Source of the DNA: Trinickia soli
GTDB lineage: Bacteria > Pseudomonadota > Gammaproteobacteria > Burkholderiales > Burkholderiaceae
Reading direction: 5' to 3'
Length of the DNA: 64,000 nt
Assembly (NCBI RefSeq): GCF_002879855.1
Contig: NZ_PNYB01000020.1
Span: 1-64,000 of the forward strand
Part shown: in pieces, positions 1 to 64,000 of the stretch
Layout of the letters: each line of letters begins with the position of its first letter
Position numbering within the stretch: position 1 is the stretch's first letter
Position numbers and translations under genes: made by a program
The notes under the pieces: generated by a model
Seen by the model: the letters and a program-made list of their open reading frames with translations, nothing else
What the model was told of the DNA's origin: nothing
Database searches by the model: none

Positions 1-608
1 CCCTACCTCAATACTAGTGTGAGACTTGATACTTTCGCTATCGGCCAGATCCGAAGACCCAACCTCGCGTTCGCTATCAAGCGCCCACACTTATCGGCTG
101 TAAATTTTTAAAGATCGCGTCGCTTGACCGCCGGCAGCACCTGAAGAATCTTCCCTTCCGGCACCGCCCGTCTTGCGTTGCTGCGTCAGCAGCAGAGAAA
201 CGAGATTATGCAGAGTGTTTCGCATCGCGTCAACTGTTTTTTAGCGTCGCCTGCATCTGACTGCTATCAAAACATTGCCACCGAAGCCTCGCGCAAACCG
301 CCGCGCAACAAGCCCCCTGCTTCCTTCCCGCTTCGTTCCAACTTCTTCGCGCCGTCACCAGCACTGCGCGAAAGGGCGCAATTCTAGGCGCGTTCCGCCA
401 ACGCCGCAAGCGGAAATTTTGCCGTCGCGGATTCATCGCTCCTCAATACAAACAGGACGACAAATAACGCGATCGAATGTCTCGCCACCCCCCGCTGTCG
501 CACGACCTCATCGGCCGCGCCCGCGGCAACGACGCAGCTCGACTTCCTGTGTAGCGGATGCGACTAGAATGGAGGGTTCATCGAATCCAACCAACCAAGT
601 CAGCCCCT
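1..608. other. Non-coding stretch resembling the flank of an rRNA/tRNA operon
   Basis: No convincing gene lies here. An imperfect inverted repeat (positions 16-31 and 75-91, sharing AGTGTG and TTGATA blocks) could form a hairpin. The following stretch, with TTTTTAAAG near 105-113 and GTCAGCAGCAGAGAAACGAG at 186-205, resembles from memory a sequence that recurs beside rRNA and tRNA genes in Burkholderia. No 16S, 23S, 5S or tRNA is inside the window, so any such operon would end just to the left. Short open frames at 178-850 have arginine- and proline-rich compositions typical of non-coding high-GC DNA. Confidence 0.4.
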
Positions 609-1814
609 ATGCGCTCGCGAATCGCCAAACGCCTTCCTCCCGATGCCGACAAACTCGTCGGCCTTTCCCTCGCACTGTTCGCGTCGGGCAGCCGCATCGA
701 AGACCGCTTCTGGGAAGCCAAGCTCGACACCCTACTCGCGAAAATCGTCCGCAACGGCAATCAGACGACGCTCGACGCGGCGTTGGACCATCTGCAGCAA
801 AATCATCCCGACGCATACGGTGCGCTCGCCGATATGGCCGAAACGCATAGCGAGTCTTTTGTCATCGAGCACGAGGGGACGCCCTACGAAGCGCTGCTGA
901 TCGCAGCGCCCGTATTGGCATGGACGCGCTACATGATTCCCTCGGGCCCCCTCAAGGCAGATGCCGTCGACGCGCTGCGCGCTCATCTGCATGCACACGT
1001 GCTGGCCGGCGGCACGCGCGTGGCGCTGGCGCCGTTCCTCTACAGCATCGATCAATTGCCGCGGCACCACGTCGAAACGTATCGTGTCGCGCAGCAGCTG
1101 ATCCAAGCTGCCGTCACGGGCGCCGCGGCGAAGATGAGTTTTGGCGATCTGCCCGAAACCTCGCCGATTCTCGCCGATCCTCGCTTCCTGCTGGCCGTCG
1201 TCGCCGCGCCCGTCGGGGCGCCGCTCTTTCGCTGGCAGGAAGAAGAGAACGGCATGCGCATCGAGCGCGGGCAATGCCTCGAACAATGGACCACGCAAGG
1301 CGGTGCAAATCTCGCACTGGTCCTGCCCGGCTGCGAGTTCGAATGCCTGCTGCCCGACGCCTACTATTCGGCCTGCCGCGACGCCGATGAGCGCGTGCGG
1401 CCGCACACTGTCCGCACCGCGATCCGCTACCTGTTCGACACGATCGGCGCAACGCCGCAAGACTTGCGCGCCGTAGTCGCCGGCTTCGGCGAACGTCGGA
1501 TCGACGAATATCGCGTCGGTTTCACGCGCCGCGGTAGCAACGACGTGATTTACGGCGTCGTTTGGCCACTGTACGGCCGCGAAAACGGCGAGTTGGCGAT
1601 CGACGAGGATGCAGAAGACACCGGCGGCCCGCTCGAGGAAATCATTGCGCTGCTCAAGGAAGCGGGCGTCACCGACGTCCGTCGCCACGCCGGGCGCTTC
1701 GAGCCCGAATACTGCGACGACTGCGGCGTTCCGCTATACGCCGATCCGCTCGGCGAAATCGTCCACGCCGAAATGCCGGAAGACGCCGAACCGGCCCAAC
1801 CTCACTTTCACTAA
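609..1814 (+). CDS. DUF2863 family protein
   Basis: A 401-residue soluble protein recognised as DUF2863, a family of unknown function largely confined to Burkholderiales. It has no signal peptide or membrane segment. The C-terminal region carries a CDDCG motif, a possible metal or redox site, followed by an acidic, histidine-tipped tail (HFH at the end). I chose the ATG at 609 because the 17 codons upstream of it in the same frame read like non-coding sequence (MRLEWRVHRIQ...). It is monocistronic, and the next gene on the strand starts 187 bases later. The family name is secure from memory; no biochemical role is claimed. Confidence 0.85.
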   Translation: MRSRIAKRLPPDADKLVGLSLALFASGSRIEDRFWEAKLDTLLAKIVRNGNQTTLDAALDHLQQNHPDAYGALADMAETHSESFVIEHEGTPYEALLIAAPVLAWTRYMIPSGPLKADAVDALRAHLHAHVLAGGTRVALAPFLYSIDQLPRHHVETYRVAQQLIQAAVTGAAAKMSFGDLPETSPILADPRFLLAVVAAPVGAPLFRWQEEENGMRIERGQCLEQWTTQGGANLALVLPGCEFECLLPDAYYSACRDADERVRPHTVRTAIRYLFDTIGATPQDLRAVVAGFGERRIDEYRVGFTRRGSNDVIYGVVWPLYGRENGELAIDEDAEDTGGPLEEIIALLKEAGVTDVRRHAGRFEPEYCDDCGVPLYADPLGEIVHAEMPEDAEPAQPHFH

Positions 1815-2001
1815 GCGAACCGCCCGCCTTTTACCCCTGCCCCGTCGCCGCGCGCGACGGCGCGGGTGCGTCCTATGCCATCAGGCTAGCCGCTTCTCTG
1901 TAAGGAATTTGTCATGATTGTGCGCCAGCGCAACGTGGCGGCAGGCCCGCCCCCGGCGGTCGGCCACGGCGCTGCCCGTACCGACTACAGGAGGCAAAAA
2001 T

Positions 2002-2847
2002 ATGCGGTTTGCAGTTCTCAGTTCGGACGCTGAACGGCGCGATGGCCTTAAGGCGCTCTTGCGGCAGATCGACCGGCAGGCCCGCTTTTACGAGGCGCGC
2101 GATTGGGCGCAGGCAAGCCGCGTAATGCGGCGATTGCCGCCCGAGCTACTCGTCGCCGATTGGCAAGACTCCATGCGCGCGAGTGCAGTGCGCGCGGTGC
2201 TGACCGAATACCCCCACATGCGTATCGCTGCATTTGTCGACGACGTCACGCCAGCGCGCGTGCGTGCGCTCGTCGATGCGGGCGTTCACGGCGTCGTTCC
2301 GCGCACGACCAATCCTCGCTTGATCGTGCGTTTGCTTGAGTTAGTGCTTGCCGGAGGCCATTACGCGCCGTTTCTACCCGATGGCGCGCACCATCCCGTG
2401 CCGGCCGTCCCGATGGTCGCACCGCGGCGTGACGCGAGCGGCGACCCGCCTCGGCGCAAGCGCTTCGCGCTGGCGCTTTCGCCGCGGCAAGAGCAGATCA
2501 TGCGCTGCGTCCACATGGGCAGCACGAACAAAATGATCGCGCGCACCCTCGGCATCAGCGAAGGGACCGTCAAAATCCACCTGGCCAGCATATTTCAACA
2601 ATTGGGCGCGCCGAACCGCGCGGCAGCCGTTGCAATCTACAACGGCTGGCTCACGCCGCAACTCGAGGTCCTGCGTGGCGAAGGTCGCAGTGCGCCAAAA
2701 CCCGTCCTCGGTCAAGGCGGTCCCGTGCCGCTGCGCCGCGCGGCGTCGTTCAAATACTCCCTGTCACGCCGGGATTGCCCGCTTGACCTCCCGCTCGCCG
2801 CGGAGCCGGACGTTCCGTTCGGCGGCATCCCGCCGGCCGCAAGCTGA
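2002..2847 (+). CDS. LuxR/NarL-type DNA-binding response regulator with an atypical receiver
   Basis: 281 residues. Residues 1-125 resemble a receiver domain, with a candidate phospho-acceptor Asp in LLVADW, but the usual late Lys is replaced (GVVPRT). The early acidic pair is reduced to SSD. Residues about 155-220 form a LuxR-type helix-turn-helix (LSPRQEQIMRCV, then GISEGTVKIHLASIFQQLG). A proline-rich tail of about 60 residues follows and is not part of either domain. The start is the ATG at 2002, preceded by a strong AGGAGG at 1990-1995; an in-frame upstream start has no such site. No histidine kinase is adjacent, so the partner is unknown or signalling is phosphorylation-independent. Confidence 0.8.
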   Translation: MRFAVLSSDAERRDGLKALLRQIDRQARFYEARDWAQASRVMRRLPPELLVADWQDSMRASAVRAVLTEYPHMRIAAFVDDVTPARVRALVDAGVHGVVPRTTNPRLIVRLLELVLAGGHYAPFLPDGAHHPVPAVPMVAPRRDASGDPPRRKRFALALSPRQEQIMRCVHMGSTNKMIARTLGISEGTVKIHLASIFQQLGAPNRAAAVAIYNGWLTPQLEVLRGEGRSAPKPVLGQGGPVPLRRAASFKYSLSRRDCPLDLPLAAEPDVPFGGIPPAAS

Positions 2848-2946
2848 CACACAGAGCAAGTCGGCGCGGCGCTTGCTATAACGTTGGTAACAGGAGTCGC
2901 GTCCGCCACGCGGCAGGCTCCCACCTTTCGCAGCCCAACGAGTAAT

Positions 2947-3630
2947 ATGGACCCCATGGGCTTCCTGTACACGCCGCTTCCGCTATGGATCGCCGTTGGT
3001 GGCTGGGCCGCCGCGGCGCTCGTGCTCGCGCTCGCCTTCGCGCAAAGGCCGTTCCGGCGTCTTCAGGACGGCACGCTGCAGCACGTCTGGCTTGCGGTCA
3101 TCACGGCCATTTCGGTGCTGTGGGCCACGAACGCCTGGCTCGACGATGGGCCGGTCATGCACCTGCTCGGCGCGACGCTTCTCGTCACGCTGTTCGACTG
3201 GGCGCTGGCGCTCGTCGCGATGGCGGCGGTTTCAGGCATCGCAGGGCTCGTATTCGATGCCGCATGGCAAGGCGTCGCGCTGACATTTCTCATCTACGGC
3301 GCGATGCCGGTCGGCGTCTCGGCGTTGATACAGCGCGCCTGCACCGCGTGGTTGCCGCGCAATCTATTCGTCTTCATCTGCGCGCAGGGATTCGTTTCGC
3401 CGGCGATCGCCGTGGCCGTCGCCGGCATCGCGGCCGCAGCGATGCATATCGCGCTGGCGCACGGGTCGCCTGCCGTGGTCCCGATCGGCTACGCGTTCAG
3501 CGTGTTCCTGCTCGCGGCCGGAGAGTCTTGGTTTACGGGCATGTCGACGGCGCTCATCGCCATTTACAAGCCGACGTGGGTCACGACGAACGATGTGCGC
3601 CGCTATCGGCTCGGCGGCCCGCGTACCTGA
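2947..3630 (+). CDS. CbiM/ECF-type integral membrane protein (COG3235-like)
   Basis: 227 residues with about six hydrophobic segments, starting with one at residues 10-35. The pattern and sequence resemble the predicted energy-coupling-factor membrane proteins grouped with CbiM (COG3235), which are thought to act as substrate-binding components of metal or vitamin uptake systems. No ECF ATPase or T component lies nearby, so function as a transporter is inferred from the family only. Two ATGs (2947 and 2956) are possible starts; neither has a good ribosome-binding site, and 2947 is used. It is on the same strand as the response regulator and 99 bases after it. Confidence 0.65.
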   Translation: MDPMGFLYTPLPLWIAVGGWAAAALVLALAFAQRPFRRLQDGTLQHVWLAVITAISVLWATNAWLDDGPVMHLLGATLLVTLFDWALALVAMAAVSGIAGLVFDAAWQGVALTFLIYGAMPVGVSALIQRACTAWLPRNLFVFICAQGFVSPAIAVAVAGIAAAAMHIALAHGSPAVVPIGYAFSVFLLAAGESWFTGMSTALIAIYKPTWVTTNDVRRYRLGGPRT

Positions 3631-3852
3631 CTGCGTGGTATCCGCCGCCCTCTCACGCAGACATGAGATTCGGCAGCTTGCCGTCCGAAGCCGGGTCTTG
3701 ACGTCTCCCGTCTGCCTGCACCCATGAACGGCGCGGCTCCCCGCGCGTCGAAGCCGCCGCGGGCTCATTTGTCAAAATATATTCATCTCGACATTGAACT
3801 CCGTCTCCGACTGGGGCATCTTACGTGCCTGTGTCTCGATACTGCTTACCGG

Positions 3853-4434
3853 ATGGACAGCTCCAAGAAGATTTCACGCCGCATGCGACAGCTCGCGCAT
3901 CGGCTTACCGCAGCAGCCGCCCTGCTCTTGCCGTTGATCGCCGCCACCCCGGCCCGCGCCGACCTCATCGATCAGCGCAACGACATGATCGCCCACTTCG
4001 TGAACGACATGCATGCCGACCCGCTCGTCGCCGATTGCGCGGCCCACGGCAATTTCGTTGCGAGCACGTCCACGGCCATCGACCACGTCGACTTTCCGCC
4101 GGCGGCGTTCGACCCGGCGCATGCCGAGATCACGCCGTGGAATCAGCCGTTCGATGAAGGCAAGCAACGCGTAACGGTCGAAAACATCGTCACGGTCGAA
4201 GGTCAGGGAATCCCGCGCAAAACGTCGCACGAGCCCTATCCGCTGAAGTTTCGTTGCGGCTATGTCGGCAAGCAGATGCTTGCATTCAGTTGGAACGACC
4301 CTGTGCCCGCGTTGAAGCCTCACAAAGAGCGTTCGACAAAGAAAAAGCGCAAAGTCCATCATACGAGCAAGCGCGTCGGCAAGACTTCGACGAGCAAGAG
4401 AAAATCGCCGGCCAAGGCAAGCTCAAGCCACTGA
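3853..4434 (+). CDS. Exported small protein with a highly basic C-terminal tail (possibly BspC-domain family)
   Basis: 193 residues. Residues 1-36 form a signal peptide (basic start, hydrophobic AAAALLLPLIAA core, cleavage expected after ARA), so the protein should be periplasmic or secreted. The mature part (37-150) has two cysteines, C62 and C135, that could form a disulfide. Residues 155-193 form a very basic tail with 11 Lys and 4 Arg in 39 residues, including KKKRKV at 163-168 and SPAK near the end. The body recalls the BspC-domain proteins annotated in Burkholderiales, but that assignment is from memory. An alternative start is the ATG at 3883, which still keeps the hydrophobic core. 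Confidence 0.65.
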   Translation: MDSSKKISRRMRQLAHRLTAAAALLLPLIAATPARADLIDQRNDMIAHFVNDMHADPLVADCAAHGNFVASTSTAIDHVDFPPAAFDPAHAEITPWNQPFDEGKQRVTVENIVTVEGQGIPRKTSHEPYPLKFRCGYVGKQMLAFSWNDPVPALKPHKERSTKKKRKVHHTSKRVGKTSTSKRKSPAKASSSH

Positions 4435-4507
4435 TCGCATTCGCCAAACGCGCGCCGCTCTCGCTCGAGCGGTCGCGCGCTTCATTCGCTGCCATGCAGC
4501 ACGCCGG

Positions 4508-5665
4508 TCAGGCACAGGTCTCGAAGTGGCGCAACACCGCGCCCAGCATCGCCGCACCGAGCGCCGCACTGCGCTCGCCGCTCCAGCCAACCCGCTCGTC
4601 GGGCAGGTTCGCATTGTCCTTGAACGGCATTTCAAGGGTCAGCGACAAGGACCCGAAAGTATGGCCGATGTACTTCGAGGCGAGCTTGAGCGCATCCTCC
4701 TGGTACTTCGACGCCTCGTAGCCGTGGACGTCCTGAAAGTCGGGGCTCGCCTGTTTGAAGGCCTCGATGAACGCGCGCTGCTCCTGCAATTGCCGCTCGG
4801 TGAAATTCGGCAACATTTCACTGCCCGCAACGAAGACATAAGGCAGCGCTTCGTCGCCGTGTATGTCGAAGAACATGTCGCAGCCGTTGGCGTGAATCGC
4901 CTGGCGCACGCACTGCACTTCGGGGCTGCGCACATCGTCGGGCTGCAGCCATTCGCGATTAAGGTTGGCGCCCGCCGCGTTCGTGCGCAGATTGCCGCGC
5001 ACGCTGCCGTCGGGGTTCATGTTCGGCACGATGTAGAACACCGCGTGTTCGTAGAGTTTGCGCGCAACCGCGTCGCCGGCCCAATCACCCCACCCCGCCA
5101 AGCGCTTGACAAGTCCCTCGACGAACCATTCGGCCATCGTTTCGCCCGGATGTTGACGCGCGATGATCCATACTTTCTTTTTTGCACGCGCGTCGCTCGC
5201 GCCCGGCGTGCCCAGCACCAGCAGCGACATCGGACGATCCTCGACGGTGCGTCCGAGTTCGACGAGCGTGGCCTGCGGCATTTGCTGCACGGCCCCCAGG
5301 AATTGCGCGTGCCGCTCTTCGCTGTATGGCTCGAAGTAGGCGTAGTAAATCGAATCGAAATCGGGCGTATGGTCGATCGTCAGGACCTGTCCATCGTATG
5401 ACGTCGGCACGCGGAACCAGTTGACGCCGTCATAGCTCGCGACGGCTCGATACCCATGCCAGCCCTGCGCAAATACGCATTGCGCGGCGTTTTCGAGCGT
5501 CATGACGCAGCGCTCACCGCGCGCGCCCGAGAGCCGGAAGTAAAACCACTGCGTCAGATCGGCGCGATTGTCGGGGCGAAAACGCAGACGAATGTCTTCG
5601 GCTTGCTCGCACGACACGACTTCGATCGCGCCCGCGTCGAAGTTGCTGGTGATCGAAAGGCTCAT
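4508..5665 (-). CDS. M14-family cytosolic carboxypeptidase
   Basis: 385 residues, a zinc carboxypeptidase of the cytosolic (CCP/Nna1-like) branch of M14. An N-terminal beta domain (1-120; RFRPDNRADLTQWFYFRL) precedes the catalytic domain. The zinc ligands are visible as HPGE (HxxE) in RQHPGETMAEWF and the later His in DIHGDE. Substrate-binding residues lie in NPDGSVRGN and ANLNREW, and the catalytic Glu in LTLEMPF. There is no signal peptide, so it is cytosolic. Eukaryotic relatives remove glutamate from tubulin; the bacterial substrate is not known. The ATG at 5665 is preceded by GAGGA. It lies 32 bases downstream of yaaA and is probably co-transcribed with it. Confidence 0.88.
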   Translation of the reverse strand: MSLSITSNFDAGAIEVVSCEQAEDIRLRFRPDNRADLTQWFYFRLSGARGERCVMTLENAAQCVFAQGWHGYRAVASYDGVNWFRVPTSYDGQVLTIDHTPDFDSIYYAYFEPYSEERHAQFLGAVQQMPQATLVELGRTVEDRPMSLLVLGTPGASDARAKKKVWIIARQHPGETMAEWFVEGLVKRLAGWGDWAGDAVARKLYEHAVFYIVPNMNPDGSVRGNLRTNAAGANLNREWLQPDDVRSPEVQCVRQAIHANGCDMFFDIHGDEALPYVFVAGSEMLPNFTERQLQEQRAFIEAFKQASPDFQDVHGYEASKYQEDALKLASKYIGHTFGSLSLTLEMPFKDNANLPDERVGWSGERSAALGAAMLGAVLRHFETCA

Positions 5666-5697
5666 CGAGGTTCCTCGGGAAAAGGGTCGCACGCGGC

Positions 5698-6480
5698 TCA
5701 GTCGCCGACGCGGCGCCGAAATACGAAGGTCGATTCGTTCGATGCTGCGGCATCGAATGCGTAGCCTTCGGCGGCGAAGTCCTTCAGCTTTTCAGGCTCG
5801 TCGATCCGTTGCTCGACTGCGAACCGCGCCATCAAGCCGCGCGCCCGTTTCGCGTGAAAGCTGATGATCTTATAGCGGCCGCCCTTCCAATCCTCGAACA
5901 CCGGCGTCACCACGGGGCCCTCGAGTTGCCGCGGCCGGACCGATTTGAAATACTCGTTCGATGCGCAATTGACGATCACGCGCGCGCCGTTCCTGTTGCG
6001 ACGCAGCTGCGCGTTCAGCGCGTCCGTAATACGCTCGCCCCAAAATGCGTAGAGATCTTTGCCGCGCCCGTTCGGCAGACGCGTCCCCATCTCCAGACGG
6101 TACGGCTGCAGCAGATCGAGCGGGCGCAGCACGCCGTAAAGCCCTGACAAGACGCGCACATGCTTCTGCGCGTAATCGAGATCGGCGGCAGAAAGCGTCT
6201 TCGCGTCGAAGCCTTCGTAGACATCTCCATTGAAAGCAAGCACGGCTTGTTTCGCATTCTGCGGACTGAATTGCGGCGACCAATCGGCGTAGCGTTGAAA
6301 GTTCAGATGGGCGAGCGCATCCGAAATATCCATCAGCGATGCGATGCGCTGCGGGGAATACCGGCGCAATTCTTCGATGAGCTGCGCTGCGTCTTCGACG
6401 AAATCGGGAATGGTATGTTTAGAGACGTGGGCAGGCGTCTGGTAGTCGAGCGACTTGGCCGGAGACAAAACAATTATCAT
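5698..6480 (-). CDS. yaaA: Peroxide stress protein YaaA
   Basis: 260 residues matching the YaaA/DUF328 family in length and along its whole course, from [13 protein letters not shown] at the N-terminus to the basic C-terminal FVFRRR. In E. coli YaaA belongs to the OxyR regulon and lowers free iron during hydrogen peroxide stress, protecting DNA and proteins. The ATG at 6480 is the family start. The M14 peptidase gene follows 32 bases downstream on the same strand. The PIN-protein gene is divergent, leaving a 57-base shared promoter interval. No OxyR site was identified by eye. Confidence 0.93.
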
Positions 6481-6537
6481 GGAGGCTCGCCGGCACGCCG
6501 TGCCGAACGGTAAAGACGAAAAGCCATATTTTAGCGA

Positions 6538-7071
6538 ATGCCCCATAACGATGCCGAAGCGATGACAAGCGCGCCGCGCGTGGTGCTCGATTCGAATGTC
6601 TGGATCGACATCCTCGTGTTCGACGATCCGGCGACGCGCCCGATACACGCCGCGCTCCAACGCGGACTCCTTTGCGCCGTCATTGACCGGCGCTGCCTGG
6701 GCGAACTCGCGCGCGTGCTCGACTATCCGCAGTTCGTTGCGCGCGACGTCGACAAGGCGGCCGCACTCGCGTCGGTGGCACAGCTGAGCACGCTTGAAGA
6801 ATCGGCACCCGTGCCCGCCGATAGCGCTCCGCTGCCCAAGTGCAAGGATCGCGACGATCAGAAATTCCTCGAGCTCGCCCATGCGGTCAACGCCGCATGG
6901 CTGGTGTCCAAAGATCGAGCGCTACTCAGGCTCAACAAACGCACCGCGCGCGATTTCGGGATTCGAATCGTCGAACCGGCACCGTTCGTGGCAGCTTGTC
7001 TGTCCGGGCTGCCGGGGCTGCCGGGGCTGCCTGTCGCAACTGCCGTTGCCCCTGCTATCGCTATCGCCTGA
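6538..7071 (+). CDS. PIN-domain protein, putative orphan toxin (COG1569-like)
   Basis: 177 residues with a PIN ribonuclease fold. The metal-binding acidic residues are visible in [12 protein letters not shown], the Glu of LGELARVL, the Asp cluster of [13 protein letters not shown], and SKDRALLRL. It resembles the COG1569 'putative toxin component' group. No antitoxin-sized gene with an AbrB, Phd or RHH motif lies next to it, so a toxin-antitoxin role is not supported by context. The last 25 residues are low-complexity, with GLP repeated three times and then an Ala/Val/Ile tail. Starts at 6538 and 6562 are both possible. It is 19 bases ahead of the aminotransferase gene. Confidence 0.75.
7004..7029 (+). 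repeat. Short tandem repeat (CCGGGGCTG, about 3 copies)
   Basis: Three near-identical 8-9 base units run head to tail inside the 3' end of the PIN-domain gene and encode the GLPGLPGLP stretch. Unit-number changes keep the frame when whole 9-base units are gained or lost. Confidence 0.7.
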
Positions 7072-7090
7072 CGCAGACATCGATCGCACC

Positions 7091-8269
7091 ATGAACGCAC
7101 CTCAAGAACCGACGAACCAACCGCCCTTTGCTCTCGCCTCGCGCCTGCCGTCCGTCGGCACGACGATCTTCACGGTCATGAGCGCACTCGCCGCCGAGCG
7201 CGGCGCCGTCAACCTCGGTCAAGGCTTTCCCGATTTCGACTGCGACGAGCGGATCGTCGAAGCCGTCTCGTGCGCCATGCGCGAGGGTCACAATCAGTAC
7301 CCGCCGATGGCCGGTGTCGCGCCGCTGCGCGAGGCGATCGCGCGCAAAATCGAGGCGATTCACGGCCGCGCCTACGATCCGAACACTGAGATCACCGTCA
7401 CGGCCGGCGCGACGCAGGCACTGTTGACGACGATTCTGGCCACGGTCCACCCGGGCGATGAGGTCATCGTGCTGGAGCCGACCTACGACAGCTACGTGCC
7501 GTCGATCGAACTGGCCGGCGGCAAGCCCGTTTTCGTGACGCTCGAGGCGCCCGACTACGCGATCGATTTCGATCGGCTCGCGAGCGCGATCACGCCGCGC
7601 ACCCGGCTCTTGCTGATCAACACGCCACACAACCCGAGCGGCACGATCTGGCACGCGGACGACATGCGGCGGCTGGAAGACATCGTGCGCGGAACGAACG
7701 TGCTGATTCTCTCGGACGAGGTCTACGAGCATATGGTCTACGACGGCGCGCCCCATGAAAGCGTCGCGCGCTATCACGAACTCGCGCGACGCAGCTTCGT
7801 CGTCTCGAGCTTCGGCAAGACTTTCCACGTGACGGGATGGAAAGTCGGCTACGTCGCTGCACCGGCCGCACTGACGGCGGAGTTCCGCAAGGTTCATCAA
7901 TTCAACGTCTTCACCGTCAATACGCCGATGCAGGTGGGCCTTGCGCAGTACCTGCGCGATCCGGCGCCGTATCTCGGGTTGCCCGCCTTCTATCAAAAGA
8001 AACGTGACTTCTTCCGAGCGGGGCTGGCCGGTACGCGTTTCAAGCTGCTGCCCTGCGAAGGCGCGTATTTCCAATGCGTCGACTATTCGGCGATCAGCGA
8101 TCTGCCCGAAGCGGAGTTCGCGAAGTGGCTCACGAGCGAGATCGGCGTGGCGGCCATACCGGTGTCGGCGTTCTATCACGAGCCGCATGAATCGGGCGTC
8201 GTGCGGTTTTGCTTCGCCAAACGCGAAGCTACGCTCGCTACGGCACTCGAGCGGCTCGCGCGTCTCTGA
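7091..8269 (+). CDS. PLP-dependent methionine aminotransferase (YbdL-like)
   Basis: 392 residues, a fold-type I class-I/II aminotransferase. Visible marks are NLGQGFPDFD near the N-terminus, NTPHNPSG (substrate and PLP contacts), SDEVYEHMVYDG (PLP-ring Asp and Tyr), and the Schiff-base Lys at about residue 243 in SSFGKTFHVTGWKVGY. The N-terminal motif and FHVTGWKVG match YbdL-type methionine aminotransferases, which interconvert methionine and 4-methylthio-2-oxobutanoate. Broader specificity including kynurenine or glutamine is known in relatives. The ATG at 7091 is used because the frame upstream overlaps the PIN gene. It heads a same-strand run through 13226. Confidence 0.88.
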   Translation: MNAPQEPTNQPPFALASRLPSVGTTIFTVMSALAAERGAVNLGQGFPDFDCDERIVEAVSCAMREGHNQYPPMAGVAPLREAIARKIEAIHGRAYDPNTEITVTAGATQALLTTILATVHPGDEVIVLEPTYDSYVPSIELAGGKPVFVTLEAPDYAIDFDRLASAITPRTRLLLINTPHNPSGTIWHADDMRRLEDIVRGTNVLILSDEVYEHMVYDGAPHESVARYHELARRSFVVSSFGKTFHVTGWKVGYVAAPAALTAEFRKVHQFNVFTVNTPMQVGLAQYLRDPAPYLGLPAFYQKKRDFFRAGLAGTRFKLLPCEGAYFQCVDYSAISDLPEAEFAKWLTSEIGVAAIPVSAFYHEPHESGVVRFCFAKREATLATALERLARL

Positions 8270-8304
8270 AGCACGGCGATTGTCAAACCAGCAAAGGAAA
8301 CATC

Positions 8305-9093
8305 ATGAGCGCTGAGCTGCTCGCGTCGCGACCGCCCGAGAGCGAGTCGACCCTCGTGTTGACGTTGTCCAATCCGGGGGCGCGCAATGCGCTCCATCCC
8401 GACATGTATGCGGCAGGCATTCAGGCGCTCGAAACGGCCGAGCGCGATGCGTCGATTCGCGCCATCGTCGTAACGGGCGCCGATGATTTCTTCTGCGCAG
8501 GCGGCAATCTGAATCGCCTGCTCGAGAACCGCGCCAAAGACCCTTCGGTGCAAGCGCAGAGCATCGATATGCTCGCGCAATGGATTCTGGCGTTGCGCAC
8601 GTCGCGCAAGCCCGTGATCGCCGCGGTGGCGGGCGCCGCGGCCGGCGCCGGCTTTTCGCTTGCGCTCGCGTGCGATCTGATCATCGCGGCCGATGACGCG
8701 AAGTTCGTCATGTCTTACGCGCGCGTCGGCCTGACGCCGGACGGCGGCGGCTCGTGGTTTCTCGCCCAGGCGCTGCCGCGTGCGTTGGCGACGGAGATCC
8801 TGCTCGAAGGCAAACCCGTCCCGGCCGAGCGACTGCATGCGCTCGGCGTCGTCAATCGGCTCGTCAAGACAGCGCAATTGAAGCAAGCCGCCATCGCCTG
8901 GGCCGACGAACTCGGGCGCGGCTCGCCGAACGCGCAGGCACGCATCAAAGCGCTGGTCGCCGCGGCGGGCAGCCAGCCGCTCACAGATCATCTATCGGCT
9001 GAGCGCGACGATTTCGTCGCTTCGCTTCATCACGCGGACGCGTTGGAGGGCATCACCGCCTTCCTCGAAAAACGTGCTCCCGACTATCGCTGA
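8305..9093 (+). CDS. Enoyl-CoA hydratase/isomerase family protein
   Basis: 262 residues with the crotonase fold. The two oxyanion-hole regions are visible: FFCAGGNLNRL (about residues 63-73) and AAVAGAAAGAGFSLALACD (about 106-124). The later LTPDGGGSWFL lacks the classical catalytic Glu at the usual E144/E164 positions, with an Asp nearby, so hydratase, isomerase or oxepin-CoA-type activities cannot be told apart by eye. The ATG at 8305 follows AAAGGAAA. The gene is 35 bases after the aminotransferase and 8 bases before the phosphatase gene, so it is likely in one operon with them. Confidence 0.85.
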   Translation: MSAELLASRPPESESTLVLTLSNPGARNALHPDMYAAGIQALETAERDASIRAIVVTGADDFFCAGGNLNRLLENRAKDPSVQAQSIDMLAQWILALRTSRKPVIAAVAGAAAGAGFSLALACDLIIAADDAKFVMSYARVGLTPDGGGSWFLAQALPRALATEILLEGKPVPAERLHALGVVNRLVKTAQLKQAAIAWADELGRGSPNAQARIKALVAAAGSQPLTDHLSAERDDFVASLHHADALEGITAFLEKRAPDYR

Positions 9094-9101
9094 GCGCGCC
9101 C

Positions 9102-9818
9102 ATGAGCGAATTTACAATGCCCGCTCGGCGACGCATTTTCCTCATGCGCCACGGCGACGTGACCTATTTCGACGATAGCGGCCGAGCGATCGATCCCGAG
9201 ACGGTGCCGCTCAATGAGCACGGCCTCGCGCAAGCAAGCGCCGCCGGTGCGGCCTTCGCAGCCGACGCCGTGCGGTTCGATCGCGTCATTGTCAGCGGTC
9301 TGCCGCGCACGATCGAAACCGCGCAGCGCGTGCTGGCCGCGACGGGACAGGACATCGAGCTCGAAGTGTGGCGGGAGTGGCAGGAAATCAGCGCCGGCCG
9401 GTTGGCCGATTTGCCGCCGTACCAGATCGAAGCGGCGTTTCTTGCCGCGTTCGACGGCGTCGTAGCGGAGACGACGCGCTTTCTCGGCGGCGAGACGATC
9501 GGCGAACTGCTCAATCGCGTGCTGCCGCCGCTTGCACGTTTGCGCGAAGATCCATCGTGGGACACGGTGCTGCTCGTCCTGCACGGCGGCGTCAATCGCG
9601 CGCTGCTCTCCCATGCGATCACGGCCGGCTCGCGCGCGTTCTTCGGCCATCTCGCGCAGTCGACGGGCTGCATCAATGCGCTCGACGTCGGCGCACGCCA
9701 CGGCGACTGGGTCGTGCGCGCACTGAACTACTCGCCGCCGACGCCGCTCTTTCGCGATGTCCGGCACACGACGATGGAAATGCTCTACTCGCAATATCTT
9801 CGCTATCGGCGCGAGTGA
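9102..9818 (+). CDS. Histidine phosphatase (phosphoglycerate mutase-like) family protein
   Basis: 238 residues. The N-terminal FLMRHGDV is the RHG motif with the phospho-acceptor His. Arg in SGLPRTIETA and His in VLLVLHGGVNRAL complete the active site of histidine phosphatase branch 1. The substrate is unknown. Its place next to an ACAD10/11-type kinase and an acyl-CoA dehydrogenase suggests it may act on a phosphorylated metabolite in the same pathway (inference). It begins 8 bases after the enoyl-CoA hydratase gene. Confidence 0.85.
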   Translation: MSEFTMPARRRIFLMRHGDVTYFDDSGRAIDPETVPLNEHGLAQASAAGAAFAADAVRFDRVIVSGLPRTIETAQRVLAATGQDIELEVWREWQEISAGRLADLPPYQIEAAFLAAFDGVVAETTRFLGGETIGELLNRVLPPLARLREDPSWDTVLLVLHGGVNRALLSHAITAGSRAFFGHLAQSTGCINALDVGARHGDWVVRALNYSPPTPLFRDVRHTTMEMLYSQYLRYRRE

Positions 9819-9904
9819 CGCGTCGCGCGGCTCGCGGCGTCGAGACTGCAGCCGCTGCATCTTCGCGATCAGTCATCGGGACAACCCCCAATGGGAGTCG
9901 TTAC

Positions 9905-11020
9905 ATGGCAACCAACGAATCGGCAGTTCCCCCGAACCGGCAGCAGGACTATTCGGCGTTCGTCGGCACGCGCGCCGTATCCGAGCAGCAACGATTCGAT
10001 GCCGGGGTATTGGCGGCGTGGCTGCGCGAACACGTCGACGGGTTCGCCGGGCCGTTGACGGTCGAACAGTTCGCTGGCGGGCAGTCGAATCCGACCTTCA
10101 GGCTCGTTACGCCATCGCGCAGTTACGTGATGCGTGCGAAGCCCGCCCCCGCCGCGAAGCTGTTGGCTTCGGCACATGCGATCGAGCGCGAATACCGCGT
10201 GATGGCGGCGCTCGCCGATACCGATGTGCCCGTCGCGACGATGCTCGCGCTCTGCGAAGACGAGGCGGTGATCGGCCGGGCATTTTATGTCATGGAGTAC
10301 GTCGAGGGACGGGTGCTGTGGGACCCGTCGCTGCCCGGCATGACGAGCGCGCAGCGCGCAGCGATCTATGACGAGACCAATCGCGTGATCGCCGCGCTGC
10401 ACTGCGTCGATCCGGCTTCGGTGGGCCTCGCCGACTACGGCAAGCCGGGCAACTACCTTGCGCGCCAAATCGCACGTTGGAGCAAGCAGTACGAGGCGTC
10501 GGAAACGGAGCCGATCGAGGCGATGCATCGCTTGATCGATTGGCTGCCGGCGCACATGCCACAGGAACAGTCCGGTGCAAATGCGCGCACGGCGATCGTC
10601 CATGGCGACTATCGGCTCGACAACCTCATCTTTCATCCGAGCGAGCCGCGCATTCTCGCCGTGCTCGATTGGGAACTCTCCACACTCGGCGATCCGATCG
10701 TCGATTTCGCGTATCACTGCATGGCGTGGCACGTCGATCCGGTGCAGTTCCGCGGTATCGCGGGGCTGAACTGGGCCACGCTGGGCATCCCCGACGAACG
10801 CAGCTACGTCGATCGTTATTGCGATCGCACAGGCTTCTCCATTCCGGGCGATTGGAACTTTTATCTGGCCTTCAACATGTTCCGCATCGCCGCGATCCTG
10901 CAAGGGATCATGAAACGCGTGGCGGTCGGTACTGCCGCGAGCGCACAGGCGCTCGATGCCGGTCGCCGCGCACGGCCGATGGCGGAGCTCGCCTGGTCGT
11001 ACGCGCAGAAAATGCGATAG
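9905..11020 (+). CDS. ACAD10/11-like phosphotransferase (APH fold kinase)
   Basis: 371 residues with an aminoglycoside-phosphotransferase-like kinase fold. Features are the N-lobe FAGGQSNPTFRL (glycine loop), a nucleotide-binding Lys in YVMRAKP, the catalytic loop IVHGDYRLDNLIFH, and the metal-binding Asp in VLDWELSTLGDP. These match the kinase half of ACAD10/ACAD11, which in mammals phosphorylates 4-hydroxyacyl-CoA. The adjacent acyl-CoA dehydrogenase gene fits a split bacterial version. It is not an antibiotic-resistance enzyme by sequence or context. The ATG at 9905 lies 86 bases after the phosphatase gene. Confidence 0.85.
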   Translation: MATNESAVPPNRQQDYSAFVGTRAVSEQQRFDAGVLAAWLREHVDGFAGPLTVEQFAGGQSNPTFRLVTPSRSYVMRAKPAPAAKLLASAHAIEREYRVMAALADTDVPVATMLALCEDEAVIGRAFYVMEYVEGRVLWDPSLPGMTSAQRAAIYDETNRVIAALHCVDPASVGLADYGKPGNYLARQIARWSKQYEASETEPIEAMHRLIDWLPAHMPQEQSGANARTAIVHGDYRLDNLIFHPSEPRILAVLDWELSTLGDPIVDFAYHCMAWHVDPVQFRGIAGLNWATLGIPDERSYVDRYCDRTGFSIPGDWNFYLAFNMFRIAAILQGIMKRVAVGTAASAQALDAGRRARPMAELAWSYAQKMR

Positions 11021-11125
11021 CGGCAGGGACGTTCCGTCCTCACGGGACAGCCGCACGCATAAGCCAGAACACACGTTAAGACCTGGGCGCATCGGCAACG
11101 ACACCGCCCTCACTGCGAGGCCGCC

Positions 11126-12352
11126 ATGTATTTCGATTACTCAGAAAAAGTGGAAACCCTGCGTTCGAAGCTGTTCGAATTTTTCGACACGCATATCTAT
11201 CCGAACGAGCGTGCATTCCTCGATGAAGTCGCGCGCAACCGGGCAGCCGGCAACGCCTGGCTTCCGACCGAACTCGTCGAAACGCTCAAGATTCGCGCAC
11301 GCGAAGCCGGACTCTGGAATCTGTTCCTGCCCGGCTCGTCGCACGGCGCGGGACTGACCAATCTCGAATATGCGCCGCTCGCCGAGATCATGGGCCGCGT
11401 GCCCTGGGCGCCCGAAGTCTTCAATTGCAACGCGCCCGATACGGGCAACATGGAGACGCTCGAACGCTATGGCAGCGAAGAACACAAACGCGCCTGGCTC
11501 GAGCCGCTGCTGGACGGCCGAATCCGTTCGGCATTCTTGATGACCGAGCCCGACGTCGCATCGTCGGATGCGACGAACATCGAGACGCGCATCGAGCGTG
11601 AGGGCGACACCTACGTCATCAATGGCCGCAAGTGGTGGTCGTCGGGCGCCGGCGACCCGCGCTGCCAGATCTATATCGTGATGGGCAAGACCGATCCCGA
11701 TGCGCCGAAACACGCGCAGCAGTCGATGATTCTGGTGCCGGCCGGCTCGCCCGGCATCACCGTCCATCGTCCACTCAGCGTGTTCGGCTACGATGATGCG
11801 CCGCACGGCCATATGGAAATCACGCTCGAAAACGTGCGCGTACCGGCCTCGAACATCCTGCTCGGCGAAGGGCGCGGCTTCGAGATTGCTCAAGGGCGGC
11901 TTGGACCCGGCCGCATTCATCACTGCATGCGACTCATCGGTCTCGCGGAGCGTGCGCTCGAACTCATGTGCAAACGCACCTCGACGCGGATTGCGTTCGG
12001 CAAGCCCATCGCCGCGCAATCGGTCACTCAGGAGCGAATCGCCGAAGCGCGTTGCATGATCGAACAGGCGCGGCTCTTGACGCTGAAGACGGCCTACATG
12101 ATGGATACGGTCGGCAATAAAGGCGCGCGCGGCGAGATAGCGATGATCAAGGTCGTCGCACCGAACATGGCGTGTCAGGTGATCGACTGGGCCATTCAGG
12201 CACACGGCGGCGGCGGCATGTGCGACGACTTCCCGCTTGCCTACGCGTATACATGTGCGCGTTGGCTGCGCTTTGCCGATGGTCCCGACGAAGTCCATCG
12301 CAATGCGATCGCGAAGCTCGAGTTGGCACGACATGCGGCAGCCCAGAGCTAG
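11126..12352 (+). CDS. Acyl-CoA dehydrogenase family protein (ACAD11-like)
   Basis: 408 residues. The order is the expected one: helical N-domain (1-125), beta domain with the FAD-binding [18 protein letters not shown] (about 137-154) and [11 protein letters not shown], then the C-terminal helical domain with [13 protein letters not shown] and [11 protein letters not shown]. The sequence is closest by eye to ACAD10/11 dehydrogenase domains rather than to straight-chain ACADs. With the kinase gene 105 bases upstream it probably forms a two-protein 4-hydroxyacyl-CoA route. The electron acceptor would be ETF, which is not encoded in this window. Confidence 0.88.
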
Positions 12353-12533
12353 GCAACGCCGCTCCGGCAGCAGCGCCTTATCGGCAAGCGGCGGCCGCGC
12401 ATGGGTCGCGTGGGATGCCCGCGCGCGCACAAGGGCCTTGCGCTGCCCGTCAGCGAGGCGAATCGATCTATGCTAATTTCCGCGTGGATCGGCGCTGCCT
12501 GTCGCGGCGCCGACCAGCCTACGAGGAGCAGCG

Positions 12534-13226
12534 ATGATCGACGTCTACAGCTGGGCCACGCCGAACGGCCACAAAGTTCACATCATGCTCGAGGAAACCG
12601 GACTCGAGTACCGCGTTCACCCAATCGATATCGGCGCGGGCGATCAGTTCGATCCAGCGTTCCTGGCGATCAGTCCGAACAACAAGATTCCGGCGATCGT
12701 CGATTCCGACGGGCCCGGCGGTAAGCCGCTGTCGTTGTTCGAATCCGGTGCGATTCTGATTTATCTGGCCGAGAAAACGGGCCGATTCTTGCCGACCGAT
12801 CCTGCGGCCCGCTATGCGACGCTGCAATGGCTGATGTTCCAAATGGGCGGTCTCGGACCGATGCTCGGCCAGACGCACCACTTCCGCATCTACGCGCCGC
12901 AGCAGATCGACTATGCGGTGAATCGCTACACGAACGAAGCGAAGCGTTTATACGGCGTCATGGATAAGCAACTCGGCAAGACCGCCTATCTGGCCGGCAA
13001 CGACTACACCATTGCCGACATTGCGGCCTTCCCCTGGACGCGTTCGTGGCAAAACCAAGGCGTCGAGTTGGCCGATTACCCGAACGTCAAGCGCTGGCAC
13101 GAGGCCATCGCGGCGCGTGCCGCGGTGCAGCGCGGTGTCGAAGTGCTTGCGTCGGCGCGCCGCGCACTCACCGACGACAAAGCCAGGGATATTCTGTTCG
13201 GTGCGACGCAGTACGCCAAACACTGA
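12534..13226 (+). CDS. Glutathione S-transferase family protein (YghU/YfcG-like)
   Basis: 230 residues. The N-terminal thioredoxin fold starts IDVYSWATPNGHKVHIMLEE, with cis-Pro in NNKIPAIVD and the glutathione-contacting ESGAILIYLA. The C-terminal domain has the N-capping NDYTIADIAAFPW. The WATPNG/N motif and QMGGLGPMLGQTHHF fit the YfcG/YghU (Nu-class) disulfide-bond oxidoreductases that act on glutathione disulfide. The ATG at 12534 follows AGGAG. It stands 181 bases after the ACAD gene and may have its own promoter. Confidence 0.87.
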   Translation: MIDVYSWATPNGHKVHIMLEETGLEYRVHPIDIGAGDQFDPAFLAISPNNKIPAIVDSDGPGGKPLSLFESGAILIYLAEKTGRFLPTDPAARYATLQWLMFQMGGLGPMLGQTHHFRIYAPQQIDYAVNRYTNEAKRLYGVMDKQLGKTAYLAGNDYTIADIAAFPWTRSWQNQGVELADYPNVKRWHEAIAARAAVQRGVEVLASARRALTDDKARDILFGATQYAKH

Positions 13227-13338
13227 TACGCGCTTGTCGCAAACGCGCGGATGCGGCGAGGCGTGAGGGTTGTCTGGCCATCGGCGTCGGCATCGAGATG
13301 CGCGGTTGGCGCAGCGGCATGATGGTAAGCACCGCGCG

Positions 13339-14595
13339 TTAGCGGCTCAGTTGGCGGCTCAGTTGGCGGTCATGCTCGATCCTGAAGGGCACATAGAATT
13401 CCCACATTTCGTCGAGCGTCGTGTCGATCTCGTCTAAAAGCGACGGGCCAGCGTTTAATGAGCCTTCTTCGCGCATCCTTCGCTCGGCCAACTGACGCAT
13501 TCGGCCGAAATATTGGTCCAGGAGTTCGCCTTGCCGTTCGAGGCGCACTGATCGCACGAAGCGCAGCTCATTGCGTCGCCACCGAGGGAGAAATGCGCGC
13601 GCCCTGAATCCACGCACCCGCGGAAGAGGCACCGAAAACTCGAGATTCAGTTCGGCTCGCATGCTGGCATAGAGATGGATCGCCTCCAGGAGGAGGGCTT
13701 CGCCCTGCGTCTTTCCCCATCGATGGAGGGGGATGTCTCCGTCCTGCAAGGAAGCCCTCTGCGCGCTGTCGTCGCTATGGCGTGCGAGACGTTGATGCTC
13801 GCTCTCGAAGAATCCATAGCTCTCCAGGGCGCTGGCGTACACACTGTCCAGCCGGTCCATGATTCGGGGATCGGCGTCCAGCTGTCTGAGCCGTTGCAGT
13901 CGTTGAGGCAGTCGAGCCAGTTCGCGCTGATGCATCTGTAAAAGCTCAGCCTGGCGCGCCAGCCTGGTGCTTCGCACGAGCGCCATCGCGCGCCCCCGGT
14001 CCGTACGAGATCCTCCGGCCACCGAGACATCCGCCTCGCTTGGAAAAGGAAGCAAACATTCTTTTGCCAGTCCGGTGCGCATGTTTCTGACATAGCGATC
14101 AACTTCTTGTTCAAGGGTGCTGGACATTGCGGCGATCGCTTGCGGGTAGGTCGGGAGGGGTTGCAGTTGCGGGTCTGCCTCTCTTTCTCTGTCCGCGTCG
14201 TGGGGATACTCAGGGGCAGGAGGGATCGGCGTTCCGTCGCGCTCTACTCTCTCGGGATAGCGATAGGGCCAATCGTTGACCACCGTTTGATAAGCGGGCG
14301 GCTCAGACGGCAATGGCGCAGCCGCCAACGCCTCTTCGTAACGGGTAGGGTACTTCGCGTAACTGATCGGGTACTCCGCAGGCAGGCGGCGCCATGCCGC
14401 CGCCATTGTCTCTTCGTAGCCGGCGTACCGCGGCCCGGCACCCGGCCCGCTCAACTGACCTGCGGGACCCGGCGAGCTCGCGGAAGGCGCTCGCCTGCCT
14501 CGCCTCGTCTGGCTCGCCGGGCTTGCCTGGCCCGACGCGCTCGTCTGCGGTCCGGCCGATCGGCGTCGGGACAACCAATTGAATAAGGCAGGCAT
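13339..14595 (-). CDS. Unrecognised protein, proline-rich N-terminus and arginine-rich helical C-terminus
   Basis: I do not recognise a family. From the ATG at 14595 it has 418 residues; a longer form from 14745 adds 50 residues that look non-coding. Residues 1-60 are Ser/Gly/Arg-rich and disordered. Residues 60-160 contain repeated Tyr-Pro segments with a loose YxxYEEAMAAA-type unit (AGYEETMAAA, TRYEEALAAAP, TYPQAIAAM) and one PPAY. Residues 160-418 look alpha-helical and rich in Arg, Leu, Gln and Glu, possibly coiled coil. No signal peptide or membrane segment is seen. It is the only gene here without a recognised family, flanked by core genes on both sides, and its G+C looks slightly lower by eye. 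Confidence 0.6.
   Translation of the reverse strand: MPALFNWLSRRRSAGPQTSASGQASPASQTRRGRRAPSASSPGPAGQLSGPGAGPRYAGYEETMAAAWRRLPAEYPISYAKYPTRYEEALAAAPLPSEPPAYQTVVNDWPYRYPERVERDGTPIPPAPEYPHDADREREADPQLQPLPTYPQAIAAMSSTLEQEVDRYVRNMRTGLAKECLLPFPSEADVSVAGGSRTDRGRAMALVRSTRLARQAELLQMHQRELARLPQRLQRLRQLDADPRIMDRLDSVYASALESYGFFESEHQRLARHSDDSAQRASLQDGDIPLHRWGKTQGEALLLEAIHLYASMRAELNLEFSVPLPRVRGFRARAFLPRWRRNELRFVRSVRLERQGELLDQYFGRMRQLAERRMREEGSLNAGPSLLDEIDTTLDEMWEFYVPFRIEHDRQLSRQLSR
13343..13366 (-). repeat. 12-base tandem duplication at the 3' end of the unrecognised gene
   Basis: The unit CGGCTCAGTTGG occurs twice head to tail at 13343-13354 and 13355-13366. It encodes the duplicated QLSR ending of the protein. 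It looks like a recent in-frame duplication. Confidence 0.75.
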
Positions 14596-14796
14596 GGTCT
14601 CGATAGCGGTCGTCGTGCGCTGATCAAGCAAAATCGCGGGGAGGCGGGGCGAATGCCCTGAGCTTAGAGGGAAACTTGACCGGCCGTCACGACGGCGCCC
14701 GCTGGTAGGGCCCAAAGCCTTACACGGTACTAGATGATGGGACATCGTCCGTCGATGGCCGCATAGCGTACGCGGCGGCTGAACGCCTCAGGCGGA

Positions 14797-15291
14797 TCAG
14801 AAATAATGCCGCGTGACGAATTGCGCGATGCAAGCGGGCTTGGCGCCGCCCTCGGCTTCGATCGTGACATCCCAGGTGACCTGCAGTGCGCCGTCAGATA
14901 CATCGGCCACGTCGGCCACGACAAACACGGCGCGCAAGCGCGCGCCCACTACCACCGGCGCCATGAACCGGACCCGGTTCAGCCCGTAATTCAGACCCAT
15001 GCGTTGTTCGATCCGCACGGTATCCATCAACAGCGATGGAATCAAAGACAACGTGAGAAACCCGTGCGCGATGGCGCTGCCGAACGGCGATTCGCGGCGT
15101 GCGCGTTCGGGATCGACGTGAATCCATTGATGATCGCCCGTCGCGTCGGCGAATCGATCGACGCGCGCCTGATCGATGTCGATCCAATCGCCGACCAGCG
15201 GCTCACCTTTGATCCGCGCACGCAGATCGGCCGCGTCGACGATTCTCGTGAGGGCATCGCCCCCGCGCGTGGACGCCGTGTCGAGCGTCAC
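14797..15291 (-). CDS. MaoC-like (R)-hydratase, hotdog fold, GTG start
   Basis: 164 residues. The MaoC/R-specific hydratase motif is visible as FADATGDHQWIHVDPERARRE (catalytic Asp and His) followed by PFGSAIAHGFLTLSL. Such enzymes hydrate trans-2-enoyl-CoA to (R)-3-hydroxyacyl-CoA. The start is the GTG at 15291: it overlaps the TGA of the upstream gene as GTGA, and translation before it is non-coding in character. This gives translational coupling with the other MaoC gene. The two probably form a heteromer or act on related substrates (inference). Confidence 0.82.
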   Translation of the reverse strand: MTLDTASTRGGDALTRIVDAADLRARIKGEPLVGDWIDIDQARVDRFADATGDHQWIHVDPERARRESPFGSAIAHGFLTLSLIPSLLMDTVRIEQRMGLNYGLNRVRFMAPVVVGARLRAVFVVADVADVSDGALQVTWDVTIEAEGGAKPACIAQFVTRHYF

Positions 15292-15761
15292 GCCGGCGCC
15301 CCGCCGCTGGCCGCTTGCGGATGCCGCATTCCGAACAGCACGTTCGAGCGCACCGTAACGACAGTCTCGTCCGCTTGATTGACGCCTTCCCAGAGGGTCG
15401 TGACGATCCCGCGATCGGGACGACTCGCAGAAACGCGCTTGGCCAGCACCGCGTTGAACATGCGCAACGTATCGCCTGCGCGCACGGGCTTCAGCCAGCG
15501 AATTTCCTCGATACCGGGCGAGCCCAGCGACGTCGAACCACCGAGCACGTTGCGAACAAGCATGCCCATCATGACCGAGCATGTGTGCCAGCCGCTCGCA
15601 ATCAAGCCGCCGAACGGGGACGCTTGGGCGGCTGCTTCGTCAATATGAAACGGCTGCGGATCGAATCGCTCGGCGAATTCGACGATCTCTTGCGCCGTGA
15701 ACGTATGCGTACCGACCTCGATACGGGAGCCAACCTCCCAATCTTCGTAGCTGAACCCCAT
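15288..15761 (-). CDS. MaoC family dehydratase, hotdog fold
   Basis: 157 residues from the ATG at 15761 (GAGGGA precedes it). The hydratase motif is FAERFDPQPFHIDEAAAQ (Asp and His) then PFGGLIASGWHTCSVMM. RWLKPVRAGDTL is also typical of the family. Single hotdog domain, cytosolic. It is the first of a coupled MaoC pair, its TGA overlapping the GTG of the second. It starts 123 bases downstream of the DUF1178 gene on the same strand. Confidence 0.85.
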   Translation of the reverse strand: MGFSYEDWEVGSRIEVGTHTFTAQEIVEFAERFDPQPFHIDEAAAQASPFGGLIASGWHTCSVMMGMLVRNVLGGSTSLGSPGIEEIRWLKPVRAGDTLRMFNAVLAKRVSASRPDRGIVTTLWEGVNQADETVVTVRSNVLFGMRHPQAASGGAPA

Positions 15762-15884
15762 CCCTGCACTTCCCTCGGTATGCCGGCTCGCGCGAAACGC
15801 GCCCGGCGTTTTTCTCACGTGGCGCGCGGCGGGTACGGCCTGCGGTCGCCCCCGCTCGCGTGCGGTGATCCACCGCACAGCGAC

Positions 15885-16385
15885 CTATTGCAGCGATTCT
15901 TTCGGCACGCAGACGCCGGGCAGCGCCATGACTTCGATCCCTTCTTCAACCAGGGCGCGAGCGTCTTCGGGTGTCGTTACGCCGCGAATGCTGCGTGCCG
16001 GCGCTTCGTTGTAGTGCATGCGGCGCGCTTCTTCGGCGAAACGGTCACCGACGTTTTCAGCCTTGCCGACGACTTCCCGCAACATCCGAAGCGCCGTCGC
16101 TTCGAATTCTTTCGCCCGCTCCGTCGCGCTGGCCTGAGCGGGGGCAGGCTGCGCGTTGCCCTCGCCCGTGCGTTGCGATTCGCGCGGCTGCTCGCTGTCC
16201 TGCCCTGCCCTGGTCGCCCCCGATAAATTCAGGCGCGGCGCGGACGGCATACGGCTGACCTCGGTCTGCGCGCAAATCGGGCATGCGATCAATTTGCGCG
16301 ATAACTGAGAGTCGAAATCATCGGCCGAGGCGAACCAGCCTTCGAACCGGTGACCGTGCGGACATTGCAGATCGAGAACCTTCAT
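15885..16385 (-). CDS. DUF1178 family protein
   Basis: 166 residues from the ATG at 16385. The N-terminus has the DUF1178 signature MKVLDLQCPHGHRFEGWF, and with CPIC near residue 36 it makes a probable CxxH/CxxC zinc ribbon. The middle is Gln/Ala/Pro-rich and disordered, and the C-terminus (ARSIRGVTTPEDARALVEEGIEVMALP) is conserved in the family. Function is unknown. It sits between the NUDIX gene (90 bases upstream) and the MaoC pair, all on the same strand. Confidence 0.88.
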   Translation of the reverse strand: MKVLDLQCPHGHRFEGWFASADDFDSQLSRKLIACPICAQTEVSRMPSAPRLNLSGATRAGQDSEQPRESQRTGEGNAQPAPAQASATERAKEFEATALRMLREVVGKAENVGDRFAEEARRMHYNEAPARSIRGVTTPEDARALVEEGIEVMALPGVCVPKESLQ

Positions 16386-16474
16386 GATGAAACGCAGCGG
16401 ATGTGCGCGTAAGTGTAGCGCAAATGGATAGAACGATCGTTCGCCGAAAAATCCGATTCTACGCCTCTCGGCGC

Positions 16475-17107
16475 TCAGGCTGTCGAGCCGGGAGTCGGTG
16501 GCAACGGCGGCTCCTTGCGATCGGGCTGCCAAGCGCCCGACAGCACCTTTTCAAGCCAGAAGTGGCCGATGATCGTCTTGACGTCGGTGATTTCGCCGGC
16601 GCGGATCCACTCGCCCACCTGCGCGACGTCGGCCGTAAAGACTTCCAGGAATTCGCCATCGTCGAGCTTGCGCTCGCCCGCGGTCAGGCCCCGCGCGAGG
16701 AAGATGTCGATGAATTCGGTCGAATAGGAAATGATCGGGTGAATGCGCGTCAGGAACGTGTATTCGCGTGCTGAATATCCCGTTTCCTCCCGCAACTCGC
16801 GTTCGGCGCAAGCGAGCGCGCCTTCGTTCGGATCGAGCTTGCCCGCCGGAAACTCGGTCATCACCCGGCAAATCGGATAGCGGTATTGCCGCTCGAGCAG
16901 CACGCGACCGTCGTCGAACAATGGAATGACCATGACGGCGCCCGAATGGAGGACGTATTCGCGCGTCGTGTGCTTGCCGTCTGGCAAACGCACCGTATCG
17001 CGTTTGACCTTGAGGAAATTGCCTTCGTAGGCGGATTCGCCGTCGATGCGCGTCTCGGTCAACGACGCATGGTGATGCGGATGATTGGGATCGGACGGTT
17101 GGGTCAT
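16475..17107 (-). CDS. NUDIX hydrolase, ADP-ribose pyrophosphatase type
   Basis: 210 residues from the ATG at 17107. The NUDIX box is clear: G(x5)E(x7)REUxEExG in GKLDPNEGALACAERELREETGY. A proline/aromatic segment downstream (IHPIISYSTEFIDIFLA) and AVMVIPLFDDGRVLLERQYRYP fit the NudF/ADP-ribose diphosphatase group, which cleaves ADP-ribose to AMP and ribose 5-phosphate. The N-terminus carries a short His/Pro-rich stretch (HPHHH). It lies 58 bases downstream of the DUF2818 gene at the tail of the complex I operon and may be read with it. Confidence 0.87.
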   Translation of the reverse strand: MTQPSDPNHPHHHASLTETRIDGESAYEGNFLKVKRDTVRLPDGKHTTREYVLHSGAVMVIPLFDDGRVLLERQYRYPICRVMTEFPAGKLDPNEGALACAERELREETGYSAREYTFLTRIHPIISYSTEFIDIFLARGLTAGERKLDDGEFLEVFTADVAQVGEWIRAGEITDVKTIIGHFWLEKVLSGAWQPDRKEPPLPPTPGSTA

Positions 17108-17165
17108 CTGCACTCTCCTGCAGTCTTCCGGTAACGGACGGGGACCCTGGCAGCCGACAGGGCCG

Positions 17166-17462
17166 TCAGCGACGTTTGACGAGATATTGGAACGTAAAGC
17201 CGGGAAACGCGCACACGACGAACAAACTGAACGTGATCGCGTAAAACTGCCAGCCCTGCTCGAAGCGATTCCCGGCGCGCGCTTCGAGGTAAAAGCCGAT
17301 GAGGCCGACCGCAAAGTACAGCACGATCAGTTCGGCGATACGAATCCACGCGCTCTTTTTCGCCGCGGGCAACGGCGCCACGGCGAACAACCGCTGATTG
17401 AAAAACGGCAGGTTGGCGCCGACCAGCGCCAACAACACGATGAACCAGCCGGCGGCGGACAT
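17166..17462 (-). CDS. DUF2818 family membrane protein
   Basis: 98 residues with three hydrophobic segments (about 5-22, 40-62 and 72-90), ending in a positive tail (KRR). It is recognised as DUF2818, a small inner-membrane family regularly found right after nuoN in Betaproteobacteria. The start codon lies 7 bases after the nuoN stop codon. The constant position suggests a link to complex I assembly or stability, but no function has been shown as far as I know. Confidence 0.88.
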   Translation of the reverse strand: MSAAGWFIVLLALVGANLPFFNQRLFAVAPLPAAKKSAWIRIAELIVLYFAVGLIGFYLEARAGNRFEQGWQFYAITFSLFVVCAFPGFTFQYLVKRR

Positions 17463-17469
17463 GGTGCGC

Positions 17470-18948
17470 TTACAGTGCGACCGGCAGCGTATGCGCCATC
17501 GCGTTCAGGCAGAACGTCATGAGCGGGCCCGGCACGATCCCGAGCGCCACCACGGCAACGCCGTTCAGCACCAGCAGCCAACGGCCCGATGCATCGCTCG
17601 CCAGCGGCGACGAATCTTGCGGCGCATCGAAGTACATCAGCTTGACGATGCGCAGGTAGTAGAACGCGCCGAACAACGACGTGATCACCGCCAGCACGGC
17701 CAGCCAGGTCAGACCGGCGTTGACCGTGGCTTCGAGCACGGCGAGCTTCGCATAGAACCCGACGGTCGGCGGAATGCCGGCCAGCGAGAACATCATCGCC
17801 ATCATGACGAACGCGAACACCGGGCTGCGTTTGTTCAAGCCCTTGAAGTCGTCGAGCGTATCGGCTTCGAAATCGCGGCGCGCCAGCAACATGACGATGC
17901 CGAAGGAGCCGAGCGTCGTCAGCAGATAAATGATGCTGTAGAACATCGCCGAGCTATATGCGCTTGCCATGCCGTCAGCCTTGCCGTCGACCACGCCCGA
18001 GAGCAGACCGAGCAACACGAAGCCCATGTTCGAGATGGCCGAGTAAGCGAGCATACGCTTGACGTTGCGCTGCACGATACCGGTGAGGTTGCCGACGATC
18101 AGCGAGAGCGCCGCCAGGATCGTCAACATCTGTTGCCAATCGCCGGCCAGCGGCAGCACGCCCATCACGAGCAGACGCAGACCCCAGGCGAACGCCGCCA
18201 CCTTCGGGCCGCCGCCGACGAGCAGCGTCATGGCTGTCGGCGCGCCGTGGTAGACGTCGGGCACCCACATATGGAACGGCACCGCACCCATCTTGAATGC
18301 GACGCCGGCCACGATGAAGATCACGCCGAACAGCAGCACGACATTGTTGATGTGGCCCGACGCCACGGCTTTGAGGACTTCGTTCAGATCGAGCGAGCCC
18401 GTCGCGCCGTAAAGCATCGACATACCGTAGAGCAGGAAGCCCGAAGCCAATGCGCCCAGCACGTAGTACTTCATCGCCGCTTCGTTCGACTGCGAGGCAT
18501 CGCGACGCAGTGCAATTGCCGCGTAGAGCGACAGCGACATCAGTTCGAGCCCCAGGTACAGCGTCAGGAAGTTCGTGCCCGAGATCATGACGAGCTGGCC
18601 GAGCAGCGCGAACATGCCGAGCAGGAAATAATCCCCGCGGAACAGATTGCGATCTTCGAGGTACTTGCGCGAGTAGATCATCGTCACCGCATAACCGAGC
18701 GACACGACGGCCTTCATCGCACTCGCAAAGCCGTCGACGACGTACATGTGCGAGAAGAAGTAATGCGGCTGCGGATCGAACACGAGGGTGACGAACCAGA
18801 CGCCCGAGACGATCGACGCCAGCACGGCGATCAGATACGTCAGGCGCCGGCTCTGCTCGCCGCCGAACGTTTCGTTCAGCCACGCGAGGACGGCGGCCGC
18901 CATCAGCAGCCCATCGGGCAACAAGAGAGACATAGGGGCGTTTTGCAT
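17470..18948 (-). CDS. nuoN: NADH-quinone oxidoreductase subunit N
   Basis: 492 residues, about 14 membrane segments. It is one of the three Mrp-antiporter-like subunits that pump protons in complex I. Family marks include the Glu and Lys residues of the antiporter half-channels in YLGLELMSLSLYAAIAL, AFKMGAVPFHMWVPDVYHGAPT and YSAISNMGFVLLG. Length matches the usual 480-500. ATGs at 18948 and 18933 are both possible; 18948 is used. It is the last nuo gene, 24 bases after nuoM and 7 bases before DUF2818. Confidence 0.96.
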   Translation of the reverse strand: MQNAPMSLLLPDGLLMAAAVLAWLNETFGGEQSRRLTYLIAVLASIVSGVWFVTLVFDPQPHYFFSHMYVVDGFASAMKAVVSLGYAVTMIYSRKYLEDRNLFRGDYFLLGMFALLGQLVMISGTNFLTLYLGLELMSLSLYAAIALRRDASQSNEAAMKYYVLGALASGFLLYGMSMLYGATGSLDLNEVLKAVASGHINNVVLLFGVIFIVAGVAFKMGAVPFHMWVPDVYHGAPTAMTLLVGGGPKVAAFAWGLRLLVMGVLPLAGDWQQMLTILAALSLIVGNLTGIVQRNVKRMLAYSAISNMGFVLLGLLSGVVDGKADGMASAYSSAMFYSIIYLLTTLGSFGIVMLLARRDFEADTLDDFKGLNKRSPVFAFVMMAMMFSLAGIPPTVGFYAKLAVLEATVNAGLTWLAVLAVITSLFGAFYYLRIVKLMYFDAPQDSSPLASDASGRWLLVLNGVAVVALGIVPGPLMTFCLNAMAHTLPVAL

Positions 18949-18972
18949 GATCTTTTGTTCCTCCGCTCAGTG

Positions 18973-20463
18973 TTACTGCGACACCGGCAGTTTCGACTGC
19001 GCGACGTGGGAGAGGAGGTTTTCCACGGAGACGTGCATCACATCGGTGAAGGGCTTCGGATAGACGCCCATGAACAGCGTGAAAAAGGCCAGCACGCCGA
19101 GGATCAGGTACTCGCGAGAGTTGATGTCCTTCAGTTCCTTCACGTGCTCGTTCGTCACCGCGCCGAAGTACACGCGCTTGTACATCCACAGCGTGTAGGC
19201 CGCGCCGAGAATCAGCGTGAACGCTGCGCCGAAAGCAATCCAGAAGTTGAACTGAACCGCGGCGAGAATCACCATGAACTCGCCGACGAAACCGGACGTG
19301 CCCGGCAAGCCGCAGTTCGCCATCGAGAACAGCATCACGAGCGCGGCGAACTTCGGCATGACGTTGACGACGCCACCGTAGTCGGCGATCTGACGCGAGT
19401 GCATGCGGTCATAAAGCACGCCGATGCACAGGAACATCGCGCCCGATACGAAGCCGTGCGAGATCATCTGCACGATCGCGCCTTCGACGCCGAGCTGGTT
19501 GAAGATGAAAAAGCCGAGCGTGACGAAACCCATGTGCGCGATCGACGAATACGCGACGAGCTTCTTCATGTCGGCCTGCACCATCGCGACGAGGCCGATG
19601 TAAATCACGGCGATCAGCGACAGCGTGATGATGACCGGGGCGAGCGTATGGCTTGCATCGGGTGCGATCGGCAGCGAAAAACGCAGGAAACCGTATGCGC
19701 CGAGCTTCAGCATGATCGCGGCCAGCACGACCGAGCCGCCCGTCGGCGCTTCCACGTGCGCGTCAGGCAACCACGTGTGGACCGGCCACATCGGCACTTT
19801 CACCGCGAACGCCAGGAAGAACGCTATGAACAGCAACACCTGCGGCGTCATCGCGAGTTGGGTGTTCTGCCACGTCGCCAGATCGAACGTACCCGTTTGG
19901 ACGTAGAGGTAGATCAGCGCGACCAGCATCAACAGCGAGCCGGCCAGCGTATAGAGGAAGAACTTGAACGCGGCGTAAATCCGGTTCGGGCCGCCCCACA
20001 CGCCGATGATCAGATACATCGGGATCAGCGTCGCTTCGAAGAACACGTAGAACAACAGGCCGTCAGCCGCCGAGAACACGCCGATCATGATCCCCGAGAG
20101 GATCAGGAACGCGGCCATGTACTGCGACACGTGTTCGGTAATGACTTCCCAACCGGCGATCACGACGATGACCGTGATCAACGCCGTCAGGACGACGAAC
20201 CACATCGAGATGCCGTCGACGCCGAGGTGATACGTGATGTGGAAGCGTTCGATCCAATTCGCCTGTTCGACGAACTGCAACGCGGCGCTCGACGAATCGA
20301 AGCCGGTAATCAGCGGCAGCGTCACGAGCAGGCCGAGGATCGAGCCGATCAACGCCAGCCAGCGCGCGGGACCCGGGTTCTTGTCGGAACCGACAGCAAG
20401 AACGGCCAGACCGAAGACGATCGGCAGCCAGATCGCGGTACTTAGAATCGGAAAAGAGTGCAT
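18973..20463 (-). CDS. nuoM: NADH-quinone oxidoreductase subunit M
   Basis: 496 residues, about 14 membrane segments, an antiporter-like proton-pumping subunit. Visible signatures are FFEATLIPMYLIIG (conserved Glu), VKVPMWPVHTWLPDAHVEAPT (channel Lys and Trp-Leu-Pro-Asp) and YSSIAHMGFVTLG. The start is the ATG at 20463. It lies 15 bases downstream of nuoL and 24 bases upstream of nuoN in the operon. Confidence 0.97.
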   Translation of the reverse strand: MHSFPILSTAIWLPIVFGLAVLAVGSDKNPGPARWLALIGSILGLLVTLPLITGFDSSSAALQFVEQANWIERFHITYHLGVDGISMWFVVLTALITVIVVIAGWEVITEHVSQYMAAFLILSGIMIGVFSAADGLLFYVFFEATLIPMYLIIGVWGGPNRIYAAFKFFLYTLAGSLLMLVALIYLYVQTGTFDLATWQNTQLAMTPQVLLFIAFFLAFAVKVPMWPVHTWLPDAHVEAPTGGSVVLAAIMLKLGAYGFLRFSLPIAPDASHTLAPVIITLSLIAVIYIGLVAMVQADMKKLVAYSSIAHMGFVTLGFFIFNQLGVEGAIVQMISHGFVSGAMFLCIGVLYDRMHSRQIADYGGVVNVMPKFAALVMLFSMANCGLPGTSGFVGEFMVILAAVQFNFWIAFGAAFTLILGAAYTLWMYKRVYFGAVTNEHVKELKDINSREYLILGVLAFFTLFMGVYPKPFTDVMHVSVENLLSHVAQSKLPVSQ

Positions 20464-20478
20464 TAAGTGTCCCCCGCC

Positions 20479-22551
<2,073 letters not shown>

Positions 22552-22568
22552 AACCGCAGTGCCTGAAT

Positions 22569-22874
22569 TTAACCTTTGAGCTGATCGAGATCCTCGACGT
22601 TGATCGTGTCGAGAGTACGGAACAGGGTCACGAGAATCGCGAGACCGATCGCCGCTTCTGCCGCGGCCACCGTCAGCACGAAGAACACGAAGATCTGCCC
22701 GTGTATGTCGCCGAGGTAGTGCGAGAACGCGACGAAGTTCGTGTTCACCGCGAGCAGGATCAGTTCGATCGCCATCAGGATGATGATGACGTTGCGACGA
22801 TTCAGGAAAATGCCGACGACGCCGATCGCAAACAGGATCGCGCCGAGAACGAGGTAATGAGCCAGGGACAACAT
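22569..22874 (-). CDS. nuoK: NADH-quinone oxidoreductase subunit K
   Basis: 101 residues with three membrane helices, the usual size. Two conserved membrane Glu residues are present: [14 protein letters not shown] and [12 protein letters not shown], which form part of the proton path linking quinone reduction to the antiporter subunits. The ATG at 22874 gives the family N-terminus [12 protein letters not shown]; a start 21 bases upstream would add unrelated residues. It is followed by nuoL and preceded by nuoJ, 17 bases away. Confidence 0.97.
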
Positions 22875-22891
22875 GTTTTTCTCCTCGACGC

Positions 22892-23578
22892 TCAACGATT
22901 GCTGTCGACCGCGCCCGCGCCGACATTCGCATTGGGCTCGCCGGCTGCGCCTTCGGCCGAAGCCGGCAGCGTCGACCTCTCGGCCGGCATCTTCACGATG
23001 CGCACGCGGTCCTGCGCGCGCACCTTCACTTGGTCCGACACGCGCTGGCGCTTGCTGTCCTTGCCCTTGCGCGCCGTCAGCGCGATCGCCGCGATGATCG
23101 CAACGAGCAGCACGAGGCCGGCCACTTCGAACGCGAATACGTAATCGGTGTAGATGACCTTGCCGATCAGGTACGTGTTCGACATGGTGCCCGCACCGGC
23201 CGCGACGGCCTCGCGTACCGGCGTGGTCGTGGCGCCGTAGCCGTGCCAGAGGATCAGCGCCGTTTCGACGATGATGATCGCGCCCACGACCGTGGCCATC
23301 GGCACGAAGCGCTTGAAGTCTTTGCGCAGCACGTCGAGATTGATGTCGAGCATCATCACGACGAACAGGAACAGGACCATCACCGCGCCGACGTAGAGCA
23401 GCACGAGCAGAATCGCGAGGAATTCGGCCTCGAGCAGCATCCAGATGGCCGCCGCGTTGAAGAACGCGAGCACGAGAAAGAGCGCGGACCCGACCGGGTT
23501 GCGCGACGTGATCACCTTCAGCGCCGACACAGTCAGCAGCAGCGCGAAGATGTAAAACAGTACGGTCGTGAATTCCAT
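22892..23578 (-). CDS. nuoJ: NADH-quinone oxidoreductase subunit J
   Basis: 228 residues. Residues 1-165 hold the five membrane helices typical of NuoJ, with the conserved [17 protein letters not shown] helix (pi-bulge region) near residues 60-76. Residues 165-228 are a hydrophilic Lys/Arg then Ala/Gly-rich tail that most family members lack or have shorter. It is separated from nuoI by 133 bases, the longest gap in the operon, where two stem-loops lie. Confidence 0.96.
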
Positions 23579-23625
23579 GATTACCGGTTCATCGTTAGCT
23601 CATCAATCAGGCGTGGTAGCCGGCG

Positions 23626-23666
23626 GCGGCATGCCGCGGCCGGCCGTGGCGGTCGACACCGCCACG
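23626..23666 (-). other. Two stem-loops in the nuoI-nuoJ spacer
   Basis: A 12-base perfect palindrome (GCGGCATGCCGC, 23626-23637) is followed by a 9-bp stem with a CGAC loop (23645-23653 pairing with 23658-23666). They sit in the 133-base gap between nuoI and nuoJ, and no U-run follows on the mRNA strand. They are more likely mRNA-stability or processing structures than terminators. Confidence 0.5.
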
Positions 23667-23711
23667 TCGTCCCAACTACGCGTCGAGCAAAAGCAACTGC
23701 GTTACTGCTTA

Positions 23712-24200
23712 TCAACGATACGGCGCGTCGGCCGCTTTCGACGCCGCAATCTCGGCCTCGTAGCGATCGCCCACCGCGAGCAGCATGTCCTTCGTGAAGT
23801 ACAGATCGCCGCGCTTTTCGCCGTGATACTCGAGGATGCTCGTCTCGACGATCGAATCGACGGGGCAGCTTTCCTCGCAGAAACCGCAGAAGATGCACTT
23901 GGTCAGATCGATGTCGTAGCGCGTCGTACGGCGCGTGTTGTCCGCGCGCACTTCCGACTCGATCGTGATGGCAAGCGCCGGGCACACCGCTTCGCACAGC
24001 TTGCAGGCGATGCAGCGCTCTTCGCCGTTTTCATAGCGGCGCAGCGCGTGCAGACCGCGAAAGCGCGGCGACAGCGGCGTCTTTTCCTCGGGGAACTGCA
24101 CCGTGAACTTGCGCTTGAACGTGTATTTACCCGTCAGCGCCAGGCCCTTGAGGAGCTCGGTCAGGAAAAACGTCTTGAAGAAATTTTGAATAGCGTTCAT
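23712..24200 (-). CDS. nuoI: NADH-quinone oxidoreductase subunit I
   Basis: 162 residues. It carries the two [4Fe-4S] clusters N6a and N6b, seen as [16 protein letters not shown] and [16 protein letters not shown] (two CxxCxxCxxxCP motifs). These pass electrons from the NuoG chain to NuoB. An amphipathic N-terminal helix ([19 protein letters not shown]) anchors it to the membrane side. It starts 12 bases after nuoH. Confidence 0.98.
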
Positions 24201-24212
24201 TTCGCTCGCCCT

Positions 24213-25277
24213 TTATTTCCAGATGTTCAGCGGCGACATGATCCAGAAGCCGACCACCACCACCCAGACGATGCACACGGGCAGGAACACCTTCCAGCCC
24301 AGACGCATGATCTGGTCATAGCGATAGCGCGGGAACGTCGCACGGGCCCAGATGAACACCGACAACAGCAGGAATACCTTCAGCATGAGCCAGAAGATGC
24401 CGGGGATGAACGACAGGAAGCCGAACGGCGCGCTCCAGCCACCGAGGAACATCGTCGCGGCCAACGCCGAGATCACGATCATGTTGATGTACTCGGCGAG
24501 GAAGAACAGCGCAAACGCCATCCCCGAGTAATCGATCATGTGACCGGCCACGATTTCCGACTCCCCTTCCACCACGTCGAACGGGTGGCGGTTCGTTTCG
24601 GCGATGCCCGAGATGAAGTAGACGACAAACACGGGCAACAACGGCAGCCAGTTCCACGAGAGGAACGTGATGCCATGCGAGGCAAAGAAGCCGCGCATTT
24701 GCGAGCCGACGATATCCGACAGGTTCAGGCTGCCCGAAGTCATCAGCACGACGACGAGCGCGAAGCCCATCGACACTTCGTACGAGACCATCTGCGCCGC
24801 GGCGCGCATCGCGCCGAGAAACGCATACTTCGAGTTCGAGGCCCAGCCGGCCAGAATCACACCGTACACACCGATCGACGAAATCGCGATGACGTAGAGC
24901 AGCCCGGCGTTGATGTCGCCGAGCACCGCCCGCGCCTGGAACGGAATCACGGCCCAGACCGCGAAGGCGGGCACCACCGTCATGATCGGCGCGATCAGAT
25001 AGAGCGAGCGGCTTGCCGCCGTCGGCTGAATCACTTCCTTGAGCAACAGCTTCAGCACGTCGGCGATCGGCTGCAGCAGACCGGCGGGTCCGACGCGGTT
25101 CGGCCCGAGACGCACGTGCATCCAGCCGATGAGCTTACGTTCCCAGAGAATCAGGTAGGCGACGCACAGCAGAATTGCGACGGAGACGACGACGATGCGC
25201 ACGAGCGCCCACACCGTGGGCCATGCTGCACCGAGCGCCTGCGCGCCCCCCGCGTTGATCGTATCGAACAAGCTCAT
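24213..25277 (-). CDS. nuoH: NADH-quinone oxidoreductase subunit H
   Basis: 354 residues with eight membrane helices. It forms the quinone-binding tunnel at the junction of the two arms. Conserved parts include [20 protein letters not shown] and [19 protein letters not shown], the latter holding the acidic residues that start the proton path. Its ATG at 25277 directly abuts the nuoG stop codon (no spacer), suggesting translational coupling. Confidence 0.98.
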
Positions 25278-27608
25278 TTACGCCTTCTCCACCACGAGTG
25301 TTCCGAACAGGCCGCCCAGCGCCGCGCCCAACTGCGTGCCGGCCGAGACGCGCACCGCCGTCGGAGCGAGCATCGCATCGCGCGTCGCGCCGGCCTCGAC
25401 CGAGCGGTCGCCCTGGCGCACGCGCACCTTGTCGCCTTCCTTCAAGCCAAGCTGGTCGAACAGCGCAGCAGGCAGGCCGACCTGGGCCGCCACGCGGCTC
25501 GCCGCCGTCAGATGCAGCGACGGCGCGCGGCGCACGAGCGCATCGGCGTGATAGATCGGCACGTCGGCGATGCGCTCGAGCGCACCGTTCGTTGCCGTCT
25601 GCGCGCCGCGTGCGATCGGGGCCTGCGTGCGGTTGGACAGGCGCGTCGTATCGACGCCCTGCGGCAGCGCCGCGTTGCGCACTTCTTCGACCGTGTCGTA
25701 ATCGAAACCGGCCAGGCCGAGCACGTTGCCGATCACGCGCAGCACCTTCCAGCCCGGGCGTGTTTCGCCGAGCGGACGCACAACGCCGTTGAACGCCTGC
25801 AACGTGCCTTCCGCGTTGACGAACGCACCGGCCGTTTCCGTGAACGGCGCGATCGGCAGCAGCACGTCGGCGTAATCGAGGCCCGTCTTGAACGGCGACA
25901 GTACGACGACCGTTTCCGCCTGACCCAGTGCGGCAAGCGCCTGGGTCGGATCGGCCGTATCGAATTGCGGTTCGAGGTTCAGCAGCACATAGCCCTTGCG
26001 CGGCTTTGCGAATGCTTCGCGTGCGTTCGCACCCTGTGCGCCCGGCAGTGCGCCGACGAGATGCGCGCCGACCGTGTTCGCCGCTTCCGTCAGGAAGCCG
26101 AGCGTGGCGCCGGTTTGCTCGGCGATCCACTGCGCGAGCGCGTGAATGCGCGAGAACTCGGGATGCTGTACGGCGCTGTTGCCGAGCAGCACGGCGCGCT
26201 TTTCACCGTTTGCGAGCGCGGCGGCCACTTCTTGCGCGGCTGCCGACGCTTGCGCGCCCGCGACGCCTTCGGGCAACGCGACACCGCGTGCTTGCGAGAC
26301 GGCGGAGGCGATACCGGCCAACGCGTCGACCCAGGCCGACGGCGCGGCGACGATCGTCTTCGCCGTCGGAATCAGCGAGTTGTCGCCCGTGGCGTGCAGC
26401 AGATGCAGCTTCGCGCCCGTGCGCGCCGCCTGACGCAGACGCGCGGCCATCAGCGGATGATCGCGACGCAGGAACGAACCGATGACGAAGGCGCTATCGA
26501 GCGTCGACAAATCGGCGAGCGGCATGCCGAGCCACGGTGCGCCCGCGGTCGATGCCGGGAAATCGGATTGACGCAGGCGGAAGTCGACGTTCGACGTGCC
26601 GAGCCCTTGCGCCAGTTGCTTGAGCAGGAACAGCTCTTCGACCGTGCTGTGCGCGCTGCCGAGCACGGCGAGCGCATCGGCGCCGTGATCGGCCGCCACG
26701 CCCTTCAGGCTCTTCGCGACGTACTCCAGCGCCGTCTGCCAATCGGTTTCGATCCATTGGCCGCCTTGCTTGATCATCGGCTGCGTCAGGCGATCTTCGC
26801 TGTACAGGCCTTCGTACGAGAAGCGGTCCTTATCGGAGATCCAGCATTCGTTGATCGCTTCGTTCTCGAGCGGCAAGGCGCGCATGACGCGATTGTTCTT
26901 GCTCTGCACGACGAGGTTCGCGCCGACGGAATCGTGCGGGCTGACCGACTTGCGGCGCGACAGCTCCCATGTGCGGGCGCTATAGCGGAACGGCTTGCTC
27001 GTGAGCGCGCCGACCGGGCACAGATCGATCATGTTGCCCGACAGTTCCGAGTCGACGGTCTTGCCGACGAACGTCGTGATTTCCGAGTGCTCGCCGCGGC
27101 CGAGCATGCCGAGCTCCATGACGCCGGCGATTTCCTGGCCGAAGCGAACGCAGCGCGTGCAGTGAATGCAGCGCGTCATCTCTTCCATCGAAATCAGCGG
27201 CCCCACGTTCTTGTGGAAGACCACGCGCTTCTCTTCCGCATAGCGCGAAGCCGACTTGCCGTAGCCGACGGCCAGGTCTTGCAGCTGACACTCGCCGCCC
27301 TGATCGCAGATCGGGCAATCGAGCGGGTGATTGATGAGCAGAAATTCCATCACCGATTGCTGTGCCTTGACGGCCTTGTCGGACGTCGTGCGCACGACCA
27401 TGCCGGCCGACACGGGGGTCGCACACGCGGGCACGGCCTTCGGCATCTTCTCGACTTCGACGAGACACATGCGGCAGTTGGCCGCGATCGAAAGCTTCTT
27501 GTGATAGCAGAAGTGAGGAATGTACGTGTCGACCTTATGCGCAGCCTGGATGACCATGCTGCCTTCCGGCACCTCGACCTTCTTCCCGTCTATTTCAAGT
27601 TCAACCAT
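25278..27608 (-). CDS. nuoG: NADH-quinone oxidoreductase subunit G
   Basis: 776 residues, the largest complex I subunit. The N-terminal 2Fe-2S ferredoxin domain uses Cys in HFCYHKKLSIAANCRMCLVEV and PACATPV (cluster N1b). A His-Cys3 cluster follows (CPICDQGGECQLQD, N5) and then CIHCTRCVRFGQEI with a later Cys (N4). A molybdopterin-oxidoreductase-like domain (about 220-776) has lost cofactor-binding function in this family. It is followed without a gap by nuoH and preceded by nuoF, 135 bases away. Confidence 0.97.
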   Translation of the reverse strand: MVELEIDGKKVEVPEGSMVIQAAHKVDTYIPHFCYHKKLSIAANCRMCLVEVEKMPKAVPACATPVSAGMVVRTTSDKAVKAQQSVMEFLLINHPLDCPICDQGGECQLQDLAVGYGKSASRYAEEKRVVFHKNVGPLISMEEMTRCIHCTRCVRFGQEIAGVMELGMLGRGEHSEITTFVGKTVDSELSGNMIDLCPVGALTSKPFRYSARTWELSRRKSVSPHDSVGANLVVQSKNNRVMRALPLENEAINECWISDKDRFSYEGLYSEDRLTQPMIKQGGQWIETDWQTALEYVAKSLKGVAADHGADALAVLGSAHSTVEELFLLKQLAQGLGTSNVDFRLRQSDFPASTAGAPWLGMPLADLSTLDSAFVIGSFLRRDHPLMAARLRQAARTGAKLHLLHATGDNSLIPTAKTIVAAPSAWVDALAGIASAVSQARGVALPEGVAGAQASAAAQEVAAALANGEKRAVLLGNSAVQHPEFSRIHALAQWIAEQTGATLGFLTEAANTVGAHLVGALPGAQGANAREAFAKPRKGYVLLNLEPQFDTADPTQALAALGQAETVVVLSPFKTGLDYADVLLPIAPFTETAGAFVNAEGTLQAFNGVVRPLGETRPGWKVLRVIGNVLGLAGFDYDTVEEVRNAALPQGVDTTRLSNRTQAPIARGAQTATNGALERIADVPIYHADALVRRAPSLHLTAASRVAAQVGLPAALFDQLGLKEGDKVRVRQGDRSVEAGATRDAMLAPTAVRVSAGTQLGAALGGLFGTLVVEKA

Positions 27609-27743
27609 GATGGTGAATGGTCCTTAACCTATTTACCGCTCAATCTTTTGCTCGCTGAACCGCCCCGCCGAAGGTCGTTCGGCGGGCGGCCGGAATGAAG
27701 CGATGATTCCGTGCGACGTACCGCGACGCTCACGGCCGAGCCG

Positions 27744-29072
27744 TTATGCAGTCACCGCGTCGGCAGCATGCGACACACCCGCGTGGCCGCCTACGAGGCA
27801 ACGCTTGTGCTCCACGTGATATGCGAATTCGTCCCAGTAATGCTTCAGCATGCCGCGCACGGGCATTGCCGCCGCATCGCCGAGGGCGCAAATCGTACGG
27901 CCCATGATGTTCTCGGCCACCGAATTGAGCAGATCGAGATCTTCCTGGCGCCCCTGACCGTGCTCGATGCGATTGACGACGCGATAGAGCCAGCCCGTCC
28001 CTTCGCGGCACGGCGTGCATTGGCCGCACGACTCTTCATAGTAGAAGTACGACAGACGCAGCAGCGAGCGCACCATGCAACGCGTTTCGTCCATGACGAT
28101 CACGGCGCCCGAGCCCAGCATCGAGCCGGCCTTCGCGATCGAATCGTAATCCATGTCCGTCTGCATCATCAGGTCGCCCGGCACGACAGGCGCCGACGAG
28201 CCCCCCGGAATAACGGCTTTCAGCTTCTTGCCGCCGCGCATGCCGCCAGCCAATTCCATCAACGTCGCGAACGGCGTACCGAGCGGAATTTCGTAGTTGC
28301 CCGGACGTTCGACGTCGCCCGACACCGAGAAGATCTTCGTTCCGCCGTTGTTCGGCTTGCCGAGTTCGAGATAGGCCTGCGGCCCGATCTCGAGCAGGAA
28401 CGGCACCGCGGCGAACGTCTCGGTGTTGTTGATCGTCGTAGGCTTGCCATAGACGCCGAAGCTGGCCGGGAACGGCGGCTTGAAGCGCGGCTGGCCTTTC
28501 TTGCCTTCGAGCGATTCGAGCAACGCGGTTTCTTCGCCGCAAATATAGGCGCCGTAGCCGTGATGCGCGTAGAGCTCGAACGAGAATCCCGAACCGAGGA
28601 TGTTATCGCCGAGGAAACCGGCACGACGCGCCTCGTCGAGCGCCTCTTCGAAGCGTTTGTACACTTCAAAGATTTCGCCGTGAATGTAGTTGTAGCCGAC
28701 CGTGATGCCCATTGCGTAGGCGCCGATCGCCATCCCTTCGATGAGCGAATGCGGATTCCAGCGCAGGATGTCGCGGTCCTTGAACGTGCCCGGTTCGCCT
28801 TCGTCCGAATTGCAGACGAGGTACTTTTGCCCCGGGAACTGACGCGGCATGAAGCTCCACTTCAAGCCCGTCGGAAAGCCCGCGCCGCCACGACCGCGCA
28901 GGCCCGAAGCCTTGACGTCGGCAATGACCTGCTCGGGCGGAATTTTCTCTTCGAGGATACGGCGCAGCTGCTTGTAGCCGCCGCGCGCGACGTAATCGTC
29001 GAGATGCCAGTTCTCGCCGTTCAGGCCGGCGAGAATCAGCGGTTTGATGTGACGGTCGTGCAAAGACGTCAT
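27744..29072 (-). CDS. nuoF: NADH-quinone oxidoreductase subunit F
   Basis: 442 residues, the NADH-oxidising subunit. [16 protein letters not shown] is the NADH/FMN glycine-rich site and [14 protein letters not shown] contacts FMN. The N3 [4Fe-4S] cluster uses [15 protein letters not shown] plus a later Cys. The start at 29072 overlaps the nuoE stop as ATGA, so the two subunits of the peripheral tip are translationally coupled. A longer in-frame extension upstream lies within nuoE and is not used. Confidence 0.98.
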
Positions 29073-29554
29073 TTCGAAAGCTCCTCGAGCAAAGCGTCGA
29101 TCTTCTCGCGGCTCATGAAGCTGCACATGCGATGATTGTTCACGAGCAGCACCGGTGCGTCGCCGCACGAGCCGAAGCATTCGCCTTCCTTGAGCGTGAA
29201 CCTGCCGTCGGGCGTCGTTTCGCCGAAGTCGATGCCGAGCTTCTGTTTCAAATAATCGGCCGTGGCCTCGGCCCCGCCATGGGGCCCGAGCTGGCACGGC
29301 AGGTTCGTGCAGAGCGTGATCTTGTGCTTACCGACGGGCGAGGTCTCGTACATCGTGTAGAAGGTCGCGACCTCCTGCACGGCAACGGCCGGCATGCCCA
29401 GGTAATCGGCCACGAACTGCATCAGTTCGGGCGACAGCCAGCCGTGCTCCTCTTGAGCCACGGCCAACGCCGACATCACGGCGGACTGTTTCTGATCGGC
29501 GGGATACTTCGCCACCGCGCGATCGATTTCTTTCAGGCCTTCAGCTGAGATCAT
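29069..29554 (-). CDS. nuoE: NADH-quinone oxidoreductase subunit E
   Basis: 161 residues with a thioredoxin-like fold. The [2Fe-2S] cluster N1a is bound by Cys in [10 protein letters not shown] and [10 protein letters not shown]. It sits beside NuoF at the NADH end of the complex. The ATG at 29554 gives the family start [11 protein letters not shown]. It overlaps nuoF by ATGA and starts 122 bases after the end of nuoD. Confidence 0.97.
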
Positions 29555-29676
29555 TTTGTGAACACGAACTCTTTCAATTCCTACCGAACGAAAACCTGCC
29601 GCCTTTGCTCGTTGCGACAGACCCGGCGCGGCTGGCGGGGAGCGATGCCCCTCGCCCACTGCGCGCCGTGCGGCGC

Positions 29677-30930
29677 TTACCGGTCGATTTCGCCGAACAC
29701 GATGTCCTGCGTACCGATGATGGTGACGGCATCCGCGATCATGTGACCGCGCGCCATCTCGTCGAGCGCAGCCAAGTGGGCATAACCGGGCGCGCGAATC
29801 TTGAGGCGATACGGCTTGTTCGCGCCGTCCGACACCAGATAGATGCCGAATTCGCCCTTCGGGTGCTCGACCGCGGCGTACGCCTCGCCTTCCGGCACGT
29901 GAAACCCTTCCGTGAAGAGCTTGAAGTGGTGGATCAGCTCTTCCATGTTCGACTTCATGCCCACGCGCGAAGGCGGTGCGACCTTATGGTTGTCGGTCAT
30001 CACCGGGCCCGGATTCTTGCGCAGCCACTCGATACATTGCTTGGCGATACGCGTGGACTGACGCATTTCTTCGACGCGCACGAGGTAGCGGTCGTAGCAA
30101 TCGCCGTTCACGCCGACGGGGATGTCGAAGTCGAGCTGATCGTACACCTCGTACGGCTGCTTCTTGCGCAAATCCCACTCTATCCCCGACCCACGCAGCA
30201 TCGGGCCCGTCAGACCCATCTGGAAAGCGCGCTCGGGGCTCACGACACCGATACCGACCAGACGTTGCTTCCAGATCCGGTTATCGGTGAGCAGCGTTTC
30301 GTACTCGTCGACACAACCGGGGAAACGCGCGAAGAAATCGTCGATGAAATCGAGCAGCGAACCTTGCCGCGCTTCGTTCATCCGCTCGAGCGCCTTCGCA
30401 TTGCGAATCTTGGACGCCTTGTATTGCGGCATCGCGTCGGGCAGATCGCGATAGACGCCACCCGGACGATAGTAGGCCGCATGCATACGCGCACCCGACA
30501 CGGCCTCATAGACGTCCATCAAATCTTCGCGCTCGCGGAACGCATAGAGGAAGACGGCCATCGCGCCGACGTCGAGCGCATGCGCGCCGATCCACATCAG
30601 GTGGTTCAGCACGCGCGTGATTTCGTCGAAGAGCACGCGGATGTACTTGGCCCGCAGCGGCACATCGATGCCGAGCAGTTTTTCGATCGCCAGCACGTAG
30701 CCGTGCTCGTTGACCATCATCGACACGTAGTCGAGACGATCCATGTACGGCACGGATTGAATGAAGGTCTTGTTCTCGGCCAGCTTTTCGGTAGCACGAT
30801 GCAGCAAGCCGATATGCGGATCGGCGCGCTGGATCACTTCGCCGTCGAGCTCGAGCACGAGGCGCAGCACGCCGTGCGCTGCCGGGTGCTGGGGGCCGAA
30901 ATTGAGCGTGTAGTTCTTGATCTCTGCCAT
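29677..30930 (-). CDS. nuoD: NADH-quinone oxidoreductase subunit D
   Basis: 417 residues, the 49-kDa subunit related to the NiFe-hydrogenase large subunit without the metal-ligand cysteines. It forms the quinone-reduction pocket with NuoB. Family marks are [22 protein letters not shown] near the N-terminus (the quinone-site His) and DIVFGEIDR at the very end. It begins 9 bases after nuoC. Confidence 0.98.
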
Positions 30931-30939
30931 GGCGACCTC

Positions 30940-31542
30940 TTAGTGTTTCAGACCGCCGTAGCGATCCTCGCGAATCACGCGCGGCGTGATTTCGCGCGGC
31001 TCGATCGTCACCGGCTGGTAGACGACGCGCTTCTCTTCCGGGTCGTAGCGCATTTCGACGTAACCCGATACCGGGAAGTCCTTGCGGAACGGGTGGCCGA
31101 TGAAGCCGTAATCGGTCAGGATGCGGCGCAGGTCGGGGTGACCGTCGAAGACGATGCCGTACAGGTCGAACGCTTCGCGCTCGTACCAGTTGGCCGAATT
31201 CCAGATCTCCACCAAAGACGGCACGATCGGCAGTTCGTCGTCAGGCGCGAACACGCGCAGACGCAAACGCCAGTTGTTCGACACCGACAGCAGATGCGAT
31301 ACCGCCGCGAAGCGCGGGCCATCGTAAGCGCCGTCGCCGTAGGTTTGATAGTCGACGCCGGCCAGATCGATCAGCTGCTCGAAACCGAGCGTGCGGTCAT
31401 CGCGCAGACGCTTGGCGACATCGAGGTAATCACCGGCCTTCACGACGATGGTCAGTTCGCCGACCGATTCGGTGATGCTCGTCAGACGGCCGCCAAAGGC
31501 CGCCTCGAGGGTCGCTTTGAGAGTCTCGAGTTTGCTTGCCAT
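30940..31542 (-). CDS. nuoC: NADH-quinone oxidoreductase subunit C
   Basis: 200 residues, the 30-kDa subunit; a separate gene here, whereas E. coli fuses nuoC and nuoD. The signature [37 protein letters not shown] is complete (about 128-164). It has no cofactor and packs against NuoD and NuoI. It lies 19 bases after nuoB. Confidence 0.97.
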
Positions 31543-31561
31543 ATTGTGGGAAAGCTTGCGC

Positions 31562-32041
31562 TTATTGACGGGCGATGGTGTTGGTGCGCCGGATCTTCGC
31601 CTGCAGCTGGATCACGCCGTAGACGAGCGCTTCCGCCGTCGGCGGGCAACCGGGCACATAGACGTCGACCGGCACGATGCGATCGCAACCGCGCACGACC
31701 GAATACGAATAGTGGTAGTAGCCGCCGCCGTTCGCGCACGAGCCCATCGAGATCACCCAACGCGGCTCGGCCATCTGGTCGTAGACCTTGCGCAGCGCGG
31801 GCGCCATCTTGTTGCAGAGCGTACCGGCCACGATCATCACGTCGGACTGACGCGGGCTGGGACGGAACACGACCCCGAAACGGTCGAGGTCGTAGCGGGC
31901 CGCCCCCGCATGCATCATCTCGACCGCGCAGCAGGCGAGCCCGAACGTCATGGGCCAGAGTGAACCCGTACGCGTCCAGTTGATCAGCTTGTCAGCCGTG
32001 GTGGTGACAAACCCTTCCTTCAAGACCCCTTCGATACTCAT
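31562..32041 (-). CDS. nuoB: NADH-quinone oxidoreductase subunit B
   Basis: 159 residues. It binds the terminal [4Fe-4S] cluster N2, which reduces quinone. The ligands are the adjacent cysteines in [11 protein letters not shown], then MGSCANGGG and VPGCPP. The size is typical. It starts 65 bases after nuoA. Confidence 0.98.
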
Positions 32042-32106
32042 TTGCTGTGTACTCCAGACGGGACGGCGCGCTTCGCGTCGCCCGCGAGAAACCGGCGATT
32101 AACCCA

Positions 32107-32466
32107 TCACTCCCAATCGAGCCCGCCCTTGCGCCAGATGTAGGCAAAACCAAGCAAGAGTTCGAGCAAGAAAATCATCATCGCCATGAAGCCGAGCCAG
32201 CCGATGTCGCGCAGGGCGACGCCCCACGGAAACAGGAACGCGGTCTCGAGATCGAAAATGATGAACAGGATGGCGACGAGGTAGTAGCGCACATCGAACT
32301 TCATGCGCGCGTCTTCGAACGCTTCGAAGCCGCACTCGTACGGCGAATTCTTGGAATTGTCGGGACGACTGGGGGCGAGGATCTTGCCGATACTGACAAG
32401 TGCAATGCCTAAACCGGCGCCCACAAGGAGGAAGAGCAATACGGGGAAGTAGGCTGCGAGGTTCAA
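32107..32466 (-). CDS. nuoA: NADH-quinone oxidoreductase subunit A, TTG start
   Basis: 119 residues with three membrane helices, including the conserved [31 protein letters not shown] region with its acidic residues. I place the start at the TTG at 32466 (peptide beginning with [13 protein letters not shown]). It gives exactly the usual family length and has AGAGGA at suitable spacing upstream. An ATG further upstream (32514) would add 16 residues with no family character. It is the first gene of the 14-gene nuo operon. Confidence 0.93.
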
Positions 32467-32593
32467 GACTATCCTCTTTCGGTTGGTTCTGAGTACCGTA
32501 GGGATCGGTCCCACCCCTACAGAAAATCACTTCGTTCTACCGGTCCTGCAAGATACACTGCATGCAAGACGTAAGCATGACCCCAGAAGTGAC

Positions 32594-32628
32594 AATGCCA
32601 GCCGAAGCGGAAGCATGCGGCTGGCATT
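32594..32628 (-). other. Stem-loop between tRNA-Leu and nuoA
   Basis: Two perfect 11-base arms (32594-32604 and 32618-32628) enclose a 13-base loop, 9 bases past the CCA end of the tRNA. No U-run follows, so it is a weak terminator candidate and could equally be a 3' processing signal. A second, smaller stem (32498-32503 with 32515-32520) lies closer to nuoA. Confidence 0.55.
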
Positions 32629-32637
32629 GGATAACTT

Positions 32638-32722
32638 TGGTGCCGACGGCGAGACTCGAACTCGCACAGCTTTCGCCACTACCCCCTCAAGATAGCGTGT
32701 CTACCAATTTCACCACGTCGGC
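32638..32722 (-). tRNA. tRNA-Leu (anticodon GAG)
   Basis: 85 bases including an encoded CCA. The acceptor stem starts GCCGACG and is matched by CGTCGGC before A-CCA. The anticodon loop is TTGAGGG between CTATC and GGTAG, which gives anticodon GAG for CUC/CUU codons. A long variable arm typical of class II leucine tRNAs and the GTTCGAGTC T-loop are present. It lies between secG and nuoA, the usual place in Burkholderia. Confidence 0.97.
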
Positions 32723-32838
32723 ACTGTCTGCAATCCGGGACACAACTCGTTGGAAACCCGCGAATCGCTTCAAGACTTAAATTCTAACGTGCTTCCAGGA
32801 ATTGTTCAACGCACAAGTGCAACTTTATGCGAAATTTA

Positions 32839-33216
32839 CTATTTCGGAACGGCGTTGCTCGACGGCGCAGCCGCCGCCGCCGGTAGCGAAGCGGGAACCG
32901 ATGCAGCCGATGCGGAGAGCGCAGCAGAAGCGGCCGGAGCCGTTGCCGCACCGAGCACACCCGCGGAGGGCTTGGACTTGTACGACCCGAGGTAGGTCAG
33001 CGTCAGCGTCGTCGCAAAGAAAATAGCTGCGAGGATTGCGGTCGTACGCGACAGAAAATTCGCAGAGCCGGTCGCGCCGAACAAGCTGCCCGAGGCTCCG
33101 CTACCGAACGCCGCACCCATGTCCGCGCCCTTGCCATGCTGCAACAGCACAAGGCCGATTACGCCCAGCGCCGACAACAATTGCACGACGATGATCAACG
33201 TTTTAAAAAACAGCAT
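32839..33216 (-). CDS. secG: Preprotein translocase subunit SecG
   Basis: 125 residues with two membrane helices: residues 4-24 (LIIVVQLLSALGVIGLVLLQ) and about 55-75, joined by the conserved HGKGADMGAAFGSGASGSLFG loop. The C-terminal 40 residues are Ala/Ser/Pro-rich, as is common in Burkholderia SecG. It is part of the SecYEG translocon. It lies 73 bases downstream of tpiA and just ahead of the tRNA-Leu gene. Confidence 0.95.
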   Translation of the reverse strand: MLFFKTLIIVVQLLSALGVIGLVLLQHGKGADMGAAFGSGASGSLFGATGSANFLSRTTAILAAIFFATTLTLTYLGSYKSKPSAGVLGAATAPAASAALSASAASVPASLPAAAAAPSSNAVPK

Positions 33217-33289
33217 CTGACTCACCTGGTTTGAGGTTTGAGCATCCGGCTCGAATCGCCGGACACCGCTTCGCACTTGCGCCCGACTG

Positions 33290-34069
33290 TCAGCGAGCTT
33301 CGCCCGCCGCTTTCGCCGCCGCGCAAATCGCGAGGAAATCCTGACTCTTGAGCGACGCGCCGCCAATAAGGCCGCCGTCGATATCCGCTTGACCGAACAG
33401 CGCCAACGCATTCTCGGGCTTCACGCTGCCGCCGTACAACAACGCCACGCCGGCCAACGACGCGTCCTTTTTCGCGAGACGCGCACGCAGGAACGCATGC
33501 ACTTCCTGCGCCTGTTCGGCCGTCGCGCTGCGGCCCGTGCCGATGGCCCAGACGGGCTCATAGGCAACCACCATGCGAGCCGCCTCGCCCACCGACAACA
33601 ATTCCAGCACCGCATCGAGCTGGGCGCCCACGACAGCTTCGGTCGTACCCGCCTCGCGCTCGGCCAGCGTTTCGCCGACACAGACGATCGGCGTGAGGCC
33701 GGCTTCGAGCGCACGCCGCGCCTTCGCCGCGACGAGCTCCGAGCTTTCCGCGTGATAAGCGCGACGCTCCGAGTGGCCGACAATCGCGAGCGTGGCGCCG
33801 AATTCCGCTGCCATCTCGGCGGCGACTTCGCCGGTATACGCCCCGTGCGCGTGGGTCGAAATATCCTGCACGCCCCACGCGATCGCGGTGCCTGCGAGTT
33901 GTGCCTGCACCTGCGCGAGGTAAGGCGTAGGCACGCACACACCCATGCGAACCGCTTCCGCAACGGCGCCTGCGCCTTCGGCAACCGCTTGCAAGAGCGT
34001 TGCATTGTCCGCAAGCCGCCCATGCATCTTCCAGTTACCGATCACCCACTTCACACGCTGTTCCGCCAT
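33290..34069 (-). CDS. tpiA: Triose-phosphate isomerase
   Basis: 259 residues. The catalytic residues are visible: Asn and Lys in [10 protein letters not shown], His in IVGHSERR, Glu in [11 protein letters not shown], and the phosphate-binding [10 protein letters not shown]. It interconverts dihydroxyacetone phosphate and glyceraldehyde 3-phosphate. The ATG at 34069 gives [15 protein letters not shown], the family start; the frame continues upstream with non-conserved sequence. A sigma-70-like promoter lies about 165 bases upstream. Confidence 0.97.
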
Positions 34070-34424
34070 GCCTTGCCCTTGTGTTTGCCCGTCGTGCCTG
34101 CCGCCCACGGTCAAAGACCGGCGGCGCGTCATCCGACACCGGTTTCGCCTGACCGCTTTTTAGCGCCGCTTGTGGTCCCGCTTGGTCCCGCGCTTGGTCC
34201 CGTATCGGCGCCGAAGGCGCACGCAAAACGCTCAATTTTACTGTGCCTGGGCAGAGCCGGTCAAACCGTGAGCGCAAACGGCGCGCAGAGCCGCCGGGGG
34301 CGGCCTCTGTGCCGGTAGTGGCGCACTGGAAGAACAGACACATGCAAGCGCAACCCGGTACGGGCATCGCACCGGGCGCGCAAAGGGGGATGGAACGAAA
34401 CGGCCGACGATGGATGGTGAATGC
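34070..34424. other. tpiA upstream region
   Basis: 355 bases without a gene. They hold the candidate tpiA promoter (34235-34264) and three imperfect tandem copies of a TTGGTCCCG-like unit (about 34172-34202) that would lie in the tpiA 5' untranslated region. Nothing else was recognised. Confidence 0.5.
34235..34264 (-). promoter_or_regulatory. Candidate sigma-70 promoter of tpiA-secG
   Basis: On the minus strand TTGACC (-35, 34259-34264) and TAAAAT (-10, 34235-34240) are 18 bases apart. The predicted start near 34228 gives a leader of about 160 bases before the tpiA ATG. Assigned by eye. Confidence 0.5.
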
Positions 34425-34637
34425 TCACTTCGCGCGCGGCGACTCGAGCGGCGGCGTGCCGTCATGAAAGAGCGTCAGCAGTTGCGAACGCAACTCGGGC
34501 GAATCGACATGGCGATGCACGCTGACCGCGTGCTGCACGGCGGCCTCGATCAACTCCTTCTCACTGTCCGCGGCCAACGCGACCGTGCAGTTCATTTCGC
34601 TGGGAAACTCCCGGCAGTCGATGTATTTACGAGTCAT
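34425..34637 (-). CDS. DUF1059 domain-containing protein
   Basis: 70 residues, a full-length small DUF1059 protein. MTRKYIDCREFPSEMNCTVAL at the N-terminus, with its two Cys, and the following helix rich in Ala and Glu (EKELIEAAVQHAVSVH) are the family signature. Function is unknown. It lies 52 bases downstream of the FAD oxidase gene on the same strand and ahead of tpiA. Confidence 0.9.
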   Translation of the reverse strand: MTRKYIDCREFPSEMNCTVALAADSEKELIEAAVQHAVSVHRHVDSPELRSQLLTLFHDGTPPLESPRAK

Positions 34638-34689
34638 GATGTCGCTCCTTGATCGAAATGATTAGCCCCCCGTTCAAGGCACAGCGCCC

Positions 34690-36081
34690 TTACGCGGCCG
34701 ATGGTTTGATGTTCTGGTTATGTCGAAACACGTTGCCCGGGTCAAAACGCGACTTGACCGCGACGAGGCGTTCGTAATTCGGTCCATACGCGGCCCCTAC
34801 GCGTGCGCCTTCCTCCTGCGTCAAAAAGTTGACGTAGACGCTGCCGAGGGCAAACGGTGCGGACGCCGCGAAAAAAGCACGCGCCCATTCGGTGCAACGC
34901 GTGTCGTCATTGGGATCGTCCCAGCGGGCATGGACATTCATCACGTATTTGGCATCGCGGCTGCAGTAAGCCGTCGCGTCGCGCGGGACGCGGCAGGTGG
35001 CCCCGCCGAGCTGCCCGAAAAAAATTTCGCATTGGCCGGTTGGCAGGCGCGCAATGGCGTCCATCGCAGCATCGAGCAACCCTTGCGGCAGTTCGGAGAA
35101 GTTATGCGACTTCCAATAATTTCGACAGCCGGGCGCAAGCAGCGGATCGAATGTCTTTTGCCACGCCGTGTAGGGCATGGGGCCCAGATGCGTTCCACAA
35201 GGCGCACCAAACTCACGGACGATATTTGTCGCTCGCTCGCCCTCTTCCACCGGCCCCGTATAGCAGAGTGCAAACACGAGAACCGGCTTGCCATGCATGT
35301 CGACCGGAAGAAACGGCAGCGGCGGCGCAAGCCGCATGACCGCCCATATCGACAGTTCATCAGGCATTGCGTCGATGGCGGCATCGTATTTTCGCAAGGC
35401 ATCGGGCGCCTGCTCGAGCGGCAGCACGAACAATCCGCCATAGATTTGCGGCCCTACCTGATGCAACGCAAATTCGAACATGGTCACGACGCCGAAATTG
35501 CCGCCGCCGCCGCGAATCGCCCAAAGCAGATCCGGCTCGTTCTGCGCGTGCGCATGCACGAGCGCACCGTCCGCCGTGACGATGTCGGCCGCCACGAGAT
35601 TGTCGACCGACATGCCGTACTTGCGACTCAGCCAGCCGAAACCGCCGCCAAGCGTCAAGCCTGCCACGCCGGTCGTCGAGTTGATGCCGAGCGGCGTCGC
35701 AAGGCCAAACGCCTGCGCCTCGTGGTCGAATTCGCCAAGGGTGACGCCTGGCTCGACGTAGGCGCGCAATCCGACAGGATCGATACGCACCGATTTCATC
35801 GGCGTCAAATCGATCATGAGGCCGCCGACGCATACGGCGCTGCCCGCGATGTTGTGCCCGCCGCCCCGCACCGCAAGCAGCAAATCGTGTTCGCGCGCGA
35901 AGCGGACCGCCTCGCGCACGTCGGCCACGCCGGCGCAACGAACAATGACGCCGGGCCGGCGATCGATCGCGGCATTCCAGATTCGTCGGGCTTCGTCGTA
36001 GCCGGGCTCGCCGCTTTGCAATACCTGGCCTCGGATCGCCCCTTTCAAAGTTTCTATCGCACTGCTCGCAAGCTCGGCCAC
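34690..36081 (-). CDS. FAD-linked oxidase, berberine-bridge-enzyme type
   Basis: 463 residues. The PCMH/VAO-type FAD domain spans about 40-210, with AVRGGGHNIAGSA carrying the His that is expected to bond FAD covalently. The second attachment Cys of bicovalent members is not seen (GVAGLTLGGGFGWLSRKYG). The BBE substrate domain ends with YGPNYERLVAVKSRFDPGNVFRHNQNI. Such enzymes oxidise sugars, alcohols or alkaloid-like compounds. It has no Tat or Sec signal, so it is cytosolic. The start is the GTG at 36081, with GGAGG six bases upstream. Substrate unknown. Confidence 0.85.
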   Translation of the reverse strand: MAELASSAIETLKGAIRGQVLQSGEPGYDEARRIWNAAIDRRPGVIVRCAGVADVREAVRFAREHDLLLAVRGGGHNIAGSAVCVGGLMIDLTPMKSVRIDPVGLRAYVEPGVTLGEFDHEAQAFGLATPLGINSTTGVAGLTLGGGFGWLSRKYGMSVDNLVAADIVTADGALVHAHAQNEPDLLWAIRGGGGNFGVVTMFEFALHQVGPQIYGGLFVLPLEQAPDALRKYDAAIDAMPDELSIWAVMRLAPPLPFLPVDMHGKPVLVFALCYTGPVEEGERATNIVREFGAPCGTHLGPMPYTAWQKTFDPLLAPGCRNYWKSHNFSELPQGLLDAAMDAIARLPTGQCEIFFGQLGGATCRVPRDATAYCSRDAKYVMNVHARWDDPNDDTRCTEWARAFFAASAPFALGSVYVNFLTQEEGARVGAAYGPNYERLVAVKSRFDPGNVFRHNQNIKPSAA

Positions 36082-36291
36082 GGCAACCTCCGCGCATCTT
36101 TTACTACGCGCTCAAAGAACTTTCATCGCTTTCAGGCAACTCCACGCCATGAAAGCCCGATGAAAGATCTCACCGTAACCAGTGATAGGTCGTCAGCCGC
36201 GATCACAAAAGAACAATACGGAAATGTGCGGTGAGTGTGGACATATGCGTGCAGCGTGACGCGCTGGCACCATTCCTGCCCGGCCGAAGGC

Positions 36292-36323
36292 AAAATAAAA
36301 AGCCGCTGGCAAATCAACGGCTT
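36292..36323 (-). terminator. Terminator of the quinone oxidoreductase gene
   Basis: On the minus strand AAGCCG (36318-36323) pairs with CGGCTT (36300-36305) across a 12-base loop and runs into TTTTTATTTT. It lies about 30 bases past the stop codon at 36355. Confidence 0.65.
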
Positions 36324-36354
36324 AAAACGTCGGACGGATACGACCCCGCGCCGC

Positions 36355-37374
36355 CTATGCCGCCTCGGTGCTCCAGTCGAGAACGATCTTGCCGATATGC
36401 TCGCCGCTTTCCATCAGCGCGTGCGCATCCTTGGCATCGCGCGCGGGCAGCACCCGGTAGATGATCGGCTTGATACTTCCCGCTTCAATGAGCGGCCAGA
36501 CGCGCGCTTTAAGCTGTGCGGCGATCCTGGCCTTGAAGTCGATCGAACGAGGGCGCAGCGTCGAGCCCGTCACGGTCAAGCGCCGACGCAGCACCTCGCT
36601 GAGATTCACCTCAGCTTTCGCGCCGCCCAGCAACGCGATGATGACGAGCCGGCCGCCGTCGGCCAGCGCCGAAAGCTCCCGCGGCACGTAGCCACCGGCC
36701 ACCATATCGAGAATCACGTCGACCCCGCGGTCGTTCGTCAACGATTTCACGACTTCGACGAAATCCTCCGATTTGTAATTGACCGCCCGCTCCGCGCCGA
36801 GCGCCTCGCACGCTTTACATTTCTCGGCCGTCCCTGCGGTCGCGAACACGCGGAAGCCGAGCGCATGCGCAATCTGAATCGCTGCGACACCGATACCGCT
36901 CGAACCGCCTTGCACGAGCAGTGTCTCATTGGCTCCGCCCTCGCCCGCGCCGAGTAGCCCGCGATCGAACACATTGCTCCATACGGTGAAGAACGTTTCC
37001 GGTAGCGCCGCGGCCTCGAGATCGGTCAGCCCGGCCGGCACGGGCAGGCATTGCGCGAGCGGCACGCTGGCGAATTGCGCATAACCGCCGCCCGCTACGA
37101 GCGCGCACACGCGATCGCCCATCTTGAGCCCGAACGGATTGTGCTTTTCGTCGATGTTGCCGCCGACGATTTCTCCGGCAATCTCGAGCCCCGGCAAATC
37201 GGACACGCCCGGCGGCGGTGCATAGGCGCCCTTGCGCTGAAAAACGTCGGGACGATTCACGCCCGACGCCGATACCTTGACGAGCACCTCACCATTGCCG
37301 GGCACCGGCTTCGGTCGCTTCGCCAGCGCGAGCACTTCAGGCCCGCCGAATTCGGTAATCTCGATCGCTTTCAC
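36355..37374 (-). CDS. NAD(P)H quinone oxidoreductase, PIG3/zeta-crystallin type
   Basis: 339 residues, a zinc-independent medium-chain dehydrogenase/reductase. The catalytic N-domain carries SGVNRPDVFQRKGAYAPPPGVSDLPGLE, and the nucleotide-binding motif is LLVQGGSSGIGVAAIQIA (about 145-160). It is closest by eye to the TP53I3/PIG3 family of NAD(P)H quinone oxidoreductases. The start is the GTG at 37374, with a very good GGAGGTGA just upstream. A terminator follows; the gene is transcribed in the same direction as pnp, whose own terminator separates them. Confidence 0.87.
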   Translation of the reverse strand: MKAIEITEFGGPEVLALAKRPKPVPGNGEVLVKVSASGVNRPDVFQRKGAYAPPPGVSDLPGLEIAGEIVGGNIDEKHNPFGLKMGDRVCALVAGGGYAQFASVPLAQCLPVPAGLTDLEAAALPETFFTVWSNVFDRGLLGAGEGGANETLLVQGGSSGIGVAAIQIAHALGFRVFATAGTAEKCKACEALGAERAVNYKSEDFVEVVKSLTNDRGVDVILDMVAGGYVPRELSALADGGRLVIIALLGGAKAEVNLSEVLRRRLTVTGSTLRPRSIDFKARIAAQLKARVWPLIEAGSIKPIIYRVLPARDAKDAHALMESGEHIGKIVLDWSTEAA

Positions 37375-37418
37375 GTCACCTCCGTGGCAGTCGCACAAGG
37401 ACACGCGCTATTCTGATG

Positions 37419-37457
37419 AAAAAACGGCCGGCGCGCTTGAGAAGCGGCCGGCCGTTT
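37419..37457 (-). terminator. Terminator of pnp
   Basis: On the minus strand an 11-bp perfect stem (37447-37457 with 37422-37432) rich in G and C is followed by a run of six U. It lies 45 bases past the pnp stop codon. A textbook intrinsic terminator. Confidence 0.85.
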
Positions 37458-37501
37458 CATGAGACCCGCCATTGGCATAGGCAGGCCCGAAGTATGAAGC
37501 G

Positions 37502-39652
37502 TTACTGCTGGGGCGCGGAATCGGACGACGATGCAGCCGCACCGCCTTCGTTCAGCAGCGCCTTCGACGACAGACGTACGCGACCCTTTTCATCCGTTTG
37601 GATAACCTTGACCTTGACGTGTTGGCCTTCGGTCAGGTAGTCCTTGATGTCCTTGATGCGCTCGTTCGCGATCTCGGAGATGTGGAGCAAGCCGTCCTTG
37701 CCCGGCAGGATGTTCACGATCGCGCCGAACTCGAGCAGCTTGAGGACGGTGCCCTCGTAAACCTGACCGACTTCGATTTCGGCCGTAATGGCTTCGATGC
37801 GACGCTTGGCTTCGGCCATGCCTTCGCTGCTCGTGCTCGCGATCGTGACAACGCCGTCGTCGGAGATATCGATCGTCGTGCCGGTTTCTTCCGTCAGCGC
37901 GCGGATGACCGAGCCGCCCTTGCCGATCACGTCGCGGATCTTCTCGGGGTTGATCTTGATCGTGATCATGCGCGGTGCGAACGCCGACAGCTCCGTGCTG
38001 GCGCCGGACACGGCATCCTTCATCTTGCCGAGGATGTGCATGCGGCCTTCCTTCGCCTGCGCGAGCGCGACCTGCATGATTTCCTTCGTGATCCCCTGGA
38101 TCTTGATGTCCATCTGCAGCGCCGTCACGCCCTCAGCCGTGCCGGCCACCTTGAAGTCCATGTCGCCGAGGTGATCTTCGTCGCCGAGAATGTCGGTCAG
38201 CACTGCGAACTTGTTGCCTTCGAGGATCAGACCCATCGCGATGCCGGCGACATGCGCCTTCATCGGCACGCCAGCGTCCATCAGCGCGAGGCAGCCGCCG
38301 CACACCGACGCCATCGACGACGAACCGTTCGACTCGGTGATTTCCGACACGACGCGGATCGAGTAGCCGAATTCTTCGGCGCTCGGCAGGCATGCGACGA
38401 GCGCACGCTTGGCGAGGCGGCCGTGGCCGATTTCGCGGCGCTTGGGCGTACCGACGCGGCCCGTTTCGCCCGTGGCGAACGGAGGCATGTTGTAGTGAAG
38501 CATGAAGCGCTCGCGGTATTCGCCTTCGAGCGCATCGATGATCTGCTCATCGCCCCTCGTGCCGAGCGTGGCGACGACGAGTGCTTGCGTTTCGCCGCGC
38601 GTGAACAGCGCCGAGCCGTGCGTACGCGGCAGCACGCCGGTGCGGATTTCGATCGGGCGCACCGTACGCGTGTCGCGGCCGTCGATACGCGGCTCGCCGT
38701 TCAGGATCTGGCTGCGGACGATCTTCGCTTCGATGTCGAACAGGACGTTGCCCACGGTGGCCTTGTCGACCGGCATGCGGCCGGCAGCCACCGCCTCTTC
38801 GTCGAGCTTCGCACCCGTTTGCGCGTAGATTTCCTTGAGCTTCGTCGAACGTTGCTGCTTGTTGCGCAATTGGTAAGCGGCGACGAGTTCGCCGTGTGCG
38901 ATCTCGGTGACGCGGGCGATCAGCGCTTCGTCCTTCGGCGCCGGCTGCCAATCCCATTCGGGCTTGCCGCCTTCGCGCACGAGCTCATGGATTGCGTCGA
39001 TGGCCGTTTGCATTTGCTCATGGCCGAACACGACGGCGCCGAGCATGACGTCTTCGGGCAGTTGTTCGGCTTCCGACTCGACCATCAGCACGGCACGCTC
39101 GGTCCCGGCAACGACGAGATCCAGACGCGATTCCTTCTGCTGCGCACGCGTCGGGTTCAACACGTACTCGTTGTTGATGTAGGCAACACGGGCGGCGCCG
39201 ACCGGGCCGTTGAACGGCAGGCCCGAGACGGCCAGCGCGGCCGACGCGCCGATCAGCGCGGGGATGTCGGCCGGCACTTCCGGGTTGATCGACAGGACGT
39301 GAATGACCACCTGGACTTCGTTGTAGAAGCCTTCCGGGAACAGCGGACGCAGCGGACGATCGATCAGGCGCGACGTAAGCGTTTCGTGCTCCGAAGGACG
39401 GCCTTCGCGACGGAAGAAGCCACCCGGGATCTTGCCGGCGGAGTACGTTTTTTCGATGTAGTCGACGGTCAGCGGGAAGAAGTCCTGGCCCGGCTTGGCC
39501 GACTTCGCGCCGACGACGGTGGCCAGCACGACGGTGTCTTCGACGTCGACGATGACGGCGCCCGATGCCTGGCGTGCGATCTCGCCCGTTTCGAGGCGAA
39601 CGTTATGCTGCCCCCATTTGAATTCTTTGACCACTTTATTGAACATGGACAT
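37502..39652 (-). CDS. pnp: Polyribonucleotide nucleotidyltransferase
   Basis: 716 residues. The order is two RNase PH domains (about 10-230 and 320-545), a KH domain with the GXXG loop ([25 protein letters not shown], about 560-585) and an S1 domain ([21 protein letters not shown], about 625-645), ending in a short acidic/serine tail. It degrades RNA 3' to 5' with phosphate and is part of the degradosome where one exists. The start is ATG 39652 (MSMFNK), preceded by AAGGAG. rpsO lies upstream, as in many bacteria. Confidence 0.97.
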
Positions 39653-40139
39653 AGTCACTCCTTCTCTTTTTTCATCTGTTTGGATTCGCCGCCGCGATGC
39701 GCGAGGCATCGTCAAGCGGCGCCGACAGCCGGCGCACCTGCGGGAAGAGTAGTGTTATGCCATTCCAGCGCCGCGCTCAGCGGTTGAGCGGCCTGCTCGC
39801 CGCGCTGGAATGACACAAAGCTCCGCCCGCCTTTGCCGGCCGCTTTGAATCGGCCCGGCACGCAAACGACGCGAACCGGGTTGAACCTCACCGACACGCA
39901 CGACGCGTGCCGTCCGGCCTTGCATGGACCGCAAGTTACTGCCGAGGTTACTGCAATAGCGCCAAGTGCATTCGCACGCCCTGCGCGGGGTTCTACCGGG
40001 TACTGAAGCACCAGGTAGAACCGACTGCACTCTGTGTGAGATAGCGCTAAGCGCTGAAGCGCCAAGCGCCATCGCAAAAAACAAAATGCCTGTATCAGCG
40101 CACTGACACAGGCATCTTGCACAAAGCGGTAGCGGCCGA
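39653..40139. other. rpsO-pnp spacer with two stem-loops
   Basis: 487 bases with no gene. They hold the rpsO terminator hairpin (40075-40115) and, downstream on the transcript, a hairpin with 9-bp arms (39989-39997 pairing with 40014-40022). In E. coli a hairpin between rpsO and pnp is cut by RNase III and mediates PNPase autoregulation; this one occupies a comparable place, but the equivalence is inference. Confidence 0.5.
40075..40115 (-). terminator. Terminator of rpsO
   Basis: On the minus strand ATGCCTGTGTCAG (40103-40115) pairs with CTGATACAGGCAT (40086-40098) around a 4-base loop. It is followed by a U-rich run, and lies about 25 bases past the rpsO stop codon. Confidence 0.85.
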
Positions 40140-40409
40140 TTACTTGCGCAGACCCAGCTTTTCGATCAGCGAACGGTAACGGTCGGCGTCCTTGCCCTTC
40201 AGGTAGTCGAGCAGCTTACGACGACGGCTGACCATGCGCAGCAAACCGCGGCGGCTGTGGTGATCCTTCGTGTGCGACTTGAAGTGCGAGGTCAGTTCGT
40301 TGATGCGCGACGTGAGCAGCGCAACCTGAACTTCGGGCGAGCCCGTATCGTTCGTGCCGCGTGCGAATTGCGCGACGATTTCGGACTTGTTGATATCAGC
40401 AATAGACAT
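40140..40409 (-). CDS. rpsO: 30S ribosomal protein S15
   Basis: 89 residues, the standard size. The S15 signature is complete: [39 protein letters not shown] (about 29-67). It binds 16S rRNA early in small-subunit assembly. An extended -10 promoter lies about 70 bases upstream of the ATG. The gene has its own terminator, and pnp follows on the same strand. Confidence 0.98.
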
Positions 40410-40479
40410 GTGATTTCCTATGGAACAAACAAGCGGTCACGGAAGAAAGGCCGTGCCGTGGGTTTACGACGAAGCGCGC

Positions 40480-40488
40480 ATTGTAGCA
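40480..40488 (-). promoter_or_regulatory. Candidate extended -10 promoter of rpsO
   Basis: On the minus strand TGCTACAAT (TGn plus TACAAT) lies about 70 bases before the rpsO ATG. No good -35 is seen at the normal spacing, which is acceptable for extended -10 promoters. Confidence 0.45.
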
Positions 40489-40549
40489 CAACCGACGAGC
40501 GGGACCGCTACTCCAGGGCCGCCCCGCCTGGAGCCGGCTGCCACTGCCA

Positions 40550-41869
40550 TCAGGGCCGTTTCATCCGGCACTCGCCCGCGCCGCCTTCAGTCTGACTCGG
40601 CGACAACGCCAACACCGTGCGGAAGCCGTAGCCGGAACCCTCATTGTCGAACCGCACGCCGGGCGCGCCGACCTTGTCCATCTCGATGACATAAAGGGGT
40701 TGGATCAATTGATGGTCGTCGGCACGCATCGTGGCCTGGACGAAGCCGTTTTCGTAATGCATCCCTTCGAGCGCCTTCGCCACCGCTGCGGCGTCGGTGC
40801 CGTGCGCGCGCGTGATGGCGTCGGCCAGCATCTCGATCATGACGTCGATGCGCAGCAGCGCGTAGTCGTCACGCGCCGCCGGGAAGCGGGCGCGAAACGC
40901 GGCGTAGTAGGCGTCGGAGGCCGAGGCATCGGCATGCGGCAGCCGCTGCGCGGGCACGGCGGCCGTCCCTGCGTTCGGGTGCCAGTCGGCCACGGCCACC
41001 ACGCGCCCCACGCCGGCCTCGCCGATCGCGGCCGGCGCGTCGAGGCTGTTGCCGTAGAACGTATAGAACCTGCCGGCGAAGCCCTGCTCGCGCGCGGCTT
41101 TGACGAGCAGCGCGAGATCGTTGCCCCAGTTGCCGGTCACGACCGCATCGGCGCGGCTCGCACGCAACTTGGCGATGTACGGCGTGAAATCCTTGACGCG
41201 GCCGATCGGGTGGAACTCGTCGCCGACGATCGTCACGTCGGGGCGTTTCGCCGCGAGCGCCGCGCGGGCGAGCGTGCTGACGTCATGCCCGAAACTGTAG
41301 TCCTGGTTGAGCAGATAGACGCGCTTGACCGACTTGTCGCGCGCAATCACGTCCGCCAGTGCGTTCATGCGCATGCCGGCATGCGCGTCGAAGCGGAAAT
41401 GCCAGAAGCTGCAAGATGCGCCCGTCAGTGCGGGGTCGTCGGCCGAGTAGTTCAGAAACAACTCGCGATTGTCGGGCTCGCGGGCATTTTGCTTGTCGAT
41501 CGCGGCGACGAGCGCCGCGGCGACCGCCGAACCGTTGCCCTGCAGCACGAACGGGATATGTCGATCGGCCGCGGCGCGCAGCTGCACGAGGGCCTGCTCG
41601 GCACTGCCTTGACTGTCGAGTACGACGAGTTTCAGCGCGTGGGGGCCGTCGGGCAGCTTGACGCCGCCGCGCGCATTGACGCGCTCGATGGCGAAGCGGA
41701 TGTTTCGCTCGACAGCGGCGCCGGCGTCCGCGAACGGCCCCGACATGCCTTCGATCAGCGCGAGCTGGATTGGCGCGGGCGCCTCGCCCGCCCGGGCCGT
41801 GCCCGCCATCGGCACCGCCAGCACCCATATTGCGCCGGCGATCGCCGCCCACTTCGTCCATTTACCCAT
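40550..41869 (-). CDS. Periplasmic branched-chain amino-acid/amide-type substrate-binding protein
   Basis: 439 residues. Residues 1-34 form a signal peptide (MGKWTKWAAIAGAIWVLAVPMAGTARAG). The remainder is a type I periplasmic binding protein, with IQLALIEGMSGPFADAGAA at the start of lobe 1 and VKRVYLLNQDYSFGHDV in lobe 2. Such proteins deliver ligands to Liv-type ABC transporters. No permease or ATPase gene is adjacent, so it works with a transporter encoded elsewhere or as a stand-alone sensor; the ligand is unknown. The ATG at 41869 gives the best signal peptide. Confidence 0.85.
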   Translation of the reverse strand: MGKWTKWAAIAGAIWVLAVPMAGTARAGEAPAPIQLALIEGMSGPFADAGAAVERNIRFAIERVNARGGVKLPDGPHALKLVVLDSQGSAEQALVQLRAAADRHIPFVLQGNGSAVAAALVAAIDKQNAREPDNRELFLNYSADDPALTGASCSFWHFRFDAHAGMRMNALADVIARDKSVKRVYLLNQDYSFGHDVSTLARAALAAKRPDVTIVGDEFHPIGRVKDFTPYIAKLRASRADAVVTGNWGNDLALLVKAAREQGFAGRFYTFYGNSLDAPAAIGEAGVGRVVAVADWHPNAGTAAVPAQRLPHADASASDAYYAAFRARFPAARDDYALLRIDVMIEMLADAITRAHGTDAAAVAKALEGMHYENGFVQATMRADDHQLIQPLYVIEMDKVGAPGVRFDNEGSGYGFRTVLALSPSQTEGGAGECRMKRP

Positions 41870-42114
41870 GATTGCTTGTCCTTGCGGCATTCGTAATGCC
41901 GCGGATCATAGGCCGACGGCGCGCCGATTCGCAAGCATGTACCTGCGTCGCGCTTTCAAATCGGGACGACATGTTACGTCATCGCCCCGCGGCCGCGCTT
42001 GCGACGGTGACCCCGCCGCACCTTTGAGCCAGCGGCGAATCTTCGCTCTCGCCCTCTGTCCAAAGACGGCGGGCCCGTGGTAAAACGCCGCTCTGGGAGT
42101 TATCGGAGGAATTC

Positions 42115-42621
42115 ATGTCCAAACGTCTTTCGGTCGCGTTCGTTTGCGCCGCCGCTTTGGTGCTCGCGGGGTGCGCTCAACCGTGGCAGGGTTTTTCGCG
42201 CGGTGAAGATCAATCGGCACTCGTCGCACGTCTGGGTCCGCCGCGGGAGGTTTACGATCTTCCCGACGGCAGCAAACGGCTCATGTGGCCCACGCAACCT
42301 ATGGGCGAAGAGACGACGGCCGCCGACGTCGATTCTGCGGGAAAGATCATCTCGGTGCGGCAAGTACTGCAGCCAAGCGAGTTCTACAAGGCTCAAATCG
42401 GCACGTGGACGAAACAGGACGTGCTTGTCAATTTCGGGCGGCCCGTCGAGACGGCGTATTTTCCGCTGATGAAGCGCGAAGTCTGGACCTACCGTTATCT
42501 CGAAGACAACGTGTGGTACCAGCTTTATCACTTCTATTTCGATCCGCAGGGCATCTTGCGGCTCACGCAAAAGACGCCGGACCCGCTGCACGAGCCGGAT
42601 CGGAATCGGTTCGGTCTCTGA
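42115..42621 (+). CDS. BamE/SmpA-like outer-membrane lipoprotein
   Basis: 168 residues. The lipobox LAGC ends at Cys19-20, so the mature protein should be lipid-anchored. GEDQSALVARLGPPREVYDLPDG resembles the BamE/OmlA fold, and the pattern is repeated at residues 95-135 (WTKQDVLVNFGRPVETAYF), suggesting two BamE-like repeats. It is not the housekeeping bamE by sequence. The start has an excellent GGAGGA. It converges on leuA with a shared terminator, and has no operon partner. Confidence 0.75.
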   Translation: MSKRLSVAFVCAAALVLAGCAQPWQGFSRGEDQSALVARLGPPREVYDLPDGSKRLMWPTQPMGEETTAADVDSAGKIISVRQVLQPSEFYKAQIGTWTKQDVLVNFGRPVETAYFPLMKREVWTYRYLEDNVWYQLYHFYFDPQGILRLTQKTPDPLHEPDRNRFGL

Positions 42622-42702
42622 CGCCGAACGCTCGCGCGGGAAACACGCGCGCGTCATGAACCGTGAGCGCGGCTGATTCACTGCGTTGTAAAGCAAAAGC
42701 AA

Positions 42703-42744
42703 AAGCAAAAAACCCTCGCCGGCGTTCACCGCGCGAGGGTTTTT
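42703..42744. terminator. Bidirectional terminator between the lipoprotein gene and leuA
   Basis: A 9-bp stem (42711-42719 with 42733-42741) is flanked by A-rich sequence on the left and TTTTT on the right, so it makes a U-run on both strands. It serves the converging lipoprotein gene (+) and leuA (-). Confidence 0.88.
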
Positions 42745-42763
42745 GCATCAAGCGGCGGGAAGA

Positions 42764-44308
42764 TCAAACGCCTTGCGGATTAACCTTCTCCACGTTCGCA
42801 TTGAGCTTGTTCAGCGCCGAAATATAAGCCTTCGCCGAAGCCGCGACGATATCAGGGTCGGTGCCGACGCCATTCACGATACGCCCGCTCTTGGACAGCC
42901 GCACCGTCACTTCGCCCTGCGCCTGCGTCCCCGTCGTGATCGCGTTGACCGAGTACAGCAGCAACTCCGATCCGCTGCCCACCTCGCCCTCGATCGCGTT
43001 CAGCGTGGCGTCGACAGGCCCGTTGCCGCGCGCCTCGCCCACCGTCTCCTTGCCGTCGACGGAGAACACCACGCGCGCGTGCGGGCGCTCGCCCGTCTCG
43101 GAATGCTGAGCGAGCGAGATGAACTTGAAGTGCTCACGTTCCTGCGCCGCGGCCGACTCTTCCGTGACGATCGCGATGATGTCTTCGTCGAAGATCTCGG
43201 CCTTGCGATCGGCCAGCTCCTTGAAGCGCGCGAACGCCTGGTTCAACTCGGCCTCGCTCTCGAGCTGGATGCCAAGCTCCTGCAGGCGCTGCTTGAATGC
43301 ATTGCGGCCCGACAGCTTGCCCAGCACGATCTTGTTGGCGCTCCAGCCCACGTCTTCGGCGCGCATGATTTCGTACGTATCGCGCGCCTTGAGCACGCCG
43401 TCCTGGTGAATCCCGGACGCATGCGCGAACGCATTGGCCCCGACGACAGCCTTGTTCGGCTGGACGACGAAGCCCGTCGTCTGCGAAACGAGCTTCGAGG
43501 CAGGTACGATCTGCGTCGTGTCGATGCCGACGTCGAGACCGAAGTAGTCTCGACGCGTCTTGACCGCCATCACGATCTCTTCGAGCGCCGTGTTGCCCGC
43601 GCGCTCGCCCAGGCCGTTGATCGTGCATTCCACTTGCCGCGCGCCGCCGATCTTCACCCCGGCCAGCGAGTTCGCCACGGCCATGCCCAAATCGTTATGG
43701 CAATGCACCGAGAAAATGGCCTTGTCCGAGTTCGGAATCCGCTCGCGCAGCGTCTTGACGAGGTTGCCGTAGAGCTCGGGGACGCCATAGCCCACCGTAT
43801 CGGCAATATTGATCGTCGTCGCGCCTTCGTCGATCACGGCCTCGAGCACGCGGCACAGGAAATCCATATCGGAACGGCTGCCGTCCTCAGGCGAGAACTC
43901 GACATCGTTCGTGAACTTGCGCGCGAAGCGCACCGCAAGGCGCGCCTGTTCGTACACCTGGTCGGGCGTCATGCGCAGCTTCTTCTCCATATGCAGCGGA
44001 GACGTCGCAATGAACGTGTGGATGCGGAAGTGATCTGCCGGCGCGAGCGCATCGGCGGCCCGTTGGATGTCCTTGTCGTTCGCGCGCGCGAGCGAGCAGA
44101 CGGTGCTGTCCTTGATCAACGAAGCAATCGTGTTGATGGCGTCGAAATCGCCGTTCGAACTGGCCGCGAAACCGGCCTCGATCACGTCGACCTTCATCCG
44201 TTCGAGCTGTTTCGCGATACGGATCTTCTCTTCTTTCGTCATCGACGCGCCCGGCGATTGCTCGCCGTCACGCAACGTCGTGTCGAAAATAATCAGCTTG
44301 TCTGCCAT
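42764..44308 (-). CDS. leuA: 2-isopropylmalate synthase
   Basis: 514 residues, the first committed enzyme of leucine synthesis, condensing acetyl-CoA with 2-oxoisovalerate. The HMGL TIM barrel has [15 protein letters not shown] (metal-binding Asp), [19 protein letters not shown] (metal-binding HxH) and [14 protein letters not shown]. The C-terminal regulatory LeuA-dimer domain (about 390-514) holds the leucine feedback site. The ATG at 44308 is used. An independent promoter and a leucine-rich leader peptide precede it by 127-250 bases, so it is probably regulated separately from pssA upstream. Confidence 0.97.
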
Positions 44309-44434
44309 GTCATGTCTCCAGGGGGACGTTTGCTTTGCAAATATCAAATACGAATTGGGGGCGGAATACGGAATTCGGGTGTCACCACCGCTGGCGACGC
44401 CGGACAACGAACGAGGCAGACGGGGCGAAAACGA

Positions 44435-44518
44435 TCAGCGCGGTAGGCGCGCTAGCGCTAGCGCGCATAGAGGCGCACCGGCGAAGAGGGGGAGGCGGGG
44501 GAAGGTCAAAATCGACAT
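44435..44518 (-). CDS. Predicted leucine-rich leader peptide of leuA (attenuator)
   Basis: A 27-residue open frame: ATG at 44518, TGA at 44435-44437, with 7 Leu. Four of them, at positions 17, 20, 22 and 25, use CTA, a rare codon in such high-GC genomes. A -10 element ends 7 bases upstream of the ATG, so the mRNA probably starts at or next to the ATG and the peptide would be read from a leaderless message. A 20-base palindrome (44447-44466) overlaps the CTA codons. The 126 bases between the leader and leuA contain a small hairpin (44381-44386 with 44393-44398) but no classic U-run, so the downstream mechanism is unresolved. Confidence 0.7.
   Translation of the reverse strand: MSILTFPRLPLFAGAPLCALALARLPR
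44447..44466 (-). repeat. 20-base perfect palindrome inside the leuA leader frame
   Basis: GCGCGCTAGCGCTAGCGCGC reads the same on both strands and can form an 8-bp hairpin with a 4-base loop in RNA. It overlaps two of the four CTA leucine codons of the leader peptide, so a ribosome stalled there would keep it open. Confidence 0.8.
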
Positions 44519-44525
44519 GTCGCCG

Positions 44526-44554
44526 ACTATAGCGGCATTCGGGCGTTCGCGCAA
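44526..44554 (-). promoter_or_regulatory. Candidate sigma-70 promoter of leuA
   Basis: On the minus strand TTGCGC (-35, 44549-44554) and TATAGT (-10, 44526-44531) are 17 bases apart. The distance from the -10 to the leader ATG is 7 bases. It lies between pssA and leuA, so leuA need not depend on read-through. Confidence 0.65.
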
Positions 44555-44642
44555 TCGGCGACGCGCCGAAGGCCGTGCCGCGCCGGACCGGTGGCGCAAT
44601 CGCCCTCTCCGGCTCCGGCAGCATGCGCGACATGGCCCTTTC

Positions 44643-45530
44643 TCAATGCTCGTGCGGGGCGGAACGCGCCGGATTGTCGCGTCCGCGAACGGCCATATAG
44701 GCCCAGAACGCGTAGCCCGAGAGCCCATAGAGCACGAACAGGCCGAACAGCATCAGCGGCGGATCGGACGAGACGAGCACGAAAGCGACGACGACGAGCA
44801 GGATCGCCGCGAACGGCACGCGATGCCGTACGTCGAGCGCCTTGCCGCTGTAGAACGGCGCGTTCGACACCATCGTCACGCCCGCATAGACGGTCAACGC
44901 AAAGGCGACCCACGGCAGCCACACGAGCTTGAGCGGCACGCGGTTATCGGTGGCAAGCCAGACGAAGCCCGCAATGAGCGCCGCCGCGGCCGGGCTCGGC
45001 AAGCCCTGGAAGAATCGCTTATCGACTACGCCGATGTTCGTATTGAAGCGCGCGAGCCGCAGCGCCGCGCCGGAACAGTAGACGAACGCGGCAAGCCAGC
45101 CCCACCGGCCAAGATCCTTGAGCACCCACTCGTACATGACGAGCGCCGGCGCGACACCAAACGAAACCATGTCGGACAAGCTGTCGAACTGCTCGCCGAA
45201 CGCGCTCTGCGTGTGCGTCATGCGGGCGACGCGGCCGTCCATGCCGTCGAGCACCATCGCGACGAAAATCGCAATGGCCGCAATCTCGAACCGCACGTTC
45301 ATTGCCTGCACGACGGCGAAAAAGCCGCAAAACAGCGCGGCCGTGGTGAACGCGTTCGGCAACAGGTAGATGCCGCGCGTGCGCAGGAACTGCTGGCGCG
45401 CGGCGCGCCGGCTTTCGGCCGGCGCCGAATCGGCGCCCAGTGTCTTGTTGCGGCGAAACGGGTTGCGCCGGAACGGACGCGGCATCGGCGTGGTGCCGGC
45501 ACGGGGGCGGCGCGGTTTGAAAGCAGCCAT
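44643..45530 (-). CDS. pssA: CDP-diacylglycerol-serine O-phosphatidyltransferase
   Basis: 295 residues, integral membrane. The CDP-alcohol phosphotransferase motif DG(x2)AR(x8)G(x3)D(x3)D is visible as DGRVARMTHTQSAFGEQFDSLSD (about 97-120). It makes phosphatidylserine, the precursor of phosphatidylethanolamine. The first 45 residues are a basic hydrophilic extension. The gene lies 21 bases after psd, so the two consecutive steps of the pathway are co-transcribed. Confidence 0.95.
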   Translation of the reverse strand: MAAFKPRRPRAGTTPMPRPFRRNPFRRNKTLGADSAPAESRRAARQQFLRTRGIYLLPNAFTTAALFCGFFAVVQAMNVRFEIAAIAIFVAMVLDGMDGRVARMTHTQSAFGEQFDSLSDMVSFGVAPALVMYEWVLKDLGRWGWLAAFVYCSGAALRLARFNTNIGVVDKRFFQGLPSPAAAALIAGFVWLATDNRVPLKLVWLPWVAFALTVYAGVTMVSNAPFYSGKALDVRHRVPFAAILLVVVAFVLVSSDPPLMLFGLFVLYGLSGYAFWAYMAVRGRDNPARSAPHEH

Positions 45531-45551
45531 CGAACCCTCCTCGGCGCCGCG

Positions 45552-46190
45552 TCAGAGTTCGGCGAGAATCGTCGACGAGGCGAAGACCTTTTCGCCGATC
45601 GACACCTTCGCCCGGCTGCCGAGCGGCAGATAGACGTCCACGCGCGAGCCGAAGCGGATGAAGCCGTAGCGCTGGCCGCGCGCCAGCGGCTCTCCCGTGC
45701 GCACGTAGCAAAGAATACGCCGCGCGATGAGGCCTGCGATCTGCACTGACGTCACCGTATGGCCGCTCGCCGTCTGGATCACGATCGCGTTGCGTTCGTT
45801 TTCCAGCGACGCTTTATCGACCGCGGCGTTCAGATAAGCGCCCGGGAAGTATTCGACCTTCGTAATCGCGCCGTCCACGGGCGAGCGTTGCGAATGGACG
45901 TTGAAGACATTCATGAACACACTGATCTTGAGCGCCTCGCGATCCGCGTAGGGATCGCGCGTGGTTTCCACTGCGACGATGCGGCCGTCGGCCGGGCACA
46001 GCACGGCATTCGCCTCGGTGGGAATGGCGCGCGGCGGATCGCGGAAGAACTGCACGACGAAGATCAGCACCAGCCAGAACGGCCAGGCGAAACCAAACCC
46101 CGCGACCGCATGGATCAACAACGCAACGACGGCGGCGATCGCGATAAACGGCCAGCCTTCGCGCGCGATGATCGGATGTGGGTAATTCAT
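45552..46190 (-). CDS. psd: Phosphatidylserine decarboxylase proenzyme (short form)
   Basis: 212 residues from the ATG at 46190. It is the short, archaeal-type Psd (about 210-220 residues) rather than the 320-residue E. coli form. There is one membrane segment near residues 16-45 and the self-cleavage Gly-Ser of [11 protein letters not shown] near 189-190, which generates the pyruvoyl group. [16 protein letters not shown] carries the conserved His. It converts phosphatidylserine to phosphatidylethanolamine together with pssA, 21 bases downstream. It is 141 bases after ilvC with a terminator-like hairpin in between. Confidence 0.95.
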
Positions 46191-46226
46191 GGATTGTTTC
46201 GGACTTTTTGTAAAACCACTAGGATA

Positions 46227-46263
46227 GCAAAAGCCGCCCCGTACGAGACGCACGGGACGGCTT
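46227..46263 (-). terminator. Terminator-like hairpin between ilvC and psd
   Basis: On the minus strand AAGCCGTCCCGT (46252-46263) pairs with ACGGGGCGGCTT (46231-46242), with one mismatch, followed by TTTT. It could end or attenuate the ilvBNC transcript before psd-pssA. Confidence 0.6.
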
Positions 46264-46331
46264 CAGAGAGGAATTCCCGACGGCCGGCCGCGGCGCGCAA
46301 GGCGCCTGAGCCGGCCTGATCGGTTCGATTC

Positions 46332-47387
<1,056 letters not shown>

Positions 47388-47442
47388 TTAGAGGCGCGCG
47401 CGTCATGGGCGCGCGCCGATCGGTTGCTGCGTTGTGCCTGCG

Positions 47443-47934
47443 TCAAACCTTCAAAATGCGCTCCCCGCGCCCGATACCCGAGCTGCCCGTGCGGACCGTC
47501 TCGAGAATCACGGCGGCGTCGAGCGCTTCGATGAAGGCGTCGAGTTTGTCGCTCGCCCCCGTCAGCTCGATCGTGTAGGTCTTTTCGGTTACGTCGATGA
47601 TACGGCCGCGGAAGATGTCCGCCATCCGTTTCATTTCTTCGCGTTCCTTGCCGACCGCACGGACCTTGATCAGCATCAGCTCGCGCTCGATGTGGGCGCC
47701 TTCGGTCAAGTCGACCACCTTCACCACCTCGATCAGGCGGTTCAAGTGCTTCGTGATCTGTTCGATCACGTCGTCCGAGCCAATGGAGACAATGGTCAGG
47801 CGCGACAGCGAATGGTCTTCCGTCGGCGCGACCGTCAAGGTTTCGATGTTGTAGCCGCGAGCCGAAAAAAGACCGACCACGCGCGAGAGCGCACCCGGTT
47901 CGTTCTCCAGCAAGACGGAGATGATATGTCTCAT
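47443..47934 (-). CDS. ilvN: Acetolactate synthase small (regulatory) subunit
   Basis: 163 residues. The ACT domain at residues 1-75 (MRHIISVLLENEPGALSRVVGLFSARGYNIETL) binds valine for feedback control, and a second ACT-like C-terminal half follows. The IlvH/IlvN size is typical. It is 130 bases after ilvB and directs the catalytic subunit. I use ilvN as the symbol; ilvH is equally used for this family. Confidence 0.96.
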   Translation of the reverse strand: MRHIISVLLENEPGALSRVVGLFSARGYNIETLTVAPTEDHSLSRLTIVSIGSDDVIEQITKHLNRLIEVVKVVDLTEGAHIERELMLIKVRAVGKEREEMKRMADIFRGRIIDVTEKTYTIELTGASDKLDAFIEALDAAVILETVRTGSSGIGRGERILKV

Positions 47935-48064
47935 GTTGCTTTCCCGTTTATCCAGATGTCGATTGCCTGCGGCGCCGGCCCGCTTTCCCTCGCTCGCGAT
48001 GCACGCGCTTCGTGAGCGCGCGTGCGACGCGAGGGCGGTTCGAGCGACGCCCCGTTAGTCTTGG

Positions 48065-49828
48065 TCAGAGGTCTTCGGCGCCCAGCAGCATCTCGGTGAT
48101 GCCCTTGCCGGCCTGGACCATCGGCCAGACGTTTTCGGTCGGGTCGGTCTGGAAATCGAGAAACACGGTGCGATCCTTCAAGCGCAACGCCTCCTTCAGC
48201 GCCGGCTCGACTTCGGAAGTCTTTTCAACCCGGATCCCGACATGACCGTACGCCTCGGCGAGCTTCACGAAATCGGGCAGCGCGTCCATGTACGAATGCG
48301 AGTAGCGCTTGCTGTATTCGATCTGCTGCCACTGGCGCACCATGCCCAGATAGCGGTTGTTCAGCGAAATGATCTTGATGGGCGTGTCGTACTGCTTGCA
48401 GGTCGACAGCTCCTGAATGCACATCTGGATCGAGCCTTCGCCCGTGATGCAGACGACTTCCGAATCGGGGTGCGCCATCTTCACGCCCATCGCGGCCGGC
48501 AGGCCGAAGCCCATCGTGCCGAGGCCGCCCGAATTGATCCAGCGGCGCGGCTTGTCGAAACGGTAGAACTGCGCGGCCCACATCTGATGCTGGCCGACGT
48601 CGGAGCACACATACGCGTTGCCGTCGGTCAGCTCCCAGAGCTTCTCGACAACGTATTGCGGCTTGATGATCTCGCTCTTGCGGTCGTACTTGAGGCAGTC
48701 CTTCGCGCGCCAGCCTTCGATGTCCTTCCACCATTCGCGCAGCGCTTCGGTATCGGGGCCGTGCTCGGCGTGTTGAAGTTGCTCGATCAGTTCCTTGAGC
48801 ACTTCTTTCACGTCGCCGACGATCGGAATGTCGACCTTCACGCGCTTGCTGATCGACGAAGGATCGATGTCGATATGGATGATCTTGCGCGGACGCGACG
48901 AGAAATGCTGCGGATCGCCGATCACGCGATCGTCGAAGCGCGCGCCGATGGCGATCAGGACGTCGCAATTCTGCATCGCCATGTTCGCTTCGTACGTGCC
49001 GTGCATGCCGAGCATGCCGAGGAATTTCTTGTCGCTGGCGCGGTAACCGCCCAGCCCCATCAGCGTATTCGTGACGGGATAGCCGAGCAGGTCGGCAAAT
49101 TGGTTCAGCTCGCGCGAGGCGTCCGCCAGGATGATGCCGCCGCCCGTGTAGATATAGGGGCGCTTGGCCGAGAGCAGCAGCGAAACGGCTTTGCGGATCT
49201 GGCCCGAATGGCCTTTCGTCACCGGGTTGTACGAACGCAGCGAAACCGTCTTGACCGGTTCGTACTGGCACGGCGTCTTCGAAATGTCCTTCGGAATGTC
49301 GATCAACACCGGGCCCGGACGCCCGGTGCGCGCGATGAAGAAGGCTTTCTTGACAGTGGCGGCCAGGTCGCGCACATCCTTCACGAGGAAGTTGTGCTTC
49401 ACGCACGGACGCGTGATGCCGACGGTGTCGCATTCCTGGAAGGCGTCCTGACCGATCGCGGCGGTCGGCACCTGTCCGCTGATGATCACCATCGGAATCG
49501 AATCCATGTACGCCGTGGCGATGCCGGTGACGGCGTTGGTCACTCCGGGGCCGGACGTCACGAGGCAAACGCCGACCTTGCCTGTCGAGCGCGAGTAAGC
49601 GTCGGCAGCATGCACGGCAGCCTGTTCGTGGCGCACGAGCACGTGCTGGACTTTGTCCTGCTTATAGAGTTCGTCGTAGATATACAGTACCGCGCCGCCG
49701 GGATAGCCCCACAGCACCTCGACGCCTTCGTCCGCCAGCGCGCGCATGAGCACGGTCGCGCCAATCGAATCGGCTTCGTGGGAAGGAGTGGTATCCGACG
49801 TGGAGAATTCCGCGCTGGGCATGTTCAT
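48065..49828 (-). CDS. ilvB: Acetolactate synthase large (catalytic) subunit
   Basis: 587 residues, a thiamine-diphosphate enzyme. Residues 20-180 are the pyrimidine-binding domain, with the catalytic Glu in RHEQAAVHAADAY. The FAD-binding middle follows, then the TPP/Mg-binding C-domain with GEGSIQMCIQEL and NNRYLGMVRQWQ. It makes acetolactate from two pyruvates. It leads the ilvB-ilvN-ilvC operon; a promoter candidate lies about 150 bases upstream. Confidence 0.97.
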   Translation of the reverse strand: MNMPSAEFSTSDTTPSHEADSIGATVLMRALADEGVEVLWGYPGGAVLYIYDELYKQDKVQHVLVRHEQAAVHAADAYSRSTGKVGVCLVTSGPGVTNAVTGIATAYMDSIPMVIISGQVPTAAIGQDAFQECDTVGITRPCVKHNFLVKDVRDLAATVKKAFFIARTGRPGPVLIDIPKDISKTPCQYEPVKTVSLRSYNPVTKGHSGQIRKAVSLLLSAKRPYIYTGGGIILADASRELNQFADLLGYPVTNTLMGLGGYRASDKKFLGMLGMHGTYEANMAMQNCDVLIAIGARFDDRVIGDPQHFSSRPRKIIHIDIDPSSISKRVKVDIPIVGDVKEVLKELIEQLQHAEHGPDTEALREWWKDIEGWRAKDCLKYDRKSEIIKPQYVVEKLWELTDGNAYVCSDVGQHQMWAAQFYRFDKPRRWINSGGLGTMGFGLPAAMGVKMAHPDSEVVCITGEGSIQMCIQELSTCKQYDTPIKIISLNNRYLGMVRQWQQIEYSKRYSHSYMDALPDFVKLAEAYGHVGIRVEKTSEVEPALKEALRLKDRTVFLDFQTDPTENVWPMVQAGKGITEMLLGAEDL

Positions 49829-49975
49829 CGTTCACCTTTCGAATTTTCGGCAAAAAATTGATCGGGTGCTCTCTGCCGGGCTTGTGGCTCGGGTTCAAGC
49901 GGCGCGTCCACTTTGACAGGCGAGCTTCATGGGCCCACCCAAAAAGAGACAAGTCACTTATGTTGCGAACCGGAA

Positions 49976-50004
49976 ACCTTATCGGTTGTACGGACTCAGG
50001 TCAA
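49976..50004 (-). promoter_or_regulatory. Candidate sigma-70 promoter of ilvBNC
   Basis: On the minus strand TTGACC (49999-50004) and TAAGGT (49976-49981) are separated by 17 bases. The predicted leader before the ilvB ATG is about 140 bases. Confidence 0.5.
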
Positions 50005-50117
50005 GTGAAAATTCGTCAGACGGTCGCCCCCGTTGGCCCGAAACCCGTCGTTTTCCGCTCGAAAACAACGCGCCGCGCGCCAATCGACGCCCCAAACGTC
50101 CCAACTATCTCGAAAGT

Positions 50118-50146
50118 TTGCTAGCATCCGCGGGTTTTACGATATT
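50118..50146 (+). promoter_or_regulatory. Candidate sigma-70 promoter of the ECF sigma factor gene
   Basis: TTGCTA (50118-50123) and GATATT (50141-50146) are 17 bases apart, about 48 bases before the ATG at 50194. Weak by sequence; assigned by eye. Confidence 0.35.
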
Positions 50147-50193
50147 TTTTCAATCGATTACGGCTCAGGTGGATACTCACTCCGCCCCCTCGG

Positions 50194-50757
50194 ATGGCAT
50201 CAGACAAGGAACTCGCCGATTTTCTGGCGGGCGCCGAAAGGCGCGCGTTCAAGCACACCGTCTACGCCGTGCGCGACGACGATGCCGCCCTCGACATCGT
50301 CCAGGACGCAATGATCAAGCTCGCCGAAAAATACGGCGACCGCCCCCCTGCCGAGCTTCCGCTACTATTTCAGCGTATCTTGCAGAATGTGACGCACGAT
50401 TATTTTCGCCGGCAGAAAGTGCGCAATACGTGGGTCAGCCTGTTTTCGTCGTTCGGCGGCGGCGATGACGAGGACTTCGACCCGCTCGAGACGATCGAAG
50501 CCGATGAGGGCTCGCGCGCCGGCCAAAGCAGCGAGCAGCAACTCGAGCGCGAGCAGGTGCTGGCGCTGATCGACGGAGAAATCCAAAAATTGCCGGCGCG
50601 TCAACGGGAGGCGTTTCTCATGCGTTATTGGGAAGATATGGATGTCGCCGAGACCGCCGCCGCGATGGGCTGCTCCGAGGGCAGCGTAAAAACGCACTGC
50701 TCGCGAGCAACGCACACGCTCGCAGCCGCGCTCAAGGCCAAAGGAATTACGCTATGA
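50194..50757 (+). CDS. RNA polymerase sigma factor, ECF type
   Basis: 187 residues, an extracytoplasmic-function sigma factor. Region 2 is at about residues 10-75 (VYAVRDDDAALDIVQDAMIKLAEKY for core binding and LLFQRILQNVTHDYFRRQKVR for the -10). An acidic linker (GGGDDEDFDPLETIEADEG) precedes region 4 (LPARQREAFLMRYWEDMDVAETAAAMGCSEGSVKTHCSRA, about 135-178), which reads the -35. It is followed by a coupled gene for a one-TM protein, the usual arrangement for a sigma/anti-sigma pair. Confidence 0.88.
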   Translation: MASDKELADFLAGAERRAFKHTVYAVRDDDAALDIVQDAMIKLAEKYGDRPPAELPLLFQRILQNVTHDYFRRQKVRNTWVSLFSSFGGGDDEDFDPLETIEADEGSRAGQSSEQQLEREQVLALIDGEIQKLPARQREAFLMRYWEDMDVAETAAAMGCSEGSVKTHCSRATHTLAAALKAKGITL

Positions 50758-51182
50758 GCTCCGCTCCCGATAAAGAAATCGAGTTCGCGAGCAGCATCCG
50801 GCGTGCGCTCGATGAAAGCACGGCCGGATTGCCCGCTGCGACGCTCGACCGGCTCGCCGTCGCGCGCCGCCTCGCGCTCGCACGCAAGAAGCCTGAACCC
50901 GCCACTGCGCCGGCCTTTGCGCCGGTGCTTGCGCACGCCGGTGCGGCGCCCGACGCGCCGCTTCGCGGCGGCGGCGAGCGCCGGCTGTCGCCGCTCGGCC
51001 GTCTGCTGCGCGTATGGCCCGTCGTCGCCCTTGTCGGCGGCGTCGCACTGATCGCCTATTGGGAAAACGCACAACGCGCCGCCGAGCTTGCCGATATCGA
51101 CGCCGCCATGCTCAACGACGACTTGCCGCTCAATGCGTATCTTGATCATGGCTTCAACGCCTACTTGTCGCGTGCGCGCTGA
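50754..51182 (+). CDS. DUF3619 family one-TM protein (candidate anti-sigma factor)
   Basis: 142 residues. The N-terminal half (1-85) is a cytosolic helical and Ala/Pro-rich part, with one membrane helix at about residues 86-105 (LLRVWPVVALVGGVALIAYW) and about 37 residues outside. It is recognised as DUF3619, which always seems to follow this sigma factor in Burkholderiales. ATGA overlap with the sigma gene implies coupled translation. Topology and position suggest an anti-sigma role, but the known anti-sigma fold is not evident, so this is inference. Confidence 0.8.
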   Translation: MSSAPDKEIEFASSIRRALDESTAGLPAATLDRLAVARRLALARKKPEPATAPAFAPVLAHAGAAPDAPLRGGGERRLSPLGRLLRVWPVVALVGGVALIAYWENAQRAAELADIDAAMLNDDLPLNAYLDHGFNAYLSRAR

Positions 51183-51203
51183 GGCAGGCAGGAGATCGAT
51201 CGG

Positions 51204-51980
51204 GTGACCTACAAGCGCGGCCTGGCCGTCCTGTTCGGATGCACGATCGCGGTAGCGGTCGCGTTCGCGGCCACATACCCTCGATTCTTCGGACGCTCAA
51301 GTGCAGCGCAGCCCGCGGGCGCGCCGGGCGCCGCGTCGTCGTCGACGCAGGCGCCGCTTTCCGTCGTCGAATTTCCACCGCTCGCCGTCGACAACAATCC
51401 GCTGTCGTGGGCGCACCTGAGCGCCGCCCAGCATGAGGCGCTCGCGCCGTTCGCCGCCGAATGGGATACCTTCGGCGAAGAACGGAAGCGCAAATGGATC
51501 AAGATCGCGGCGCGTTTCGCGAAGATGTCGCCTGAAGCGCAAAAGCGGTTGCACGAGCGCATGGCCCAGTGGGTGGGCATGACGCCCGACCAACGGCGCG
51601 TCGCGCGCGAAAACTACCAGGTCTCGAAAGCGCTGCCGCCGCAAGCGCGGCAGAAGGCGTGGCAGGCATACCAGCAGCTGTCGCCCGAGCAGAAAGCCAA
51701 ACTCGCCGCCCTCGAACGCAAGCGCCGGCCGACCGTCGTCAGCGCACCGCCCTCGGGCCAACGCAGCGAGGTCCGGGGCCTGAATCGGCTCGTGAACCGG
51801 TCACATGGCGCCAGCGCCGCGGCCGCTGCGTCGGCGCCCGGCGGCGCTAGCGCGGTTGCCGTCGCGCCCGGGTCCACCTCTGACGCCGCGGCGGCATCGG
51901 CGCCCGTCAACACGACCGTGCCGGTGCCCGCGACGCCCATGTCGCCCTCGGACGCGCCGTCCGTCTTCCGCGGCGCTTGA
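51204..51980 (+). CDS. DUF3106 domain-containing exported protein
   Basis: 258 residues, GTG start at 51204 with GGAG upstream. Residues 1-25 are a signal anchor or signal peptide (LAVLFGCTIAVAVAFAATYP). Residues 60-170 form the DUF3106 region: Trp- and Arg-rich helices such as LSAAQHEALAPFAAEWDTFGEERKRKWIKIAARF and a repeated LSPEQKAKLAALE unit. The last 80 residues are Ala/Ser/Pro low complexity. The helical repeats recall periplasmic stress sensors such as CpxP/Spy in style only. It is co-transcribed with the sigma factor. Confidence 0.75.
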   Translation: MTYKRGLAVLFGCTIAVAVAFAATYPRFFGRSSAAQPAGAPGAASSSTQAPLSVVEFPPLAVDNNPLSWAHLSAAQHEALAPFAAEWDTFGEERKRKWIKIAARFAKMSPEAQKRLHERMAQWVGMTPDQRRVARENYQVSKALPPQARQKAWQAYQQLSPEQKAKLAALERKRRPTVVSAPPSGQRSEVRGLNRLVNRSHGASAAAAASAPGGASAVAVAPGSTSDAAAASAPVNTTVPVPATPMSPSDAPSVFRGA

Positions 51981-52011
51981 GCGGCGCGCGAGCCACCGGG
52001 GAACGACCGCC

Positions 52012-52563
52012 ATGTCCGCCCAAGCACCGCAGACCGAGCCCGCCACCGGCAGCGCCACGGTGACCCCCGAACCCGCACCGGCCACCTGCAGCCCGACGAT
52101 TCGTCGCCGCCTCGCCGCGCTCGTCTACGAAAGCGTCCTGTTGTTCGGCATCGTCTTCTTGGCGGGCTATCTGTTCGGCACGCTGACCCAGCAGCGTAAC
52201 GGGCTCACCCATCACAATCTGCTTGCCGCGTGGATCGCCCTCGTCGTCGGCGTCTACTTCGTTTGGTGCTGGACGCGCGGTGGCCAAACGCTGCCGATGA
52301 AAACGTGGCGGCTCAGACTCGTCGCCACCGGCAGCGATCGCCCTCCCACGCCAGCCCGCGCGCTTGCCCGCTATCTTGCCGCCTGGCTCTGGTTCTTGCC
52401 GCCGCTCGCGTTGCACCCGCTGCTTCACCTGTCGGTCCCCGTGACCCTCGCGCTCGCCGCCGTCTGGTTCGTACTGTGGGCCGCGGCCGCGCGGTTGGAC
52501 GGCGCCCGCCAGTTCCCGCACGACCGCCTCGCCGGCACGCGCATCGTCCTCGTGCGCGGCTGA
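52012..52563 (+). CDS. RDD family membrane protein
   Basis: 183 residues. The RDD domain starts at about residue 30 with RRLAALVYESVLLFGIVFLAGYL (the Arg and Asp of the name are partly replaced: Arg-Tyr-Glu). Four hydrophobic segments follow, and QTLPMKTWRLRLV is the typical middle motif. Members are often partners of transporters or Na+/H+ antiporters of unknown mechanism. It is the last of the sigma-factor operon, starting 31 bases after the DUF3106 gene. Confidence 0.82.
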   Translation: MSAQAPQTEPATGSATVTPEPAPATCSPTIRRRLAALVYESVLLFGIVFLAGYLFGTLTQQRNGLTHHNLLAAWIALVVGVYFVWCWTRGGQTLPMKTWRLRLVATGSDRPPTPARALARYLAAWLWFLPPLALHPLLHLSVPVTLALAAVWFVLWAAAARLDGARQFPHDRLAGTRIVLVRG

Positions 52564-52637
52564 CCGCGCCCGATCTCCGATTGCGAGCGGCCGTGATCCT
52601 GTGCCGCCCACACGCCAAGCCGTAATAAGAAGTTCTC

Positions 52638-53645
52638 GTGACTGTCATGTTGCAGTCACAGCCGCGTGGCGCAATGAGCGCCATGATCAACTCGACGCGA
52701 GAAGCCATGGACCGCAAGACGTCCGCGACTTCCCTCCTCCGGCAACTCGGCGCTAGCGTCGATTCCGTCTCCTTTCAACCCGTCCTGCCGAGCGGCGGCC
52801 CCGCGCTTCCCGCCGACGCGCCGAACTTCGAAGCGGCGGGACACCAGCACGACGATGGCGTGGGCGAGCCGCTGCGCTACCGCACGATCTGGCTGTCGGA
52901 CATCCATCTCGGGTCGAGCGGCTGCCAGGCGCCCTATCTGCTCGATTTCCTGCGACACAACGAGTCGGAGTACCTGTACCTCGTCGGCGACATCATCGAC
53001 GGCTGGCAACTGAAAAAGGGTTGGTACTGGCCGCAGGCGCACAACGACGTCGTGCAAAAGATCCTGCGCAAAGCGCGCAAGGGCACGCAGGTCATCTACA
53101 TCCCCGGCAACCACGACGAAGGCGCGCGCCAGTTCTGCGATCTCGCATTCGGCGACATCCACGTGCGCGGCGAGGCCTTCCACACGACGCTGGCGGGCAA
53201 GCGCCTGTGGATCGTTCACGGCGATCTGTTCGACGGCGTCATCCAACACGCGAAGTGGCTCGCTTATCTCGGCGATACGGCCTACACGGCGATCCTGGTT
53301 CTGAATCGCTGGTTCAATCGGCTGCGCAGCCGGTTCGGGCTGCACTACTGGTCGCTTTCGCAATACCTCAAACATCAGGTCAAGAACGCCGTCAGCTTCA
53401 TCTCCTCGTTCGAGCATGTGATGGTCGAAGAAGCGCGCCGGCGCGGCTGTGACGGCGTTGTCTGCGGCCACATCCACAAGGCCGAAATTCGCGACGTCGA
53501 CGGCCTGCTCTACTGCAACGACGGCGATTGGGTAGAAAGCCTATCGGCGCTCGTCGAAACGCTCGACGGCGAACTCAAGGTGGTCTACTGGACCGTCATG
53601 CGCTCGCCAGACGTTCAAACGCGCAAAGCCAAAGCAACGGCTTAG
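52638..53645 (+). CDS. PlcP-type metallophosphoesterase (often annotated UDP-2,3-diacylglucosamine diphosphatase)
   Basis: 335 residues at the longest. The calcineurin-like motifs are WLSDIHLG, VGDIIDGW, IPGNHDEG, VHGDLFD and CGHIHKAE. Although COG2908 is often annotated as LpxH, the segment KKGWYWPQAHNDVVQKILRKARKGTQVIYIPGNHDE is typical of PlcP, a phospholipase C that removes head groups from phosphatidylethanolamine or phosphatidylcholine in phosphate-starved bacteria. Start is uncertain: GTG 52638, or ATG at 52647, 52674, 52683 or 52707. If the Pho-box-like site at 52642-52659 is real, only 52674 or later is possible. It heads a three-gene cassette. Confidence 0.82.
   Translation: MTVMLQSQPRGAMSAMINSTREAMDRKTSATSLLRQLGASVDSVSFQPVLPSGGPALPADAPNFEAAGHQHDDGVGEPLRYRTIWLSDIHLGSSGCQAPYLLDFLRHNESEYLYLVGDIIDGWQLKKGWYWPQAHNDVVQKILRKARKGTQVIYIPGNHDEGARQFCDLAFGDIHVRGEAFHTTLAGKRLWIVHGDLFDGVIQHAKWLAYLGDTAYTAILVLNRWFNRLRSRFGLHYWSLSQYLKHQVKNAVSFISSFEHVMVEEARRRGCDGVVCGHIHKAEIRDVDGLLYCNDGDWVESLSALVETLDGELKVVYWTVMRSPDVQTRKAKATA
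52642..52659 (+). promoter_or_regulatory. Pho-box-like site ahead of the lipid cassette
   Basis: CTGTCAT (exact consensus half) is followed after 4 bases by CAGTCAC (5 of 7 matches), giving the 7-4-7 spacing of a PhoB box. It lies at the 5' end of the PlcP-type gene. No strong -10 is seen at the ideal distance; CATGAT at 52682-52687 is a poor candidate. Confidence 0.4.
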
Positions 53646-53679
53646 CGCTCCATTCGCTCTTCGACACGGACCCGACCGC

Positions 53680-54711
53680 ATGAAAATCATGATCGTCACC
53701 GATGCCTGGGAACCTCAGGTCAACGGCGTCGTGCGCACCCTCAAGAACACGACGCGCGAACTGACCGCACTCGGGCATCGCGTCGAGCTGATGACGCCGC
53801 TCGAATTCCGCACGATTCCGTGTCCGACCTATCCCGAGATCCGTCTCTCGCTGATGCCGCGCCGGCGCGTGCATGCCCGCATCGACGGGTTCGCGCCCGA
53901 CGCCTTGCATATCGCCACCGAAGGCCCGCTCGGCATGGCTGCGCGTGCCTACGCGATCCGCCATGGCCTGCCTTTCACGACGGCCTACCACACGCGCTTT
54001 CCCGAATACGTGCAGGCGCGCTTCGGCATTCCGACGTCGGCCACCTATCGCTTCCTGCGCTGGTTCCATGGCCCCTCTCTGGCCGTCATGGCGCCCACGC
54101 CCGTCGTCAAGCACGACCTCGAACAGCATGGCTTCGGCAATGTCGTGCTATGGACCCGCGGCGTCGACCTCGACATCTTTCATCCGATGGATTCGAAGGT
54201 GCTCAACACGGCGCGACCGATCTTCCTCTACGTCGGCCGCGTCGCCATCGAGAAGAACGTCGAGGCGTTCCTGAAGCTCGATCTGCCGGGCTCGAAGTGG
54301 GTGGCCGGCGAAGGTCCCGCGCTGGCCGAATTGAAGTCGCGCTACCCCGAGGCGAACTACCTCGGCGTGCTGAGCCAGTCCGAGCTCGCGAAAGTCTATG
54401 CGGCCGCCGACGTCTTCGTGTTCCCGAGCCGGACCGATACGTTCGGCCTCGTATTGCTCGAAGCGCTGGCCTGCGGCACGCCCGTCGCGGCTTATCCCGT
54501 CACCGGCCCGATCGACGTGCTCGGCGACGGCGATGCCGGCGCGATGAACGAGGACTTGCGCGAAGCCTGCCTCGACGCGCTCAAGATCGACCGCGCCCGC
54601 GCCCGCGCATGGGCCGAGCGATTTTCGTGGCAAGCGGCGTCGGAGCAATTCGCAGCCCATCTGAAACCGCTGACGCGCGCCGGCGCGAACGAGGAAAGCG
54701 CGGCCGCATGA
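53680..54711 (+). CDS. GT4 glycosyltransferase, Agt-type (diacylglycerol glycosyltransferase candidate)
   Basis: 343 residues, a GT-B fold retaining glycosyltransferase. The N-terminal MIVTDAWEPQVNGVVRTL and TEGPLGMAARAYAIRHGLPFTTAYHTRFPEY, and the C-terminal nucleotide-sugar site FPSRTDTFGLVLLEALACGTPVAAYP (about 248-273), match the GT4 group of Agt. Agt adds glucose or glucuronate to diacylglycerol in phosphate-starved Alphaproteobacteria. It follows the PlcP-type gene by 34 bases and overlaps dgkA by ATGA. This gene set makes DAG glycosylation more likely than the generic mannosyltransferase annotation (inference). Confidence 0.82.
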   Translation: MKIMIVTDAWEPQVNGVVRTLKNTTRELTALGHRVELMTPLEFRTIPCPTYPEIRLSLMPRRRVHARIDGFAPDALHIATEGPLGMAARAYAIRHGLPFTTAYHTRFPEYVQARFGIPTSATYRFLRWFHGPSLAVMAPTPVVKHDLEQHGFGNVVLWTRGVDLDIFHPMDSKVLNTARPIFLYVGRVAIEKNVEAFLKLDLPGSKWVAGEGPALAELKSRYPEANYLGVLSQSELAKVYAAADVFVFPSRTDTFGLVLLEALACGTPVAAYPVTGPIDVLGDGDAGAMNEDLREACLDALKIDRARARAWAERFSWQAASEQFAAHLKPLTRAGANEESAAA

Positions 54712-55205
54712 AACGCGACGAGCCGCTCGCACACGACGAGCATCCGCCATTCGATCCGCATGAGGGCGTCTCGCACGAGCCGCTCTCGACCGACGACCCG
54801 CTCACGCCGCTGCCGTTCAACCCGTACAAGGGCAATCGCGGCTTCACGCGCGCCTGGCATGCGCTGAAAAATTCGATCGCCGGCTTTCGTGTCGCGATCA
54901 AGGAAGAAAGCGCATTTCGGCAGGAATTGACGCTCGCAGCCGTGCTCGTGCCGTGCGGCGCGCTCGTTTCTGTCGATGCGGTCTCGCACGTGTTGCTGAT
55001 CGGCTCGGTGCTGCTCGTGCTGATCGTCGAGTTGCTCAATTCGAGTGTCGAAGCGGCCATCGATCGCATTTCGCTCGAACGCCACGAATTGTCGCGCCGC
55101 GCCAAGGACCTCGGCAGCGCCGCCGTGACCGTCGCGCTGTCGGCGTGTGTGCTGACGTGGGCGCTCATCGTCGGTCCGCTCGCCGTTCGCTGGATCGGCC
55201 TTTAG
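54708..55205 (+). CDS. dgkA: Diacylglycerol kinase
   Basis: 165 residues. DgkA proper (about 120 residues, three membrane helices) starts near residue 45 after a hydrophilic extension rich in His, Asp and Pro that E. coli DgkA lacks. The signature EVLNSSVEAAID-like motif reads VELLNSSVEAAIDRISLERHELSRRAKDLGSAAV (about 100-133). It phosphorylates diacylglycerol to phosphatidate, returning PlcP-released DAG to phospholipid synthesis. ATGA overlap with the glycosyltransferase gene couples them. Confidence 0.93.
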   Translation: MKRDEPLAHDEHPPFDPHEGVSHEPLSTDDPLTPLPFNPYKGNRGFTRAWHALKNSIAGFRVAIKEESAFRQELTLAAVLVPCGALVSVDAVSHVLLIGSVLLVLIVELLNSSVEAAIDRISLERHELSRRAKDLGSAAVTVALSACVLTWALIVGPLAVRWIGL

Positions 55206-55448
55206 CGGTGGAACCGCGAAGCCTGGCGGGGCGTCTCGATATGGGCGCACGTCGAAAATTCCTACGACGAAGCGGCGCTCGAGCCCGCCGGCCATGGCGC
55301 TCCGGGAAAAACCTGTTTCATTCTTCGGGGAACAGAACGACCGGTTTATAATCGCCCGACGCAGTGCAATAGATACCAACCGAGCCGGGCGCAGCAACGC
55401 AGTGTCGCGCGAGCGCCGCGCGTGCCTGGCAGCACAGGGCCGGACGAC

Positions 55449-56177
55449 ATGGAAGCCAAAACTCCCCGCCGCACCCGCGAACGGATCCTCGAATTGTCGT
55501 TGAAGCTTTTCAACGAAATCGGCGAACCGAACGTGACTACCACGACGATTGCGGAGGAAATGGAGATCAGCCCAGGCAATCTCTATTACCACTTCCGCAA
55601 CAAAGACGACATCATCAACAGCATCTTCGCCCAGTTCGAGCAGGCGATAGAGAAGCGGCTGCGGTTTCCCGAGGATCATCGTCCGACGATCGACGAGACA
55701 TGGTCGTACCTGCAGTACATGGCCGATTTCATGTGGACCTATCGGTTCCTCTATCGTGACCTCAACGATCTGCTCGCGCGTAACCGCACGCTTGAGACGC
55801 ACTTCAAGCAGATCATCAGCCATAAGGTGCGCTTCGCCAAAGAGATGTGCGAGCTGCTCGTCGCCGACGAGGAAATGGTCGCCACCCCGGACGAAATCCA
55901 GGTCATCGCGACGAACATGGGCGTGATCGCCACATACTGGCTCTCGTATCAGTTCGTCATGCATCCGCGCAAATACAACGATCAGGAAGCGATTCGCGCA
56001 GAGCTGCACCAGGTCAGCGTGCACGTGATTTCAATCATGGCGCCGTACCTGCGCGGCCGCTCGCGCCAGCTATTCGACGATCTCGTTTCAGGCAGACTGC
56101 CGAAACGCCAATTCCACGACTACCTGCCCCCGCGCGATACGGCCGGTCGCGCGAACGGCAGCAAGGACAGCGAATGA
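55449..56177 (+). CDS. TetR/AcrR-type transcriptional regulator
   Basis: 242 residues. The N-terminal TetR helix-turn-helix is TRERILELSLKLFNEIGEPNVTTTTIAEEMEISPGNLYYHFRNKDDII (about 8-55). The C-terminal ligand domain (60-215) resembles the TetR_C_33-like group found in Betaproteobacteria. The ATG at 55449 is used; a GTG 27 bases upstream adds no conserved sequence. ATGA overlap with the LOG gene downstream. Targets unknown. Confidence 0.88.
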   Translation: MEAKTPRRTRERILELSLKLFNEIGEPNVTTTTIAEEMEISPGNLYYHFRNKDDIINSIFAQFEQAIEKRLRFPEDHRPTIDETWSYLQYMADFMWTYRFLYRDLNDLLARNRTLETHFKQIISHKVRFAKEMCELLVADEEMVATPDEIQVIATNMGVIATYWLSYQFVMHPRKYNDQEAIRAELHQVSVHVISIMAPYLRGRSRQLFDDLVSGRLPKRQFHDYLPPRDTAGRANGSKDSE

Positions 56178-56758
56178 AATCCGTCTGCGTTTACTGCGGC
56201 TCGTCGATCGGAGCCCAACCCTTCTATGCGCAAGCCGCACAAGCATTCGGCCGCGCACTGGTCGAGTCCGGCTGCTCGCTGGTGTATGGCGGCGGGCGAG
56301 TCGGGCTCATGGGCGTCATCGCCGATGAAGTGCTGGCGGCCGGTGGGCGCGTCGTCGGCGTGATTCCCGAATTGCTCGTCGACAAGGAAGTCGGGCACCG
56401 CGGCTTGACCGAACTGCACGTCGTGCCCGACATGCATCAGCGCAAGCGCATGATGGCCGACTTGTCCGACGCGTTCGTCGCCTTGCCCGGCGGCGCCGGA
56501 ACGCTCGAAGAACTGTTCGAAGTCTATACGTGGGCGCAGCTCGGCTATCACCAGAAGGCAATCGGGCTCTACGATATCGGCGGCTATTACAGCCCGCTCG
56601 TCACGATGCTCGAACATACGGTGCGCGAAGGCTTCATGCAGCAGGCCTATCTCGACATCCTGCAAATCGACTCCGACGCGTACTCGTTGATCGAGAAGCT
56701 GCGCCGCTACCATCCGCCCGGCCACGACAAATGGGCCACTCGACGCGAAGTCGTCTGA
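56174..56758 (+). CDS. LOG family protein (cytokinin riboside 5'-monophosphate phosphoribohydrolase-like)
   Basis: 194 residues, a TIGR00730 Rossmann-fold protein. The catalytic motif PGGxGTxxE is seen as LPGGAGTLEELFE (about 100-112). The N-terminal CVYCGSSIG and the LVYGGGRVGLMG loop bind the nucleotide. Plant and bacterial relatives cleave N6-substituted AMP, or AMP itself, to base and ribose 5-phosphate. It overlaps the TetR gene by ATGA, so it may be autogenously controlled with it. Confidence 0.92.
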   Translation: MKSVCVYCGSSIGAQPFYAQAAQAFGRALVESGCSLVYGGGRVGLMGVIADEVLAAGGRVVGVIPELLVDKEVGHRGLTELHVVPDMHQRKRMMADLSDAFVALPGGAGTLEELFEVYTWAQLGYHQKAIGLYDIGGYYSPLVTMLEHTVREGFMQQAYLDILQIDSDAYSLIEKLRRYHPPGHDKWATRREVV

Positions 56759-56884
56759 ACGCTATCGTCTTTAAGCTGTTGCGGGCGGCGCGCACGCCGC
56801 CCGGTTCTCGATCGTAACGGGTGTCAGCGCGCTGCTATCGTTGCTTCGCTCGTCCTGCCCTCCTTCACGCCGGAGCCCCTCTCG

Positions 56885-57640
56885 ATGGATGCAACCCACC
56901 GCGTCGTTCTCATCACCGGCGCGAGCCGCGGCATCGGCCGCGCGACGGCCGTCATGCTCGGCGAACGGGGCGCAGCGGTCGGCGTGAACTACGTGCGCGA
57001 TCTCGCCGCGGCCGAGCAAACCGCCGCCGAGGTCGAACGCGCGGGCGGGCGCGCCGTGCTGCTTCAGGGCGACGTGGCCGACGAGCAAGCCGTCCTCGCC
57101 ATGTTCGACGGGCTTGAAGCAGCCTTCGGCCGCATCGACGCGCTCGTCAACAACGCCGGCATCGTCGCGCCGTCGCTGCCCCTGGCGCAGATGGACGCCA
57201 CGCGGCTCAAGCGCATGTTCGACGTCAACGTCTTCGGCGCTTATCTCTGCGCGCGCGAAGCCGCGCGGCGCATGTCGCTCGACCGCGGCGGCAACGGAGG
57301 TGCGATCGTCAACGTGTCGTCAGCGGCTTCGCGCCTCGGCTCGCCGAACGAGTATGTCGATTACGCCGGCTCGAAGGCCGCCGTCGATACGATGACGATC
57401 GGTCTCGCCAAAGAACTCGGGCCGCGCGGCATTCGCGTCAATGCCGTCCGCCCCGGCCTGATCGAAACGGATATTCATGCCAGCGGCGGGCAGCCGCAGC
57501 GGGCCGCGGTGCTTGGTGCGCAAACCCCTTTGGGACGGCCCGGAACAGCCGAAGAAGTCGCGCAGGCCATCGTCTGGCTGCTCGGCAGCGCTGCCTCTTA
57601 CGTGCAGGGCGCATTGCTCGATGTGAGCGGCGGCCGTTGA
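56885..57640 (+). CDS. SDR family oxidoreductase
   Basis: 251 residues, a classical short-chain dehydrogenase/reductase. TGASRGIGRA (residues 11-20) is the cofactor-binding TGxxxGxG motif. NNAGIV follows, the catalytic Ser sits in VNVSSAASRLG, and Y-x3-K is seen as YVDYAGSKAAVD. The C-terminus ALLDVSGGR is typical. The substrate is unknown; relatives act on sugars, 3-oxoacyl groups or alcohols. Single gene with its own upstream gap of 126 bases. Confidence 0.88.
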   Translation: MDATHRVVLITGASRGIGRATAVMLGERGAAVGVNYVRDLAAAEQTAAEVERAGGRAVLLQGDVADEQAVLAMFDGLEAAFGRIDALVNNAGIVAPSLPLAQMDATRLKRMFDVNVFGAYLCAREAARRMSLDRGGNGGAIVNVSSAASRLGSPNEYVDYAGSKAAVDTMTIGLAKELGPRGIRVNAVRPGLIETDIHASGGQPQRAAVLGAQTPLGRPGTAEEVAQAIVWLLGSAASYVQGALLDVSGGR

Positions 57641-57739
57641 TCGGCGCCGCCAAGCATGCGTCAACCAGCCGACCAGCACGTGATAACCGCATCGCAGTGA
57701 GTCCGCAGGCGATCGTCAAGCCGCGACAGCCGCGCAACG

Positions 57740-58462
57740 TCAAAACGACGAGCCTGGACCCCGAAGGAAAGCGAGCTCTTCGTCGGTCGATTGTCGGCCG
57801 AGCACGGCATTGCGGTGAGGAAACCGGCCGAAGCGCTCGATGATGGCCTCATGGCGATAGGCGAAATCAACGTAGCTGCCATTGCCCGTCTGGCCCGTCT
57901 CGCGCGCTAGCGCCGCGAACAGCCGCACCGATTCGTGCTGGTCCGCGAGCGATTCCGAGTGCTCGAACGGCAGGTACGCGAATGCCCGGTGTTCCGGGGT
58001 CGGCAACATCAGATGAGCGCCGGTCGCGATCAGCCGACGAGCGGCCTCGAGCGCCTGCGCATCGGCGGCGAACGCTTGTGCGCTGCCTCTGCACGTATTG
58101 CGGGAGAACTGATCGAGCACGATGACGAGCGCGAGCGCCCCGAGCGGCGTGTCCTGCCAGCTGTCGCATTCGCCGCGCCGCGCCGCGGCGAGCGTGGCGC
58201 CGAAGCGCTGTTCGATCAGCGCGTCGAATGCATCGTCGCGCTTGAACCAACGTTCGGAGGCTCGGCCGAAGTCCGCCGTGCCGGGTACGCCGAACCAAAA
58301 GTCCAACACAGCGCGCGCGGTAGCATCGAGCGTCGCATATCCGGCATCGGGCGCCTCGGGCCTGTCCTGTCGCGGCACTCGCCCCCCGTTGCTCTCCGTG
58401 TTGCCCGCATTTGCCGCGATGCTCGCGCCGCCAATGGCGTCTGTCTCGTTCGATCCAGTCAT
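57740..58462 (-). CDS. DUF924 family protein
   Basis: 240 residues from the ATG at 58462. The first 45 residues are a low-complexity Gly/Asn/Ala stretch. The DUF924 body has VLDFWFGVPG, ALVIVLDQFSRNTCRGSAQAFAAD (about 115-138) and YLPFEHSES. The domain is TPR-like and its role is unknown. ATGA overlap with the AlaX gene upstream and GGAG just ahead imply coupling. Confidence 0.88.
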   Translation of the reverse strand: MTGSNETDAIGGASIAANAGNTESNGGRVPRQDRPEAPDAGYATLDATARAVLDFWFGVPGTADFGRASERWFKRDDAFDALIEQRFGATLAAARRGECDSWQDTPLGALALVIVLDQFSRNTCRGSAQAFAADAQALEAARRLIATGAHLMLPTPEHRAFAYLPFEHSESLADQHESVRLFAALARETGQTGNGSYVDFAYRHEAIIERFGRFPHRNAVLGRQSTDEELAFLRGPGSSF

Positions 58463-59190
58463 ACCAGCTCCATGACAAGGCGCCGCGTCCGCGCCGTCTT
58501 CTTTTCGATTTTCGCCACGCGCAACGCGCCGATCTCCGACGTATTGCCCACGTGCGTGCCGCCGCACGGCTGCAAATCGACTTGATCGATCCGCAGCAAC
58601 CTCACACGGCCGAAACCCATCGGCGGTTTCACGCTCATCGTCCGAACGAGCTCCGGGCGTGCCGCCATTTCCTCGTCAGTGATCCACTCGGTCGACACGC
58701 GATGCGCACCGCCGACGAGCTCCGCCAACTTCTCTTCCACGAACGCCCGCTCGATCGGCTCGCTCGTAACGAGGTCGATACGTGCATACTCGGCCGTGAT
58801 GCTGCAGCCGTCGACCGCATACGGCAACACCGCGCAGAGCAGATGCGATGCCGTATGCAACCGCATGTGCCGATAGCGCCGGTTCCAGTCGATTTCGGCA
58901 ACGACATTCGCCCCCGCCTGCAGGCGCGCCATCTGCTCGTCTTGCCCGGGCGCCGGCACATGCAGTGCGTCGTCGGGACCCGCGCCTTCGAATTTCGCCT
59001 TGCGCGTATCGGCGATCGCGATGCGCGTGCCGTCTGCGAGGATCAACGCGCCGGCGTCGCCCGCCTGTCCGCCGCCGAGCGGGTAGAAGACGGTCTTGTC
59101 GAGCAAAATGCCGTCAGGCGTGAGCGCGGCAATCGTGGAGTCGCAGCGCGTCAGGTAGGCATCTTCGCGGAAAAGGGCGTGGGTGGTCAT
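58459..59190 (-). CDS. alaX: Alanyl-tRNA editing protein AlaX
   Basis: 243 residues, a free-standing trans-editing domain related to that of AlaRS. The zinc-binding motifs are HTASHLL (about 112-118) and CGGTH (about 210-214), and YPLGGGQAGD is the family's N-terminal motif. It hydrolyses Ser-tRNA(Ala), and in some members Gly-tRNA(Ala). It is a mid-size AlaX with an N-terminal beta-barrel. Its stop overlaps the DUF924 start. Confidence 0.93.
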   Translation of the reverse strand: MTTHALFREDAYLTRCDSTIAALTPDGILLDKTVFYPLGGGQAGDAGALILADGTRIAIADTRKAKFEGAGPDDALHVPAPGQDEQMARLQAGANVVAEIDWNRRYRHMRLHTASHLLCAVLPYAVDGCSITAEYARIDLVTSEPIERAFVEEKLAELVGGAHRVSTEWITDEEMAARPELVRTMSVKPPMGFGRVRLLRIDQVDLQPCGGTHVGNTSEIGALRVAKIEKKTARTRRLVMELV

Positions 59191-59374
59191 CGGCTGGGTC
59201 CTCGTCTATCGGTCGTGCGCCGTCACCGCTCTCCGGCCGGGCAATCGATGAAAGCCAGCTCGGGCGGCGGATCCGCCGTTCAGTGGCGGCCGGCGCGAGC
59301 GGTCATTATGAAAATCGCCTGGATTTGCGAACAGTCCGTCCTGCGCACAATCGCGGCGGCGCCGTACCGGTCGA

Positions 59375-59791
59375 TCAACCGGGCCGGTTGCGCATCCAGT
59401 CAGCCGTATCGAAAAACGATCCGACCAGCCGCTCGCGCAGCGCCTGCGGCAGCCCCACGTCTTCCATGGCCCACGCCATGCAGCGCACCCATTGATCGCG
59501 CTCGGACGAAGCAATCGCGAACGGCAAATGACGCGCACGCAGCCGCGGGTGGCCAAAGCGCTCGACGTAGTGGTCGGGGCCGCCGAGCCAGCCGCACAGG
59601 AACCAGAACAGCTTGTCGCGCGAACCCTCGAGCGAAGCCGGATGCAGCGCACGCAGGCCCGCGAACTCGGGCTCGAGGTCCATCAGATCGTAAAAGCGGT
59701 CGACGAGTTCGCGCACGCGCGCTTCGCCGCCCACGAGGTCGAACGCGCTCGGCTGTCGGCCTTGCGCACCGTCATCGGTCAAGTCGGTCAT
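59375..59791 (-). CDS. Group II truncated haemoglobin
   Basis: 138 residues, the usual trHbO size. Visible features are FDLVGGEARVRELVDRFYDLM (with the B10 Tyr) and LFWFLCGWLGGPDHYVERFGHPRLRARHLPF. The Trp of CGWLGG and the proximal His of RARHLPFAI fit group II. Such proteins bind O2 or NO and take part in stress responses. It lies 184 bases upstream of AlaX on the same strand. Confidence 0.93.
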   Translation of the reverse strand: MTDLTDDGAQGRQPSAFDLVGGEARVRELVDRFYDLMDLEPEFAGLRALHPASLEGSRDKLFWFLCGWLGGPDHYVERFGHPRLRARHLPFAIASSERDQWVRCMAWAMEDVGLPQALRERLVGSFFDTADWMRNRPG

Positions 59792-59926
59792 ACGTTCAAT
59801 CGATACGTCGATAAATCGGTCAATTCAAAAGGTATCGCCCAGTGCTCACGGCACACGCCACACGGCGATCAAGCCCCCCAACGGCGAGCGACGAATGGCA
59901 AATCGCACATCGCCCCAGGCTCCACG

Positions 59927-62521
59927 TCACGCATCGCGCAGCGACTGCGCCGCCGGACGTCGCAGCACCCGCCGCAAGCTCAACCAGCCGCCCACTCCCG
60001 CGCAGGCGACGCCCGCCGCGATCCCGGCCGGCAGCATCCAGGGATCGAGATCAAGGTGGAAGTCGAACACGCGCGTGGCCAGCACGATGCCAAGCGCCTG
60101 TGCGCCTACGGCTGCCATGACGCCGGCCAAGGTACCGACGACCACGAACTCGGCCACATGCACCGAGCGCACCTGCCGGTGCGAAGCGCCAAGCGCGCGC
60201 AGCAGCGCCGATTCTCGCACGCGCTCGTCGCGCGTGCCCGCGAGCGCTGCGTAAAGCACGAGCAAACCAGCCGCGAGCGTGAAAGCGAACAGAAACTGCA
60301 CCGCGCCGATCACCTGCTCCAGCACATGTTGTATTTGAGCGAGGATCGGCGTCGTGTCGATGGCCGTCACGTTCGGGTGCGCGGCGATCAGACCGTCGAG
60401 CGCGGCCCGCCGCTCGGGCGGCAGGTGGAAACTCGTGATGAATGTCGCCGGAAAGCCTTCGAGTGCGGCTGGCGGCATCAGCACGAAGAAGTTGACCTTG
60501 AAGGTACCCCAGTCGAGCGTACGTACACTCGTGACCGGCGCGTCGATCTGCATGCCCGTCACATCGAAACGTAAAACATCGCCGAGCTTCACGCCGATGA
60601 GCTTGGCCAGCCCGGCTTCGATGGAAATTTCGGGGCGCGTTGCGCGACCGTACCACGCGCCCGCGCTGATCCGGTTGTCGTCGGGCAGCGTGCTCCGGTA
60701 CGACAAATTGAATTCGCGATCGACGAGACGCCGCGCATCGTCGTTCTTGTACGACTCCGGTACGATGCGCTTGCCGTCGATCGAGACGAGCCGGCCGCGC
60801 ACCATCGGCTCGAGCGTGACGTCATCGACGCCATGCGCGCGCAAATAGTCGACGACGGCTTCGCGCTCGTCGGGCTGGATGTCGATCAGAAACTCGTTGG
60901 GCGCATCGGGCGGCGTGGACTTGCGCCAGCCCGCCACGAGGTCGTTGCGCGTCATCGCGATCAGCAGCAGGCACATCAAGCCGATCGCGAGCGCCGTTAT
61001 CTGCAGCGCGCTGGCCCAGCCGCGCCGTTCGAGCGACGCCAATGCGTAGCGCCAGCCGACGGCCGCCGCCAAGCGCCGCCCGCCCTCGCTGCGCGCCACC
61101 CGAGCGCAGAGCCAGAGCGCCACGCGCGCCAGCACGGCGAACACCACGAGGCCTGACGCGAAGCCGCCTGCGACGATGCCGCCCAGCTTGAGCTCGCCGG
61201 CGGCGAGCACGAGCAGCGCGCCGAACAACGCGATGCCGACGGCGTAGGCCCACCAGGCCGCGCGCGCCTGTCCGTCCCAGTCGCGACGCAACACCCTGAT
61301 CGGCGGCACGCGCGTGAGCGGCAACAGCGGCGGCAACGCAAAGCCGAACAGCAGCACGAGCCCCGCGCCGATCCCTTCGACGGCGGGCAGCGGGCTCGGC
61401 TGCGGCAGCGCGACGGCGATCAATTGGCCGAGCCAGGCAAGCAGCGCAAAATGGCCGGCATAGCCGAGCACCGCGCCGATCACGCCGCCCGTCACGCCAA
61501 TGAACGCGAACTCGAGCGCGACGAGCGTACGCAGTTCGCGCTCGCCGAGCCCGAGGCAGCGCATCACGGCGCAGCCGTCAAGATGGCGTCGCATGTACCG
61601 ATGCGCAGCCATGGCGATCGCGACCGCCGCCAGCAACGCAGTCAGTAGCGCGACGAGTCGCAGAAAGTGGCCGGCGCGATCGAGCGTCGCGCGCACCTGG
61701 GGCTGACCGTCGTTCAGCGATTCGAGCGCAACGCCGCGCAACTTGCCGCCGTCGACGTGTGCATGCGCAAACGCGGCGAAGCGCGCCACGGCGCCATCAT
61801 TGCCAGCGACGAGCAGGCGGTATGTCACCCGGCTCCCATAGCCGATCAACCCTGTCGACGCGAGCTCGTCGGCGCGCATCATCAAGCGCGGCGAAAAATT
61901 GACGAATGCGAAGCCGCGATCGAGCTCACGCGTGATCACGGCGCCTATCGTGAACCGGCGGCCGCCGAGGGCCACGACATCGCCCACGTGTGCGTGCAGC
62001 GTTTCGAGCAGTTGGTCGTCGACCCAGACCGTGCCTTTCGCTGGAATACCGTCGGCGGGGCGATCGGGTGCATCTGCCGTGGCAGCGATCCGCAATGCGC
62101 CGCGCAGCGGGTAAGCAGACGAGACGGCCTTGACTGCGGCAAGTCGCGCATCGGCCAACGACCGGTCGTCTTGCGACGCCGCGCTGACGCGCGCCACCAT
62201 GCTCGGAAAGATTGCCGTCGTAGCCGTGCGCAAGCCCAAACTGCGGGCTTCATCGAAGAAAGCCGTATCGACGGGGTGATCGGCCCGGACGACGAAATCG
62301 GCGGCGATCATCCGCCGCGCGTCGCGCTCGAGCCCCTGTTGCAGTCGATCCGCAAGAAAGCCGACGCTCGCGAGCGCGGCCACGGCCAGCACGAGCGCGA
62401 GCACAAGCATCGTCAGTTCGCCGGCGCGCCAGTCGCGCAATGTCATGCGCGCGGCCTGCCGCACCAGGCCTATGCGGCCGGCCGGTCGCCTGGACTCGAT
62501 GACGGGCGCGGAACCGCTCAA
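59927..62521 (-). CDS. ABC transporter permease, FtsX/MacB type (YbbP-like)
   Basis: 864 residues, an integral membrane protein with two FtsX domains. A membrane helix near residue 40, large extracytoplasmic domains (residues 70-250 and 500-700) and about ten helices in total fit the YbbP (COG3127) family. Its ATPase partner is not encoded here. The predicted start is the TTG at 62521. It overlaps the DUF4126 stop as TTGA and has GGAGG nine bases upstream; no ATG gives both features. This implies coupled translation with DUF4126. Confidence 0.8.
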   Translation of the reverse strand: MSGSAPVIESRRPAGRIGLVRQAARMTLRDWRAGELTMLVLALVLAVAALASVGFLADRLQQGLERDARRMIAADFVVRADHPVDTAFFDEARSLGLRTATTAIFPSMVARVSAASQDDRSLADARLAAVKAVSSAYPLRGALRIAATADAPDRPADGIPAKGTVWVDDQLLETLHAHVGDVVALGGRRFTIGAVITRELDRGFAFVNFSPRLMMRADELASTGLIGYGSRVTYRLLVAGNDGAVARFAAFAHAHVDGGKLRGVALESLNDGQPQVRATLDRAGHFLRLVALLTALLAAVAIAMAAHRYMRRHLDGCAVMRCLGLGERELRTLVALEFAFIGVTGGVIGAVLGYAGHFALLAWLGQLIAVALPQPSPLPAVEGIGAGLVLLFGFALPPLLPLTRVPPIRVLRRDWDGQARAAWWAYAVGIALFGALLVLAAGELKLGGIVAGGFASGLVVFAVLARVALWLCARVARSEGGRRLAAAVGWRYALASLERRGWASALQITALAIGLMCLLLIAMTRNDLVAGWRKSTPPDAPNEFLIDIQPDEREAVVDYLRAHGVDDVTLEPMVRGRLVSIDGKRIVPESYKNDDARRLVDREFNLSYRSTLPDDNRISAGAWYGRATRPEISIEAGLAKLIGVKLGDVLRFDVTGMQIDAPVTSVRTLDWGTFKVNFFVLMPPAALEGFPATFITSFHLPPERRAALDGLIAAHPNVTAIDTTPILAQIQHVLEQVIGAVQFLFAFTLAAGLLVLYAALAGTRDERVRESALLRALGASHRQVRSVHVAEFVVVGTLAGVMAAVGAQALGIVLATRVFDFHLDLDPWMLPAGIAAGVACAGVGGWLSLRRVLRRPAAQSLRDA

Positions 62522-63135
62522 TCGCGCTTGCCTCCGAAGGAGCCTAGCCGCGAGACCATATGGGCCGCCATCCCGCGAAAGCCGCCCTGCACCCCGCGCC
62601 AGAGACGCGGCAACGCCCAACTCGCAAATGCCAGGAAACCCGCCATCAGCACGAGAAAGACGAGCGGCACGAACAGCGCGAGCGCGAGGCCCACGCAGAC
62701 GAGCACGTCTTCCATCGACGATGCGACCCAGTTCGAGAACGGCTCGGGCGACAGGTTGATGAGCGCACGCGTGCCGGACTTCGTCAGATGAGCCGAACCC
62801 GCGAGCGCGCCGCCCGCGAGCGCGGCGACGGTCAGCAGCGCCGGATCGGCATGGCCGAGCGAGCCGGCAGCGAGCAGCGCGCCGGCGGGAATGCGAATGA
62901 ACGTATGGATTGCATCCCACAGCGAATCGAAGGCGGGAATGCGGTCGGCCAGAAATTCGACGAAGGCGAGTAAGGCCGCCGCGCCGATGACCCAGCCCGA
63001 CGCGAGCGACGACAGCGTGTCAGGCAGATGGACGATGCCAAGTCTGGCAAATACCCCGACGAGAAAAACGGTCAGATAAAGGCGCAAGCCGCTGGCCCAT
63101 GACAGACCGGCGCCGAGCGAAAGTGCGTCGAGCAT
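62518..63135 (-). CDS. DUF4126 domain-containing membrane protein
   Basis: 205 residues with about five hydrophobic segments, recognised as DUF4126. LSLGAGLSWASGLRLYLTVFLVGVFARLG at the N-terminus is characteristic. Function is unknown. It starts at the ATG at 63135, and a TATAAT-like -10 (63203-63208) lies about 70 bases upstream without a good -35. Its stop is coupled to the TTG start of the permease gene. Confidence 0.87.
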   Translation of the reverse strand: MLDALSLGAGLSWASGLRLYLTVFLVGVFARLGIVHLPDTLSSLASGWVIGAAALLAFVEFLADRIPAFDSLWDAIHTFIRIPAGALLAAGSLGHADPALLTVAALAGGALAGSAHLTKSGTRALINLSPEPFSNWVASSMEDVLVCVGLALALFVPLVFLVLMAGFLAFASWALPRLWRGVQGGFRGMAAHMVSRLGSFGGKRD

Positions 63136-63336
63136 TGCCCCCTCCCTGCCTTCGTGGCGTTTGGCGCCGCGTGCGCACCCGGGCGGTGCGCGCTCACGTC
63201 CCATTATAGACAGGTGCGGGAACCCTCATGCTCGCGGCTGCCGGGCCGCCCGCGCGGCCCTACGCAGTCAGTGCGCCAGGCTATAGATCCGCTCACAGCG
63301 CCGCGCATCCGCTTCTACGCACCTGCGCGCCCGCGT

Positions 63337-64000
63337 TCAAGGGATGAGCACGGTCGAGCCCGTCGTCTTGCGCCCTTCGAGCGCCCGATGCGCCTCGGCT
63401 ACATCCTTGAGCGCATAGCGCTGGCGCACGTTCGTCCTGACCTTGCCCGAACCGATCACGTCGAACAGCTCGGCGGCCATCGTATCGAGCCAATCGCGCT
63501 TGGCGATGTAGCTGAACAGCGTCGGCCGCGTGAAGAACAACGAGCCGCGGTTCGAGAGTTCGGCTGCCTCGATCGGTGGCAGCGGACCCGACGCACTGCC
63601 GAAGCTGACGAAGTAGCCGAGCGGCGCCAGGCAATCGAGCGAGCCCTTGTAGGTGTCCTTGCCGATCGAGTCGTAGACGACAGGCACGCCGGCCCCGTTC
63701 GTGATCTCTTTCACGCGCTCCGTGAAGTTCTCGCGTGTGTAGACGATCGGGTAATCGCAGCCATGCGCCTTTGCCAGTTCGGCCTTCTCGTCCGAGCCAA
63801 CCGTCCCGATCACTGTTGCACCCAGCGCCTTGGCCCATTGGCACACGAACAGCCCGACTCCGCCCGCGGCCGCGTGGATCAGGATCGTCTGACCCGGCTC
63901 GACGCGGAAGGTCCGACGCAGCAGGTATTGCGCGGTGAGCCCCTGCAGCATCGCCGAAGCCGCATCGTCGAATCCGATCGAATCGGGCAGCTTGACGAGC
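63337..64000 (-). CDS. Quinone oxidoreductase (NADPH), 3' part only
   Basis: At least 221 residues; the N-terminus lies past the window edge. The nucleotide-binding region is complete: ILIHAAAGGVGLFVCQWAKALGATVIGTVGSDEKAELAKAHG. VVYDSIGKDTYKGSLDCLAPLGYFVSFG and the C-terminal AHRALEGRKTTGSTVLIP fit the Qor/zeta-crystallin quinone oxidoreductase family. It reduces quinones with NADPH by one electron. No operon partner is visible inside the window. Confidence 0.9.
   Translation of the reverse strand, partial: LVKLPDSIGFDDAASAMLQGLTAQYLLRRTFRVEPGQTILIHAAAGGVGLFVCQWAKALGATVIGTVGSDEKAELAKAHGCDYPIVYTRENFTERVKEITNGAGVPVVYDSIGKDTYKGSLDCLAPLGYFVSFGSASGPLPPIEAAELSNRGSLFFTRPTLFSYIAKRDWLDTMAAELFDVIGSGKVRTNVRQRYALKDVAEAHRALEGRKTTGSTVLIP

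Follow-up and report, generated by a model that had tools for sequence, protein, structure and literature searches.

The leuA gene in the window (the whole 64,000-nt stretch of Trinickia soli DNA analysed here) is preceded by a short leucine-rich ORF that very likely belongs to a leuA leader-peptide attenuator (a leuL) of Trinickia, Burkholderia, Paraburkholderia, and Caballeronia; Rho most likely terminates transcription, possibly with help from a hairpin (c:d) located inside the ORF (Table 1). The leader extends from an ATG (44518-44516, minus strand) placed 7 nt after the -10 box to a TGA stop (44437-44435), which is followed after 126 nt by the leuA ATG. Its seven Leu codons comprise TTG, CTC, CTC, and four CTA at codons 17, 20, 22, and 25. 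The Leu codons are thus clustered in a short ORF that directly precedes a leucine gene, which is the arrangement expected of a leu attenuator.

Table 1. Features of the leuA leader region, with coordinates in the window.
Feature	Coordinates	Strand	Basis
Leader ORF, 27 codons, MSILTFPRLPLFAGAPLCALALARLPR, probably leaderless	44435..44518	-	Translation and conservation
Putative leader promoter: -35 TTGCGC (44554-44549), 17-nt spacer, -10 TATAGT (44531-44526)	44526..44554	-	Sequence and conservation
Hairpin a:b inside the ORF (GGUGCGC:GCGCGCU), CTA codon 17 in loop	44460..44479	-	Pairing conservation
Palindrome of 20 nt, GCGCGCTAGCGCTAGCGCGC, b:c alternative pairing	44447..44466	-	Sequence
Hairpin c:d inside the ORF (UAGCGCG:CGCGCUG), CTA codon 25 in loop, stop codon in 3' arm	44436..44454	-	Pairing conservation
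C/U-rich, A-poor tract right after the stop, candidate Rho loading site	44402..44434	-	Composition
Hairpin H2 (GCGUCGCC-AGC-GGUGGUGA), no U-run close behind	44382..44400	-	Motif and pairing
SD-like GGAG before leuA	44319-44316	-	Sequence
leuA, 2-isopropylmalate synthase	42764..44308	-	ORF; family matches

The Leader ORF and Its Promoter

An earlier note on this DNA had described the promoter hexamers with their spacing, the 27-codon frame with its four CTA codons, and a 20-base palindrome over two of these codons; all were confirmed on the minus strand, the palindrome overlapping CTA codons 20 and 22. CTA, which the note had called very rare in high-GC Burkholderiaceae, accounts for 23 of 1553 Leu codons (1.5%) in the window's 45 long ORFs, and at this frequency the binomial probability of finding at least four CTA among seven Leu codons is ~1.6e-6.

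The leader promoter is absent from the list returned by a generic promoter scan of the window, because its -35 hexamer (3/6 matches to TTGACA) is below the minimum of at least 4/6 matches per hexamer required by the scan. We accept it as a putative promoter on the grounds of conservation rather than on the generic scan. The name leuA was taken over from the earlier note; of the 299 genomes of the family, 278 have a match to the gene at E <= 1e-100. By eye, the same-strand genes upstream of leuA resemble ilvB, ilvH, ilvC, psd, and pssA, and the region before the ilvB-like ORF lies at 49829-50190 on the minus strand.

Conservation in the Burkholderiaceae

The region was matched in all 11 genomes of the genus that were searched, including that of the window itself. 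For the Burkholderiaceae, 229 leuA upstream regions were compared after identical ones had been merged and one further region in which the start was unplaced (G232) had been dropped. By a strict rule (a TATAGT-like box followed by an ATG at a distance of 5-8 nt, and at least two CTA codons), a leader is present in 176 of these distinct regions: all of those from Trinickia (11/11), Burkholderia (32/32), Cupriavidus (31/31), Ralstonia (16/16), and a genus that includes Trinickia terrae (g14; 3/3); most of those from Caballeronia (26/29) and Paraburkholderia (25/37); 3/20 from Pandoraea; 1/4 from a genus containing Mycetohabitans (g8); 28/41 from named contigs; and none from two small genera (0/3 and 0/2). 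We infer the genus names Ralstonia (g25) and Pandoraea (g11). The comparison across Burkholderiaceae had been proposed in the earlier note, which named lack of conservation as grounds for abandoning its reading; the frame and the CTA codons proved to be conserved.

The promoter geometry is equally constant among the 176 leader-bearing regions, with TTGC at the -35 position in 171, a 17-nt spacer in 171, and either 7 nt (129 regions) or 6 nt (47 regions) between the -10 box and the ATG. Since the strict rule itself asks for CTA, codon usage was recounted under a rule free of this requirement. In the 100 leaders of the window's clade that have at least three Leu codons, 51.5% of these codons (371 of 720) are then CTA, and in 47 Cupriavidus and Ralstonia leaders the share is 70.6% (161 of 228).

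The strict rule detects no leader in 12 of the 37 regions from Paraburkholderia or in 17 of the 20 from Pandoraea, and the leader thus appears to be dispensable in some lineages. A group of Paraburkholderia regions (L047, L033, L046, L032, L036, L038, L039, L043), together with named loci such as L220, L221, L229, and L231, fails the rule; leuA in this group mostly begins with ATGTCC, several of its members retain the TATAGT box, and most have no H2. This group is likely to represent a natural loss of the attenuator. In many of the Pandoraea-like regions (g11, L196-L212), a short ORF (of the MISGAIPAPGLP... type) is retained directly after a TATATT box; these ORFs have few Leu codons, CTA is nearly absent from them, and they look as if a leader had lost its sensor.

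RNA Structure of the Leader and the Downstream Tract

Two tandem hairpins are embedded in the ORF. Among 43 representatives, 96.0% of cells are paired in a:b (leader positions 40-46 with 53-59), compared with 15-71% in slid registers, and 98.7% in c:d (positions 65-71 with 77-83), compared with 15-49%, both registers having been taken from the fold of the window's own leader, towards which the pairing counts lean. Hairpin a:b also has nine extra pair types, and double changes at two pairs. CTA codons 20 and 22 are placed in and beside the junction between the two hairpins. The palindrome provides an alternative pairing, b:c, which is mutually exclusive with both a:b and c:d. The earlier note had centred its scheme on this palindrome. 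Pairing b:c is kept to a considerable degree (89.7%), although A faces C at one of its pairs in 13 of 42 sequences; the tandem hairpins are better conserved, and the palindrome was rejected as the main functional structure.

The tract that follows the stop codon is distinctive in composition, in a way that would suit Rho loading: across 97 leaders from the window's clade, its first 40 nt average C 38, G 23, T 34, and A 5%, versus C 27, G 25, T 16, and A 32% in 47 Cupriavidus and Ralstonia leaders. Beyond it, the H2 motif (in many relatives as the variant GGUGGCGC) is found in 118 of 119 regions with a leader versus 14 of 28 without, some of the latter possibly hiding leaders that the rule missed; H2 thus appears mostly to travel with the leader. 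H2 is 87.8% paired, but slid controls reach 74-80%, and its register is therefore not clearly better. We considered H2 as an intrinsic terminator and discarded it, as no U-run closely follows it in the aligned regions. Pairing between the end of the leader and the 3' arm of H2 (95-96%) was set aside as uninformative, being equalled when the register is slid by 3 (97 and 97.7%). A consensus fold includes a putative four-pair long-range helix between the Leu-codon stretch of the leader and a site near leuA; any pyrimidine-rich stretch would pair with an SD box.

In searches against Rfam, the sole match at gathering score in the whole window was a tRNA at 32641-32722, with no leader-peptide family; the leader region at E values up to 10 gave three matches, all below gathering, and three Cupriavidus and Ralstonia regions gave no match at gathering.

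A Predicted Classical Attenuator in Cupriavidus and Ralstonia

The leaders of Cupriavidus and Ralstonia (e.g., MISRQTLIARTTLGGLLGHQVGTRAR) encode a peptide beginning M[IL]S... and ending mostly in VGTRAR, VGTRA, or a close variant. They resemble the window's leader in promoter type, in the 7-nt gap to the ATG, in their place before leuA, and in having a CTA pair between complementary arms; they differ from it in the peptide and in possessing a complete antiterminator/terminator with a U-run. The terminator (CGCCCCGGC...GCCGGGGCG-UUUU) is present in all 47 regions of the two genera, and the terminator scan reported sites in 31/31 Cupriavidus and 16/16 Ralstonia regions. The antiterminator links codons just after CTA-CTA to the 5' arm of the terminator. 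In a set of 53 leaders (the 47 regions plus six named contigs picked for having the terminator), it retains 8-9 of its 9 bp throughout, with all nine pairs in 48, and takes the form CAGGUCGGG with CCCGGCCUG in 46.

Judged by its sequence, then, the leader of these two genera is a complete ribosome-mediated leuA attenuator of the classical kind, and it is for this reason that the reading of the window's leader as an attenuator finds its strongest support here. Separately, a member of the family with a small genome (L320, G042) has a Leu leader with three CTA codons and a strong intrinsic terminator (CCCCAGC...GCTGGGG-TTTTT), so that the use of a terminator varies inside the family.

How Transcription Might Be Stopped in the Window's Clade

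A scan of the 119 regions of the window's clade revealed no strong U-run terminator common to them. For these genera we propose a scheme in which Rho is the terminating agent. RNA polymerase would start at or within ~1 base of the leader ATG, allowing ribosomes to load at the leaderless 5' end and to translate the Leu-rich peptide, the control codons of which are mostly CTA, decoded by a minor tRNA-Leu. If charged tRNA-Leu were plentiful, the ribosome would clear both hairpins of the ORF and depart at the stop codon; the C/U-rich tract would then be exposed, c:d and H2 would form, and transcription would stop before leuA. Rho is the first candidate for this step because a C/U-rich tract follows the stop codon, and c:d might assist as a pause site or weak terminator. 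If leucine were short, the ribosome would stall at CTA and sit on c:d, the terminating conformation would not be reached, and leuA would be transcribed. CTA codons 20, 22, and 25 are only 2-7 codons before the stop, and a stalled ribosome would therefore cover the hairpins themselves, unlike in the classical scheme, where it covers a distant upstream segment. The weak point of the proposal is the means by which a ribosome halted at CTA might deny Rho access to a tract located downstream of the stop codon. Gating of Rho by a leader ribosome has its model in tnaC. The tna operon is named as Rho-dependent in a passage of PMC1262725.

With these modifications, the leucine-leader reading of the earlier note is partly supported: it is right in kind, as the leader is conserved, translated in appearance, very probably leaderless, and enriched in CTA, whereas the role given to the palindrome and the terminating step require revision.

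Rather than Rho, c:d itself could terminate transcription. In the window, c:d is followed by CGTTTTCG, a short interrupted U stretch, which makes a weak terminator-like site, and the terminator scan picks up this combination in 8 of the 11 Trinickia regions (0.2 in shuffled sequences). The corresponding numbers, with shuffled values in brackets, are 5/32 (3.8) for Burkholderia, 7/25 (2.0) for Paraburkholderia, 12/26 (1.2) for Caballeronia, 1/3 (0.4) for g14, and 9/22 (2.8) for named contigs. For the clade as a whole, terminator-like sites were detected in 42 of 119 regions (~10 in shuffles), and in 35 of these the site is at c:d; six of the 12 Caballeronia sites are away from c:d, and the one inspected uses part of the 3' arm of H2. 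These sites exceed chance but are weak and not clade-wide. Purely intrinsic attenuation, by which c:d plus the UGAUCGUUUUCG stretch would be the terminator and b:c an antiterminator that forms when the ribosome stalls at Leu codons 9-12, is a rival reading that we consider unlikely. The excess over shuffles, most evident in Trinickia and Caballeronia, favors it, as does the maintenance of b:c and its incompatibility with c:d. Against this, the U stretch is interrupted and begins only after GAUCG, the Burkholderia and Paraburkholderia counts are low, b:c is broken at one pair in almost a third of sequences, and the stop codon is inside the 3' arm of the hairpin, such that full translation would melt it.

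A second departure from the Rho scheme would involve no termination at all. The conserved GUCUGCC at 44421-44415 is perfectly complementary to GGCAGAC in the first bases of leuA (44306-44300), and the Burkholderia and some Caballeronia counterparts change in step, a pattern that is suggestive but unexceptional in rank. In translational attenuation, which we regard as distinctly unlikely, GUCUGCC would pair with AUGGCAGAC until a stalled ribosome refolded the RNA and leuA was translated. Duplexes between leader and leuA start average -13.8 kcal/mol, compared with -10.7 kcal/mol for shuffled tracts (sd of shuffled means 0.22; 118 regions); most Burkholderia, in which leuA starts with AUGACAGAC, carry GUCUGUUGU instead; many Caballeronia with AUGGCAGCAGAC carry GUCUGCU; and a passage of PMC1262725 describes a base stem between Leu codons and SD in the LEU element of actinobacterial leuA. 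However, the true start ranks only 3rd-98th of 135 leuA windows (68/118 rankable regions), which makes the pairing unexceptional. When starts were swapped, two leader types preferred their own but the Burkholderia type did not (-14.2 vs. -14.8 and -14.0). Moreover, the partner is missing in 13 regions with AUGGCAGCAGAC, and the element starts 13 nt beyond the leader stop, where a ribosome stalled on CTA would not cover it.

The part that the proposed Rho scheme assigns to codon supply can also be questioned, as CTA might merely follow from RNA structure, as part of CUAG in loops and junctions, with the peptide mattering rather than the codons. All four CTA of the window are in hairpin loops, arms, or the junction between them, and leaders elsewhere in the order mostly use CTG. 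Early CTA codons nonetheless occur outside the hairpins, at codon 9 (G003), codons 9 and 12 (G007, G009), codon 11 (G041 and G154, Burkholderia), and codon 12 (G142, Paraburkholderia), and CTA-CTA is kept in 53/53 leaders of the Cupriavidus/Ralstonia type, in which the RNA is different; this explanation is accordingly improbable.

Evidence for Translation of the Leader and a Probable Leaderless Start

In an alignment of 58 sequences, the four distinct gap types inside the ORF are all multiples of 3, versus 10 of 47 downstream, and the differences among eight Trinickia leaders of the same length number 83, 33, and 132 at codon positions 1, 2, and 3. Over codons 2-13 in 43 representatives, variability is 0.396, 0.419, and 0.470 at the three positions, a small third-position excess, and the 3' half of the ORF varies less than the 5' half at all three. 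The lower variability of the 3' half could also be explained by RNA structure and the clade-wide excess is small, but the gap pattern, the third-position excess within Trinickia, and the recurrence of a Leu-rich peptide at the same place in Cupriavidus and Ralstonia, with a different RNA structure, make it highly improbable that the ORF is untranslated and that only a structured 5' untranslated region is conserved.

The leader mRNA is very probably leaderless. With only 6-7 nt between the end of the -10 box and the ATG, there would be no room for a Shine-Dalgarno sequence on RNA made from that promoter; the spacing is held across genera, and the geometry of the promoter fits a start at the leader ATG. 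Leaderless mRNAs are reported from this family, for B. cenocepacia in sections of PMC4603805 and for C. metallidurans in sections of PMC7563307; the main texts of both papers were searched for the term leuA, which is absent from them. The earlier note had considered a leaderless start unusual here, a view at odds with the leaderless leader peptides reported for Sinorhizobium and Streptomyces in portions of the literature cited below.

Leaders Across the Order and Beyond

A LeuA match was obtained in 167 of 200 genomes of the Burkholderiales, from which 67 upstream regions of 39 families (two of them from the window's own family) were sampled. By a rule that was written after the regions had been inspected (a short leader with a Leu-rich end), 38 of the 67 regions, from 26 families, have a leader; the same rule averaged 0.8 leaders (at most 3) when the sequences were dinucleotide-shuffled and gave 0 in reverse complements. 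The -10 box is 6-9 nt before the ATG in 35 of the 38, and outside the window's family TTGC occupies the -35 position in 30 of the 34 leaders with a -10 box. Nineteen of the 38 contain LLLR-x-AR, and the typical end reads GGC CTG CTG CTG CGC NNN GCG CGC stop, the last codons being spanned by a short GCGC stem. Of the Leu codons in these leaders, 60% are CTG, a common codon, and 7% CTA; the reliance on the rare CTA codon is thus a feature of the Burkholderiaceae. The emphasis of the earlier note on CTA as control codon therefore stands for the leaders of this family, in which it is the commonest Leu codon, but not for the order.

In 37 order-level leaders, the 30 nt after the stop contain C 40 and G 13%, and nearer leuA C 29 and G 29%. 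Terminator-like sites occur in four of the 37, compared with 2.6 in shuffles, and pairing of the Leu run with the region after the stop is stronger than in shuffled sequence in only 26. Folding energies of the terminal hairpin have z values from -3.4 to +0.4, mostly -0.3 to -2, and energy alone is no proof.

We tentatively suggest, as a possibility that we would not yet favor, that much of the Burkholderiales share one ancestral leaderless leu attenuator without an intrinsic terminator, consisting of a fixed TTGC-17-TATA[GT]T promoter 6-7 nt before the ATG, a Leu run with a hairpin over the last codons, and a C-rich, G-poor tract after the stop that would serve as a Rho loading site, access to which would be controlled by the leader ribosome when at or close to the stop; Cupriavidus and Ralstonia would later have swapped Rho for an intrinsic terminator. 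The recurrent LLLR-x-AR C-terminus might, in addition, function as an arrest peptide during its own synthesis. This leader type was not seen in 27 class-level regions outside the order (from 193 genomes with a match). In some class-level regions (L366, L371, L376, L382, L383, L386, L387), leuA is preceded by short Leu-rich ORFs with an LLP or LLLP end (LLLPLGR in one case), which are possible candidates for a second family of leu leaders.

Relation to Known Leucine Leaders and Implications

As in the leuL of Salmonella and E. coli, a Leu leader peptide with CUA control codons precedes leuA; in the Salmonella leu attenuator, replacement of three CUA by CUG lowered sensitivity (Carter 1986, as cited in a passage of PMC1183508). 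Unlike enterobacterial leuL, the window's clade has no strong shared U-run terminator, the hairpins are inside the ORF and overlap the stop codon, and the leader is very probably leaderless. The first and last of these points, together with the Leu-rich peptide, recall actinobacterial leuA leaders, since Streptomyces LeuL1, located before leuA, is described in part of PMC8079986 as leaderless and as having no typical Rho-independent terminator. However, the actinobacterial LEU element is portrayed in an excerpt of PMC1262725 as a conserved pseudoknot, the base stem of which joins Leu codons to the SD, whereas the conserved parts here are the tandem ORF hairpins, the C/U tract, and H2; by eye, the actinobacterial peptides and those of the window's clade have only leucines in common. 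A putative Leu leader of Corynebacterium leuA is also mentioned in a passage of PMC4046766.

The trpL RNA of Sinorhizobium begins at the leader-peptide ATG and yields a trans-acting peptide (peTrpL), according to portions of PMC7298713; the window's leader would be another small leaderless mRNA that regulates a biosynthesis gene. The Sinorhizobium system differs in concerning tryptophan and in the transcription terminator of the scheme given in those portions. Campylobacter LeuL is a 28-aa peptide encoded before leuABCD, the final part of which has five rare Leu codons (CUA, CUC, CUG), and similar leaders are noted for most Epsilonproteobacteria with leucine genes (excerpts of PMC3847290). The Campylobacter leaders were sought by ribosome binding site (PMC3847290, in part), which implies that they are not of the leaderless type, and their initiation signal is treated in a passage of PMC11955535. 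We found no report of a Burkholderiales leuA leader in the open-licence literature, most subscription papers being outside that search. Leaderless leader peptides are known already from elsewhere; what appears to be new here is the combination of a (very probably) leaderless leu leader with ORF-embedded hairpins and no clear shared terminator.

If the proposed reading is true, several well-studied genera have a conserved small ORF before leuA, and an amino acid attenuator of a large bacterial order would rely on leaderless translation as a fixed feature. Two sister clades would have wired the same sensor to two different ways of stopping transcription, which would allow the gating of Rho by a leader ribosome, and the repeated use of leaderless leaders by attenuators, to be tested.
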